Origin: Owenia fusiformis
Taxonomy: Eukaryota > Annelida > Polychaeta > Sabellida > Oweniidae
Length of the DNA: 64,000 nucleotides
Assembly: GCA_903813345.2 (NCBI GenBank)
Contig: CAIIXF020000006.1
Location: 432,001-496,000, forward strand
Direction: 5' to 3'
Of this stretch, positions 1 through 64,000 are shown one piece after another. Numbering within the stretch: the first letter of the stretch is position 1; each line of letters begins with the position of its first letter. Under the pieces are notes generated by a model. It made no database searches and was not told the origin of the DNA. It was given only the letters and a program-made list of their open reading frames with translations. Both the position numbers and the translations under genes were made by a program.

Positions 1-276
1 TATCTAATCATTGTGATCTGTCTAGCAGACAATTTTTCTTTGATTGTGTGTAACTTGACCATGACACTCCTAACTCAGATTCTACATTCATGACACACCA
101 GGTTTTAATTTTCAGCACCAATACAATATTTAAATTATGGTAAACTGAATGCTTTTTCGAATGGAATACAATATTATGATACACGCATATGGCTTGTATA
201 AATCTTATATTGCAAAATGAAATGTTCCACTTTATCAAACCTACTATTGAGAAAACATTATTCATTTTCTTCAATA

Positions 277-1302
277 AATATCTTGAGACACCTTAGATGT
301 ATGAGATCGTAATAAATCTGTGAAATGTTTACTTACTGTCAATTATTGCTACAATATCTTGAGACACTTTAGATGTATGAGATCGTAATAAATCTGTGAA
401 ATGTTTACTTACTGTCAATTATTGCTACAATATCTTGAGACACTTTAGATGTATGAGATCGTAATAAATCTGTGAAATGTTTACTTACTGTCAATTATTG
501 CTACAATATCTTGAGACACCTTAGAGGTATGAGATCGTAATAAATCTTTGAAATGTTTACTTACTGTCAATTATTGTTACAATATCTTGAGACACTTTAG
601 AGGTATGAGTTCGTAATAAATCTGTGAAATGTTTACTTACTGTCAATTATTGCTACAATATCTTAAGACACCTTAGAGGTATGAGATCGTAATAAATCTG
701 AATTGTTTACTTACTGTCAATTATTGCTACAATATCTTAAGACACCTTAGAGGTATGAGATCGTAATAAATCTGTGAAATGTTTACTTACTGTCAATTAT
801 TGCTACAATATCTTGAGACACCTTAGAGTTATGAGATCGTAATAAATCTGTGAAATGTTTACTTACTGTCAATTATTGCTACAATATCTTGAGACACTTT
901 AGAGGTATGCGATCGTAATAAATCTGTGAAATGTTTACTTTCTGCCAATTATTGCTACAATATCTTGAGACACCTTAGAGGTATGAGATCGTAATAAATC
1001 TGTGAAATGTTTACTTACTGTCAATTATTGCTACAATATCTTGAGACACTTTAGAGGTATGCGATCGTAATAAATCTGTGAAATGTTTACTTTCTGCCAA
1101 TTATTGCTACAATATCTTGAGACACCTTAGAGGTATGAGATCGTAATAAATCTGAAATGTTTACTTACTGTTAATTATTGTAACAATATCTTGAGACACC
1201 TTAGAGGTATGAGATCGTAATAAATCTGTGAAATGTTTACTTACTGTCAATTATTGCTACAATATCTTGAGACACTTTAGAGGTATGAGATCGTAATAAA
1301 TC
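277..1302 (-). repeat. 14-copy ~76-bp tandem array derived from ANKS1 exon 7 and its splice donor
   Basis: Unit starts, measured at the motif TATCTTGAGACA or its variants (plus strand), fall at 279, 355, 431, 507, 583, 659, 733, 809, 885, 961, 1037, 1113, 1187 and 1263. Period is 76 bp, except 74 bp for two units that lost two bases. The copy at 1263 is inside the real exon 7. On the minus strand each unit is 57 nt of exon, GTAAGT, then 13 nt ending CACAG or CAG. Copies differ by scattered substitutions (for example GATGTATGA in the first three and GAGGTATGA later). Units 885-960 and 1037-1112 share the changes GCGATCG and TTTCTGCC, which shows a later 152-bp double-unit duplication. Confidence 0.95.
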
Positions 1303-1346
1303 GGCAGCAGTCTTTCCAGAGGAATCCTCAAGTTCACTATCTATAC
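1245..1346 (-). CDS. ANKS1: ANKS1-like exon 7 (end of ankyrin block; source of the tandem array)
   Basis: A 102-nt exon, acceptor TTCTAG, donor GACA|GTAAGT, phase 1 at both ends. It encodes GIDSELEDSSGKTAADLLRS then HTSKVSQDIVAIID, which corresponds to the end of the ankyrin block in ANKS1 (a segment of the type LTALDxxRxxPSxxSQxIAxLI). Its 3' 57 nt and its splice donor are repeated 13 more times at lower coordinates. The next exon downstream lies outside the window. Confidence 0.88.
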
Positions 1347-2010
1347 CTAGAATGAAACAAAAAGCTTGTAGTTTCTTCTATAATTGTTACTTGTTGTGTA
1401 GTTTTATGTAGTGTAGTAGCCCTAAATGTTTTATAACAAGTATGATTTTGAATGAATGTAAGAATATAAAAGCTTCATATTATATTGTATTATCATTATA
1501 GATTATTATATCATATAACAATTTCATTTTATTATTAAAGTGCAGGTCATGGAGGAACTAGGATTGACTCAAATATGAAGAAGACCTGGGAGTATATCAA
1601 AAAATGTGTCTTAATGCTTTCATTTTTTTTAAATATTTTGTAGAATATATATCATAAACTTTGAAAATATTAAGATGAAAAATAACACAGGTCAAGATAT
1701 ACAGAATGAAAAATATATATCAATATGCAAATCACAAAATTCAAAGGTAAAAACTACTTTTTAGTAAGTATTTACAACCAACTTATTTGTAAAAATTATT
1801 CAGAACCAATAAATAGCAATTAAATTGAACATTAAGTTGTATTTTGAATATATTTATCCTACAGTACAGTAAACATACATCCTTTACATATATCCAAGAC
1901 CCAAGTCATCTTCCATTGTGCAGTTTTATAGGCATTCAAGACTGCAGACAGGCCTGATCTAGTTACATTCATTCAAACAAGGCCTGAAAGTAATGTTAAA
2001 GTTAACTTAC
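1347..2010. other. ANKS1 intron 6, no feature seen
   Basis: AT-rich intron between exons 7 and 6. I see no gene, RNA or clear repeat in it. Confidence 0.6.
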
Positions 2011-2089
2011 CATTTTCCAAAAGTATTTTGACAACCTCTTGTTTACCACACAAGGCAGCTTCATGAAGAGCAGTTCCTAGTGTGTCAAT
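2011..2089 (-). CDS. ANKS1: ANKS1-like exon 6 (ankyrin repeat)
   Basis: A 79-nt exon encoding IDTLGTALHEAALCGKQEVV then KILLENG. GxALHEAALxGKxxVVxxLL is conserved in ANKS1 repeat 6. Acceptor TTTTCAG, donor AATG|GTAAGT; starts phase 0 and ends phase 1. Confidence 0.93.
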
Positions 2090-2709
2090 CTGAAAATACA
2101 ATGCATAGGACAATGATGTTGTTAGAAAGACTAATGTCTACTAGAAACCAATTTGTTTCAGATTTGACAGCGCCCTACCCTTCTTCCTCACCAATATATT
2201 CAGTTTTAGAGATCAATACCAAATTTATGTTAGTTATATGGAAGTGATAGTTGAGTGTTGGATAAGAAAACTAACCTAGGCCCGAAACCTTCTATTCCCT
2301 TTGTATCGGATATTAAAGTTTTGAATGTTCACCTTACATGTCTCAATAACATATGATAAACACTGGGACTCTGCTTGACAAACCATAATAAGAATTATTA
2401 ATTCACTGCCATATTCCTCACTCTCTGATTGGCCCAAGTTCTACATGTAATCAAAAAATAACAAGCGATATTCAAAAGAATATTCAAGTGACTTCCGTTA
2501 AATATCAAATATTCACCAGTCACGACTTAATCCCGTGTATTGTGGGTATTAAAAACTTGTATAATATTTTGTTAATCAAGATAAGATATTTTAAATCTCC
2601 ATTGCTTTGATTTATTTCATTCTTAGATTACTTAATTATTTTCCAAATGATAATTGACAAGAGTCAAACACATAGAATATGTACTTTACATATCAAGAGC
2701 ACATCATAC

Positions 2710-2931
2710 CTTTGTGTTCACATCAAATCCAGCCTTGATCAATGTCTCAACAACACCTTTATGACCATTCCGTGATGCCAAGTGCAGTGGGGAATGCTGG
2801 GAAAATGGTGCATGTAACAGTTCAGGATGTTTCAAAACAAGAAGTTGAACTGTCTCTAGGCGACCATACTGGGCAGCCAAGTCCAAAGCAGACTCGTTGA
2901 TCTTGTTGCGTAAAGTCGGATCTGCTCGATG
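2710..2931 (-). CDS. ANKS1: ANKS1-like exon 5 (two ankyrin repeats)
   Basis: A 222-nt exon, 74 codons, phase 0 at both ends (acceptor CTTCAG, donor AAAG|GTATGA). It encodes HRADPTLRNKINESALDLAA, then QYGRLETVQLLV and HSPLHLASRNGHKGVVETLI, and ends KAGFDVNTK. The pair TALDLAAxYGRLxxV and HTPLHLAxRNGHKxVV is a close family signature of ANKS1. Confidence 0.95.
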
Positions 2932-3187
2932 CTGAAGAATGGAAAATGAGAAATAAGTTGTAAAATCAAGGTGAATTAGTTAAATTTTAGTACTAATTAA
3001 CATGTACAAGTGCATACATGTATACATGTACTGTATATATAACATTTCGTCCTGACATGCCTATCCAATACTGTACTCCTGGTTACTTTTGCGAGCTTTA
3101 ATTCTGTGAATTTTAATTTGTTGCGAATTTTGAGAAATCGCAATTTCATGGCTATTAAATTTCGCGGTTTTCACAAATTCAAAGAAT

Positions 3188-3910
3188 GGGTATCGTCATG
3201 GCAAACTTTTTGAACACACGTTTCTCTTAAACCAGTCATCAAAAATTTCTGAAAATCTTACAAATTGTCAATTTAATGGCCATCTTTTGAATGGTAACAA
3301 TATAATTTGAAATAGATATACATACTTTCATCTATATTGATTTAAAAAACACATCAAACACTTGTTTTGTTCTGGGTATCATGTTTCCAGAGTGAAATAA
3401 AACATCTTTCCGAACCTCATTGGAACAAAACGACATAAACACAACATGTTTAGGTCTCTCAATATTGTAATTGTACAAAGGAAATTTTGGTTGATTTTAA
3501 AAAAATATCTTGTTAATGAAATAAAAGGTTTTTCTTGATTTTTTCTATTTTGGGGGGATTTTGTTTTAATTTTTTGAATACTTTTTTAAAATCAACCAAA
3601 AAATCCTTTGTATAACTTTAATATTGAGAGGTCTAAAAACATGTATATGCTATTTTGTTCCAACAAGGTTCGGAAAGACATTTTATTTCATTCTCAAGAA
3701 TTGGTAGAAAGGAGCAAAAACAATTGCATTAAAAAAACAAAAAATGTTAACAAAAACAGTTATATAAAATATTTCTAAATAATTTCCGCATTAAATTGTT
3801 GTCAATTAGTCAACATTACATAAAATACCATGTTTTTTACAGAAATGTTTTCAATGATTGGTTTTAAAAGAGAAAAACATTGTTGAATTCAGTTCTCCAT
3901 ATCGATACCA
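3188..3910. mobile_element. TA-flanked MITE, long copy 1
   Basis: Begins GGTATCG and carries TTTCTCTTAAACCAGTCAT. It ends with the inverse, including CCATATCGATACCA. The middle has a second inverted pair (TTTTGGTTGATTTT and AAATCAACCAAAA). The same sequence recurs at 55922-56634 and, with the centre deleted, at 53459-53718. No coding capacity. It lies in ANKS1 intron 4. Confidence 0.75.
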
Positions 3911-4304
3911 GTAGTATCCTTTCATTATTCTCTGAATCCTCAAGTTTTGTTAACTAAGTTACCTTTCTTAACCTCTATTACATCATCATTTTTAATTAAT
4001 CTAATAAGCCAGTGTAAAAGACATCGTTGCTATATCCTATTTATTGCCTAATAACACTTGACAAATGTTTTACACAAAATGAAATGCATCGGGTCCTAGG
4101 TTATAATAAATCCCCCGGGATTAAAAATTGCAAAAAGCGTGAAACTAAATTACACGCAAAACATTATGTATCTGAGATTTGATTTCATAAATGCAATCAT
4201 CCTAAAATATGCAAATCTACAATTTTAGATTTGATTTTAGGACTACAAAAGTGTTGAATTACTTTTTCTCCATTCCATACTAGAAAATAAGGGTAAAGAC
4301 TTAC

Positions 4305-4379
4305 CTCTATCAAGACAGATGCGGCTTTGGTGTGACCATACTGGCAAGCTGCATGAAGGCTTGTTTCATTCTCATTGTT
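4305..4379 (-). CDS. ANKS1: ANKS1-like exon 4 (ankyrin repeat)
   Basis: A 75-nt exon of exactly 25 codons encoding NNENETSLHAACQYGHTKAA then SVLIE. The acceptor is TTTCAG and the donor GAG|GTAAGT; both ends are phase 0. The intron between this and exon 3 is 14.8 kb and holds a LINE and an immunoglobulin-domain gene. Confidence 0.92.
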
Positions 4380-5037
4380 CTGAAAGTATACAGTTAAACC
4401 AATGTTCATTAACAGATACAAAATATTTATATAAATATCCTAGGCGTACCAATCAATGATGTTTATTTGTAATGTCTGGTTGCAAATTGGCAATGCATAT
4501 ATGAAGAGATACATATTATATTCCGTCTTACATTAACATGCTTGTTATCCAGTTTAGTAAAACTGTATACTAAAACACAATTTTTTCTTTCACTTTACAG
4601 TAATAACTCACAGCAAAATACTTATTTCCATTTACCCAGAAAACTATTTTCAGAGTAGACCATTAGAAATCATACTTTGATGATATTGATTATTTTATAA
4701 GATCAATTTCATCATTCTTTATATCATGTTCTCCTTGTCTATGAAAACATGAACTTATTTCCTGGTTATTTGATGGTGTTGGAATGCAGTCTCTATATTG
4801 ATTTATGCACCAGGGCTATCAAAATTGACTTATGTGGCGACTAAATGTCCACTAATAACTAATCTGAGACATTTTGTTAAATTGTGAGCTGATCTTAGGT
4901 GTGATAAAGTTTCCTCTACATTGTGACCTTTGACCTCATAATTTTGAAATGACCTTGAGGCTACCATGTGACCTTGACATTATTTGATCATTGGTTTCCC
5001 CAAAATGCCCATTGTCTTAAACATAAAAATTATAATA

Positions 5038-5182
5038 CAGTGAAACCTGTTAGTGGAACAACCCTGTAAGTGGAACAAGACCAACTGATTTAATGCTAAT
5101 TAAACCTCTATAAGTGGAACTCCTCACAAGTGGAACATTTTATAGAGGTACCAAAGGTGTTCCAATCAGACAGGTTTTACTA
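5038..5182. repeat. Short inverted-repeat element, ACAGTGAAACCTGT family
   Basis: Left end ACAGTGAAACCTGTTAGTGG; right end is the imperfect inverse, GACAGGTTTTACTATA. Internal motif TAAGTGGAACA recurs. Related sequences lie at about 21982-22160 (GTTCACTA motifs), 26868-26920 and 63758-63845. Confidence 0.6.
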
Positions 5183-6085
5183 TACATGTAGGTTTATCAT
5201 CGCTGATATAAAATACATTGCACATATCTTATGAGTGCATGACATTCATTTGCAATTCATATCAGATTATAGATTTTATACATAAAAGACTTTGTAAAAA
5301 GAGAAATTCAAGTTATAAATATAAAAATTAACGAAACAACACAGTGATACATTTCCAAAAGAGATAATTTTTAATTATAAAATATAGACTCAACATAATA
5401 TAATAATAGACATATGCTTTATCTAAGTAACACTACTCACAATTAATCACCCATGACAGCCAATACTATTCTGTGGAAGGAAGGATATTTTATGGAAGGA
5501 ACACACATTCCAATACAAAACTCTATAGGGAAACACTGCCATTCGAATCAAAAGAAATTTCATTAAATAAAAAATGTTCGATGATTTTATTTATGTAGTT
5601 TTATGCAAAGCAATCTTCCAATATTTCGTACAAAACAGTAAGAAGCAGAATGAATAATTTGCACTTCCATTTTTTCTATTTTTCATTGAGTAGAAAGTTA
5701 TGATGATAGTCATGATAAATTGAATGAGCTTTACTACAAATTGATTGAATCTACTGGGGGAATATTACTGTAGAAAATTAAAAGTACGGAAACAATGCCA
5801 TGATAGCCCGACTTTATGGCACCAAAAAGCAATAAAACAAATCCTTCAAGAATGTCAAAGAAAGAAAATTGGAAACAACTCGTCTCATGAGTCTTACCAT
5901 GGACACAGCGCATCATATTTAATATTTAATACTTTTAAAGATCATGCCATAATGTATTAATTTTCATCTAACAACACGAAATGGGAAAGAAATTTATTGG
6001 ATTTAACATGCTTTACAAAAAATATACTTTAGTTATTCATTTTACAAATGTTCCCATACATATACAAGGTATTAACATGACAAAA

Positions 6086-6477
6086 TGTCATCACCACCTA
6101 AAAAATTTAATCAATTTGAAGCAAGTTGAAAAATACCCTTTTGACCTTTTTAACCTTAAGACCTTTTAGACCTTTTTTACCAGGTCAAATCTAAAGTCTG
6201 ATTTGAATTTCTGAGAACTTGTAGATGATTTTGAAAAAAATTAAGTCAATTTCAAGCAAGTTGAAAAAATACCTTTTTTGACCTTGAGAAGGTCATTGAA
6301 GGTCAAATAAAAAAAAACTTGTAGATGATTTAAAAAATTGAAGTCAGTCTAAACAGTATTTGTTAAGTTATTACAAGTTAAGAATTTGTTACACGCTAAC
6401 CACCAACCGCCAACCACCAACCGCCATCACAAAAAATAAAGACCATAACAATATGTTACCACTTTTTGGTGGTGACA
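6086..6477 (-). mobile_element. Element family E1, short copy (minus)
   Basis: Bounded by TGTCATCACCACC and GGTGGTGACA, with the hairpin GTTACCACTTTTTGGTGGTGAC at its right end (its 5' end on the minus strand). The body holds the motif GACCTT-N-AAGGTC with TTGAAGCAAGTTGAAA, the same modules as the large plus-strand copy at 43536-46445. Non-coding and in an ANKS1 intron. Confidence 0.75.
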
Positions 6478-7034
6478 TAACAAAATGTAATAGCAGTTTC
6501 TGATCACCCCCTCCCTCCCTGCATTAAAGTCATATAAATGTAATACATCATTGGAAAGATCACCTAAAGATCGATTGGAATGAAGGATAACAGAAAAGCA
6601 ATTTACAATAGAATTCTGACACAAATAATAAAAGAATATGGTTTTGTTATAATTTCTTAATTTTACTCTGAACTCAAAAGCAATTTGCTATCAAGTCTGA
6701 GTTCAATAAAGAAAATATATGAAGCAATTAAACGCAAATCCTCCAATTGCTTTCGACTGTTTACTTCAACAGGACTTTAAGATATAGGTTTGGTCAGTCA
6801 CCAAAGAAAACGTCCAATAATCCAATAAATGGTCAGTAATCTGATCAGTTCTCATGCATATTAAACCTGATTAGGTTCATACAAGCCTATATGATTGCTC
6901 TCTCTTTGACCCTTGTACAGATTCCTCAATTCTACTTATGGATCAATTCCAATGAATGCATAGGGATTTGGTTCAATATATGATTCTCAAAGGGATTGAT
7001 ACATGTAATTTTCTATATCACTAACATAGAAATA

Positions 7035-7260
7035 TAAGGAATTAACATGCAAAATGTCACCACTTGTTATTTCTTACAGATGCCAACAGCCGAAAGTGGG
7101 ACACCAACCACTGACTGCCGAATGCCAAATACCAACCACTGACTGCCGAATGCCAAATACCAACCACTGACTGCCGAATGCCAAATACCAACCACTGACT
7201 GCCAAATGCCAAATACCAACCCGCTGATTGCAGAAAGCAGGCATCAAAAGGCCACAATAA
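7035..7260 (-). mobile_element. E1-related fragment with a 28-bp tandem repeat
   Basis: The left part contains the E1 terminus (ATTAACATGCAAAATGTCACC). The rest is four copies of a 28-bp unit that includes ACCAACCACTGACTGCCGAA, starting at 7103, 7131, 7159 and 7187. This corresponds to an expanded GGTTGG-type leader of E1. Two overlapping open frames here only translate the repeat. Confidence 0.65.
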
Positions 7261-8708
7261 TGGTAGACAAATTGCAAAAAAAGAGTCTAGATTATTTTCT
7301 TGTATTTCATGCCTAACTTTGACAAGCCTGATTTTTTCAAACTTCTAGACTTAAATGAAGCTAATTATGAGATACAATGTAGTAAAATCAAGATATTGTT
7401 ATGATTACCATGACAAAATGTCACTGTCAAGTTAAAAATATGTAACAATTTGTCACAGATGATGAGCTATGACTGCTGATGGCCAATGCTAAATGCTGGC
7501 CACACAAAAATGAATTAATAAATCATCTTTGTGAAACTTAAACGTAATCAAATCTTGGCAATAGTCTACTCTTGCATGAAAAATTTCAAGTTGAACAGAT
7601 AGTTTTCAAAGAATTTGGATGACAAAATTTTTGTGGCTCCTGCCTACATGCCCAACCAACAGCACATAATAACAAAATAGCACTTTCTCAAAGTGTGATA
7701 GTAACTTAGACTTACTCTTTCTCTGCTTCCAATGCATTGAAAGCACCACTTAACAAGCTTCACTTTCATTGAAAATGTGGGATAATATCCTAATTCAGTT
7801 GAATTATGTTTCAAAATTATTTAATGTTATATAACCTTAATCCTACAGCTCTTCCTTTGCTTCTAATATATTACTGTTATCTTGTATTATATGTATAAGC
7901 ATGAATGTGTCACAATTCCAGATTACACTGTTATTATCAAATTAAAATAATTGAGTTATTGTTATCCAATTACCCAAATGCGAGTAAGTAGTTACCAGTT
8001 TCACCACCAGGTGGCTGATTCGGGTCAATTAACATGGCAGGTATATAAGAAAGTTGCCTTAAACTTGAATATTATCAATTTAAGTGGCTCAATTTTCATA
8101 TTACCCTTATGTGTCTGATACTTATACTAATGAAAATACGTCGAGTAAAGCAAAATATTATCTGTCCACTAAAAGAAAAGATATTTCATTTTTTGTGGTT
8201 TTATAGCATGGGGTCTATGGGGAATCTCCCCGAGCTAGAAATCACATTATCAAAGAAAATTAATTTTTCAAAGTTGATAAACACTTTTTAAAACCACATT
8301 TTTAGATGTAATTTTACATGTAGATTTCAAATATGATATTACTTTGACTGAATTTTTAATGACGTAAATCAAGATTGTTTCTACTCGCATCTGGGTTATT
8401 GCATGCATGTAAATATGACACATAGAGGTTTACAGCTTATTTTAGTGCCTTTAATAATTAATATTGAAATAAGGTCTCATCATTATTTGTAATTTCACAA
8501 AACAGTTTATGACACTACACTGTAAGTAATAGATCATGTATTGAGGGAGTAGAAAGGATAAAGATGAGCTGTTATCTTCCAAATATTTGTCAAAAACTGT
8601 CATTAAATATAGGAGATACATGTACATCTTTTTCAAATAAAATAAGAAAATCTTAAATATTCAATAACCCCTATATGTGACCTGTTATCTAATTTTTCTC
8701 CCTTTTAA

Positions 8709-9000
8709 CCTCTTGAATACCCAGAGTGACGGATATATCCGTCACAAATGAAATAAGACTGGTGCCCAGAGGGACGAGAAAATCCGTCACAAAATTTTTC
8801 ACAAAATTGCTCTCATTTGAACAATTTTCATCCAATTTACACAAAAATTGTTTTAAAATGTGTAGAAATGATCTCTGCCGTCCAATTTTACTAAGCTGAG
8901 CATCTAAAGTTGTATAGGTATGTAATAAAATGTCAAAAGGTGGCAAAAAATGAAAAATTCTCTGGTTTCATGCCAATTTTAGAGCCTGAGATTCAAGAGG
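8709..9000. mobile_element. piggyBac-type MITE with TTAA target duplication
   Basis: TTAA at 8705-8708 and at 9001-9004 flank perfect 10-bp inverted ends CCTCTTGAAT and ATTCAAGAGG. A perfect 20-bp palindrome, GTGACGGATATATCCGTCAC, lies at 8726-8745, and a related AATCCGTCAC site at about 8784. The element is 292 bp and non-coding, so it must be mobilised in trans by a piggyBac transposase. TTAA targeting is the diagnostic of the superfamily. Confidence 0.85.
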
Positions 9001-9737
9001 TTAAATTAGGATAATTTGGATGTTTTTAAAAATTGCTCTTATATTTTATATTTCTTCAAATTCCTTGGAGGACTTTATATAGAAGAACTAGAACTGAATC
9101 AACTGAAGCACTAAAACATAAAGGAATGAATGCTATGAGGGCAATATTGTAGTTTCACATATAATAACTAAGTGGCAATCTCTTATTTGGAATCACAGAT
9201 GAACTTCAGTAGAAGAAATGAGTATGTATCAGAAGTAATATTAAAGATAATCCAATTACTCAAAGGATTCCTAAAAATTGTAGAATAACTTGATGTTATA
9301 ATGACATCTCTTAATTAAGAGGCCTAATTGCTATTGTTCTATTTTGCTGTTAAGGTCTAACCTAGAAGTAAAATCACAATGGTCAAAATCTTAAATACTT
9401 AATAAAATAAATAATAAAAAAGAAGTAGTAGTATGGAAAGATCATGACATTTTTATAAAATTCAAAGAAATAAAGTACATCTATTTTAGAGAAGAATATA
9501 GAATATGGATGATTGGTTTGAGATTTTAAGCAAGTGTAATCTGTGATATAATGGCACTTTGGCTGCATTCTTATATATGGATTTGTGTCAGCGAATAGAT
9601 AATACTATCAGAATGCATGATTGCATATACATTATTGCAAGTCTTTGTTAATAAAGGAATCATTTTATAAATTAATTTTCATTGCTGTTGTCTAAAAATC
9701 CATCTATGTGTACTTCTAGATCTCTATTTTATCTACT

Positions 9738-9809
9738 CTGTGTGCAGAGTCTAGTTATAAATGATGAAGCTCACTTGTAAGAAACGAATCCGAACGAATG
9801 CAAAGGGTA
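9738..9809. mobile_element. Short internally deleted MITE, GTGCAGAGTCTAGT family
   Basis: Begins CTCTGTGTGCAGAGTCTAGT and ends CGAACGAATGCAAAGGGTA. The same ends bound a longer copy at 27944-28309, and a diverged copy covers 22960-23284. Confidence 0.55.
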
Positions 9810-10327
9810 TATTTTATCAGTAGAATAGAATATGATACAATTAATTGATAAAATAGTCTAATATCTGAGGAATAAAAGCAACCTAGAGTGATCAACACAA
9901 GATAAATTCTAAATTTTTCAAGAGCATTTATATTTTCTACGAAATCTCAAAATCTTCATGTTTCACCAAAATATTCATATTTTACCAATTTTCAACACTC
10001 AATTTTTTCAGGTGATATCACTTTTATGTACTTCAGGATACCAATTTCTCCACAGTAACATGGATAAAATCAATACCCCTCAAAAATCATAAAGCATTAA
10101 AGAAAAAAACTTATTTTATTTCTCGTATCATCTCAGTCTGAAAATCCCCAGCTATTCATGACTAACAATTTCAATTACCAACTTGCCGAAAATATTAAAG
10201 TCTACTGTACCATGAAACCATGTATTTATATCCCAGCCTAACCTTATAATAGAATTGTGTAAGTTGACATCATGATAACTGACTTCATCTCAAACTCCTG
10301 TCATGATCAATATACATCTGTAGTATG

Positions 10328-10512
10328 AAACTAGCTAGTCCTGTTCTGTATGTGTCTATGTAAACTAGCTAGTCCTGTTCTGTATGTGTCTATGTAAACT
10401 AGCTAGTCCTTTTCAGTAAGTATCTATGTAAACTAGCCAGTCATTTTCTGTATGTATCTATGTAAACTTAAAGCTTAAGTCCTGTTCTGAATGTATCTAT
10501 GTAAACTAGCTA
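10328..10512. repeat. 34-bp tandem repeat, about five copies
   Basis: Unit AAACTAGCTAGTCCTGTTCT followed by GTATGTGTCTATGT. Copies start at 10328, 10362, 10396, 10430 and 10464, with a degenerate one ending near 10512. The unit contains the palindrome CTAGCTAG. Confidence 0.85.
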
Positions 10513-11242
10513 TAACACTTACCAGTCTATCGTCATCCTCCTTATCTCACAGAAATGAGGGATTCCTAATATTTGACTTACACAATTAATACTTACAAAA
10601 ATCAATGAAATATTACATGCCCTTGATATGTCATAACAAGATGTTAAGTTGTTTTTCTAAAAATAACAGAGAATCAATAAAGAGTTGTCGATGACAAAAT
10701 ATACAATTATATTCAAATAATTTGTTCCTCTCCCATATTCCATATGCTTTTAGTCTGTCATAAAAGATCATGGTTTACAAAGATACTTTGTAAGATGTTA
10801 TAGTGTTTACAATCCATCTCAACTGATTTGTAGTAAAATGAGAAAAACTAAATAGCCTGTTAATACCCCTTGTGATGTAGTAGCTACAGATCAGAATAGC
10901 AATATTGAGAAATTACCTTGCTATTATATCATCTATACCCAGTTTTCCCCAAATCTTGTCAAAGTCAATTGTGTATTTACACTGCCACATTTTTTCCATA
11001 GTGGCACACAGATATACAGAATAGACTTGGTACATATGAGCGGGAGAAAGTTGGTACTACTTTTGTTAATTTTAAAAAACATTTTTTCAAATTATCACAT
11101 ATTTTTGTTCTTTGTCAAATATTTTCCTAAAAATTCACCTGTCATCAAAATTGCTGTCAATGAAAGCACCAGTCACCAGCTGTGCTTATATAAAAACATG
11201 TATTCTTCAAAAATCAGAAGATGTCTTCTAGATTAAGTAATG

Positions 11243-11449
11243 CTTAGGTCACATTTGCTCCGATTCATCAGATGACACCTGGCCGATTGAGTATTTTGTT
11301 CAAAATTAGATCAGATATGAACTACAGAGAACTTGTACATAATTTTAAAAAAAAGTTTGGTTAATTTGAAGCAAGTTGAAATCAGTTTTAAACAAAATAC
11401 TGAAATCGGCCGAGTGCCGACCGATGAATCGGACCAAATGTGACCTAGG
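11243..11449. mobile_element. 207-bp MITE with ~60-bp inverted termini
   Basis: Left arm CTTAGGTCACATTTGCTCCG and right arm CGGACCAAATGTGACCTAGG are inverse. The match continues inward through GGCCGA and TTTTGTT for about 60 bp. Non-coding; the target duplication is not clear. Confidence 0.75.
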
Positions 11450-12136
11450 CATAAATAATACATATAAAGACTTAAAATGAAAAACTAAATCTAATAATTA
11501 GTTAATCTAAATTGTTACCCTGAGTGCTGAGTTAAGTACTAAACGAACCTCTGAATAGGTTAGACAATCTTACAGCTAAGCAACCCCTCCTACACTGCCG
11601 GCAGCCTCCCCAGGTATATTACTTCAAACCTACTGTGCTGACATTTCTCAGTCAGTCAGCAAGCAGAAAGAAACATGGTCCGATAATATTTCAATGTTGG
11701 TCAATAACTCAAGTCAAAAAGGACGTAAAGGGAAATGACCAAAATCGTTCTGGCAAAAACAAGATCTTGTTTGCTCGGTGACTTCAGACTTTTGTTATGA
11801 TAGTATAATGATGAAGCACTTGTGATAATTGATATAATGGCCAATCAATATCAACTTTGATGTCATGTTCTATCAAGGGCACACTAATTAATCTTGAAAT
11901 ACTTTTGACTTACCACTGGCAAAAAATAAAGAAATTATGAGTTACTTTGTACATGTTAAATCTTTAGTTATTTATTTCAAGTTATAAATGTTATGTTATG
12001 TTATTTTATTTACCATCTATAAGATGAGTACATATACATAAATATGTTACAAAAATAAATGTACGAAAAATACTACAAGTTTATGTATGTTAGATGAGCA
12101 AAATTAATATGCTCATATGTCAGAGCATGCTATTAT

Positions 12137-15100
12137 TTACAAGGATTTAAGAAGGTAATCCCTTCTTTTGTGCATTTCATATATCGTGTCCAGCAATGGA
12201 AGCATTATTTCAGGATCATATTCGCTCCCTCCACCGAAAATGAAACATATGAATTCACAAAAGTTGTTGACTCCTAGTTTATATAATTCACTAAATAGAT
12301 TGTATCTTATATCTATATACGCTGGGCACAATAGTAAAAAATGCTGTACGTCTTCAGTGACATTTAAATTGCATAGTAAGCATACACGTTCAGACATTGG
12401 TTGTCCGTAATTACATATCCTGTATGTTCCTGATATCATTTTCATTATAACTTTACATTGTGGTAAGCGTCTTGGAAAACGCCTGGCAACTTCCCACCAT
12501 AAAAATGGTTTTAAAACAGTGAAACATCTCAATATTGGTCTCAGTGTTGGATATAAGGAGCTAAGAACGAAAAAGCGTCTCATCTCAAACGACTTGACAA
12601 CGTTCATGACTTTTCTCTTCCAGACACATTTGAGTGGTGTGTTAGCAGTAGTTATCATATTCAAAACGTCCCCATGAAGGTCGTATTTCATTGTTGTTTC
12701 CCACATTGAGACCAATGGAGATTTACTTGAGCGATAGGTTCCAATGTGGATTATACTCAACAGTCTATAAATGCATACAATTTTATAAATACATTGTACC
12801 GGTAACGATAAGACGAACCAGATGAACATAAGGCGATCTACATCGATTCGCGCTTGAACTGAAAGCCATCCGAGTGGTTTTATCGCCATCGGGTCAGGGG
12901 TATTTACCGGGAAGCTTTGTATTCTCTTGCCAATGGATCTATGTGCATCCTCCATAGACTCAATTTCGGTTATTGAATATTGCGTTACAGAGCTGCCATA
13001 CGTCATTGTTGGGAAGCAAAAACTCCAGTATAACTTGGAAGCTATCAGAGGATTTAAGCCTCCTACATTTGCTCCTAAACCAAGCAGAGAAAAGAATTTT
13101 CTTTTACTGCGTGAAATCAAATTTGATACATGCTCTGAGCTTTTGCCTAAAGGTATGCCAACATGTGTAGCAGCTTTTTCTACTTTTAGAATATTCTCTC
13201 CTAATTTGCATTCACAAAAAGCATTTTTGTTTAGACCAAATCTAAGCACTACACATTTTCCTGGATGGAATTCAAACCTCCACCTTTTACTATACATGTC
13301 AGCAATGCTCAACAGAGCATTTAGATTTTCTGGAGTATTTGCAATTAAGGCAATATCATCAGCGTATGCTGGACATGCTACAGACGTTTCACCAATTCTT
13401 ACTCCTTTTGCCGAATCTACCAGTTGTTGCAAAAGGTCTGCTATAAAGAACTGGTAGAGAAACATGGAACATATCCCGCCCTGGTGAACACCTCTATTAA
13501 CAGGAAAAGTATCCGATAAAATACCATCTACAAAAACCTTACATTTATACTTGTTATATGATTGATACAAGAGCCTCCAACATAAACCATTTATACCACA
13601 ATTATATAACTTATGGAACAGGCCTCGTATCCATGTAGTGTCAAAGGCCTTTTTAATGTCCATTAATGCCATAATTGTGCCATTTTCTTGGTGAGATATG
13701 GCTTCTTGCACTATTAGAGATGTTTGCAAGGATGAGCAACCTTTAATAGACGCACCTTGTAATTGCGGTATGCGACCTTGCAGTACACCAGTAATTTTCC
13801 AAAGAACAATATTATCAAAAATCTTACGAAAAATTGTCATGAGAGTTATCCCACGATGGTGATCCTTATTAAGAGAATCTTTGTTACCAGATTTGAGCAA
13901 TGGCAGTAAGATCCCTAAGCAGAAGTTCTCAGGTATATATACATTTGCGATCATTGCATTAAATAAAATGGTGAGCAAAGACACAATATTTTCACCAGCG
14001 TATTTTACATGTTCAGAATTGATACTGTCATGGCCAGCTGCTTTTTTCATATTTAGTTTCCCTATTGACTTCTTAACATCACATTCGGATATACCATTGT
14101 CAAAAATGCCATCAAAATTATTCATACAATTCAATTCCATCCTTGAAATATCATCATTTACATATTGTTCAAAGTCTGAATTAAAGATGTCTCTTTTGTC
14201 GTAAGAAGCTAATCGACTAAAATACAGTTTCCATTCTTGACATACTTCCACTGGATCCGTAATTACTTGACCATTATCATTTCTGATTGATTTACCCGAT
14301 TTTTTAACATATAATCTACTTTTGTTTACAAGGTGCCAGAACATATTCTGATCTAAGTCATCAGCATAGTACAAGTTGTCGAGCTGTGCCAGTTCATACT
14401 CATTTTTCATTAGATTATACAATTTTGAAAATGCACGTTTCGCATTTTTAAAAGCACATCTAAAAACATTTGAGCAATCTCTGGGCCTACCAGCCCGAAC
14501 CCATTCGCGCCAAGCAAGCTTCTTTTTACGCACAAGTTCAGTAAGCTCCACATTCCAGAAAGGTTTCTGGTGCTTGCAAAATTGCTTAATTGGCACGTAT
14601 AAGTTTGACTTCTCTAATAAGAGATTTTCTAACCTGGAAAAGTAGGCATCAATTACTGCCTTATCGATAACATTAAGCTTGGAAATATCGCTAATTAATC
14701 TCTTTACCTGAGTATCGACATCATTTGTGTAATCACCCTTTAATTGATCTGTTAATTTATGCCATGCAAAACTTGGCTTGATTGACGCACAAGGAGAACT
14801 TTTTTGCATTAAAATAGATGGCAGATCAATTTCAGATTCTATAGCAAGATGACCACATCCAATTGTAAAACTATCTGCCAGTACTTTACAGCTTAAACAT
14901 GCAGGTAGTAGTTCTTCGGACACCAGTATATGATCTATATATGATTTGTACCCAGTACCTGATTCATATGTATAGCAAGGGCCGCTTGTTCGACTTTGCA
15001 AATCAAGAGATGTTAACCCATTACGCAACATACAATTATACATCATTTTACCATTTACAGTGCATGTACCGTGCGCTCTTTTGGTTTGAAATAAGTTTCC

Positions 15101-15646
15101 AAAATTCGCATTTATATCACCAAGTAAAATTACATAACCCGTAGCTACACATTTATATATACAGTTTTCTAAATAAATAACAACATCCTCAAAGCTCTCA
15201 TTTTTACACGATGCCTGAGGCAGATATACCGAAAGGACATACAGAGGCGTATCACCTTCAATTTTTATGCATGCAATTCTATCCGTGCAGAATTCTCGCA
15301 CTGGCGATATGGCATTTTTAAACGTTTTACGCCAAAAAAGCGCTATTCCGCCATGTCCCCAGCTAATTCCACAATTCATAGGGTTAAGTAATGAGCTACT
15401 ATATGCTAAGCACTCAAAATCACGATCAATATCATTAAGCTTGTTTAGATTACATTCATATAAACGATGTTCTGACACTGCGACAATATCACTTCTTTTT
15501 AGCAATTCACGCAAATAAATCTCTGATGAGTGTATACCATTTGCATTCCATTGGGTAAAAATTACCATTATTAATATACAGTATAGAATGATCAGGTGTT
15601 TCATTGTGATTTTTTGATATTTAGCGTTTATTGACTTATTGATCAT
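12137..15646 (-). CDS. LINE ORF2: endonuclease and reverse transcriptase
   Basis: About 1169 residues from the ATG at 15646. An open frame extends 28 codons further upstream inside ORF1, but the ATG that overlaps the ORF1 stop (ATGATCAATAA) is the likelier start, by stop-restart coupling. The N-terminal 280 residues are an apurinic-like endonuclease: TQWNANGI, SEHRL, LLGDINANF, YIDHILVS and GHLAIESE fit its catalytic blocks. The reverse transcriptase follows with MDIKKAFDTTW (motif A), RGVHQGGICS (motif B) and AYADDIALIA (motif C, near residue 760). The C-terminus has CLLCN-x-HFLLLCPAY, a Cys-His finger typical of these enzymes. It nicks DNA and copies its own RNA at the break (target-primed reverse transcription). 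No stop or frameshift is seen. Confidence 0.96.
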   Translation of the reverse strand: MINKSINAKYQKITMKHLIILYCILIMVIFTQWNANGIHSSEIYLRELLKRSDIVAVSEHRLYECNLNKLNDIDRDFECLAYSSSLLNPMNCGISWGHGGIALFWRKTFKNAISPVREFCTDRIACIKIEGDTPLYVLSVYLPQASCKNESFEDVVIYLENCIYKCVATGYVILLGDINANFGNLFQTKRAHGTCTVNGKMMYNCMLRNGLTSLDLQSRTSGPCYTYESGTGYKSYIDHILVSEELLPACLSCKVLADSFTIGCGHLAIESEIDLPSILMQKSSPCASIKPSFAWHKLTDQLKGDYTNDVDTQVKRLISDISKLNVIDKAVIDAYFSRLENLLLEKSNLYVPIKQFCKHQKPFWNVELTELVRKKKLAWREWVRAGRPRDCSNVFRCAFKNAKRAFSKLYNLMKNEYELAQLDNLYYADDLDQNMFWHLVNKSRLYVKKSGKSIRNDNGQVITDPVEVCQEWKLYFSRLASYDKRDIFNSDFEQYVNDDISRMELNCMNNFDGIFDNGISECDVKKSIGKLNMKKAAGHDSINSEHVKYAGENIVSLLTILFNAMIANVYIPENFCLGILLPLLKSGNKDSLNKDHHRGITLMTIFRKIFDNIVLWKITGVLQGRIPQLQGASIKGCSSLQTSLIVQEAISHQENGTIMALMDIKKAFDTTWIRGLFHKLYNCGINGLCWRLLYQSYNKYKCKVFVDGILSDTFPVNRGVHQGGICSMFLYQFFIADLLQQLVDSAKGVRIGETSVACPAYADDIALIANTPENLNALLSIADMYSKRWRFEFHPGKCVVLRFGLNKNAFCECKLGENILKVEKAATHVGIPLGKSSEHVSNLISRSKRKFFSLLGLGANVGGLNPLIASKLYWSFCFPTMTYGSSVTQYSITEIESMEDAHRSIGKRIQSFPVNTPDPMAIKPLGWLSVQARIDVDRLMFIWFVLSLPVQCIYKIVCIYRLLSIIHIGTYRSSKSPLVSMWETTMKYDLHGDVLNMITTANTPLKCVWKRKVMNVVKSFEMRRFFVLSSLYPTLRPILRCFTVLKPFLWWEVARRFPRRLPQCKVIMKMISGTYRICNYGQPMSERVCLLCNLNVTEDVQHFLLLCPAYIDIRYNLFSELYKLGVNNFCEFICFIFGGGSEYDPEIMLPLLDTIYEMHKRRDYLLKSL

Positions 15647-17321
15647 AGGCATTAAAAGTTCCACCTCTAATCCTTCGATATTCATTCCAGTTTTGCCATT
15701 CCCTACAAACAATAGGATCTGGCCAATCAATAATCATAGTCTGTTGAAAGTTGGACTCCACTACAGCAATTTTACATCCCACATGGGTATAAGACATTCT
15801 ATTGTGGACCACATGACAGTACATTATCTTAACACCGTGTTCATAGCCAAATTTTATGACATCATCACAGATGTCATCATCAGTGTCGTGTTCATCTTGA
15901 AAAACATTTTCCAAATAGAGATATTTATAGCGTTCAAACTGTTTTCCTTTTATAGTTCTCTTGGAGTAGACATTATTGTCTACAGGTGCACCTCGTAGAG
16001 CTCTTGCGTTTTGTGATTGTGGGGCTGGTTGAGTAGGTGGTGAGACGTGAGCAGATTTTGCGGCAATTTTCTGTTTTTTATACGTTTGATTGCTTGCCCA
16101 TACCATCCATTCTTTCCCTGGTAATTGACTGGCATTGTCCGATACATTAGATGGCGAAGTTAACACTTCACTGAACGTTGAAGGGGTTTCTTTGATTGTC
16201 TTGGACTGGGAAGAGATCTTGTTGGTTCCTGGGACTTCGATGGGCGTTGAATCGGTAATAATATATGTATTATGTGGATCGGGCGCTATTGCTGGGGTCG
16301 GATGATCAATCTTAGAATAACCATGGTCTTTTGCTTTAACAGATGATGCGGGTTTATTAGGCGTGCTGGCACCCGTTACACATGTATTGATAACAGTTTC
16401 ATTAAGCGACAAAAACGAGTCGCTTGTTTCGGGATTAACAGTCCTGGACTTGGAGACTTTGGCATTATTGACTTCATTAACGCGTTGTTTGGCAAACTCG
16501 AGCATTTGTTGTTGTTCACTCACTATTTCCTCAAGAGTAGTCGCCTTACTAATTGGGATTGTTTGTGGCTTGGAATTGGCTTGGATCAGGGGTTTTGGCA
16601 GAGTACCAGTTACTGGCACCTCGGATTGTTTACATGTACAAGTACATGTTTTGACGAAATTGGTCACATCGACCTGAAGTTTAGAAAGTTTCGAAAATAG
16701 CGTTCCTACCTCATCTTTCAAGTCCTTTATCTCCTTTTTATGGCTATCTCTATCTGCTTCAAGTTCCACAACTCGCTGGGTTAGCATTGTTATGTTTATA
16801 TCCACTGTTGCATTACGCTCGTTGCGATACGCATTTTGACGCAATTCCTTATTGCCGATGACATCGGGTAGGAAACTGTTTGTACTGAGTATAGATCTGG
16901 GGAAGCTTTTGTTATCCGTTATGAACAGATATAGATCCGAAATATCATTCAAAAGCGTGACCTTTCTATTTTTTCCTTTTCGCAGCTTTGGTTGTAAGTT
17001 TATAGGAACCTGATCTTCCTCTCGATCAGCAAGTACGCCATAGAGATTATCACATAACTCAGATACTTTTACCTTCCCCTTTTGGAACAGATAATCCCTG
17101 AGAACATCGCACTCATCTTCCTCAAGCTCTCGATCTAACTCTTCTATCACGTCCGCTCTCGGGCCTTCAGTCAGCAGCTGAAGCGTTTGCTCAATATTGG
17201 CTAAATCCTCCCCGCTAAGCGGAGCTGTTGATTTCACGTCCGACGCCATTGAAACCGGAAGCTTTTGGTAAACAGGTAGAATATGGCATTGTTTGAGTTT
17301 ATTATGTAAAAATAAAAACAT
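15636..17321 (-). CDS. LINE ORF1: nucleic-acid-binding / coiled-coil protein
   Basis: Up to 561 residues. The frame opens at 17321, but the ATG at about 17249 (MASDVKSTAPLSGEDLANIE) is a plausible start because the preceding residues look like translated leader. The N-terminus is acidic and helical. Residues about 175-235 read as a coiled coil (LTQRVVELEADRDSHKKEIK), ending in a CTCTCK cysteine cluster. A low-complexity S/T/P-rich linker follows. The last ~100 residues form a folded-looking domain (KYLYLENVFQDEHDTDDDIC, YCHVVHNRMSYTHVGCKIAV) of unknown fold, commonly placed where ORF1 binds RNA. ORF1 proteins package LINE RNA. Overlaps ORF2 by 11 nt. Confidence 0.85.
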   Translation of the reverse strand: MFLFLHNKLKQCHILPVYQKLPVSMASDVKSTAPLSGEDLANIEQTLQLLTEGPRADVIEELDRELEEDECDVLRDYLFQKGKVKVSELCDNLYGVLADREEDQVPINLQPKLRKGKNRKVTLLNDISDLYLFITDNKSFPRSILSTNSFLPDVIGNKELRQNAYRNERNATVDINITMLTQRVVELEADRDSHKKEIKDLKDEVGTLFSKLSKLQVDVTNFVKTCTCTCKQSEVPVTGTLPKPLIQANSKPQTIPISKATTLEEIVSEQQQMLEFAKQRVNEVNNAKVSKSRTVNPETSDSFLSLNETVINTCVTGASTPNKPASSVKAKDHGYSKIDHPTPAIAPDPHNTYIITDSTPIEVPGTNKISSQSKTIKETPSTFSEVLTSPSNVSDNASQLPGKEWMVWASNQTYKKQKIAAKSAHVSPPTQPAPQSQNARALRGAPVDNNVYSKRTIKGKQFERYKYLYLENVFQDEHDTDDDICDDVIKFGYEHGVKIMYCHVVHNRMSYTHVGCKIAVVESNFQQTMIIDWPDPIVCREWQNWNEYRRIRGGTFNAYDQ

Positions 17322-17516
17322 ATTTCTAAAACTAGTATAATCTCCATGGATACCATCTCATATTATATTGGAAAACTACATGAAATTAGTAAATTTATCA
17401 ATAGCTCTAGCAATATGAAGCCAATGTTATGCTTGTTGGAATGGTAAGGTTATATGATAGTAGTATGTCGAACTCAAAATCAAACTACAGAGCCCAAAAA
17501 TAGTTAATGCATTGCA

Positions 17517-17532
17517 TCTCTCTCTCTCTCTC
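17517..17532. repeat. (CT)n microsatellite
   Basis: A pure CT/GA run between the Ig gene stop and the LINE 5' region. Confidence 0.9.
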
Positions 17533-17635
17533 TGAATTATATAATTTACAACAAATCTTTCTTTGGTCTTTGAATATTCAAAAGAGTCACATGGGCCTGA
17601 AGCGATTATATGGTATTGTATGGTCTTCCTGGTTA

Positions 17636-18505
17636 TTACTGGTTCACTGGTTTATGTTCAACAGCACTGTATCGGATGTTCCCTTTGGAGCTGTCCTGCT
17701 TTTTACATCTTTTAATAATGCTAAATAGCACTGCTACACCTATGGCACACATCAACAGCATTAGAGGTGCAAGAATGGCGATGGCAATGACATCTCTTAG
17801 GTTTAATCCTGTTGCAATATGGCTGGATTCAGATTTACCTTCATTTAGAGAATTCCAGGTGAGTATACACTGATCAACATATTCAGGTTCCTTGCTATTC
17901 ACTTGACAAGTAAATTTTGTTCTATTTTTCACAGAAGAGATATCAAATGTAAATTTTGCACTTGCATAATGATCATCCTTGTTGGCGTATGATACATTTT
18001 CTCGTTCTTCTTCACCATCGCGCAACCATTTTAATGTTGGTTTAGCATAGCCAGCATATCTCATATTACACATAACTGTGACACTCTCTCCTTCAATAAC
18101 ACTGTCAAAGACACACGAGGGGGTTCCATATACAGTGACATAGGCTGAATATTGCGACTGACCATAAAATGTTTTGCACATGTACTTCCCAGCATCCTCT
18201 ATAGATATATTCTTTATTTTTAGGTTATATTTTGCAGCTTTAGTATTAACAGCAAATTTTGGACTCAATATTGTATCTGGTTCATACGAATTGAAAATTT
18301 GTAAGCCGTCCTCTCGTTTGGTGAAATCATACCATGAAACAATCTCCGATTGCGTTATTTCTTCATCTGCAAGCTGACATGGCATTTCAGCGTCTTCTCC
18401 GCTTTTTGCAATGATATCAGATGGCTTAACTGCAACATTGTCACAGCATATAAAGTAACCCATATATATCACGAGTCCTATCAAATAACTGTATGCAAGT
18501 GACAT
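17636..18505 (-). CDS. Intronless two-Ig-domain transmembrane receptor with ITIM-like tail
   Basis: 289 residues. Residues 1-21 form a hydrophobic signal peptide. Residues ~27-127 are a V-type immunoglobulin domain (Cys43, Trp58, DAGKYMC with Cys110). Residues ~129-215 are a second Ig domain (Cys146, KWLRDG, Cys190), with extra cysteines at 131 and 203. N-glycosylation sequons occur at NIS, NVS and NRT. A single membrane segment spans ~228-255, followed by a basic stop-transfer KRCKK. The short tail contains IRYSAV (277-282), which fits the consensus I/V/L-x-Y-x-x-L/V of inhibitory tyrosine motifs. The whole protein is in one exon, unusual for the Ig superfamily, and lies in ANKS1 intron 3 just upstream of the LINE. 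No named family is recognised; a cell-surface recognition role is inferred from architecture. Confidence 0.85.
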   Translation of the reverse strand: MSLAYSYLIGLVIYMGYFICCDNVAVKPSDIIAKSGEDAEMPCQLADEEITQSEIVSWYDFTKREDGLQIFNSYEPDTILSPKFAVNTKAAKYNLKIKNISIEDAGKYMCKTFYGQSQYSAYVTVYGTPSCVFDSVIEGESVTVMCNMRYAGYAKPTLKWLRDGEEERENVSYANKDDHYASAKFTFDISSVKNRTKFTCQVNSKEPEYVDQCILTWNSLNEGKSESSHIATGLNLRDVIAIAILAPLMLLMCAIGVAVLFSIIKRCKKQDSSKGNIRYSAVEHKPVNQ

Positions 18506-19160
18506 GACCAGTAAGTATTATCCTTTTTATTTTACATTTGCTTACAGGAAGCACTCAAAATTTAAAATTGTTGAAATTATTACTTATGAGAAGTACATGA
18601 TTTCATTACATGATGTTTTCAAAATTAAACTACCAAAGTTTATCTGGGTTTGATTATGTTTTGAAATGAAACTTGACAGTTTGTTTAAGTTAAATATTAA
18701 TTTTATCAAACTACAACTTGATAAACAGAAAGGCTAAAAAGGATATTTTGACTTTACAACATACATGTACTTTGCATCAGAGAAACATGAACCATTTTAG
18801 TGAGAAAGTTGATATATAAAATATTTGAGTAGAATGGCCATACATACTACTTTTCTTGACAGAAGACTAAATATTCTTCACTCTTGCAAAAGATAGCATT
18901 CGCGAATTAAACTGCCAGCTGTCGGCTGATCAGATGGTTTAATTGCAATTTTATGGCCAACTCACTGAAATATGATTAGTACCTGCAATTATTCCATTCA
19001 CATTTAAATAAATTGGTAATACAAAAGTAGGTTAAACTGTCAGCCGTCAGTTGACTTTGAGAATGCTACCTTAGCCTCAAAGCCATTATTATGCAGCTTG
19101 TTTTTCAAAAGACTAACATACATGTAACTTTAATAAATTAAAATAAAATATCACCCCTAC

Positions 19161-19317
19161 CTGTTCATTGACCCTGGCTTTTGATGGACCATGCGACAGC
19201 AAGAGTTGGCATATCTCAGCATTGCCGTTCCATGCTCCAAGGTGTAGAGGAGAACATCCTTTGTTGTCCAGTAAGGTAGCAGAAGCTTCATGCTTCAGAA
19301 GCAGTTCTACAGCATCC
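19161..19317 (-). CDS. ANKS1: ANKS1-like exon 3 (ankyrin repeats)
   Basis: A 157-nt exon, acceptor TTACAG, donor CAG|GTAGGG. It encodes the end of repeat 1 (DAVELLLKHEASATLLDNKG) and repeat 2 (CSPLHLGAWNGNAEICQLLL), ending SHGPSKARVNEQ, a strongly conserved segment in ANKS1 proteins. Ends in phase 0. Confidence 0.93.
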
Positions 19318-19339
19318 CTGTAATAACATTCAGTGTGCA

Positions 19340-19515
19340 AAACAAATTCGGCACTGTTCCGGCACCGAAACCTTTCGACACCAAAATTTGACACCAGACT
19401 CCACAGTCCATTTGGTGCGGAAACGGCACCGAATTTTGGCACCAAAACGGCGTCGAAAATCAGATTACATTTTGGGGGTGTACAGTTTAAAGTGGTGCAG
19501 CTAAACACCTACCTG
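19340..19515. repeat. GGCACCGAA-rich diverged repeat next to ANKS1 exon 3
   Basis: Repeated GGCACCGAAA / GGTGCGGAAAC / GGCACCAAAACG motifs within 175 bp. It begins about 20 bp before the exon 3 acceptor on the minus strand, so it occupies the position where the branch point and polypyrimidine tract should be. Confidence 0.5.
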
Positions 19516-19781
19516 TCAGGAGTGAACATCTAGAAATGTAAACATTTTTATTCCATTTTTGGATATCCCATTGCCATATCATTAGCTGATTTATGTTCAT
19601 GGTGACATCATATAACAATAATTTTACTACATGTATATGAAAAAAATTCTGGAAAATTTTGAGCATAACAAAACATAATACTTTAATACTTGAGATGCTC
19701 TTGTCAGCTACTTCAGAGTTACGTCACAAATGAACAAATAAATAAACAAACAAAACAAATATATAAGCAAAAAAGGCCTAC

Positions 19782-19868
19782 CTATGTCCATTCAAGGCAG
19801 CATGGTGAAGGGGAGACTCTCCGCTGGCATCTTGACAGTTTACCGGAGTAGCTTTAACACCTCGTAAA
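19782..19868 (-). CDS. ANKS1: ANKS1-like exon 2 (ankyrin repeat)
   Basis: An 87-nt exon between acceptor TTCCAG and donor CATAG|GTAGG. It encodes SLRGVKATPVNCQDASGESP followed by LHHAALNGHR, the start of the first ankyrin repeat with its TPLHxAAxxGH-type core. Both junctions are phase 2, matching exons 1 and 3. Confidence 0.9.
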
Positions 19869-21981
19869 CTGGAACAAAATGTACATATGCCTTTATAAAA
19901 TTCCTGAATGAATGTTGGACCATCTGATGAGAGAAAAGGAAATGAAACTCAGAATTTAATTTTGACGTATAAGATATTGTATTTTTTTGCTACCATTTTT
20001 TCAATGGCATGTATTTGATTGGTAAATGTGTATATTCTTTCTTTTAAACTTTATGCCAGTCAACTTAAACCATCCTACTTTATTGTTATTAGTAAAGAAA
20101 ATTAGTGGTCCAAGGCTTATTTCCATCGGAAATGAAAAATAAGTGAAGCCCTTGATGGAGAATTGTCTTCATTTCTAAACTGCATTTCTATGTGAACTGC
20201 AGTGCCATCTAATTAACAGAAATAGATTTATATTCAACATTCAAGTTCTGGCTTTATTCAGTTGAATGTTAATAAGCTCCATCTATTAGCCTCTGAGGTT
20301 CAGGATAAAAAACTTATTACTGAATTTAACATATTAATTTATTTCCATGTACTTTAGTCATATCAGGTCCTGATGGATAAATGGACTAGGAGGTAGACTA
20401 TCATTAATCATTGTTGCTTAAATATTTGAAATTAATTTGATGAAATATATCATTATCTGCTCTAAATCAAATATCAAAAATGACTGAGATTTTCATCAAT
20501 ATTTTGACAGGGAAATAACTGGCATAATGCATTATTACCAATATCAGGCATAATATATCAGTAATGGGCTGATAATACAGATGTTCACAATGTTGCTATT
20601 GATCACCTGGGACCTTTTATGATATAATATAATATGAATACATGCTAATGTGGTTCCATATTGGATACTATGCTAACTACCCTTTTCTACAGTAAGATTT
20701 AGTTTCTTTAGAGAGTTTATACTGTTACTACTATATCTGGGCCCCAGGGTTCATTCTAACATGAGTGTCTAGAAAAAATTGAAAAAATTGCTAATTTAGT
20801 GCTAAATTGATATGGCACTTAATTTGTACAAAACTTATTTGGAGATAAACCCATTTGGCAGTGTAATAATATTATCACATTCTAGCCTCTAAGAACATAA
20901 CAGGTTGCTTATCTGAAGAAATATCAATAATTATAAAGAACACTTTTCTTCAAATTAATGGTATTCATTTGGTTATTAGTGGTCTTATCTTGAAAATTAT
21001 GCAGTATTGGTTATTATGTCATATTTACAGTCTCTGGGAAGAACCATACTCGTTTCCCAGTTTAATTTTCAAATACTTTCAATTTTTCAAATTTGTTTTC
21101 TAACATGGATACCAGCAAAGTGTGACATCATAAGTATGCTAGCTTCTTTGGCTCACCAAAAGAGGTCAGGATTTATAGGAAAGCTCTACTTGATTGTAAT
21201 TAATAATACAAAGTCAACAAGATTAGTCTGGGACAATTCCATCAAAGGTAAAAAACCATTGTATAATATTCAATACACTTAAGAAATGAAAACATTAAAA
21301 CACCAGCTTTAACTGAAAGATAATCTCAAACATTGATCTTGATTTATAATTCATGAAAGCCAATGTGTCAGAATCAATGCTATAAAAACACCTAAAGTAC
21401 CCTAACAAAGAGATGTACTCCACGATTATTAGTCATCTTCCCTAATGAGCTAAAGAATATAAAGAATATAGAGAAATATGGAAAATGAAAATATAAAAAG
21501 TCAGGTATTAAAGGTAGAGTAAATCAAAGATATGTGACTTTTTGGTATTTTTCAGGCAACCTAACTGGACGTCTGAAAAAATATATTTTGGAATAAGGAC
21601 GAGGTAAAATAAAAATGCTTTGGGCTTCTGTTTGTTTAGGATCAAGTATCCCCCAATCAAAACTCTTTGTTAAAACCTTGCAAATTATTTTTGTGAATCA
21701 AATCTAAACATATTTGTATTATATTTCTGATGTATTTTCAGTCTAGTAAAAAAGTAAAATGTTTGATATACTTTAGATGAATTATTAAGATACATGTATG
21801 GGATCATTAAAACTGAGTTTATTATTCATTTTTGTTAATGAATACAAAAATCTCTCTGTGCAAGATTAATATTATTCCTATGGCTACTAACAATCAATTA
21901 AAAATCACGGTCAATTTTCTGAATAAAATGCTTTCTCATCAGCCTATCTGAGAAATAGTATGAATGTTTCATTTTGAGTAC

Positions 21982-22160
21982 AGGAAAACCTGTTATGGTG
22001 AACACTTATGGAACCACAGAAATGTGTTCACTAGGTAGGTGTTCATAACAGAGAGGTGATCTTATACAGATGTCAGTGGTATATGTGCTAAGAAGGGTGT
22101 TCCCTAGAAACAGGTGTTCACTAGAGAGAGGTGTTCACTAAGACAGCTTTAACTGTATAA
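21982..22160. repeat. ACAGTNAAACCTGT-family repeat with GTTCACTA units
   Basis: Starts AGGAAAACCTGTTATGGTGA; ends GACAGCTTTAACTGTA, an imperfect inverse. Between them are several GTGTTCACTA-type units. Related to 5038-5182 and 63758-63845. Confidence 0.55.
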
Positions 22161-22959
22161 AATATAACTGTATACATGAATAAACGAAACATCATTTAAA
22201 CACATTCAGATAACTTTCAATGTTATATAATGCTCTAAGAAGTGTCTGTAACACCGCAAAATCACAAAAATCAACATGAAACAGACCTCAACACAAAAAC
22301 TGCCCACACAAATCTGTTTTTGAAAATATCATCAAATAAAGTTCAAAAAAATAATGAGCAATTCATGCTCCACAAGATGCTTTAAGTTTTGACAGATAAC
22401 ATTGATAAGAAAATGGAAATGCATTTATTATAACTTGGCATGTTTTTGTAAAGAACCACAAGAGATTAATGAACTTAATAACTCTGATAAATGATTGCTT
22501 TGACTTGAACAAATGGCTGAGGAATAATATTACTTGGAAAGATAATGTTACAAAGAAGGCATGAATGCTGTATAGATGAAGCACATATTAATAATATTCA
22601 TAAAATATCTCTGATATTTCTGATTTTACCTTCATTTTGTTTCTCTACTCTAAACCAGGGGTGGATCTGGGAACCAAAATGGGGGCCATATTTGAAGTAT
22701 GAAAAAATGTTGGGATCCTAAAAACCAAAACAAGTGGGCCAAAATTTGGAAAATCTATGGCCCATTTTCTTGATAATTTGGCCTTAAATTAAAAATCAGG
22801 CCTTAAAAGGCCTATTTATGCTTAAAAAGGCCCACCAATCGAGCCCCTACAAATTTTTGGGCCCAAATGACTCTAATTGAATGAAAAAATCAAACTGTTA
22901 AACATGCAGCGTAATACCTTGATGGATCAAGGTGATAAAAAATAATGTTAGATATGTTT

Positions 22960-23284
22960 TTGGTAGGCTCAACAGCTAGTGGCAGTTTAGCAGCCTCACG
23001 TCCACGGCTGATGCCAGTGAAGGTTCGGGTCATAAACCTTTTCACACCTACAGCACTGACCGATTCTCAACCAATCAGCAAGCTGAAAGGAACTTGTGCT
23101 AAATGCGTGCACAATTATTGTGCGATTAAGTCAGAGAAAATGACCATATAGAGGGCTGTCCTTATTTTGACGACATTCTCTGATTAGTGCTGTGAGTTCA
23201 GAGATTTAAAGAAAACTATAAGAGTGAAGACGAAGCTCTCTTTGGAGAAGCAAACTTAAACGAATGCAAGGGGTACACTGCACT
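22960..23284. mobile_element. MITE copy (diverged) related to 27944-28309
   Basis: Shares CAGTTTAGYAGCC, CCAATCAGC-AGCTKGAA, AAATGCGT and GAAGMTGAAGCTCTCTTT with the 27.9-kb copy in the same order. Ends CGAATGCAAGGGGTA. A short frame inside is a by-product. Confidence 0.6.
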
Positions 23285-24084
23285 CAGCCAAACTCTCGCA
23301 AAGGGCAGAGAATACCTCAGTCTATGCAGTACTTCAAATGATCAACATAACAGGATAAGGAAGAGGATTATTCAGATTCTGTAGATAATCTATAGAAACA
23401 AAATCCTTGAGAGCAATTGTAGCTCTTACAATTCAGACTAGATTTCCATAAACTAATACATGTATACTTGCATCTGTAATGAAGTCAAGCAAGCTTTCAT
23501 CAGGAAGGGACTTTCAGAAGGATCTATTTTTGCAGTGAAGCTTTAATTGCTCAAAAAGTTGCCAAAACTTCAAATTTTTACTAATAAAATGCCAATTTTA
23601 CCCCATCCTCAAAAAGCAAGAATCACCCAGATATTTCATCAGAATAAATCCATATAAAGTACCATCATAACTTTTTATCTGTGTTACCTTTTATTCAATA
23701 CCAAAAGAATTATGAACATAACTCTGGATTTCCCAGGAATACTTGAGTATGCTTTAATAGGTTCTCTATTCATGCAAATGTAAGTAGCATATTGATGAAT
23801 ATTTGATGAAGTTTACACACAGCATTGTTTTAACATTATGATATAGTATTATCAATACATAGATGTTTGGTAGGTTCTCGCTGTTCCATATTAAAAGTGC
23901 ATGAGTGAGTAAATGACTGAGTTTGCAGTTGAGTGAATGTACGTGAGTAGATAATTAAAGGATTGACTTAATGACCAGATGAATGAGTAAATATATGTAA
24001 ATGAGTTTGTAATTGAAAAATTCTACAAAGTTCTATAAGTGGATAAATGCTTAACCAGTTAAATTACTGAGCTTTTGAGTAAAT

Positions 24085-24190
24085 TGAGTAAATGAATGAA
24101 TGAATGATTAAATGAATGAATGGATGAGTAAATGAATGAAAGGATGAGTAAATGAATGAATGGATGAGTATATAAATGAATGGATGAATA
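24085..24190. repeat. ATGA tetranucleotide microsatellite
   Basis: Interrupted runs of TGAATGAATGAATG and TGGATGAGTAAATGAATGAA. Confidence 0.85.
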
Positions 24191-27100
24191 TGAGTACTTT
24201 GTGATCAGAACAGACAAGAGAATCAGATTATCCCACCTGTGCAGTGATTAAGAAATCCCATTTTTGAACTACACAGAAAACAATGAAATAATATAAACAC
24301 AGTTTAAGAGAATAGCTCTTGGAACTACTCGAAGAGTAGAAGTCTAATAGATATAGACAAAACTTGAAAGAATAGCTGTTAATTATTGTATTTTGCCTCT
24401 AGCACTGACTCTGATTTCCATTATTATCACGTAGCATCATTGATATCATTTTCCTCGCAGAGATAGATTTTCCGAAATAGTACTCTTGATCGACTGCTGG
24501 ATGTTCGTAATAATTTGTGCCTCGGTAACTTACTTAACTACTTGAGTAATACAAAAGTCACTTCCAATTGTGAATGATAACAAATCTTAAATCCATAGAA
24601 TTCATAAAATTAAAAAAATTAAGTAGACAGGATTCTAACACGCTCACATAATAGTTTCTCTGATTCAATATTGAACTATAAAAATGGCATTCCACTCTGT
24701 ATTTTGTAAACAATAAACTTGTAAATAAACTGTTTAATGTAGTGCATGTATTACTAGATTAGAGTACATACTGTAGTAGGTAGATACCAAACAGAAAATA
24801 AGCAAATAACACAATAGAAGCTCTCAATTTTCCCATCCTACTTAACATTTGACCCATACTACATTCAAAAACTATAAAATTCAGGCTTTCTTGCATTTTA
24901 GGATATTAAAAGGGACTAGACAGCTTATTTCACAGATTGCCTTTTGTCTTTGTGATTCTAAATTACAATATTTTGTTTTTTATTACCCCATGGGGGAAAT
25001 GTGACAAAGATGCAAAATGAAGCACAAAGACATTTAATCAATGCAAAAGTAATTAAATTCTACAATTATCATAATTTATCTTTTAGCAAAAGTTTAAATG
25101 AATCTTTTTCTGATAATTGTATCTTTTAAATGGTAGGTAATTATGAACATAAAATAGATCATTTCTATGATATACTTTCATGTATGAATCCTTAAAGTTA
25201 TATTGTTTATGAATTTTTATATAAATGGAAACTAAACTTTTATTTTTCTTATCTTAGCCTAATCAAGCACTGTTGTAGAATACAGGGCCTTCCCTTCAAT
25301 ACTAAATTCAAACCATCACTCTATATATGTATTTTTAAAAGGTTTGAATAAATGAACTTGAATATAATACACAAGTCTTTTTAAAAACACTAGGCTTATA
25401 GTATAGATACTAAATGTCAAATATAACTCACATAGAATAAACAACATAAACAGTCCCAGTTATGTTGACATTTTCAAAGTGCTTACATTTACAAAGTTAT
25501 ATAGTAGTCTATTTTCCCTAACACAGTCACCTATAGTATTATTTCATTAAATGCTCATTTACATCACTGGAACCACATGCGACAGATTTTTGCTATTTGA
25601 TCTTGAACCAGTTATACAGCCATAAGCTGTAAGCAGTGGCCTCATTTGGGAAAACCCTTAGAAAATGTCATTTGGATTATATTCAGGTGACCTATGAATG
25701 TTAAATGCAAATTGCCATCCTCTTTGTTTTTAATTGATCATCTAATTAAGAAGGCTAATGATAGGATGACTAACACTAATTAACTCTGAAGGATCATGCA
25801 AGGTGCCCCATAGAAGCCTCTTCCCAAGAGCTCTACCTCACCTAAACTCTTTAGATTCAAGCTGATTCTTTGATCTGACCTCTAATATCCAATCAGAATA
25901 CATGTATTCAGAAAATCATGAAATTACTATTACCTGCTTTTAAGTATGCTTGATCTAATATTTTTACCCTTTGCAAGAGCTTAACTGAAGCTTATATCCA
26001 ATCAAAATATGCATTCAGTAAACGATGATACTAAGAGGGTAAAGTGGCTAGAAAATGGAGATTCAGTGAATAATCAATCACCTAACAGAATCTGATATCC
26101 AGTTGAAAATATGAGCCCATACAATACATAATACATATGGCCATTATGATAAAACCATGATGTAAAAAGCTTTGTGACACGGCAAGCAATATAAGCAGTC
26201 ATTCTTACTATATTTCATTCTCACGACTACACTCAAGATTCCTGATATTGATATCATCTTGTTGTTCAAAACAATATCAGTCAAAGTCATAAGATATGAT
26301 ATCACATAATACATGTACTAAAATGAGGAAGAAAACTGGTTTGAAATTGATTCATTTTTAAAAAGAGATTACAATCGTTGGTGCATTATCAGATTATAAC
26401 ATTTGCAGACACAACATATCAATTTTCTAACCATAATCCCATACAAATATTTTCATTGAAGTTTTAATTAATCATACATTGCTTTCTCAAATGTTATGCA
26501 GTTTCCCAAGGTTATAGTAGGGAAAGAGATTGTTATATATAATTATGGATATCTAGGATTTCTTCATCCCAGTAATTGTGCAGTAACATGGTTAACCACA
26601 TGCATTTCTTCCTCATTCTCAACAGGAATTGATAACATACAGTATACTGTACTGGTAGACAAACACCTCTCCAAAGTAAACACTTTCCATCCTAAGATTC
26701 TATTTTTGAATATATCTAAGTGGCTCTACTTAGCATAGAATGTCCAAGCATTTTCTTTTTTTCTCCATTAGAGAAAACTTCTCCATTGCAAGTGATGGGC
26801 ATTGAATAAGTGACTTTCATTCTATTTTTCGGAAAACCGCTTAAAATGAACATTTCTCGGCCTGTCACTGTTAGACTATGTGGTAATGCTAATTTTGGCA
26901 GGTTTTACTGTATACCATAATATTTGGTTAGTTAAAGGTTTATTTATCCAACCTCCATTCCAAAATACCCTGATCCCAAGAAGCTTGAGGTAATTACTAG
27001 GTGAAGCTATTTTACTGCAGCCAAATTACTCTATTGAAAAGGGTAATTGCTTATTGAAAAGGGTAATTCCTAAGTACTCTGGAATTACTTATGGAATTCT

Positions 27101-27943
27101 ATGCAAGGGAGAGATTCTTAGAGAAACTGAAGAATCCTGTTATCTTTTTACAACATACAACAGTACAATATGAGTAGCCTAATATAAATGTCTTCATGAA
27201 GTTAAATCAATACCATGCATTACACACGTTTCCCTGAAGCCTCATCGATATGTCCAAATATAACCTCAATATTTCCTCATTCACCCAATGAATCACATGA
27301 TATTTTCAAAAAGATGCTGATGGTACAGTTTTGAATTCAACATTAAGTCCAGTAATGAAATTGAGGGACTTGGACAGAAAATTTCTGCAGATGAAACCAT
27401 ATATAATTCTTATTGACATTTTTTCTAAGGGATATTCCCAAAGCACTCAGCTGCAAATCACAAATTACCAGACACAAAAGAAGAACCAAGAATATATCCT
27501 GTGCTTATAACTTTACTGCAGGTATATATATTCCATTGATTCTTATGCAAAAAGAGAATATATATTATGATATATAATATGATTCTCTTTCATTCCTTTA
27601 TAATTTAAGACACAAAGAAACCACTTGATATATTTCTTGCTATTTTACCATTTCTATCTTATCTTAATAGTTAATTATTGTGACATTTTGTACAAGTTGC
27701 CCGAATTCAGTTGATCAAATCTGATATAATCTTGGTTGAAATCAAGTCCTATAGTTTTCTCTAACAAGTGGAATAGTGTCATCATCATTGTAGATTATAG
27801 TGACATTATTCAATGCTCCCCTATTCTGATACTCATCAGGGTATTTCTGTTTTCCAACTAGCAATGTGAAATAAAGGAATTTATAGAAGACTGCAATCTC
27901 TCATGATGATGATCCCCCAACCCTTGAAGAAACTTACCCTGCG

Positions 27944-28309
27944 TGCAGAGTCTAGTAAACTACACTCTGCCAAGTAGAGACCATATTACAGTTTAGTAGC
28001 CCCGCCCCACGACGGGTTCCGGTGACAGTTTGGGTAATAAATCACTTTTGACCTACGCGCTGACCTTTCTTCCACCAATCAGCGAGCTTGAAGAAACATA
28101 CGCCAAATGCGTTCAAATTAAATATGCGCATGTCATTTGTCAATTCCGGGCTCAACGATGACATCAGAAGGAATGATCATGTAAAGAAAGTCAGTCAAAT
28201 TTGGCCGATGAACACTGATTGGCGCGGTGAGTTCACAGATTTATTTTAGTTTGAAAGAGTGAAGATGAAGCTCTCTTTTAAGAAGTGAAGTCAAACAAAT
28301 GCAAAGGGT
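27944..28309. mobile_element. MITE, GTGCAGAGTCTAGT family, long copy
   Basis: Starts CCTGCGTGCAGAGTCTAG and ends AATGCAAAGGGTA; the outermost TACCCT/AGGGTA bases are inverted. GC-richer than its surroundings, with several CpGs. The same ends bound the deleted copy at 9738-9809. Directly abuts the palindromic element that follows. Confidence 0.65.
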
Positions 28310-28506
28310 AGAAGAAACTGTTATACAGTATACAATTGTTGACCTCTCCAGAGGTCAACCGGCAAAATTGTATACCGAGACTGTAAACCGAGAAGCTACT
28401 GTTGACAGAGACCGAAGGTCGAGGTCAACAGTGTTTCAAGGTTTACAGTCGAGGTATATGATTTTGACGGTTAACCGAATGGAGAGGTCTACAATTGTTT
28501 TGTTAG
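28310..28506. repeat. Nested palindromic foldback element
   Basis: A chain of hairpins: GTTGACCTCTCCAGAGGTCAAC, then an ACTGTAAACC/GGTTTACAGT stem enclosing a CTGTTGAC/GTCAACAG hairpin, with CAATTGT near both ends. A short frame through it is a by-product of the repeat. Confidence 0.7.
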
Positions 28507-29725
28507 TCAGAAGAAACTAATAATACTCATATATACGACAGTCATCAATCATGGCTTCATTTCACAATCTTTTCTATGAACCACCCCAGCAATAATTTTT
28601 AAGAAAATCTGAAGACAGTGGAAGCTAAACTCTCTGTTTTCGGCACATAACTGCGTACTCACCAGAAAATTAATGTTAATTTTGCGTTTCTATTTGTATT
28701 GTTGCTATATACTCGTCGTGTAGAAAAGTCAAAATATCACTTTCATCAACGTGTACAAAATGTCCGACTACCATGTTTTTTCTCTAAACATTGTGACGTC
28801 ATATTTCCCATAATTCACAAGTGTAGTACAGTAACATACGCGGTCAATAATATGATATCCCATGATGCACAAGTGAGGTACAGGCAAAAATGTTGACCGC
28901 TAATTGACCAATCAGATGCGAGTATTTACACTGAGGTACTAACAATACTAAATGAAGACATTAACTGGGATCACTATAATTTTGAAGGTTTCTCTCTTGT
29001 AAGCATTTTTGTTTAGGATATACATGGGATTTGAAGATGAACAGAAATGGTAAATATGTCAGTGATATATTGAAAGTATTGGAATCTTAGACTGACCTCT
29101 ACAAAATATTACATTTAATAAAGTTTTTAAATTGTATCATCTTTTGTGTTTAATAATCAAACTTTTGAATGGTTCAACCAAAACAGTATGCAATAATGCA
29201 TGCAATATGATAATAATAATGAGCATTTATTTATGGGTAAGTCCATGTCTTAGATAATGTCCTCTCTCCAAATATTTTGGCAGGGATCAAAAGGTAGATG
29301 CCAGATTCAGGCTATGAATGTTATATATCAAAGAATGCATCATAATACGTCCAGGGAATTATGCAGAAATGTTTTTCACTTACACAAAGTATCTACACCC
29401 CCCCCCCACACACACTCAAAGGCAATTGTACAAATTATTGTGAATTATGAGTATCAAATACCCTGATGCATAGAATTGTTGACCCAATATAAGATTCGTG
29501 AAATCAAAAGCTAAGATAATAGTAAACACATAAAAATAGTAACAAGGATATATACAAGGATACATAGGTTATATATTTCCTTATCTAATTGTATTTCTGT
29601 ACAGTACTTATCAACTAACTACTACATGACTGTTCAAGTGTCATAAGCTGCAAAGACAGCATTTCAAAGACAAGGAAGTAGCATGTTATTTCTATCCTTT
29701 ATCCTGCTTCCAGCCACTGTGCTAT

Positions 29726-29750
29726 CCCCCTCCCCCCTCCCCCCTCCCCC
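29726..29750 (-). repeat. G-quadruplex-capable tract on the minus strand
   Basis: Four C runs of 5-6 separated by single T on the plus strand, that is four G runs separated by single A on the minus (ANKS1 sense) strand. This fits G3+N1-7 exactly. It lies 0.7 kb downstream of the ZNHIT2 stop. Confidence 0.8.
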
Positions 29751-30477
29751 TTACATACCTTACAATTTTAAACAACCTTCAAAATGTTAAACAAAGTAGA
29801 AAGTGAGGACTTGATGCAAGACTTTACTTCTAACTCTGATCATCATTCTTATCCTTTTCACATTTAAAATGAAGGGTCTTGTATTTGCTGCTACAGTTAA
29901 TAAATATGGAGAAGCTTTCTATGCATATTTTCAATAATTTTGACAGTTTTTTAGTAATAACAAGTTATTCGGTTCTTACATGGAAGTACAATGTTTAGCT
30001 CTTACTGATTTATAAGTAAACATACTCTTTCAAGCGTGAACATGACAAACTATCTCAAATAATAAAGAAAACAAAACTAGCTACAAAACAATATTTTTCT
30101 CTGCATTTGATAATAAACCTCTGTATAATTTGAAAGAAATTGTTTATGAGGAACATTTTAAAACAGTTTGCCATGTTAACCTAAGTTGCACTGTACATTA
30201 TCTCAAGAACTGTCACTATGCTTGTTTACAAAATACATTAATCTGCATACATTTCTATTAAGATAAAGTATATCAAAAATATTGCAATTTTTGTTATCAC
30301 GTCTAGTGTGTTTACTTCCTTATTCTAACCAGGCAATAATGTCCTACTCTTGAATGCAAATAATCACGAAACCAGTCATCTTATGAGTCAAAGTATTTGA
30401 GATTTTAATGACTTTAGTCATATTGCTAATAAAACATTTGAAATAGTTCACTTCAGAAATGTTCAGGTTTGAATTGA

Positions 30478-31641
30478 TTAGAGTTCTTCAATTAATGGTT
30501 TCTTGGGTTTTGCTTTCAATTTCTTTTCAAAGTATTTGTTAACTTTACTTTGAGTAGCAAACTCTGATGTTAAAGAACATAGTTCTAGTTCCAACTCTGG
30601 GATAAGTGACTGCATCATTGCCCCATAGGATTTAGCCCATGCTAGTTTAAACTCTACTCCTTTACCGATTTTGAAAAATCCTTTTTTCATCTCCTTCAAG
30701 GCTGCTTGTTCTTCTGGTTTTGTGACATTTTTCAGCTCATTATTAACCATTTTTCTGGCACTGACAAAATTTCGGTAAATATCTGACAAAGCGGCAAGTA
30801 CGTAATCTATAGAAGAACTGGTATCAGGTCCAATAATCACATGTTTCACGTCTTCTATGATACTGATAGAGAACTCCTGAGAAACAAATACACTTTTGGC
30901 TTTGCCTGATATGTTCTCAATGGCAATCTGCAATGCTTCACTTGTTAAAGAATACACCATGTCTCCGAGACAGTCGGAAATTTCTTTCAGATCTTGACAA
31001 AACTGAATAGCAGAATCAGCAGCCTGTTCACCATTATGTAGCCTTAGTAGATAGCAGTAGCCATAGAGGATATTCAGGACGCCATATTTGATATTCTCGG
31101 ATGGTGGATTCTTCAGCAACAATCCAATCTCAGGTATTTTTGTTAGGATTTGAAGCTGGCCTTTAGGTGGTTGTATTTTCTTCCCTACTTCAGTAACCAA
31201 TGCAGCATTATGACTAGTCCACCATGGTTCCCATAGTTCAACTAAATGTCCGAGACGGCCATCTTGAAGCATTGCCTGAAACTCCTTCTTTTCAACATCA
31301 GTAAGCGCGCTCCAAATTTCGTCAGAATCATTATCCAAATCCAGGCCAGACATACGTTCTTCCAAACTTAGCTCTTCTTCATCTGAATCTAAATCATATG
31401 GGTCATCTTCATACTTTTTGAGAGTTTCGATCATTTGCTTCTTATCTTCTTCATTAACTTCTTTTTCTTTCAAAGCCTCCATGAAACAATCCTTATAGAA
31501 TGCCTCTGAGCAATTTGCATGTGATTCTCCTTTGTAACATACTGATGTACAATATCTAATGTTACATCTTGGACATGTATACTGTGAGGTTGCTTTAAGG
31601 CAAAGCTCACACACCTTCTTAACACCAACTGATTCAGCCAT
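30478..31641 (-). CDS. ZNHIT2: Zinc finger HIT domain-containing protein 2
   Basis: 387 residues from the ATG at 31641; the frame extends four codons upstream (MTFK), but MAESVG fits the family start and has AAAATGG context. Residues 11-44 form a HIT-type zinc finger: CELC, CPRC, YCTSVC and HANC give Cys11, 14, 23, 26, 31, 35 and 44 with His41. An acidic linker follows (DDPYDLDSDEEELSLEERMS), then the conserved central region (IWSALTDVEKKEFQAMLQDG, ELWEPWWTSHN) and a helical C-terminus ending in a lysine-rich stretch. Length is close to the human protein (about 400). ZNHIT2 binds RUVBL1/2 with the R2TP chaperone and helps U5 snRNP assembly. The gene is intronless, as in mammals, and nested in ANKS1 intron 1 on the same strand. 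Confidence 0.95.
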   Translation of the reverse strand: MAESVGVKKVCELCLKATSQYTCPRCNIRYCTSVCYKGESHANCSEAFYKDCFMEALKEKEVNEEDKKQMIETLKKYEDDPYDLDSDEEELSLEERMSGLDLDNDSDEIWSALTDVEKKEFQAMLQDGRLGHLVELWEPWWTSHNAALVTEVGKKIQPPKGQLQILTKIPEIGLLLKNPPSENIKYGVLNILYGYCYLLRLHNGEQAADSAIQFCQDLKEISDCLGDMVYSLTSEALQIAIENISGKAKSVFVSQEFSISIIEDVKHVIIGPDTSSSIDYVLAALSDIYRNFVSARKMVNNELKNVTKPEEQAALKEMKKGFFKIGKGVEFKLAWAKSYGAMMQSLIPELELELCSLTSEFATQSKVNKYFEKKLKAKPKKPLIEEL

Positions 31642-32740
31642 TTTGAATGTCACTGTTAAAGTTGTTCAATCAGTGGGAACAGTCTATTAAATATTTTACA
31701 AATTGATAATCCTTTGTTTCTGCACTTTCAGTCTTTAATATGTGAACTGTCCTCTCTTGGATTTGTTTTCTTGTTAATTTCTCAGCCTGGAGTAAAAAGA
31801 AAAGTCTGTCACGGCGATGTTGAGCACTTTGTCACGTCTTGTAATATACATGTATAATGACTTGTTTTATCTTTATACTTCACTCCACAGAAGCTGATGC
31901 AAATTTGAGATACATAAGATTGTAGTCTTATTCGCCACAAATATACCTGAGATTTCATAATAGAAAAACAGGCAACACATCCATTTGATAAATCATTAGT
32001 CTAGCCATACAATAAATTTATTTGCTATTCAGTAATGACAATCTTAATGTAAACCTGTTACTTCAGAAATCGAATATTCCTGACACCCGTAAGTATTTAA
32101 CTAATTTTATATGAAGTGATGGTGGAGAAGGTGTAGCTAGGTACCCTTGATTGCAATGCTCAGAATTTACTACTACCATAATATACCCTGTTCCAATGTT
32201 CCTGCATATTAGGACATTCACCAATTCTCCCTTTCGCGGTTCACTCTTTGAATCAGAACGTTCGCAAATATGCAGTGAAGAAGCACTCAAAAAAGGACAA
32301 AATTTGATAGGTCAATATTTTCCCACTATGCATTTCGCGTAGACTATTTGCGTGACCCGAAAGTTCTAAATGAAACTAATTACGCAATTTTGTTTTTATA
32401 CCCGCACGCTAAATAAAACAATGACACCATCGGGAGTATTCTTCTTTGTCATTGCTTTAATAGTCAGTATACCGAGTTTAATCAATAAAAGATTGTACAA
32501 TGAACAACAAAATTCGGAAACGAGTACTATAGATTTGCTTTCGGACCACTGAACAGATTGACCTAGATAATAGCGACGCGTCTTCTTTGGTCTACTGCTC
32601 AGTTATTTGTGGGTTTTCAACGTAACTCTATAATGTAACTTGACCATGAATACTTTTATTCAGTTGTTGCATCGATGTTGCAGTTTGAAGTGCGGTAAGA
32701 TTGGCGTGAAAGTATTGAAAGTCGAATGGAATTGTTTTTT

Positions 32741-32790
32741 CCAATATGGCGACTAGTCAACTGATCACGTGACCTTCTTTTCCGGAATAT
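32741..32790. promoter_or_regulatory. Candidate promoter cluster (CCAATATGGCG, TCACGTGA, TTCCGGAA)
   Basis: Within 50 bp lie CCAATATGGCG (YY1-like), the E-box palindrome TCACGTGA at 32765 and TTTTCCGGAA (ETS-like). These are common in core promoters of housekeeping genes. It is 1.1 kb upstream of ZNHIT2. An acceptor-like TTTAACAG just before that gene's ATG would permit a non-coding first exon here. This is inference from motifs only. Confidence 0.35.
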
Positions 32791-33495
32791 TTTCTCACTT
32801 TTCAATCGTCGTTTTCACCACGCTATGAAGGCAATACAATGAAAAAATAGCTGTTGTATTAAGATTAATAAGAGATCAATCGTTTCTTATAATTTTTTCT
32901 GTTCTCTCGTACGGGAATATGAACGAATATATCATTTGAAAAATAGGTGTGAAAATCCCCATGTTAAACCTATGAGGGAAAACAAGGAAGTATAAATTTG
33001 TTCCTCCGCGAACTGCATCATGGGAAATATTTTGACCTTATAAGGAAAGATTTTCGCGTCTCCCCTTTTGAAGAGGGAACAACGATTTCGAGAATTGTAG
33101 CCAATGGCTTTTCCAAATCGATATTGATTTATTGCCTTTCATTAGCTATAATTTATACATTCTTGATCATTTTCGTGAAAGAATTTAATATATTCATCCA
33201 ATCTAAAATAATTACAACCGAATTAGGGATCCTATCTTTTGAGTAACCTACCTATCACTTATTTAACTAAATTTACACATACTAGACGTGACAACAACCA
33301 TACATAGACTGTGGTATACAAAATCAAGCGGTGCAGATATCATGTGTGCATGGTATGGACTTAAACGGTCATTTTTAAATTTGAATTTGTGATATTTCAC
33401 AAGCTAAGACATATTGGGTACTCAATTATATTCATTAATGTGTACAGGATCCCTAATAAATTGGGTCAATAGGTGTGTACTTAAAAAAAATAGAC

Positions 33496-33845
33496 AGAAG
33501 AGCGGGGGTAATATTGTCAAATACACCCTGCAGGGCTTAAGGCACAAACGATTCCTGTGCCCCAAACGACTGAAGGAAGGTTCGAAAGATTTTGTGCCTA
33601 GCCCTAAGGGGTGTATTTGACAATATTACACCTGCTCTGGGGTCTATATTATGATTCGAACATGAAAACTCTCCAAATTGTTTCAAATTAGGAAATATAG
33701 ACTGAAGAGCAGGGCTACTATTTTCGAATACACACCGCAGGGCTTTGCACAAACGTTTTCTGTACCCCAAAGGGAGTGAGGTGTTCAAAAGTTTTTGTTC
33801 CTAGCCCTAAGGTGTGAATTCGAAAAAAGTAGCCCTGCTCTGAGG
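33496..33845. repeat. Two tandem copies of a ~145-bp palindrome
   Basis: The first palindrome, 33496-33643, has arms containing GGTAATATTGTCAAATACAC and its inverse. The second, 33703-33845, has arms AGAGCAGGGCTACT and AGTAGCCCTGCTCT. Each is followed by GATTCGAACATGAAAACTCT, at 33653 and 33856, giving a 203-bp period. The arms of each copy agree with each other better than with the other copy. Confidence 0.8.
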
Positions 33846-33979
33846 TCTTTATAACGATTCGAACATGAAAACTCTCCAGAATATTGCAAAATCGTCAATT
33901 TCGATGTTCATTTCCACATTTTTCATTTCTACTTCCAGTTAAGCTTTTGCACTGAAGGAAACACTATCACTTAGAACAG

Positions 33980-34250
33980 AGCCAGGGCATTGATTTCGAA
34001 CATGCCCTGGGTGAAACATTTACTTTGTTCACAGTTTATAGAAGGCGGGATTACAGTCATGTTCAAATATTCATTATGGTCTGCCATTGCTACAGCCAGC
34101 CGTTATGACGTCACACATTACACGTATTACCAGGGGTATCGTTCGCGAATATATACCCCGGGTGAAATGTTGACTTTGTTTACAGTTTATAGAAGGCGTG
34201 AAAACAGTCATTTTCAAATTCATTATGTAGTGACACATCAAGCAATAACT
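33980..34250. repeat. Direct duplication with internal hairpins
   Basis: Two ~160-bp copies share GGTGAAAYRTTKACTTTGTT and ACAGTTTATAGAAGGCG. Each is preceded by a small hairpin (GGGCAT...ATGCCC and GGGTAT...ATACCCC). A CRE TGACGTCA lies at 34107. Confidence 0.65.
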
Positions 34251-34390
34251 CTCTCCAAAGCAAATAATTTGAAATTGCAGCAGTTGCACAGCGTAACCAG
34301 CATTCACTGAATGGTGATCGAGATGACCCGTCATTTATCATATTTGCATATTGAAAGTAAAGAAAGGTTTCTGTATGATTTAATATAAAT

Positions 34391-35232
34391 TAGAGGTGTA
34401 ACTTGCGAGAAAAATCCAACTCGAGTTCAACTTGCCAAATATTTCCAAAACTCGAGTTAAACTCGAGTTCATTCATTTCGTCCAGTACATGTTGTAAACC
34501 CGGGTATACAAAATTACTGTAGCTTCTAGCGGCAAGTTTCTCTGGTTTAGTCACATCTAAAAGCTGTTTAACACGTTGGGGCCATATGAAAGTGTGGTAT
34601 TCATTGCAGTTATCTCATATTTCAATCAAAAACGATCTGGTATAGACGTCGCCGCATACGGTAAGGACGAGAGATCGCTAGAATCTAACTAAACAATATT
34701 TTAGAAAACCCAGAAGGGCCCCTCAAATCAATGAATGGTTTTCCCGGATTATCTTCATTATTTATACTAAAGCGATCTAAAGTTAAAGAGTTATGATCTA
34801 AATTTAATGATAGATCATCTTTTTTATGTAAAAGTCGTGAAAACGACGTTAGAATAAGGAGACCATTTCTATTCAATTTTAGTGACTTCTCTATTATCGC
34901 CCGCTTGAGTTCCTTCGATAGTCGATCTTTTTCTGATATTTCGTCATTCCACGATATTTGTTGAACTTTGTGAAGCTTTGAGAGTGTTTTTAAGGTGACG
35001 GGCGCTAAATATGGCGATCGTTGGTATATTTAATGAAGTAATGTTGCACGATCTCTGGGACCCGAATTCATTTTACATGCTTACAAAATAGGCAAAACTC
35101 GCGAGTTGACTCGAGTTATAGCCAGCTCGCGAGTTGAAATAGATTGCGAGTTTCTAGAGGACAACTCGAGGCAATGTATAGGCAGCTCTGACGAGCTGTA
35201 CTCGAGTTACTGACTCGGGAGTTACACCTCTA
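34391..35232. mobile_element. hAT-type non-autonomous element with 8-bp target duplication
   Basis: ATATAAAT at 34383-34390 is repeated exactly at 35233-35240. The termini are inverted: TAGAGGTGTAACT at the left and the imperfect inverse AGTTACACCTCTA at the right. TAGGGGTG-like ends with 8-bp duplications are hallmarks of hAT transposons. Both subterminal regions are packed with ACTCGAGTT or CTCGCGAGTT motifs. Size is 842 bp; no transposase is recognised. Confidence 0.88.
34685..35029 (-). pseudogene. Unrecognised 114-codon open frame inside the hAT element
   Basis: Open from just after an in-frame TAA (35030-35032) to a TAG at 34685, with no ATG near its start. The protein looks natural rather than low complexity (APVTLKTLSKLHKVQQISWN, KRAIIEKSLKLNRNGLLILT, NPGKPFIDLRGPSGF). 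It could be a transposase remnant or a captured host exon. Function unknown. Confidence 0.35.
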
Positions 35233-35824
35233 ATATAAATAGACAGAATTTCTCTATTACGTATCCTTTACAAAAGGGTGAATATCATCGCATACCCAAC
35301 ATGCCTTTTAGTTTATGATATATCAACAAAAATTTCAGATTAAAAAATGAGCGTTAAAATCCGCACCGTGCGCACATGTTATCTGCACTGCTTGTTTTCG
35401 TATAGCACAATCTGTAGGGTGATGACCTAAGACCTATATCTGAAAAATGATGGATGCATGATGGATATAATAACCACAGGCTGATGGGAAGCTCAATCTA
35501 GACATTACTTTCAAATATTATATAACTCTGTTCCAGGGTATAAGAGTGCAAGTCCTGACAAATAATGCAGCTAACATTTAAAAATTGACTAACATCTTGA
35601 ATACACCGTAAAACTGACAACCACCTGTTTTCCAACACATACACAACACCTCAATGACAATGAAGACTACATAGTTGCTAAATGGACTATATGGCAGACG
35701 CTGATGAATAAAAAAAAATAGAATGCACATACATCAAAGCCAATCGGACAAAGAAACAAGGAAGTTTTGATAAATATAAATATGTTTCTTTGGCTAGGCC
35801 TAAAATAAAATCATGAAAACTCAC

Positions 35825-35937
35825 CTTGCAAAAGAAGCAAGCAATCCTTCTTTCTTTGGTTTTGAGGTCAATATCTTTTCTATCGAACTCGTGTCTCCTT
35901 TCCTTGCGGCCTCTAGTAATTCATGTTCCCTTCCCAT
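35825..35937 (-). CDS. ANKS1: ANKS1-like exon 1 (start codon)
   Basis: First coding exon, 113 nt, 37 codons plus two bases. It opens with ATG and reads MGREHELLEAARKGDTSS, then a lysine-rich stretch ending LLASFA. The donor is AAG|GTGAGT. The start is chosen because the MG-E-ELLEAAR opening is the conserved beginning of ANKS1 proteins. It splices in phase to the exon at 19868, leaving a 16-kb first intron that contains the ZNHIT2 gene. Confidence 0.9.
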
Positions 35938-38216
35938 AACTGATCCGGTGTACAATATGTCGATTTACCGAGCTATTCTTTGACAAATTACTACAATTTT
36001 GAAACTTTTTCGTGCCATTTTCGCACGGTAACGTCTGAATGACAAACTGAACTTAATGGAACGAAAAAGCTAGTCCTATTGAGTAAATAAATACTTCAGC
36101 GACATCTTTAAATACAAGTTGAATATGTTTGCATTTAGTCTGTTGTGGTACAAGTGCCATAGCATGCAAAATTGCATCCCCGGGTATGAAGATGATTGAA
36201 AGTCGAAAACAAAGTACTAGTGTAGGAAATGAACCTGAAGAGTCATATCCAGGGGGGCGGGGGCATTCCCCCCAGAAAACATGTGTGGGCCTCGCTCATT
36301 AGTGGATCTTTTTTGTGCATTAGACTTACTTGGCCATTTGGGGACTTGTTTTTAATTTTAGCCAAAGTTATCAAAAATGGGCCTAAATGCTCAAAATTTG
36401 GGCCCAATTTTGGTAGGGCCTCTCTTCTTGTGTGTTTGGATTTTTTGGGAAATAATAAGCTTACCAAAATTTGCCATTCAAATTTTTGAAGTGAACAAAT
36501 TGGAATTTGAATTTTGTAATCATGACATCTTCATAATATGGCAGAATATTGAGATGGAAGCCTGGGTGTGATCATTAAGATATTAAATTTAAGGCTCATA
36601 AATATGTTATTAAATAAGAAAAAAAGTGTGTGAGACTCGAGCAACAATAGTGTACTGCAGGAGGCAGATCTGAAAACTAACAAGGGGGCAGATTTCAATT
36701 GTCTGAAAAGTGAAAAACATATCTGTGTTTGCATGAAAAAAGTTAGGGGTCCCAAAAACCCAAAAATCTATAATTTGTCCAAAAATTAAAAAATAAGGCA
36801 CAAAAGGGCCCATGAATGCCCAAAGTGCACACTAAATGGGAGTTTTGGGGCCAAACATTTTTTGGGGGCCAAACATTTTTTCTGGGCCTATCCTATTTGA
36901 AACATTATTTCCTAAATCTGTATTAGTTTCATGCAAAACATATATATGAGGTTTATGTTGTGGCAGATTTCTGATATACCATCCCGATAGGCCCCCTATA
37001 TTCGAGCTCCACAAAACTAAATTATCTTATTCTAGGAATTAAATAAGAAATCATCTTACATGTGTCTACACTGAACAAACCCCCAGAATCCAAGTGCAAA
37101 AAATTCCAGGCCCAGGACATTTGAAACAGGCATTTTGTCCAATCACTTTTTCTATTTTCTATACTTGATGAGCAAACCAGAAGTGTTCAAGCAAACATTG
37201 CATTCAATGTCAAAAGAAAGGAAAATCCATTTTTCTATTGTGGTAGCAGAGATTATCAAACATCACTGCTTTCTTTAATCGGATTTTTATCTTGTTTGAA
37301 TTGAGTAAAGTAACTTTTGGTGTTTTACAAATATTTTAACCCTCAGCTCAATTTATTACAGGTAGTATGATATCTAGTACAGTAAGGTTCACAGGTGCTG
37401 CCATCTTAATTCATTGGTATGCGGGAACGTATAACAAACAACCAATCAAAATTCAGGAATTTCTTCACCCCGCAGAACATATGACGTCGCCCCGGTAATT
37501 TTTTCCACGTTTGTAGAGTTGTGACCAAATTTACGTGTATTTCTCTGAAACCAAGCAGTCAAAATCCAAACAAATGTACTTATAAATAGCTTTTACTGCT
37601 TCCAACACGAGGACAAGGTAACAGAGAAATTGGACGACTGTAGAAGACAAAATGATCGCAGACACTGGGCTGCTCTCCAACAGGTTTGTAAAAAATCTCC
37701 CGTACTTTTTCGGCAGGCAACATTCCACGTGCATGCGACCTGACTGGAGAGACTGCACTGTTTCAGTTTAAATATATTAATAAGATTCTTATTTATGGTT
37801 ATGCTTGTGTATCTAGCCACACATAACCTCTCAGAGTCTGTTTCATTTCAAAATCGTGCTCTGCTTGATGATTCATCATAAAAAGCAAGCTCAGTTTTTT
37901 TCTTACTGCTCTCTCGTCTCAGTCTCAGATTCGAGGGTCCTTGAAATGAAGTGATACAAACCCATATCCCAGTCCTGAGAGTAATCTTGATACATCATAC
38001 AAAATATGTTTTTGTTCGTGAAAACACATTGGCACTCAGGCCCGTAGTCAGTCGAAAAGAATGTTCTGGCGAAAGGAGATTGGGATTAGGATTCACCTGG
38101 GGGGAAGCGGTTTTACAAGGGGAGCAGCTTTTGCCAAGGGGGTGCTTTTTGACAGTTTTTGGCAAAAAATCATGTGAAAAGTTCTGGCCAAGGGAGAGCG
38201 GCCGCTCCCTCAGCTC

Positions 38217-38783
38217 CCCCTGGGCACGGGTTATCCCGTTCCCGGACTATGGTCCTGTGAACATCTCAATCTTTTGCCTGTGCGATTACAACATGGGAGA
38301 ATTTTTTACTCATCTTACACTTCAGATACCTACTTCAATAGATTCCTTGGTAATTTAGCATTCTTTTCGTGTAGTTGAATCCACAATTGTCTGGGTTTAT
38401 CGGCAGAACGAAAACATTTTCGTTTTTGATCGCAATATTTGCATGTAACATTTAACTTATTTCAACCGTCAAATTCCTCCATATTGGTACTTCTGGGCTA
38501 CATCCGGGACAGCCAAACGGGGGATTCCCCTTTTAAATCCAACCGCCATTTTGAAAAGTGATGGAATCTCTCTCGATGAAAAAGAGAAAATGTTCCCGTT
38601 CTGCCGATATACCCAGACAATCGGCGGTTCCAATATATTAGAAGTTACATCTTGAGTTCTATAATGCATTGAGGTAGGTATCTTAAGTGTAAGGGGCGTA
38701 GATAATTCTCCCAAGTTGTAATCGTACAGGCAAATGAATGCACTCAGTGCAGGACTATAGTCCGGGAACGGGATAAGGCACGG
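38217..38783. repeat. Inverted-repeat element, ~195-bp arms
   Basis: The left arm (38217-38412) runs from CCCGTTCCCGGACTATGGTC through to GTCTGGGTTTATCGGCAGAA. The right arm (38590-38783) is its inverse (TTCTGCCGATATACCCAGAC ... GGGAACGGG). A ~180-bp loop separates them. Non-coding. Confidence 0.8.
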
Positions 38784-40033
38784 GCCTTCCACTGCTGCCT
38801 TAGATCACTCGACTTGGTAGTTGATTTGATATGTGTATACTGTATATGTTGCCCACTGGTGACAGAATTCTTCAAAAAAAGTATTATATATATAGATTGT
38901 CTCTGATATAGAGTGGTTTTGAGTGTAACTGTCACTTCAACCTTCAAAATTCCATCTGATTGAATGGCTTGAATATTTTGGCTCTGCGGACTTGATATTT
39001 GAACTGAATACAGGCTTCCCCCAAAATCTCGCTGGCAAGAGGATGATTGAGTCTTGAGGGATGTATTTCAGTGACCTCACAGGCCCATAGACATCGGGGC
39101 TCAGAGGGTTGGAGCAAACCCCTCCTGCCCAAAAGTTCTTTCATAATTATGCAATTTTCACCATTCTGAGCATTTTCTCAAGTTGTTTTTGGCCGAAGTT
39201 GTCAAAAGTCAACCCCCTTAGGCAATGTTTTCAATAACGCCGTCCTTACATTACATACACGCAAAATATATCCCTAGGACCCGGAAATAAAAATGAACTG
39301 CGTTTTTTGGAAGCAGTGCAAGCAGTATGCACAAAATCAACTTTGGATGAATGATTTGATAACGATCTTACCTTCAGTCTTTTTATTTCGTCAGAATCCA
39401 CAAAATAATTGAAGGAAATTCTATTTCTAAAAGAAATAAAATTATCTTTCGAAGTTTCCTTCCCGGAAGTTGATTTCTGATCGAAATAGTACGAGGCATG
39501 TGATAGGACAAACATTTATCCAATACTCGATTTCCGAGCAGTGATCAGAGTCCTACGATTGGCCGCTAGCTGATGACCTGATATAAACCATTTTCTACTG
39601 GTCAAGTGCGATCACCAGATCATTATTTACGAATGTGCATGCGCAAGAAACTGAACCAAAAAATTGAAGCTCGCGCAGATTGCCCCTAAACTAAAGCAAA
39701 ATCAGTAGCTAATTGCTTCGAAATACGCAAATAAAATCGTATTTCTAATGGTTGAATATAAGTTATACCTCACAAGTGATGGTATCTGTATCATTCAATG
39801 ACATACTAGACTCGCTAGAACACTGATTTAGACCGATAAATAGCAAAAGCAATGCAAAATTTCATCAATTTTATTTCGTCCAGTGTAAAAGCGTGACTTT
39901 GAATTCCTGGGAACATTTTTTCAAGGGAGGCAGTTTTTTGAGGGGAGACATTTTTTGAAAATCATTACATTGCAGGGACGCAATCTCGGACAAACCTACT
40001 GAAAACACATCCCCCTTGGCAAAAGAGAATTGC

Positions 40034-40160
40034 CCCATTGGTCCAAATCCCAATCATCAGAGTCCCATTGGTCCGAATCCCAATTGTATGAATCCTGATT
40101 GTCCGAATGCCAGTCCGGACCAATAGGATTTTGACCATTGGGATTCAGACCAATGGTGTG
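40034..40160. repeat. ATTGGTCCGAATCCCAAT imperfect repeat and inverse
   Basis: Four ~20-bp repeats built from CCATTGGTCCGAATCCCAAT, followed by the inverted form ending GGGATTCAGACCAATGG, so the region can fold back. Confidence 0.65.
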
Positions 40161-40611
40161 TCCTCAGCAACAGCTGGCGGGCGACATGCCTGCCTCCCCA
40201 GCATTAGACTGACTAGGTACTGCACAATGTTGATAATTGAAGAATTACTTGGCAAAATTTTGAAATTTTTTCACCAAAGCATGTAAATTGTGATCTAATA
40301 CCCCTTTGAAGTAAAACCAAAGGTGAATTATGGGCTTCTTTTGAAAGCCCATGGGTGAACTTGCTGCATACAAAACTTAAACTCATGACTACCATCCTCA
40401 GATACCATCATTAATCTGAAAGTAGAAAAAATGAATAAGGGTGCCAAATATACATATTTGATTAGATTTGATTTCATATGATTTTAAAACTATATTTATT
40501 CTGGGTATTTAAAAAAATAGAGCAAAAACATTTACAGAATATTCTCATAATATAATGAAGTAGATGCATTTGATCATTGTTTTGAAAATGACAACTTATT
40601 TTGTTTTTTAG

Positions 40612-40722
40612 CTCTTGGGGGCTGCATTCAGACAATTTGTTGTCGAAGGAAGTGTATCATGGGATAGGAAACACTCAGCCTCTTGATCTAGATATCCTAG
40701 AATTAGAGAATGAACTTGAGAG
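40612..40722 (+). CDS. FAM199X: FAM199X-like, first visible exon
   Basis: A 111-nt exon, acceptor TTTTTTAG, donor GAG AG|GTATGT. In frame with the next exon it reads SWGLHSDNLLSKEVYHGIGN then TQPLDLDILELENELER. It starts with one base completing an upstream codon, so another coding exon must precede it. The other two frames contain stops or do not join. Confidence 0.75.
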
Positions 40723-40789
40723 GTATGTTTCAACCAAAGTCACTTGGTTAGTATAGATTGTTTTCACAAAAATAAGCAATTTGCGAATC

Positions 40790-41009
40790 AAAATATTAAA
40801 TTGAAAAACCAGCTTTTGTATAATTTTTTGAGTTGTAATCTTGAGTTTGATATTAAAATGAGGGTGAGGGTGCCTAAGGGGAGCTATAGTGTAACAAGCC
40901 AGATAATGGATATGAAAGGGAGTGTGCAAATTCAATGCCCTGTGCCAGGATCGAACCCAGGACCTTCTGCTCCTTAGAACAATGCACTACCGCTGAGCCA
41001 ATATGGGGC
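40790..41009 (-). mobile_element. tRNA-derived SINE
   Basis: On the minus strand the head at 41009-40936 has a tRNA-like A box (TGGCTCAGCGG) and B box (GGTTCGATCCT) at proper spacing. The acceptor and anticodon stems do not pair well, so it is not a working tRNA gene. An unrelated body follows to about 40790. Lies in a FAM199X intron. Confidence 0.7.
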
Positions 41010-41732
41010 TGCCACTGCCAGCTTGGCTGTAGTGGCAATTTATCGAGGCAGTCACCTCCCCAGCATCAATTCAAGTGGGCACAACACCCACCTGAGATGT
41101 TAAAAACAGGCTTGCACCCACCTGAAAATCCATTTGCACCCACTTGAAAATGAGAAAAATTGGCATATTTTGACCATTTTCAGTGTGAATTGTGAAAATG
41201 AGAATTTTGCACACACTTGAGAAAAATCCTGGGGAGATCACTGCGAGGTTATTACAGTTGCTTACTTTTGTGGAAACAAATCTACACCAACCCAGCAGTA
41301 GTGAATTTGACCACATTCTCTAAATCTATGTATAGGATTTGTACAATTAGATTTTTCTAGCTCAAGCTTACTAAATTGTGCATATATTTTAGTTTGAACA
41401 GAGCTAATAGAATATTATTGTTGTTAATGACTGACTTCTGTGTGTGTTCATTATTTTGATTTTGCTAGTTTATTAGCTTCAAGGCAGAACATTCATGTAC
41501 ATTCAATCTTGATTAATAATGAATAAATACTATTGCCGTCACACATAAAATTGTAACAATGTAAAATTGCACCACAGATAATATATCAAATATATTATAC
41601 ATATATTTCATAATGCAATAATATAAAGTGTATATCAGTAAAAAGAATAAAGAAAAACTTTTAAAAGGACTCTTTAAATTATATTAGAGCAACAAAGTAC
41701 ATGTCAATAATCATTTAATTATCTTATTATAG

Positions 41733-41926
41733 GGTAAAATCAGAAAATGAGAAAGCATTTGAAATCCACCATATCACATCCACGGGGACCAGCAAGGCAA
41801 GCTCCGAATGTAGTGAAGACCTCCACTGTGGGGAGTTAGATTCTGGTCTTGGTTTATCCATGCATGACACATCAGAGTCTTTCCTCAACCAAAGTATCCT
41901 GAGCGTATTAGATGAAGGAGTTCCAG
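41733..41926 (+). CDS. FAM199X: FAM199X-like, second visible exon
   Basis: 194 nt, acceptor TTATAG, donor CCAG|GTATGT. Encodes VKSENEKAFEIHHITSTGTS, KASSECSEDLHCGELDSGLG, then LSMHDTSESFLNQSILSVLD and EGVP. TSxASSECSEEL is a conserved FAM199X block. Confidence 0.92.
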
Positions 41927-42872
41927 GTATGTTGGTGATCCACAGATTGCATGGTGCTAAATTTCAACTTTGTATTTGTTTTTACAATGTAAATGTGATT
42001 CCAAGGTACATGAATCAATATAGAAATGTGTAGTGCGTGCATACTTTTGTATGCGCATCAAACGCTTTAATCTACTTCATGCCGGTTCAGCTCGAGAGTT
42101 TCTTGTTAACAATGGGAAATTTCATGTTGGTGTCAACGGAAATCATTATACTCATGTCTTTTGAATACTATGCTGGCAATTTTGATTTCGATACACAGTA
42201 GAATTCTTTCTGAAGAAGATAAACTCATGCATGTGAGTTCCAAATATCTTACCAAATGAGCTTGTGTAGTCTTAGCCTAAACCCTGAAGCTGATCAGTTA
42301 TTTAAGCGAGAACATAACATGCAATGTGTATGGGCGATTGATATGTTTATGTTTCGATTTTTTATGCAAGCTTAAACTCTCTTGCAAGTCAAGAAATTGT
42401 TAAAATCATTCATATAAGATCAGTCGATCTAGAATCAAGCACTAGAATAGTCTAGTGTAGTGCCATGACATGCACATTATGTACAAATGAAAACACCAAG
42501 CAAAATTATTGGAAATTAAGATTATAACAGGGAAAGAAATTGAATTGTGCCTGTTGCTGGTGAAACTCCTGCTTTAACACACTTACTACACTCCCTAGGG
42601 AAGTGATAGCCGAAGGGGTAGTCTGGATCAGAAGCCTGAAACAAGATCACATGAAATATCATTTTGGATGAAACTTTTTATGGAAAGTGATGTGATATGT
42701 ACCAATGATGTATTTCTAATATTTGCTACTCTTGACTGTATGTATGACGATAATCTTTTCTGAGGTACATAGCACATGGTTTCGAAAACTAGATGATATA
42801 CAGATAAAATCAAAAAGATTGACTAATAGTCAAAATAATGTTTCTAGGAATTTTCATTTTTCTCTGTTTCAG

Positions 42873-43035
42873 ATCCATTAGACTTTGAGTGGTCAGACTT
42901 GCAGTTAGATAGTCAGATAAGTTCCAATGTAAACTGGCTGAGTGACTCTCAGAGTGATATTCTGCCTGTAACAACACCTTTATGTACCCCAACTAAGAGA
43001 CCTAGATCTAATAGCGTGTCAAGGCATAAAACATG
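42873..43035 (+). CDS. FAM199X: FAM199X-like, third visible exon
   Basis: 163 nt, acceptor TGTTTCAG, donor CATG|GTAAGA. Encodes DPLDFEWSDLQLDSQISSNV, NWLSDSQSDILPVTTPLCTP and TKRPRSNSVSRHKTW. Corresponds to the WDWSDSEFEWQ-like region and the basic linker of the family. Confidence 0.92.
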
Positions 43036-44376
43036 GTAAGAACAAATAAATTTTTTGCCAGTTCATCAAGTAAAAGACAATATTTTGACAAGTGTAACTA
43101 TTGTTCAAATATGTATATTACTTTATATATCTTAGGAAAGGACGGGTGTCATTAAGTGCCCTTTTTAGCCCCCAAAGATATCTGATAATAATGCATATCA
43201 TATTGAAGAAAAATCATTTGTGCTTTATAAAAATACAATTTCAGCGAATTTTGACCTTTGATGTTCACACAACAGTCATTTAAAGATCATATACCATTTT
43301 TGGTGTTTTTACAAAAAATTCTTTATTTATTGTTGTCTAAGTAAATAGTATATAAATATTAACCAATATAAATATATTAAAATGTAATATATGAAATACT
43401 GAAGAAAAGATTCGATTAAAATTATTTTCATGGAAAAGCACATAGGGCAATATTGACAAAAAGCAAATGCTATTTTGGTAGGTTCTGGGCTAGCAATGGG
43501 TACATTTCTATTGTGACTGCAATGGATATCTATTATGTCACCACCAAAAGTGGTGACATATTGTTCTGGTCTCCGTTTTTTTGCGACGGCGGTTGGTGGT
43601 TGGAGGTTGGAGGTTGGCGTCCGGCGTCTGTAACAATTTCTTACAACTTCCTATAACTTAACAAATACTGTTTAGACTGACTTCAATTTTTTTCTAAATC
43701 ATCTACATGTTCTCAGAAGTTCAAATCTGACTTAAGATTTGACATTTGACCTTCAATGACCTTCTCAAGGTCAAAAAGGTCTTTTTTCAACTTGCTAATT
43801 CACATTGACTAAATTTCTTTTCAAAATCATCTACATGTTCTCAGAAATTCAAATCTGACTTTAGATTTGACATTTGACCTTCAAATCTGACTTTAGATTT
43901 GACATTTGACCTTCAATGACCTTCTCAAGGTCAAAAAAGGTCAAAAAGGTCTGTTTTCAACTTGCTTCAAATTGACTAAATTTTTTTTTCAAAATCATCT
44001 ACGTGTTCTCAGAAATTCAAATCTGACTTAAGATTTTACTTAAGATTTGACATTTGACCTTCAATGACCTTCTAAAAGTCAAAAAAGGTCAAAAAGGTCT
44101 TTTTTCAACTTGCTTCAAATTGACTAAATTTTTTTTTCAAAATCATCTACATGTTCTCAGAAATTCAAATCTGACTTTAGATTTGACATTTGACCTTCAA
44201 TGACCTTCTCAATGTCAAAAAAGGTCAAAAGGGTATTTTTTCATCTTGCTTCAAATTGACTAAATTTTTTTTCAAAATCATCTACATGTTCTCAGAAATT
44301 CAAATATGACTTTAGAATTGACATTTGACCTTCAATGACCTTCTCAAGGTCAAAAAAGGTCAAAAAGGTCTTTTTA

Positions 44377-46013
44377 TGTCCCCACCACATAGTGTGGGGC
44401 CATATTGTCGGCCTAGGCGCGTCCGTCTGTCTGTCCGTCCATCCGTCCGTCCGTCTGTCCGTACGTCCGGGAGTTTTCTCCAAAACCGCTACAGATATCA
44501 CCTTCAAATTTTCAGGGATAACTTATGAGTGCATACAGATGTGGATGAAAAAGTTTCAAGTCGATACCTACTTCCTGTCGGCCATTTTGAAGTCAAATGC
44601 TAAAATCCTTGTCTGCAAACTTTAAGAAAAACGGCATCACAGTTACTTTTAAAACTTTAACATCTTGTTCAGCTCACTTCATTCTAGATCTGATTAGGTT
44701 TTGGACCTGTTAGCTCAGTCATGTCAGCCATTTTGAATGTCTAAGAAAAGTTAGCGCACGATAATACTTTGTATCATATTGAATGGTGTTTTTGAGTTTT
44801 CATACTTTAACTATTTAGTAGCTTTATAAATAATTTCAGATGTACTTTGTTGTAAAAGCCTATGTTATTGTTAACAGTAGTTATATGTGATAATTTTGTA
44901 AGAAGAAATCAGCAAAAACACATAATCACTTTTTTATTGTCGGCCATTTTGGATTTTTCCGTCCTAAAATCTTGTCTGTGAAGTCTTGTCTACGTGTTTT
45001 CAGGTGAACCGTTTGGTGGATCAATTTCAAATTTTCAGGGATGATTCATAGTATAAAAATCTAAATCTGATTTGTTTTTTGGCATTCTGGGTAAATGTCA
45101 AGGCAGCCATTTTGGATTTTCCGTCCTAAAATCTTGTCTGTAAAGTCTTGTCTACGCGTTTTCAGGTGAACCATTTGGTAGATCAATCTCAAATTTTCAG
45201 AGATGATTCTTAGTATGAAAATGTAGAACTGATTAGTTTTTTGGCATTCTGGGCAAATGTCAAGGCAGCCATTTTGGATTTTCTGTCCTAAAATCTTGTC
45301 TGTAAAGTCTTGTCTATGCATTTCCAGGTGAACCGTTCTGTAGATCAATTTCAAATTTTTAGGGATGATTCTTAGTATGAAAATCTAGATCTGATTAGTT
45401 TTTTGGCATTCTGGATAAATGTCAAGGCAGCCATTTTGGATTTTCCGTCTTAAAATCTTGCCTGTAAAGTCTTGTCTACGCATTTTTAGGTGAACTGTTT
45501 GGTAGATCAATTTCAAATTTTCAGGGATGATTCTTAGTGTGAAAATCTACATCTGATTAGTTTTTTGGCATTCTGTGTAAATGTCATGGCAGCCATTTTG
45601 GATTTTCTGTCCTAAAATCTTGTCTGTAAAGTCTTGTCTACGCGTTTTCAGGTGAACCATTTGGTAGATCAATGTCATATTTTCAGGGATGATTCTTAGT
45701 ATGAAAATCTAGGAACAGATTAGTTTTTTGACATTCTGGGTAAATGTCAAGGCAGCCATTTTGAATTTTCCATCCTAAAATCTTGTCTGTAAAGTCTTGT
45801 TTACATGTTTTCTAGTTTACTGTGTGACGGATCGGTTAAAAATCTTCAGGAGTGGTTCTTAGTTTGAAAATCTAGAACAGACTAAATTTTTGGCATTCTG
45901 GGTAAATTTTAAGGTGGCCATTTTGGATTTTCCGTCCTCAAATTGTGTTGGTAAAGTCTTGTCTACTCATTTTGAGGATAACCATTTCATGGGATCACCC
46001 ATTGGTGGGGACA
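44377..46013 (+). mobile_element. Element family E2, nested in E1
   Basis: Termini TGTCCCCACCA (44377-44387) and TGGTGGGGACA (46003-46013) are perfect inverses. The 5' end folds as CCCCAC-CACATA-GTGTGGGG. A GTCC/GTCT microsatellite follows at 44410-44470. From 44942 come seven 162-bp modules. Both E1 flanks continue on either side, so E2 inserted after E1. No coding function. Confidence 0.85.
44890..45980. repeat. 162-bp tandem modules within E2, seven copies
   Basis: The motif GCCATTTTGGATTTTC recurs near 44942, 45105, 45267, 45429, 45591, 45754 and 45916 (spacing 162-163). Each module also has TAAAATCTTGTCTGTAAAGT and AATTTTCAGGGATGATTC. A minus frame at 45061-45354 merely reads two modules. 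Confidence 0.9.
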
Positions 46014-46685
46014 TTTTGTACACATTTGTGTTCTTGTTTCAACTTGCTTCAAATTGACTAATTTTTTTTTTCAAAATCATCTACATGTTCTCAGAAATTC
46101 AAATCTTGACATTTGACCTTTAATGACCTTCTCAAGGTCAAAAAAGGTCAAAAAGGTCTGTTTTCAACTTGCTTCAAATTGACCAAATTTTTTTTTCAAA
46201 ATCATCTACATCTTTTCAGAAGTTCAAATTTGACTTTACAAGTTCTCAGAAGTTCAAATCTGACTTTAGATTTGACCTTTGACCTTCAATGACCTTCTCA
46301 AGGTCAAAAAGGTCTTTTTTCAACTTGCTTCAAATTGACTAATTTTTTTTTCAAAATCATCTACATGTTCTCAGAAGTTCTTCTTAAGGTCAAAAGGTAT
46401 TTTCCAACTTGCTTTAAATTGACCAAATTGTTTTAGGTGGTGACATTTTGTCATGTTAATGCCTTGTTGACTTTTATCAACATCACAGGGCAACATTTAA
46501 GCAACTTAAATACAAGGAAAATCAAAGATTTCCTCTCATTTCTAAAACGAGGAACAAAAGCATGAATTCAAGGAAAATAAATGATGGCCTGTGCCAAAAT
46601 ATATAACATATGAGAAAGTTGTGGCACAGTAAAGGATATGTATAGGATATCATATGATTTTAAATGATTTTATCTTTATCTCCGA

Positions 46686-46974
46686 GTTGATATCAATATC
46701 TTGCCAAGTTAGCATAGCAAATTAGCGCAGATATTGATATCAATGAGTTGGATTAACACAATATCACGAAAATTCATAGGATGTTCTATTTTTCCCATAG
46801 TTCACCTCTAAAACTAAACAAAGCATACGAATCAAAACAACATCCATTCATTCATTCATCCCCGGGATGTCATGAAATCACTATGCAACAAAACACATCA
46901 TATTGGTGGTAGTTTTCAAATCCCTGCCAAAAGGTGATATCTGTGAAATATTTTCTGTATTCCACAGATATCAC
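46686..46974. repeat. Two small perfect hairpins
   Basis: GATATCAATATC with its inverse GATATTGATATC near 46690 and 46733, and GTGATATCTGTG (46934-46945) with CACAGATATCAC (46963-46974). No gene context. Confidence 0.55.
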
Positions 46975-48256
46975 TTTTTCCACGCATTTGCAAAATATCA
47001 TAAATATGTTTTCATGTTACCTAACAGAGGGGAACAGAGTTCAACTATGGATAAAGAATAAAAAATAGGTACATAATTGAATTACCACTCCAAAAATATT
47101 AAATATGAGCGTTTAAAGAAAGAATATTGAATATGAGATTCAAAAAGACAAGTGGCCTCATGTCTCACATTACCCAAACCCCAGATCCTCGATGTCATAT
47201 ATACTTGTACACTGTATATCAATGTTATTTACTGGGAGGATTAAATATGGAGTGTATAGCAATGGTCAATACAAAATTTCCAGATGGATATTTTTTCCCT
47301 AGAAGCGGAACCCAAACTCAGTCATGACATAGAAGCTAACTTTTGCAATTAATAGAAACTTGTTTTTTTTTATTATATTTTTGTGTTCTATATTTTAGAT
47401 AAAATAATATGAGATTCATTTCTACAAGAGAATGGTACGAATGTGAACTTGTATATTGAACTATACTCCTTTTTTGAATAAACAGAACAACATTATATCC
47501 AAGCCAATTAAAAAAACCAAGGCCAATGAGTGTAATTTATGCCCAGTTAAACTAACACAATAACAACTTTTGTCTGGACTCACTTATTATGTAAGAATGA
47601 ATTGTATTACTGTTTGCTGCATTAAATGTCATATACTATCTGTATTTAATTTCAAATGCCTATCTCACTTATCGAAGGTAAACAAGAAATGTTATTTTGA
47701 AACAAATTCAGCACAACCAAAACCATGTCCACATAATATGACAAATCCAAGATGGCTGCCACAATTTTAGATCCATGCACATGTGAAGAAGTTAGAAATA
47801 CACATGGTCCACAAGTTCCATCCCCAATAAAATGGGAAGTTTAAGGTTTTCACACATATCAACTCTATTCCTATATACTTTATATTTGTGGTAAGGCTTG
47901 TGATCTAGGTAAACTTAGCATGTTCAATGTTCATGTACCTCCTATCATCTGAAGCTAAAAACAGAAATAGTGACTTCAATTGAGAAAAATGAATCTTATG
48001 GGCTCCATATTCATTTTGAGTGGCTGTCCGGCTAAAGTTAGATACTACTGATAATCTGAGATTGAAAATTATATCAAGTTTAGTCCTCAGCCTCTCATAA
48101 CGGATAACTTCGAGGTAATTGTGTTGTTACTGCAAAAACCTCTATTTCTTCATCACAAATCTACCATCTTTTGCATCTGTCAAAACCCTTCATTTCATGT
48201 TAATTTTCAGACTTTTGCTTGTGCCATCATGAAATATATATATTCAACTTGTTATT

Positions 48257-49385
48257 ATCCCATCGAACGAAGTTCGGAGGGATATAGGGAACGCCTCCGT
48301 CCGTCCGTACGTCTGTACGTCCGTACGTCCGTCCGTCCGGGCAATAACTCAAATACCGTTGGCCCGATTTTATTCATATTTTGTACACATATACCCTATG
48401 GGAGTAGAAGTTCTGCTCGAAAGCCGATTTTCAAAATGGCCGCTCATTTCAAAATGGCGGCCATTTTAGTGCCGAATTTACAGTAATTTAGGTGCAATAT
48501 GTAAAACTGTAATAGCAATATGTTTTAGATGTAAAAAAATTATATAGGACATTAATAAAGCTAGAAATGTAGATATTAAAGAAGCACATGGCAGCCATCT
48601 TGAAAAATGGCGGTCTTTACTCGTTATTTTACGATTTTTGCTGTAACTCCAAAAGTAGTGGAGCGATTTTGTTCATATTTGGTATGTGAATACTTTAAAC
48701 ATTGCACACTGTCTAAAGACTATTTAAGTAGAAGGCGGCCATTTTGAAAAATGGCCGCTATTTTGAAAAATGGCCACCATTTTAACGTATTTTACTATAA
48801 CTCGAAAAGTAGTGGAGCGATTTTGTTCATATTTGGTATGTGAATACTATAAGCATGACACACTGTACTTTGACACTTTTGGTAGAAGGCGGCCATTTTG
48901 AAAAAAAATTTGAAAAATGGCCGCCATTTTAACGTATTTTAATATAACTCGAAAAGTAGTGAAGCGATTTTGTTCATATTTAGTATGTGAATACTGTAAG
49001 CATGGCACACTGTCTAATGACACTTTTGGTAGAAGGCGGTCATTTTTCAAAATGGCCGCCATTTTAACGTATTTTACTATAACTCGAAAAGTAGTGGAGC
49101 GATTTTGTTTATATTTGGTATGTGAATACTATAAGCACGGCACACTGTCTAATGGAACTTTTGGTAGAAGGTGGCCATTTTGAAAAATGGCCGCCATTTT
49201 AACGTATTTTACTATAACTTGAAAAGTAGTGGAGCGATTTTGTTCATATTTGGTATATGAATACTATAAGCATGGCACATGGTCTAATGACACTTTTGGA
49301 AGAAGGCGGCCATTTTGAAAAATGGCTGCCATTTTTGCTATTTCCTTTGTTTGTAAAAATGCCATCCATGGCTGTTCGATGGGAT
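48257..49385 (+). mobile_element. Element family E3
   Basis: Starts ATCCCATCGAAC GAA GTTCGGAGGGAT (hairpin) and ends GTTCGATGGGAT, so the termini are inverted for 12 bp. A GTCC/GTAC microsatellite follows at 48298-48340, then AATAACTCAAATACCGTTGG. About five ~140-bp modules come next, each with ACTCGAAAAGTAGTGGAGCG and GGCCATTTTGAAAAATGGCC (itself a palindrome). Frames through the region are repeat translations. Confidence 0.85.
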
Positions 49386-50039
49386 TCGCTACGCTTTGGC
49401 GTTGCCGTTGTTCTGGTTCAGAATATTTTAAGAACTTTTCATGAATTTTTTTATTTTCACACTTTTGAAAAAATGACTAAGTCAGAGAATGGCCTCTTAA
49501 TGGCATGTCCCCTTTCTACTTGCCTCTACATGAACATTTCTGAAAATGCATATCAGTATATTAAAGGAGGGGATGTCGGGGGGATTGATTCTGAATTTTA
49601 CTCATTTCCTGCTTTTTACCAATTTTTCCAGATTCTTGAAATTCCCCCATTCATCCTGATTCCAAATGAATAAACTACTCTAAATTGATTTATATTCATG
49701 TACAACACAATTGTCAAAGGTGTGATATCGCTGCATGGCTAATGTTGAGCAAATACGTGTGGTTGTCTTATGACCCCCTTTTTCTTTTTGATTCCAAATC
49801 ATGTGACCCCACCCCTTCCCCCACCCCATTTCAATTGTTTCCTATATATCTTGCTCTAAAATGCGCATATTATCGCTCATTCGGGAATAAAATATGGTTC
49901 CAGTCAAAAGCAGTCACAGATGAATTAAGTCCTCACTTAGCTAAAATTTATGTCGCCATTTGCCAAAATGCAAGTCTGAAAAAAATAGGTTGACTCAAAA
50001 TCAATAACATGTAACCGATTTTGACACACACTCTGACTT

Positions 50040-50409
50040 TATATTAAAGATTTAACCTTCAATGACCTTTTCAAGGTCAAAAAAGGTCAAACAGATCTTT
50101 TTCCAACTTGCTTCAAACTAACTGATTTTTTTTCAAAATCATCTGCAAGTTATCGGAAGTTCAAATCTGACTTAAGATTTGAAATTTGACCTTCAATGAC
50201 ATTCTTAAGGGTCAAAAAGGGCAAGGGGTTCTTTTTTCAACTTGCTTCAAATTGACCAATTTTTCTCCATGTTCTCAACATTTCAAATATGACTATAGAT
50301 TTGATCCTCAAATGACATTCTCAAGGTCAAAATAGATTTGACCTTTAATTACCTCCTCAAGGTGAAAAAGTTCTTTTTTTTATTATCTTCCTTCAACTAG
50401 GTGGTGACA
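50040..50409 (+). mobile_element. E1 fragment, 3' end
   Basis: Contains two degenerate E1 modules (GACCTTTTCAAGGTC, CAACTTGCTTCAAA) and the E1 terminus GGTGGTGACA ending at 50409; the 5' hairpin is missing. Confidence 0.75.
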
Positions 50410-50826
50410 TTTTGTTATACAAATGCCTTGTGAATAATTGTAAATGATAAGACTTTTAAAAAAATCAATGTAAAATATCTCAAGGGGGACATACCCCAGA
50501 CCCCCCTCCTCAAGCACTAGCTCCAGACTCTGTGCTCAAATGAAATCATTCTATGGAGCGCACTGGAAATTCTTTTTTAAGTGAAAAATAGGGGTCATTG
50601 TTTGGCTAGAGGGAATTTTGTTTGACTAGCGAAACTATGGCTACACAGAAAAAGATTTGGCAGGACCAATTTTAAATGCTCCTCAAAAACTGCGACAGAG
50701 TAAAACTGTCACTTAATTCAATGCATTTCCCAAGAACATAAGCACACTGACTGAAAACTCCTGTAGCATGCTTTAACCCTTTTGGACTATGAAATAAATT
50801 GCTTTTATTGTTCTTGAATGTTGCAG

Positions 50827-50978
50827 GTGTGAGATGACTAATAGTGAGCAGATCCGTGAGGTAGAGGAGCTTAGTCGTACAATCAGCGAGGATTTGGGTC
50901 TACGAGAGCAGCTAGAGGTTATCCAGATAATCAACCCTAGAGCTACCATATCCTACTTAGACACTGAGTTTGTTATAG
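50827..50978 (+). CDS. FAM199X: FAM199X-like, fourth visible exon
   Basis: 152 nt, acceptor TTGCAG, donor ATAG|GTAAGA. Encodes CEMTNSEQIREVEELSRTIS, EDLGLREQLEVIQIINPRAT and ISYLDTEFVI. This is the most conserved block of the family. Confidence 0.95.
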
Positions 50979-51483
50979 GTAAGAATGTGAAAAATGTTGT
51001 CGCAGCTTTATATTTAGCTCTTATGATGTAGGGATGTGCAAAAATTAATTTTGAGATAAATGGATAAAGCTATTTACTTGGTAATTATGACGTGTAAATT
51101 TTTGTGAAGATTTAGTGATTTTAGTATAAGAGTATTAGAGCAGCTGGATGCCACACCCTGTGGATAATTTAATTCACCCTCTCAGATTGGCAGAGCAATT
51201 TTAAAATTCGCACCAAGATAGGCTTGAGAATAAGGCTATTTAAGAAACTGTAGATGTGTTTGATGTAATATTAATATTTGCTACTCTTGACTTTGTATGT
51301 ATGATGATGATATTATACTGAGGTAAAGTACACAAACACAATTTTTAATTAGGTACAAAGGATACACTATTTAATTCTGTTAATTCGTTCATTTTGAAAA
51401 TGTTGAACTGAAAAACTTCTCAAAGTTCTTGATTTTAGAGCCTTGCAATCAAATGTGCAGTAAAAATTGATTCTCTCTTCCAG

Positions 51484-51626
51484 ATCTTGATGATATAGAT
51501 GATGAAAAACTGCAGCGTGTTCGTGACTTTGTACGCATCCACACCTCGTGCAATACTCCCATATCATCAGGAGCCTCAGATACCAGCAGTAATTGCAGTT
51601 CTCCACACCCAAAAAAACTCACTAAA
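51484..51626 (+). CDS. FAM199X: FAM199X-like, fifth visible exon
   Basis: 143 nt, acceptor TTCCAG, donor AAA|GTAAGT. Encodes DLDDIDDEKLQRVRDFVRIH then TSCNTPISSGASDTSSNCSS and PHPKKLTK, a conserved DEKLxxVRxxxxxH helix followed by a serine-rich linker. Confidence 0.93.
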
Positions 51627-51968
51627 GTAAGTTAACTGTGTAACGAAATAATACAAGGTGCGCATCATAAGACCATAGAGATCAAAACACTGATTAACAC
51701 TGAGTTTTGGATCAGAATACAATACATATATGACTTAACTCTCGCTATGTTTTGGTGATTTTGAGTAAAGGTTTATCTTATCTCTGAAGCTAGTGAGGTT
51801 CATCATCAGGGTCCTGTCTTTTTATTCTTTTTATTATTTTTAGACGTCACTGTAACTTTTTATCAACTCAATACGCAAAGGCTTTCTGGTAAAGTTAGAA
51901 AATAGTTTATGATACTAGTATAATCCCATTAAGATATGACCGATTACTTATGTATCATGTGATTACAG

Positions 51969-52130
51969 AAGCAGAGACAAGCAATGAGGAAGGAAATGCG
52001 ACAAAGACAGAGGAAAGAATATCGCCAGATGATGCGTGAAAAGAAAAGTGGGCTTTTTGCAAAAGAAGAGGTTCTCGCTCTCCGTCACCATGAAAATGAT
52101 GCGAATGACGATGATGTTGACATTGAATAA
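51969..52130 (+). CDS. FAM199X: FAM199X-like, last coding exon
   Basis: 162 nt, acceptor GATTACAG, ending in TAA. Encodes KQRQAMRKEMRQRQRKEYRQ, MMREKKSGLFAKEEVLALRH and an acidic tail HENDANDDDVDIE. The basic helix plus SGLF-xEEVLxL and an acidic end match the family C-terminus. Confidence 0.94.
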   Translation, partial: KQRQAMRKEMRQRQRKEYRQMMREKKSGLFAKEEVLALRHHENDANDDDVDIE

Positions 52131-52755
52131 CCCTCGTCATAATGTCACCATCAACTAGGAAATGTGTGACAATATGTCACCTATTTATATTCTTAAGAGT
52201 AATTGTATCTGAATTCACTAAGGAAATACATCACATATATGGACACCTTTTATATCATGAAATACTGTCTTGATATGGACAATCAATTATGAATAATTTA
52301 GAATAGTATGAAATATTTTATTAATTTGAATGTCACTAAAGGTTACGTCCAGAAAATGAAATGAAATTTATATGGATCATAAAGACACAAATCCAGATGG
52401 GTATAAATTGTACTTATTGTTTATTTTGCAATTATGTATAAATTTAAAACATTTGCCACAAAAATACCAGAAAAAGCCAAAATTTGCTGAATGAAAGACT
52501 GGTTAACAATCATGTCCTCATATTTTTATAAAGCTTAAATAAACACCAAATTTATAGATAAGATGGTAGTTTATTTAATATTTTTGAGGAAGAGATCCTC
52601 ATTAAAGTAGTGTCGGTTTCAGTAAAATATTATTTTTTGTAAAACCCAACTAAAAGAATTGAGTTGTTATATTATTCTACATGCCCAATCTGGAACTACA
52701 TAGTTTTTTCTCTTATGTCGCTCAATAGCTTATGGTCCATTATTTGAAAAATAAA
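52131..52755 (+). other. FAM199X 3' UTR with poly(A) signals
   Basis: AT-rich sequence after the stop. Canonical AATAAA signals occur at 52538 and 52750; either could define the transcript end. Confidence 0.5.
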
Positions 52756-53458
52756 ACTCAAAAATTCTCTCAAACTTGTATTGTTTATATTAGTGCTTTC
52801 AACTCTTCAGTGACTATTTATCATAATATAAAATAAAATCTCAATAGAATGGTGCAGAATGCCTCCAAATTCCCTTTCTACCCCAAAATACAGATTTCTA
52901 GGGAGTGCATCATTTTTGGGCTATTGAACATTAACATATCCAATATTTGTTTGCTTTATATATAAATTGAATATTTTTTGTCACAGTTTTTGAAATATTA
53001 AACAATTCTTATACTCTGAAAAATCATCAAATTGGGGTGTGGTTTGACACCTTCCAGATTTGAAAATTCAACTTCTTAATCAACTTTGCATGACTTGCTC
53101 GTTTGCGATTTGTTTGACATTCCATCTAACTCGTGCTGAATTTCACCATATCGAATACCCTGTCATTACTAATTTCTTAATTAATGAAACTTAGCACCAA
53201 TATGATATAACTTCAGAGTGGTCATCAAGTATTACATCACTGTCCAAAGATGTCTTACTTTGTGTGAGAGCATCATGTTGACGGTTAAACATATTAAGAT
53301 CTATGACATCACTAGTAATTGTTTTGTATGTAATTAGGGCAATGTAATTCATCATTTTTGTTTAATTTAATCTTGTTTAACTTTGATCTTCTCTTGGTTA
53401 TATTCCATATCTTGAGTGAGACATTCAGGTCTGTCCAGATTCCCCCATTACTGACTAA

Positions 53459-53718
53459 AGGAGTGGTATTGATATGGTGAACTGAATTCAACAATGTTTT
53501 TCTCTTAAACCAATCATTGAAAACATTCTGTAAAAAACTCGGTATTTTAAGTAATGTTGACTGATTGACATCAATTCAATGCAAAAATTATTTAGAAATA
53601 TTTTATATAACTGTTTTTGTTAACATAAAATTGACGATGTGTTAAATTTTTAGATTTTTTTATGACTTGTTTAAGAGAAACGTGTGTTCAAAAAACTCTC
53701 CATATCGATACCACTCCT
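53459..53718. mobile_element. TA-flanked MITE, internally deleted copy
   Basis: Inverted termini AAGGAGTGGTATTGATATGG and CCATATCGATACCACTCCTT are flanked by TA on both sides, as with Tc1/mariner-type insertion. It has the TTTCTCTTAAACCAATCATT arm and its inverse but lacks the middle of the two longer copies. Confidence 0.8.
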
Positions 53719-54095
53719 TTATTAGCCTCTGTGGGTTTTGATCAGATCTTTCAACCATATATTTTTTTATTTAAAATTACATTGTTGTTAATTGGTTTCT
53801 GATTTTAATGGTTTGATAAAAACATTCGGCTGTAGTTTTGACACACAAAAAAGAACAAAACAGTCGTGTCATATAACAAAATAAATAAATATACAATAAT
53901 GATATTTCATTTTTTCAAAATACACAATGTCACAATTTTTATGCCACAGGGTGGAAATTTTTCCAAAAGCAACAACGAATACAGAAAATCGGGAATTTAA
54001 CATTGCAGCATATTGCACTGTGCAATGAAACAAGACAATGATATACAAAAGTAAAGATTTAATAGCAGTGTAGGCTCAGTATAGCAATATGTATG

Positions 54096-55187
54096 TTACT
54101 CATGTGTTCTCTCTGTACTTGCAGGTACACTTATCGCATATACTTCTTGAATTTGTTTTGTCTTGAACCTACACAAGACAACGCGCCTCATACCTTTACT
54201 AAGGTTTTTCATCCGGAAGGCATAAATCCACGGATTCATAGCGCTGTTTGCCCACAATAGTAATTGAAAGATTTTCTTCAGATAAACTACCCATTCACCA
54301 CCATTAATAATCATTCTAAAGGTTGAAGGCAACCAGCATATTGCAAACAACCCGACTAGTAAAGTCATCGTTTTTACCAAACGACTTTCTCTCAAATAGG
54401 CCACTGCAAGATTGTTATTGAACCTACTTAGTTTTTGAATACGTGTCGTTCGGTTTTTGAATGCAATAACTGCCACAAAAATGTGTGAAAACATGATGAT
54501 CAGAAACGTCGCAATGACATTCACATTCACAAAGATATTGTACTTACGATTGTAAACCTGCTTTGCACATTCAGAGACAGATTCATCAAACTGGGGAATG
54601 CGTTTGTAAAACATGAAACAAGCGATGACAGTCGGATAAAGCCAACAAAATGCAATACACCACATTGCACGAGAGCGTGTTAGAAGGACTTTATATCTTA
54701 AAGGCCTGGTAACAGCAATGTAGCGATCTAAAGCAATTCCACCCAAACTGGCAAAAGAAGCTCCGTACGAGCATCTACTGATGAAACATCTAGCCAAACA
54801 GATGTATTCATTCTGTATAACTCTGCCGAAGAGGAGTGGGGGCAAATATAAGTTGAAGATACGTAAAGGCAAAAGCACTGCTCCGACAAAAATATCAGCC
54901 ATTGCCAAACTAACCAAGAACATATTGCTCACTGTTCGCAACGATTTAAATGAAATGATACTGACAACTACTGGGATATTTCCACCACATATCATCAATG
55001 ACAGAACACAATTGGATGTTAGCATGAATATTGAAAAAGAGTCCAACGCTTCATTTTTGGGATTCTTAGAATCTTTCGTGTCATTCATATACCCACTTGT
55101 AAATGATTCATTACCAACTTCTAATTTGCTATTAACATGGGTTTGATTTTGAGATATATAATCGTTCGCTGACATTATATCATTCAT
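54096..55187 (-). CDS. Class A (rhodopsin-like) G-protein-coupled receptor, intronless
   Basis: 363 residues in one exon. The ~50-residue extracellular N-terminus has sequons NQT, NES and NDT. Seven membrane segments follow with class A landmarks: GN at 69-70 (TM1), LAMAD with Asp98 (TM2), Cys130 before TM3 and Cys207 in extracellular loop 2 (disulfide), DRY at 154-156, FAICWLPS at 281-288 (TM6) and NPWIY at 318-322 (TM7). The amine-binding aspartate of TM3 is not evident (SRCSYGASFASLGG). The DRYIAVTRPLRYKVLLTRSR segment and WANSAMNPWIYAFR resemble adenosine-type receptors, but the ligand cannot be assigned. A degenerate repeat array lies directly upstream. Confidence 0.93.
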   Translation of the reverse strand: MNDIMSANDYISQNQTHVNSKLEVGNESFTSGYMNDTKDSKNPKNEALDSFSIFMLTSNCVLSLMICGGNIPVVVSIISFKSLRTVSNMFLVSLAMADIFVGAVLLPLRIFNLYLPPLLFGRVIQNEYICLARCFISRCSYGASFASLGGIALDRYIAVTRPLRYKVLLTRSRAMWCIAFCWLYPTVIACFMFYKRIPQFDESVSECAKQVYNRKYNIFVNVNVIATFLIIMFSHIFVAVIAFKNRTTRIQKLSRFNNNLAVAYLRESRLVKTMTLLVGLFAICWLPSTFRMIINGGEWVVYLKKIFQLLLWANSAMNPWIYAFRMKNLSKGMRRVVLCRFKTKQIQEVYAISVPASTERTHE

Positions 55188-55209
55188 TATATTTTCCCCG
55201 TAGAAAAGC

Positions 55210-55790
55210 TAAATAAACTTTAATGCTAATGGCCAAAGTGTCCACACTAGCTAATCCACACTTGATTCACTTAAGAGACTTCACAGAAAGTTATTTAATA
55301 TTTAAAAATATGTCTGCATTTAGATCTTTAGAAGAATTTTAACGAATGTTTGGTTCAAACGTTAACGCTAATGGTGCAAATGACCGCATTCAGTTCGCAC
55401 TGTTAGTTAACGCTATTTATATCTATGCGTCTAATCATACAGTTCTCCAAAGAAGTGTTAACGCCAATGGCTTCGTTTCCACACCCTGTTCTTATGAGAA
55501 ATGTTAAAGCTATTTATATATGGGTCTACGTTTAGTTCTCTAGAGAAACGTTAACGCTAATGGCGTAAGTGTCCACACTTTGTTCCTGGAGAAATGTTAA
55601 AGCTATTTAATGTTCTTAGCAACGTTAATGCTAAGAGCGCAAGTCTCCAAACTCTGTTGTCAAGAGTGTCAGAATGTTAAAGCCAATTCGGAAAATGTCC
55701 ATGTTCAGTTTTCGAAAGCAACGTTAACGCCAATGGTGCAAGTCCCCAAGTCCACGTGCTCAATTTGCGAAACGGCTCGACGACCTCGGA
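55210..55790. repeat. Degenerate ~95-bp repeat with GTTAACGCYAATGG core, upstream of the GPCR
   Basis: Core GTTAACGC(T/C)AATGG or close variants occur at about 55219, 55361, 55457, 55550, 55624 and 55723. They alternate with AATGTTAAAGCTATTTATAT and CCACACTTTGTTC segments. The array starts ~25 bp upstream of the receptor ATG, so it occupies its leader or promoter. Confidence 0.7.
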
Positions 55791-55921
55791 AACCACCTGC
55801 AGAAATGTATGTTTAATCGTATATTATTTTTCATTTTAGGAATAATAATCTCCTGTTTTTCAAACTAATGCGTTTTTGATTGTAAAAATATGAAAAAATT
55901 TATGAATTCGACCAAGATTTT

Positions 55922-56634
55922 TAAAGGATATGGAGTACTGAATTCAACGTTTTTCTCTTAAACCAATCATTGAAAACATTCTGTAAAAAACACGGTATTT
56001 TATGTAATATTTACTGATTTACAACAATTTAATGCGAAAATTATTTAGAAATATTTCATATAACTGTTTTTGTTAACATTTTTTGTTTTTTTTAGTTCAA
56101 TTGTTTTTGCTCCTTTCTACCAATTCTTAAGAATGAAATAAAATGTCTTTCCGAACCTTGTTTGAACAAAATAGCATATACAACATGTTTTAGATCTCTC
56201 AATATTATAGTAATACAAAGGAAATTTTGGTTGATTTTTAAAAAAAGTATTACAAAAAATGAAAACATAATCCCCCAAGAATAGATAAACCTTTTATTTC
56301 ATTAAAAAGATACTTTTATTAAAATCAACCAAAATTTCCTTTGTACATTTACAATATTGAGAGATCTAAACATGTTGTATGTCGTTTTGTTCCAATGAGG
56401 TTCGGAAAGATGTTTCATTTCACTCTGGAAACGTGATACCAAGAACAAAACAAGTGTTTGATGTGTTTTCTAAAACAATATCTATGAAAGTATATGATAT
56501 TATTCAAATTATATTGTTACCATTCAAAAGATGACCATTAAATTGACGGTCTGTGTTAAATTTTTTGATTTTTTTATGACTGGTTTAAGAGAAACGTGTG
56601 TTCAAAAAGTTCTCCATATCGATACCACTCCTTT
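55922..56634. mobile_element. TA-flanked MITE, long copy 2
   Basis: Contains TTTCTCTTAAACCAATCATT at its left and GGTTTAAGAGAAACGTGTGT plus CCATATCGATACCACTCCTT at its right. Internal inverted segments are TTTTGGTTGATTTT and AAATCAACCAAAA. The outermost left bases are partly deleted. Confidence 0.8.
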
Positions 56635-58556
56635 CCTTATTTTTTTTAAAAACTTGTGTAGAATAAACAAATACCTGATTTTCCATTTTATTGTCAATTG
56701 ACTCCTACATTGCACGCGTCCGTTATATCTTCGTCTAGAGATGTTTATTTATAAGGCGATTCTTATTGTTCTTCCTGTGGAAGCCAGATTAACAGTGGGG
56801 CACCATCACTACTTTCTAACTAACTCATCCCAGAGGCTCCTTATTAATTACGTTTGATCAGATTGCCTAGACTGGGCTGGTCAGAATATGATAGTTCTTA
56901 TGTCATTGTATGGATGCGGCGTATTAATTAATCATGTAATGAGCTGACGACGAAATATTAATTTTACGTTTAATGAGCATTGGAGTCAGAAATCAGCGGT
57001 GAAATGAACGTTCCGGAAGTTCATTTGATCATAAATGTACGTTGTTCTACTTGTCCAAAACCTGTAAATAATTTGTTTAGACGAAATGACAAGTTAAGAC
57101 CAAGAATTTAAATTCTACACTCTACTGATCCCCTGAGTCTCGATGTCTCCGATGTACCACCTTTAACATAATGCAGTATACCTAATGTGGGGATGTATGG
57201 GTGATTTACGTTCTCCAATACAATAGGCAGTATGGGTTGTGGTAGGAGGAAGGGTCCACTACTTCTTCCTGGGGTACATGGACTCTTTAAAGGAAGTGAC
57301 TTTCAGTTTGGAACGAATCAATAAATGCTCAATTCATTTCCTTAAATCCTTGCAGCAAGGGTATTTTAAATAAATGAAGTCCTTTGAAGAAGGATGCATT
57401 GGTGGGCATATGGCACATACTTCAGGCTTGGACAATAATTTAGGTAGGATCACGCGTGAGGATACGAAAATCAAAAAAGTACTTTGGGTAAACCTGAGCA
57501 AGGACAATTAGCTTTAAAAATCACCAAGAGTGTTTAAAGGAAGAGGTGCATTTATTGGCAAATACCCCTATGGTCAAAATTAGTAATTCTTAGGTGTAAC
57601 ATGAAGAATAGAATGTCATATAACTCTTTGGAAAATATTAAAGTGCTCGGGCACACATAGGCTGAGATAGGGGCCATTTAGTTCAGTAAGGTTGTATTGA
57701 CTTACATGGGGCTGTGCATCATTGACTCAACATGAGGATATCAGCAGATCCCAATAGAGGCCATTGGTTTCTATTGATTATCACAAAAATACCAAAAATA
57801 CACTATGACCTGAATCGATTGCAAACTTAATACTTTCACAATATGACACTATTGGTGTATCTCATCAAATGTGCAAATATGAAGTTTGCAATCGATTCAG
57901 GTCATACTTAAAATTAAAAGATTGTACATTTTTCATCATTTTTTCCCTACAAAATGGCTATAGAAAAATGCTCCAAAAACAACTTTTACACTTATCAAGA
58001 ATCATACAACTTTGTAAAACCAAAGAATACACTATTTTATTTCATTATGTAGTAACATATTTGGATAAGATGTAGGGATGCGTAGGATGCAAATGAATTT
58101 TGACAGACACAAAAATACTTCCTGGTTTGGAATCATATGCCTCTACACTTCATGATTGAATTATGACCCTAATAAGTGGCCTATACATCAATACATTGCT
58201 GAATATAGGTCAACGAGATACTAGTGTGCATATAAATGTAATAATTAAAGCAGAACACTCATTTTGAAAAATCAGATGAATTTTTTTTTCTCATGGGGAG
58301 ATCCCAATGGAGGGTGCATATGGTCCTTTCTGTTAGCAATATCAATTAGTAGTTCATGTAGTTCTCCTTGATTGATTTTTAAAAATCTTCAAAATCAAGA
58401 CTTGTAGTAGAAAACTTCAGAGAAAAAGAGTTGATAATTGCCCGTACCTAATATTTATCAGCTTAATATTTACTGAAGGCATATAAAAGCTATGGAATGT
58501 ATGTATTTTTTATCAATCCGATTTACCCCATGTGTAAAATCAAATCTTCATATATA
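56635..58556. other. Intergenic, no gene; one perfect hairpin
   Basis: No coding exon or known RNA recognised. The only clear structure is the 24-bp inverted repeat at 57805-57905. Confidence 0.55.
57805..57905. repeat. Perfect 24-bp inverted repeat, 53-nt loop
   Basis: The left arm 57805-57828 starts ATGACCTGAATCGATTGC. The right arm 57882-57905 ends GCAATCGATTCAGGTCAT and is its exact reverse complement. Confidence 0.9.
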
Positions 58557-61500
58557 GTGTGGGAGCAAAAGTCCAAATAAGAGGTTCCGTGTCCTTTTTA
58601 GAGGCGAGCTAAGCGACATATGTTTTCATGAACTATACGTGATACTGATCAAGAAAAATGATGTTGGCAATTCTGAATCCGCGACGGCGTTGCTATGGTA
58701 ACCAAGTAAATATGCCACGCCCACTTTTAGGGGCTCTTTTCAGTGTATGGCCCCTATCTCTGTCATTATTGCTCAGATTTAGATGAAATTCACACCAAAT
58801 GGAAGGTAATGGATAACGCAATCAGGAAATATTAAGTTGGCAATTCTGAATCCGATATGGCGTTGCTATGGTAACAAAGTAAATATCCCACACCCACTTT
58901 TAGGGGCTCTTTTCAGTGTTTGGTCCCTATCTTCGTCAATATTGCTCAGATTTAGGTGAAATTTGTACCAAATGAAAGATAATGGAAAGAACAATCAAAC
59001 AGTTTATAAAATATGCAAATAAGGTGATTTGCATATTAATTATGACGTCATAACCATTTGTTCTTGCACATTTAATTTTAATCATGATGTATAAATCTGG
59101 GAAATTATTGTCATTAAAATGGTCAGTAATGCTTTATTTTCATTAAGTTTATTAGATTATGTCATTCATACATGTATGGTCATAAAAAATTGAAAATGTT
59201 GTGAAAATATCCAATTCAAGTTGTTGCTATGGTAACGGTATGTTGCAAAACTATCTGCTGTAAAAATAATTCTTTGGGAAATGTTACATTTTGACCAGTT
59301 GACTGACATGTATTCCTTCGAAAATTTGATGGCAGAGAATAACCTAATAACGATAGAAACTTATCTAATTTAAATTGTGTTATATTATGATGTCACAATG
59401 GCAATTAATCAGGGGGGTTCTATTTTTATTGGTTAATGGGAGGGGGTGGGGGTGCCTCCATCACACCCCCTGGCTATGCCTATGTTTGCTATGGCATTCA
59501 GGTGAATATGCCGTCCCCAATTTCAGGTCTTTTCCAAAGTTTTGATTCTATCAGTTGTCATGATGATAGCTCTGGTGTATATGAAATTTTCATCAAATGG
59601 AAACTAAAGAATCAGACAATGCATGGGGAATTGACAGACTTGAATGTAGATTGACAGACTGGCATACCTGTTATGGTATGACTATCATAGCTGTTTTCGT
59701 GATTATTTTCTTGAAATAAGGTAAAATTGCTTAAGATGATTCCAAATTGGTACCTTTGGTCCATTGACATTCACCATAAAAGTAGGTCAAAGCTGAAAAC
59801 TATGATTGATTTCCATTCTATTTCTTTACATGTATAAAGTATGATCAAGAAATATTATGGGCAATTCTGAATCTGCGATGCCGTTGCTATGGTAACTAAG
59901 TAAATATGCCATGCCCATTTTTAGGGGCTCTTTTCAGAGTTTGGCCCCCATCTCCACCATTATTGCTCAGTTTTTGATGAAATTCAGACCAAATTGAAGG
60001 TAATAGATAATGCAATCAGGAGGTATTAAGTTGACAATTCTGAATCAACAATGGCGTTGCTATGGTAACAAAGTGAATATGCCCCACCCACTTTTAGGGG
60101 CTCTTTTCAGTTTTTTGCTCTTATCTTCTTCATTATTGCTCAGATTTAGATGAAATTTGCACCAAATTAAAGGTAATAGATAGAGTAATCAGACAGTTAG
60201 TAAACTTTGCAAATAGTATGATTTGCATATTGATTATGATGTCATAACTGTTTGTTCTTGCATATTTTATCTTAATCATGATGTTCTAATCTGTGAAATT
60301 ATTGTCTTTAAAATAGTCAGTAATGCTTCTAACTCATTAATTAATTTCTTTCTTTTAGTTGAGTTTATAATTTTATTTCATTCATACTTGCATGGTCATA
60401 AAAACTGAATAAATCTAAAAATATAATGAAAATCTCCAATTTATGCTGTTGCTATGGTTACAGCACGTAGCAAAACTATCTGATGTAAAAAGAATTCTTT
60501 AGGAAATTTTACATTTTGATGAGTTGACTGCCACATGTATTCTTTTTAAAATATGATGACAGAAAATAATCTTGTAACTATAAAAATTATTTACTTTGGA
60601 TTGTGTTATAATATGATGCCATAATGGCAATTATTAATCAGGGGTGCAGCCAGCATTCAGTTAGGAGAGGGGGGGATTGCAATTGAAGCATAAGCAACCC
60701 AAAAATGTTTTTAAGATTTGTTTTGAATTTTACAAAAATTGATGCAACTTCCTTCAAAACCGATCTAGAATCTTCAAGTCAAAATGATTTTAAAGCTCTT
60801 CTTCTATTTAATGGTTATATTTTTTGGTTCACAGGGGCGCACCCATCGCACCCCCTGGCAATGCCTGTTAATCCAATATGATGTTGCTATGGTAACTAGG
60901 TGAATATGCCATCCCCGCTGTTCAGGGCTTTTCCAAAGTTTTGCTTCTATCTTTGTCATAATTACAGCTTGAGCGTATATGAAATATTCACCAAACTGAA
61001 GCTAAAGATTCAGACAATACATGGATTATGTCAATTGACTGACTGGCATACCCATTGTCGCATTAATAGCTTTAAATTAATAGGTTTTGAAATCCGATAA
61101 ATATGTTCAATGTCAATTTACATAAAAAATAATATCATTTTATGGTATAGGTCAATTCTTTAGCCTATTTCATCTTTTAGGTCATGTAGACATAACTGTA
61201 CCAATTTTGAACCGAATGGTCGGATGTCGGATTTCAAAACCAACAGCATATCTGAAATCAGGGGCTTCCATACTTCATACTTGTAAAGAAATGGAATAAT
61301 TCATAGTTTTCAGCTTTGGCCTCATTTTATGGTGAATGTCAAAGGACAATGTTCTAATTTGGAACCATTTTGAGCAATTTTACCTTATTTCAAGAGATAA
61401 TCACAAAAAGCAGCTATGATACCATAACAGGTACTGTACTCCTGGTATTTTTCGCCTGCTATTTAGTTTCGTGCTTGGTAAAATCGCAAAAATTAATCTT

Positions 61501-62895
61501 AGCGAAATTGTCAATTAATTCCCAGGGATTTGTGAAATTTATTATTACATTTCTTGTTTTGTAAAATGTTTTTCAAGTGTTTTTAGGCGATTAATGGAAT
61601 AGTTAGTACCAATGTCTATTACAGTGGAATCATTTTGAGCAATTTTACTTTATTTCAAGAAAATAATCACAAAAAGGAGCTATGATACCATAACAGGTAC
61701 TTAGTATGTCAGTCAGCCAATCTACATTATTCATGTATTGTCTGATTCACCTAGCATATTCACCTAATGGTTACCATAGCAACATCATATTGGATTAACA
61801 TAGGGAGTGCTTAGAGGAATGGGGGTGCGCTGGGTTCACTCACCCCCTAATAACCAATAAAAATAGAACCATTAGATAAAAGAAGACTTTCAACTTGAAG
61901 CTTTTTGCTAAATTTTGAAGGAAGTTGCATCAATCTTTGTAATATTCAAAACCTATCTTATAAATACTTTTGTCTTGCCTGTGCCACGATCGCAGGCCCC
62001 CTTCTGAACGAAAGCTGGCTGCGCCCCTTATTAAAAATTGCCATTATGACACCATAATATAACACAATCCAAATTTGATAACTATGGTTATTAGATTATT
62101 TTCTGTCACCAAATTTTAAAAAGAATACATGTCAGTCAACTGGTCAAAATGTAACATTTCCTAAAGAATTCTAGTTTACAGCAGATAGTTTTGTTACATG
62201 CTGTCACCAAAGCAACAGTGTGAATTGAACACTTTCATTATATTTATTCAATTTTTATGATCATACATGTATGAATGAAATAAACTAATAAAGTCAACTA
62301 AAAGAAATAAACTAAACTAATTAAAAGCATTATACTGACCATTTTAAAGACAATGATTTCCCAGATTTATACATTATGATTAAAATAAAATATGCAAGAA
62401 CAAACAGTTATGACGTCATAGTTGAAAGGCAAATCACCATATTTGCATATTTTAAAAATTGTTTGATTCCTCTTTCTATTACCTTTAATTTGGTGCAAAT
62501 TTCATCTAAATCTGAGCAATAATGACAAAGTAAGGGGCCAAACACTGAAAATAGCTCCGAAAAGTGGGTGTGGCATATATACTTTGTTACCATAGCAACG
62601 CCATATCGGATTCAGAATTGCCAACTCAATATTTCTTGATTGCATTATCCATTACCTTCCATTTGGTGTGAATTTCATCTAAATCTGAGCAATAATGGCA
62701 GAGATAGGGGCCATACACTGAAAAGAGACCCTAAAAGTGGGCGTGGCATATTTACTTGGTTACCATAGCAACCCCGTCGCGGATTCAGAATTGCCAACAT
62801 CATTTTTCTTGGTAAGTATCACGTATAGTTCAGGAAAACATATGTCGCTTAGCTGGCCTCTAAAAAGGAAACGGAATGACCTTTGCTCCCATACT
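58557..62895. mobile_element. 4.3-kb composite foldback element with X-box arrays
   Basis: The left arm (58557-~59850) matches in inverse the right arm (~61260-62895), from GGGAGCAAAAGTC and TTTTTAGAGGC at the outer ends to AAATTGCTT/GAGCAATTT inside. A third, direct copy of the arm lies between (~59850-61260). Each arm begins with two ~170-bp modules (CAATTCTGAATCCG, GTTGCTATGGTAAC, CCACTTTTAGGGGCTCTTTT). Later comes ATTTGCATATTAATTATGAC with a CRE. In the right arm a 63-bp segment ending ATACCATAACAGGTAC is repeated at 61371 and 61636 around an inserted sequence. No ORF of note. Confidence 0.8.
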
Positions 62896-63627
62896 AATAA
62901 GGTCACGCAGTGTTTATTATAGAGAAAGGGCTAGAAAGGAGTTACCAGATTGAAAACGACACGACATTGTATTTCAGCTTCAGTATTATCTTCATTAAAA
63001 AGTTCACGTGAACTCATTCGCTCTCTTCGTATGTGCTACAGTATTTTTACAATTGGTTGAATATACGATCCTCACAGAAAAACAATACATATTTTATCCC
63101 ACACCCTCCCAAGATTTGGCTTTTCGTCAGGACGTTACATTTAATTAAATGTGATTGCCTCGTCCGTTTAAGTTCTTCAATATTAAGAGAAAAGTACAAT
63201 TTCATTGTTGGAAAATAAATTGACAAGAACGATCATTTTAAAAAGCCTTCGTTCTTGTCCTACATTGAAACGCCGACCTCTGCTTCATTCGCTAGTTTCA
63301 CTGCAAAAATGGCTAAATTGTCATTTCTTACAATTTAGAGGACTTTAATTAGTGAAGCGGTGTTCAGTATTTGTTAGATTTAAATTATAACCTCGTGTAC
63401 ACTTAAAAATGTTAGGTTGACATATGATAAGATTTAAGTTAACATATTTTTTGTACATAGTGTTCAAACCATTGTATTGAACAGAGTTTCTTCGAAGAAA
63501 CCCTCGACAAAGAACTTCCTCGAATTAGTCTCATATACAACATATAGTATCCCTATGCACCCGATACACTTACATTTGCCTATTTAAGCACTCTGAAAGG
63601 TGAGACAAATTGGGGACAAAACTAGAT

Positions 63628-63719
63628 ATGGCAGAGAAATCTGAGGAAACCAAGGAATGGGCACCGATTATAGAACGCTACAAAGCGCTGCTTGATAGTG
63701 AATCTATGAGTGATGTTCA
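63628..63719 (+). CDS. First coding exon, possibly of a BTB-domain gene (truncated by window)
   Basis: ATATGG start, then MAEKSEETKEWAPIIERYKA and LLDSESMSDVQ, with a strong donor TTCA|GTAAGT after 30 codons plus two bases. No stop occurs before the donor. A stretch like LLxSxxMSDVQF commonly opens a BTB/POZ domain, so the following exon may encode one; this is weak evidence. The exon is downstream of the X-box-rich foldback element. Confidence 0.5.
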
Positions 63720-63757
63720 GTAAGTAAATGTTACCTTGTTATAAGTATATAAAATGA

Positions 63758-63845
63758 AACTACTGCGGTACAGTAAAACTTGCCTTAGTAAATACTAAAT
63801 ACCTCTCTTTAGTGAACATCTATCCTTAGTGAACACCATTTCGAT
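63758..63845. repeat. ACAGTAAAACTTG / TTAGTGAACA repeat
   Basis: Begins ACAGTAAAACTTGCCTTAGT with several TTAGTGAACA units; same family as 21982-22160. Confidence 0.55.
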
Positions 63846-64000
63846 CTTGGACCGCATTCCATTGACATTTCTATAGACTGACATACTGAATACCCATCAA
63901 AATGTTCATCATGAACTGTCAGTAGATACTATTGATTAACTTACATCATATTATGGCAACAAAACCATTTTTTAAATTTTCTTATATCCCTATATTTTTG

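Follow-up and report, generated by a model that had tools for sequence, protein, structure and literature searches.

A tandem array of exon/intron boundary copies in the ANKS1 gene of the annelid Owenia fusiformis and its likeness to the mirages of amphioxus genes

The window analysed here is a stretch of 64,000 nucleotides from the genome of Owenia fusiformis (GCA_903813345.2, contig CAIIXF020000006.1, positions 432,001 to 496,000); positions are those of the window except where the prefixes C1, C2, C6 and C7 mark genome coordinates. Its minus strand carries exons of a gene that, judged by sequence similarity, is ANKS1, the joins between exons being predicted. These exons are listed in order of transcription.

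35850..35937, minus strand: probable ANKS1 exon 1, the start exon (MGREHELLEAARKG...), ends approximate
19782..19923, minus strand: predicted ANKS1 exon 2 (ankyrin), high-coordinate end uncertain
19161..19317, minus strand: predicted ANKS1 exon 3 (ankyrin)
4305..4379, minus strand: predicted ANKS1 exon 4 (ankyrin)
2710..2931, minus strand: predicted ANKS1 exon 5 (ankyrin)
2011..2089, minus strand: predicted ANKS1 exon 6 (ankyrin)
1245..1346, minus strand: authentic ANKS1 exon 7, 102 nt, phase 1 at both ends, with acceptor TTTCATTCTAG, donor GACA/GTAAGT and a frame continuing from exon 6 (ENG/ID)

The joined ankyrin exons gave a strong ankyrin match in Pfam, and two SAM domains (two of the 30 SAM matches in the genome) are found further downstream on that strand (C6:378719-378856 and C6:380034-380123). 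When the SAM pair and the piece between them were searched against the PDB, which returned 26 matched sequences at E values up to 0.001, the best match was an ANKS1A-Eph receptor fusion (5zry, 8.7e-27), followed by ANKS1B (2kiv, 1.1e-26) and then caskin-1 (8.4e-15). The initial annotation had placed the array at exon 7 of ANKS1, an identification supported by six ankyrin exons, one exon 1 and two SAM domains matching ANKS1A and ANKS1B; the array exon fits the seventh position in the predicted gene, provided that no small exon has been missed. A candidate exon 8 of matching phase starts at C6:406537, after TTTTCCAG, so that the intron holding the array is predicted to span about 26.7 kb. None of the nine Pfam matches to the PTB domain (PF00640) lies near the ANKS1 gene; a stretch in frame at C6:376660-376475, YLGSTLVKELKG, we take to be PTB-like.

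Several other features of the region are recorded here in their own right. A long frame lying between exon 8 and the SAM exons of ANKS1 (C6:404935-403289, minus strand) contains six variants of SQTIQYEKV, that is, repeated tyrosine motifs. Two overlapping long open frames of 1198 and 573 aa in an ANKS1 intron (12137-17357, minus strand) are presumably of the non-LTR retrotransposon type, and in the same intron an uninterrupted frame of 293 aa (17636-18517, minus strand) reads like an immunoglobulin-type membrane protein. A fragment that we take to be of a Tc1/mariner-like transposase (C6:431999-431694, minus strand) lies in the array-holding intron, roughly 0.3 kb past the array's low-coordinate end. 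Further tandem repeats with units of 135-203 bp were found by TRF at 33486-33878, 43890-44375, 44943-45977, 48909-49335, 58648-58986, 59862-60182 and 62478-62811.

The array itself occupies positions 277-1302 and was reported by TRF with a period of 76, 13.6 copies and 94% matches. Cut on the minus strand, it consists of the following parts.

1245-1301, minus strand: exonic part of unit 1, the last 57 nt of exon 7
1226..1244, minus strand: intronic part of unit 1, the authentic GTAAGT donor and 13 intron bases
318..1225, minus strand: units 2-13, decoy copies, each of 57 exon-like and 17 or 19 intron-like nt; donor lost from units 3 and 5 and intact in units 2, 4 and 6-13; a TAA stop in each of units 8 and 9
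277..317, minus strand: unit 14, truncated, 41 nt, with no donor
273..279, minus strand: ATTTATT at the intron end of the array, a candidate slippage seed, matching GATTTATT (1295-1302) in the exon

All units share one orientation, and the authentic exon is unit 1 in transcription order. Eleven of the 13 complete units are of 76 nt and two (units 2 and 8) of 74 nt, the latter having 11 rather than 13 intron bases after GTAAGT; the junctions read ACA/GTAAGT and CAG/ATTTATT. A search of the whole genome with the exon end, by a DNA search that skips very common words, gave 14 matches, every one of them inside the array. Much of the original description of this locus is thereby borne out: the unit is indeed the end of the exon followed by GTAAGT and 13 intron bases, the genuine exon, recognizable by its own acceptor and continuing frame, is the unit at the high-coordinate end, and the anatomy of array and unit supports the view that the array was seeded by a coding exon together with its donor. 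The count of fourteen units of 74-76 bp holds for 13 of them, the last being of 41 nt. The claim of 13 decoy donors has to be reduced to ten, because the donor reads GAAAGT in units 3 and 5 and is absent from the partial unit 14; of the 13 copies that follow the real exon, ten thus keep a GT donor, or 10/12 if complete copies alone are counted. As each copy is preceded by AG, giving the arrangement AG/57 nt/GT with 19 codons and an identical phase at both ends, each copy represents a potential mini-exon of 19 codons and constant phase.

The 12 complete copies were compared with unit 1 as the reference, the intron changes of unit 8 being counted by eye. Ten distinct changes were found in the 57 exon sites: four are synonymous, five alter an amino acid and one, present in both unit 8 and unit 9, creates a stop. 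The six donor sites have a single change, which units 3 and 5 share. Among the remaining 13 intron sites there are two, one in unit 8 and one in unit 10, and units 2 and 8 have the 2-nt deletion as well. The exon part, the donor and the intron part thus change at similar rates per site, as would be expected if the array drifts with neither its codons nor its donors under selection, although the numbers of changes are small and this is weak evidence. Synonymous changes made up 4/10 of those in the exon part, against 24% expected (P = 0.21), and ten of the 12 complete copies are free of stops. With stops in two copies and no donor in two, nothing points to selection for the decoys. Three pairs of units are identical (3 and 5, 4 and 6, 12 and 13), which suggests recent turnover. 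The acceptors of the decoys are poor in pyrimidines, with 6-8 in 16 positions vs 14/16 for exon 7; the corresponding counts upstream of exons 6, 5 and 4 are 11, 14 and 11 of 16.

Arrays of this kind have been described before. In amphioxus globin genes, minisatellite-like duplications of exon/intron boundaries have been named mirages, a term taken from earlier work on Adh3; according to the available text of that report, their units measure 10-160 bp, copy numbers differ between haplotypes, Adh3 data and RT-PCR suggest that regular splicing is not interfered with, and mirages may be a general feature of cephalochordates and may give rise to new introns (PMC3087553). Similar repeats are reported in amphioxus PGBD5, in a source whose available part also cites the troponin C case (PMC3902484). 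The ANKS1 array has much in common with the mirages of Adh3, the globins BflGb6 and BflGb9 and troponin C, and with the similar PGBD5 repeats: its unit, of 76 bp and thus within the amphioxus range, spans an exon/intron boundary, the authentic boundary (predicted here from frame, acceptor and gene identity) is itself a member at one end of the array, and splice signals (AG and GT) are present in many but not all units, a GT donor being found in 10/12 complete downstream copies. It differs in its lophotrochozoan host, in its gene and in its 13 downstream copies. The Hox genes of this genome agree with a lophotrochozoan host rather than an amphioxus: a Lox5-type query matched a cluster on C1 at about 18.0-18.5 Mb, in which the homeodomain of the best gene is followed by NNIEKLTGP and those of two others by KEKQQIKDLNE and KENQAIKEINE. 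KLTGP is a mark of Lox5, and the other two resemble Lox2/Lox4, which are likewise lophotrochozoan genes. Among the matches listed by title and abstract in the open-access literature there was no report of mirages in lophotrochozoans, and for minisatellites spanning exon/intron boundaries the matches listed described mirages for amphioxus alone.

Other known systems are more distant. Intron gain by tandem duplication, for which ATP2A1, fission yeast and potato cases are given in the available part of the source (PMC4974935), resembles the ANKS1 array in that exon sequence with splice signals in it is duplicated in tandem, but here the copies appear to have been absorbed into an existing intron and no new intron is evident; with 17-19 nt between them, neighbouring copies leave no room for an intron, longer skips being compatible with the sequence. 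In polyubiquitin UBC, tandem dual-specific splice sites are described in the accessible text (PMC10809524), and there, as here, each tandem repeat has splice signals; however, AGGT sites delimit the coding monomers of UBC and are used both ways, whereas no AGGT occurs at the unit junctions of the ANKS1 array. Intronic minisatellites of C. elegans have been linked to multiple splicing choices in a report whose available part makes no mention of minisatellites spanning exon/intron boundaries (PMC4039745).

The genome of O. fusiformis holds more arrays with donors. A loose pattern, three RGTAAGT at a spacing of 48-78 bp, was searched over the whole genome and gave 3016 + 2727 matches vs 2150 + 1908 for a reversed control. 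Four arrays were taken from among the matches listed: in L013, L014 and L015 an acceptor, an open exon and a donor are seen, with copies of exon plus donor running into the intron, and L016 has no clear exon-first arrangement. For a strict pattern, three MAGGTAAGT spaced 29-59 bp apart, there were 176 + 66 matches vs 95 + 25 for its control, and at least 14 distinct arrays were counted by hand among the 100 matches listed, which end on C7. By eye, 12 of these 14 have the exon first, the remainder being L030, which runs past the piece examined, and L033, which is ambiguous. One of the 12, L029, is borderline, with units of 17 bp, an exon part of just 13 nt at 85% identity and no acceptor within the piece. 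Altogether, in 15 of the 18 arrays judged by eye (the borderline one included) the real exon is the first unit and the copies run into the intron. This order follows from how such duplication works and is thus not independent evidence, and as these arrays were located by their intact donors they cannot show how often donors decay.

Seven of the 15 exon-first arrays have named support for the exon. Pfam gave Muted/BLOC1S5 (L013), NIF phosphatase (L027), UDP-glucose dehydrogenase (L028) and immunoglobulin (L035), together with FANCI (L032) and kringle (L037) at scores below the curated cut-off; the exon of L036 matches neuronal calcium sensor 1 in the PDB (2e-10). The other eight rest on an open frame, which follows an AG in seven. 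Among the nine array exons searched, Pfam returned no family for L031, L036 and L014; the L031 exon has a weak PDB match to ABCC5 (0.01), and no PDB match was found for that of L039. Over 16 arrays (ANKS1 and these 15) the period ranges from 17 to 76 bp, the exon part from 13 to 58 nt and the intron part from 2 to 29 nt. Reading on past the first donor, with frames assigned by hand, meets a stop before the second donor in 10/16 arrays and slightly later (21-71 nt) in 3/16; in L014, L032 and L034 the frame runs on for hundreds of bases before a stop or stays open to the end of the piece.

Three of these loci have features of their own. The UDP-glucose dehydrogenase exon of L028 (C2:33703600-33704700) has arrays on both sides, a 130-bp repeat (2.1 copies in the piece) over the acceptor and a 45-bp repeat (12.7 copies) over the donor. 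At L039 (C7:9737900-9738900, minus strand), the exon of which we assume to be DIP2-like, a 38-bp array (5.1 copies) covers the donor, and a short 35-bp repeat (1.9 copies) lies on the acceptor side. In L014 (C1:441600-444800), where the exon is presumably tetraspanin-like, the frame stays open through about 17 copies of a 54-bp donor array, so that retention would add repeats to the protein.

Our working hypothesis is that the ANKS1 array is very probably a minisatellite of the mirage type, in which the first donor is used and the copies are removed with the intron; it is most likely tolerated rather than used. Replication slippage probably seeded it: a direct repeat of 7-8 bp, GATTTATT in the exon and ATTTATT in the intron, may have allowed a 76-bp segment to be duplicated, after which slippage or unequal exchange would have multiplied and homogenised the units. 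The array stops at its far end with the truncated unit, and the intron sequence that immediately follows opens with ATTTATT. Supposing that this unit has lost about 38 bases, the ancestor would have had direct repeats of 7-8 bp 76 bp apart, the classical seed for slippage; a deletion of about 38 nt in that unit is what the model would need. In seven other arrays, the bases shared at the far end numbered 0-3 in all seven by script. By eye, L014 shares ten (the array end TACATAATTA is common with the start of the repeated segment) and L031 nine (TTCACCTCA, likewise, with a last unit that is slightly shorter), L015, L028, L036 and L039 share 0-2, and the piece of L034 ends inside the array; with 0-2 bases in four arrays, this comparison does not support seeding by direct repeats as a general rule. 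The spliceosome would use the first donor, which is the earliest to appear in the transcript and has a strong acceptor, 102 nt upstream, as its partner across the exon, the copies being discarded with the rest of the intron.

An alternative is that the decoy donors are regulatory, either binding U1 or competing with the authentic donor, so that the choice of donor would truncate ANKS1 after the ankyrin repeats and copy number would set protein output. Such decoys would have a clear effect, as the frame read past the authentic donor gives SK and then a stop, within 8 nt, and any decoy donor would therefore truncate the protein with a stop two codons after exon 7; GTAAGT is, moreover, kept in ten of them. 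Yet, per site, changes in the donor are about as frequent as in the other parts of the unit, two donors are dead, arrays of the same kind lie at unrelated genes, and RT-PCR in amphioxus is reported, in the available text, as undisturbed (PMC3087553). A mild effect would be compatible with all of these points, but we regard a regulatory role as improbable. We similarly consider it unlikely that the number of decoy donors is a heritable and fast-changing dial on ANKS1 output, with like arrays elsewhere making donor copy number a genome-wide source of expression variation; if it were, use of a decoy would lead to an ankyrin-only truncated product or to decay of the message. The initial annotation, correct on the anatomy, over-read function when it proposed that the array could titrate U1, slow splicing or allow alternative 3' exon ends, since two of the 12 complete copies lack a donor, two have stops and like arrays lie at unrelated genes. 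Lost donors, stops and the same arrangement at unrelated genes fit passive turnover of a minisatellite; nothing in the sequence requires U1 titration, a regulated truncation or additional exons, possible though they are.

It is also conceivable, if distinctly unlikely, that these arrays are made by a mechanism aimed at exon ends or donors and not by generic slippage. The strict motif gave 242 matches vs 120 for the reversed control, and at least one exon (that of L028 and, more weakly, that of L039) has arrays on both sides. Counted by hand as distinct arrays over the same stretch of genome, however, the donor motif gave at least 14 and the control at least 12 (at least 16 in total among the matches listed for the control), a crude comparison, because real donors in themselves make the donor motif more frequent, because the counts are of the matches listed, and as one control array (C7:22040165) itself contains AAG/GTAAAT. 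Such similar numbers suggest a genome rich in arrays of any sort, in which a preference for donors is unproven.

That some copies serve as alternative cassette exons of 57 nt, each adding a 19-residue repeat (NLLRSHTSKVSQDIVAIID) after the ankyrin domain, appears very unlikely. The AG before and GT after the 57 nt, phase 1 at both ends and the ten stop-free copies would suit this reading, which is weakened by the two copies with stops, the two with dead donors, the pyrimidine-poor decoy acceptors and the lack of a significant synonymous bias; with neighbours 17-19 nt apart, adjacent copies could, furthermore, hardly both be used. The impression from two arrays that a constant 19-nt piece of intron was a design feature is ruled out by the range of 2-29 nt over 16 arrays, in which the spacing of the AG is not constant. 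An assembly artefact is scarcely credible, given that the units differ from each other, the contig is of 40.8 Mb and similar arrays with other units are found at other loci.

The ANKS1 array thus belongs to a kind already described, and what makes it notable is the lophotrochozoan lineage and the number of genes affected. Mirages have so far been discussed, in the available text of the reports, as a phenomenon of amphioxus and as raw material for new introns; that about a dozen unrelated genes of a lophotrochozoan carry them suggests an origin wherever minisatellites are common. Such arrays are a natural experiment in which several to dozens of near-identical donors stand beside the real one, and they test directly whether the choice of donor depends on position and exon definition rather than on the sequence of the donor.
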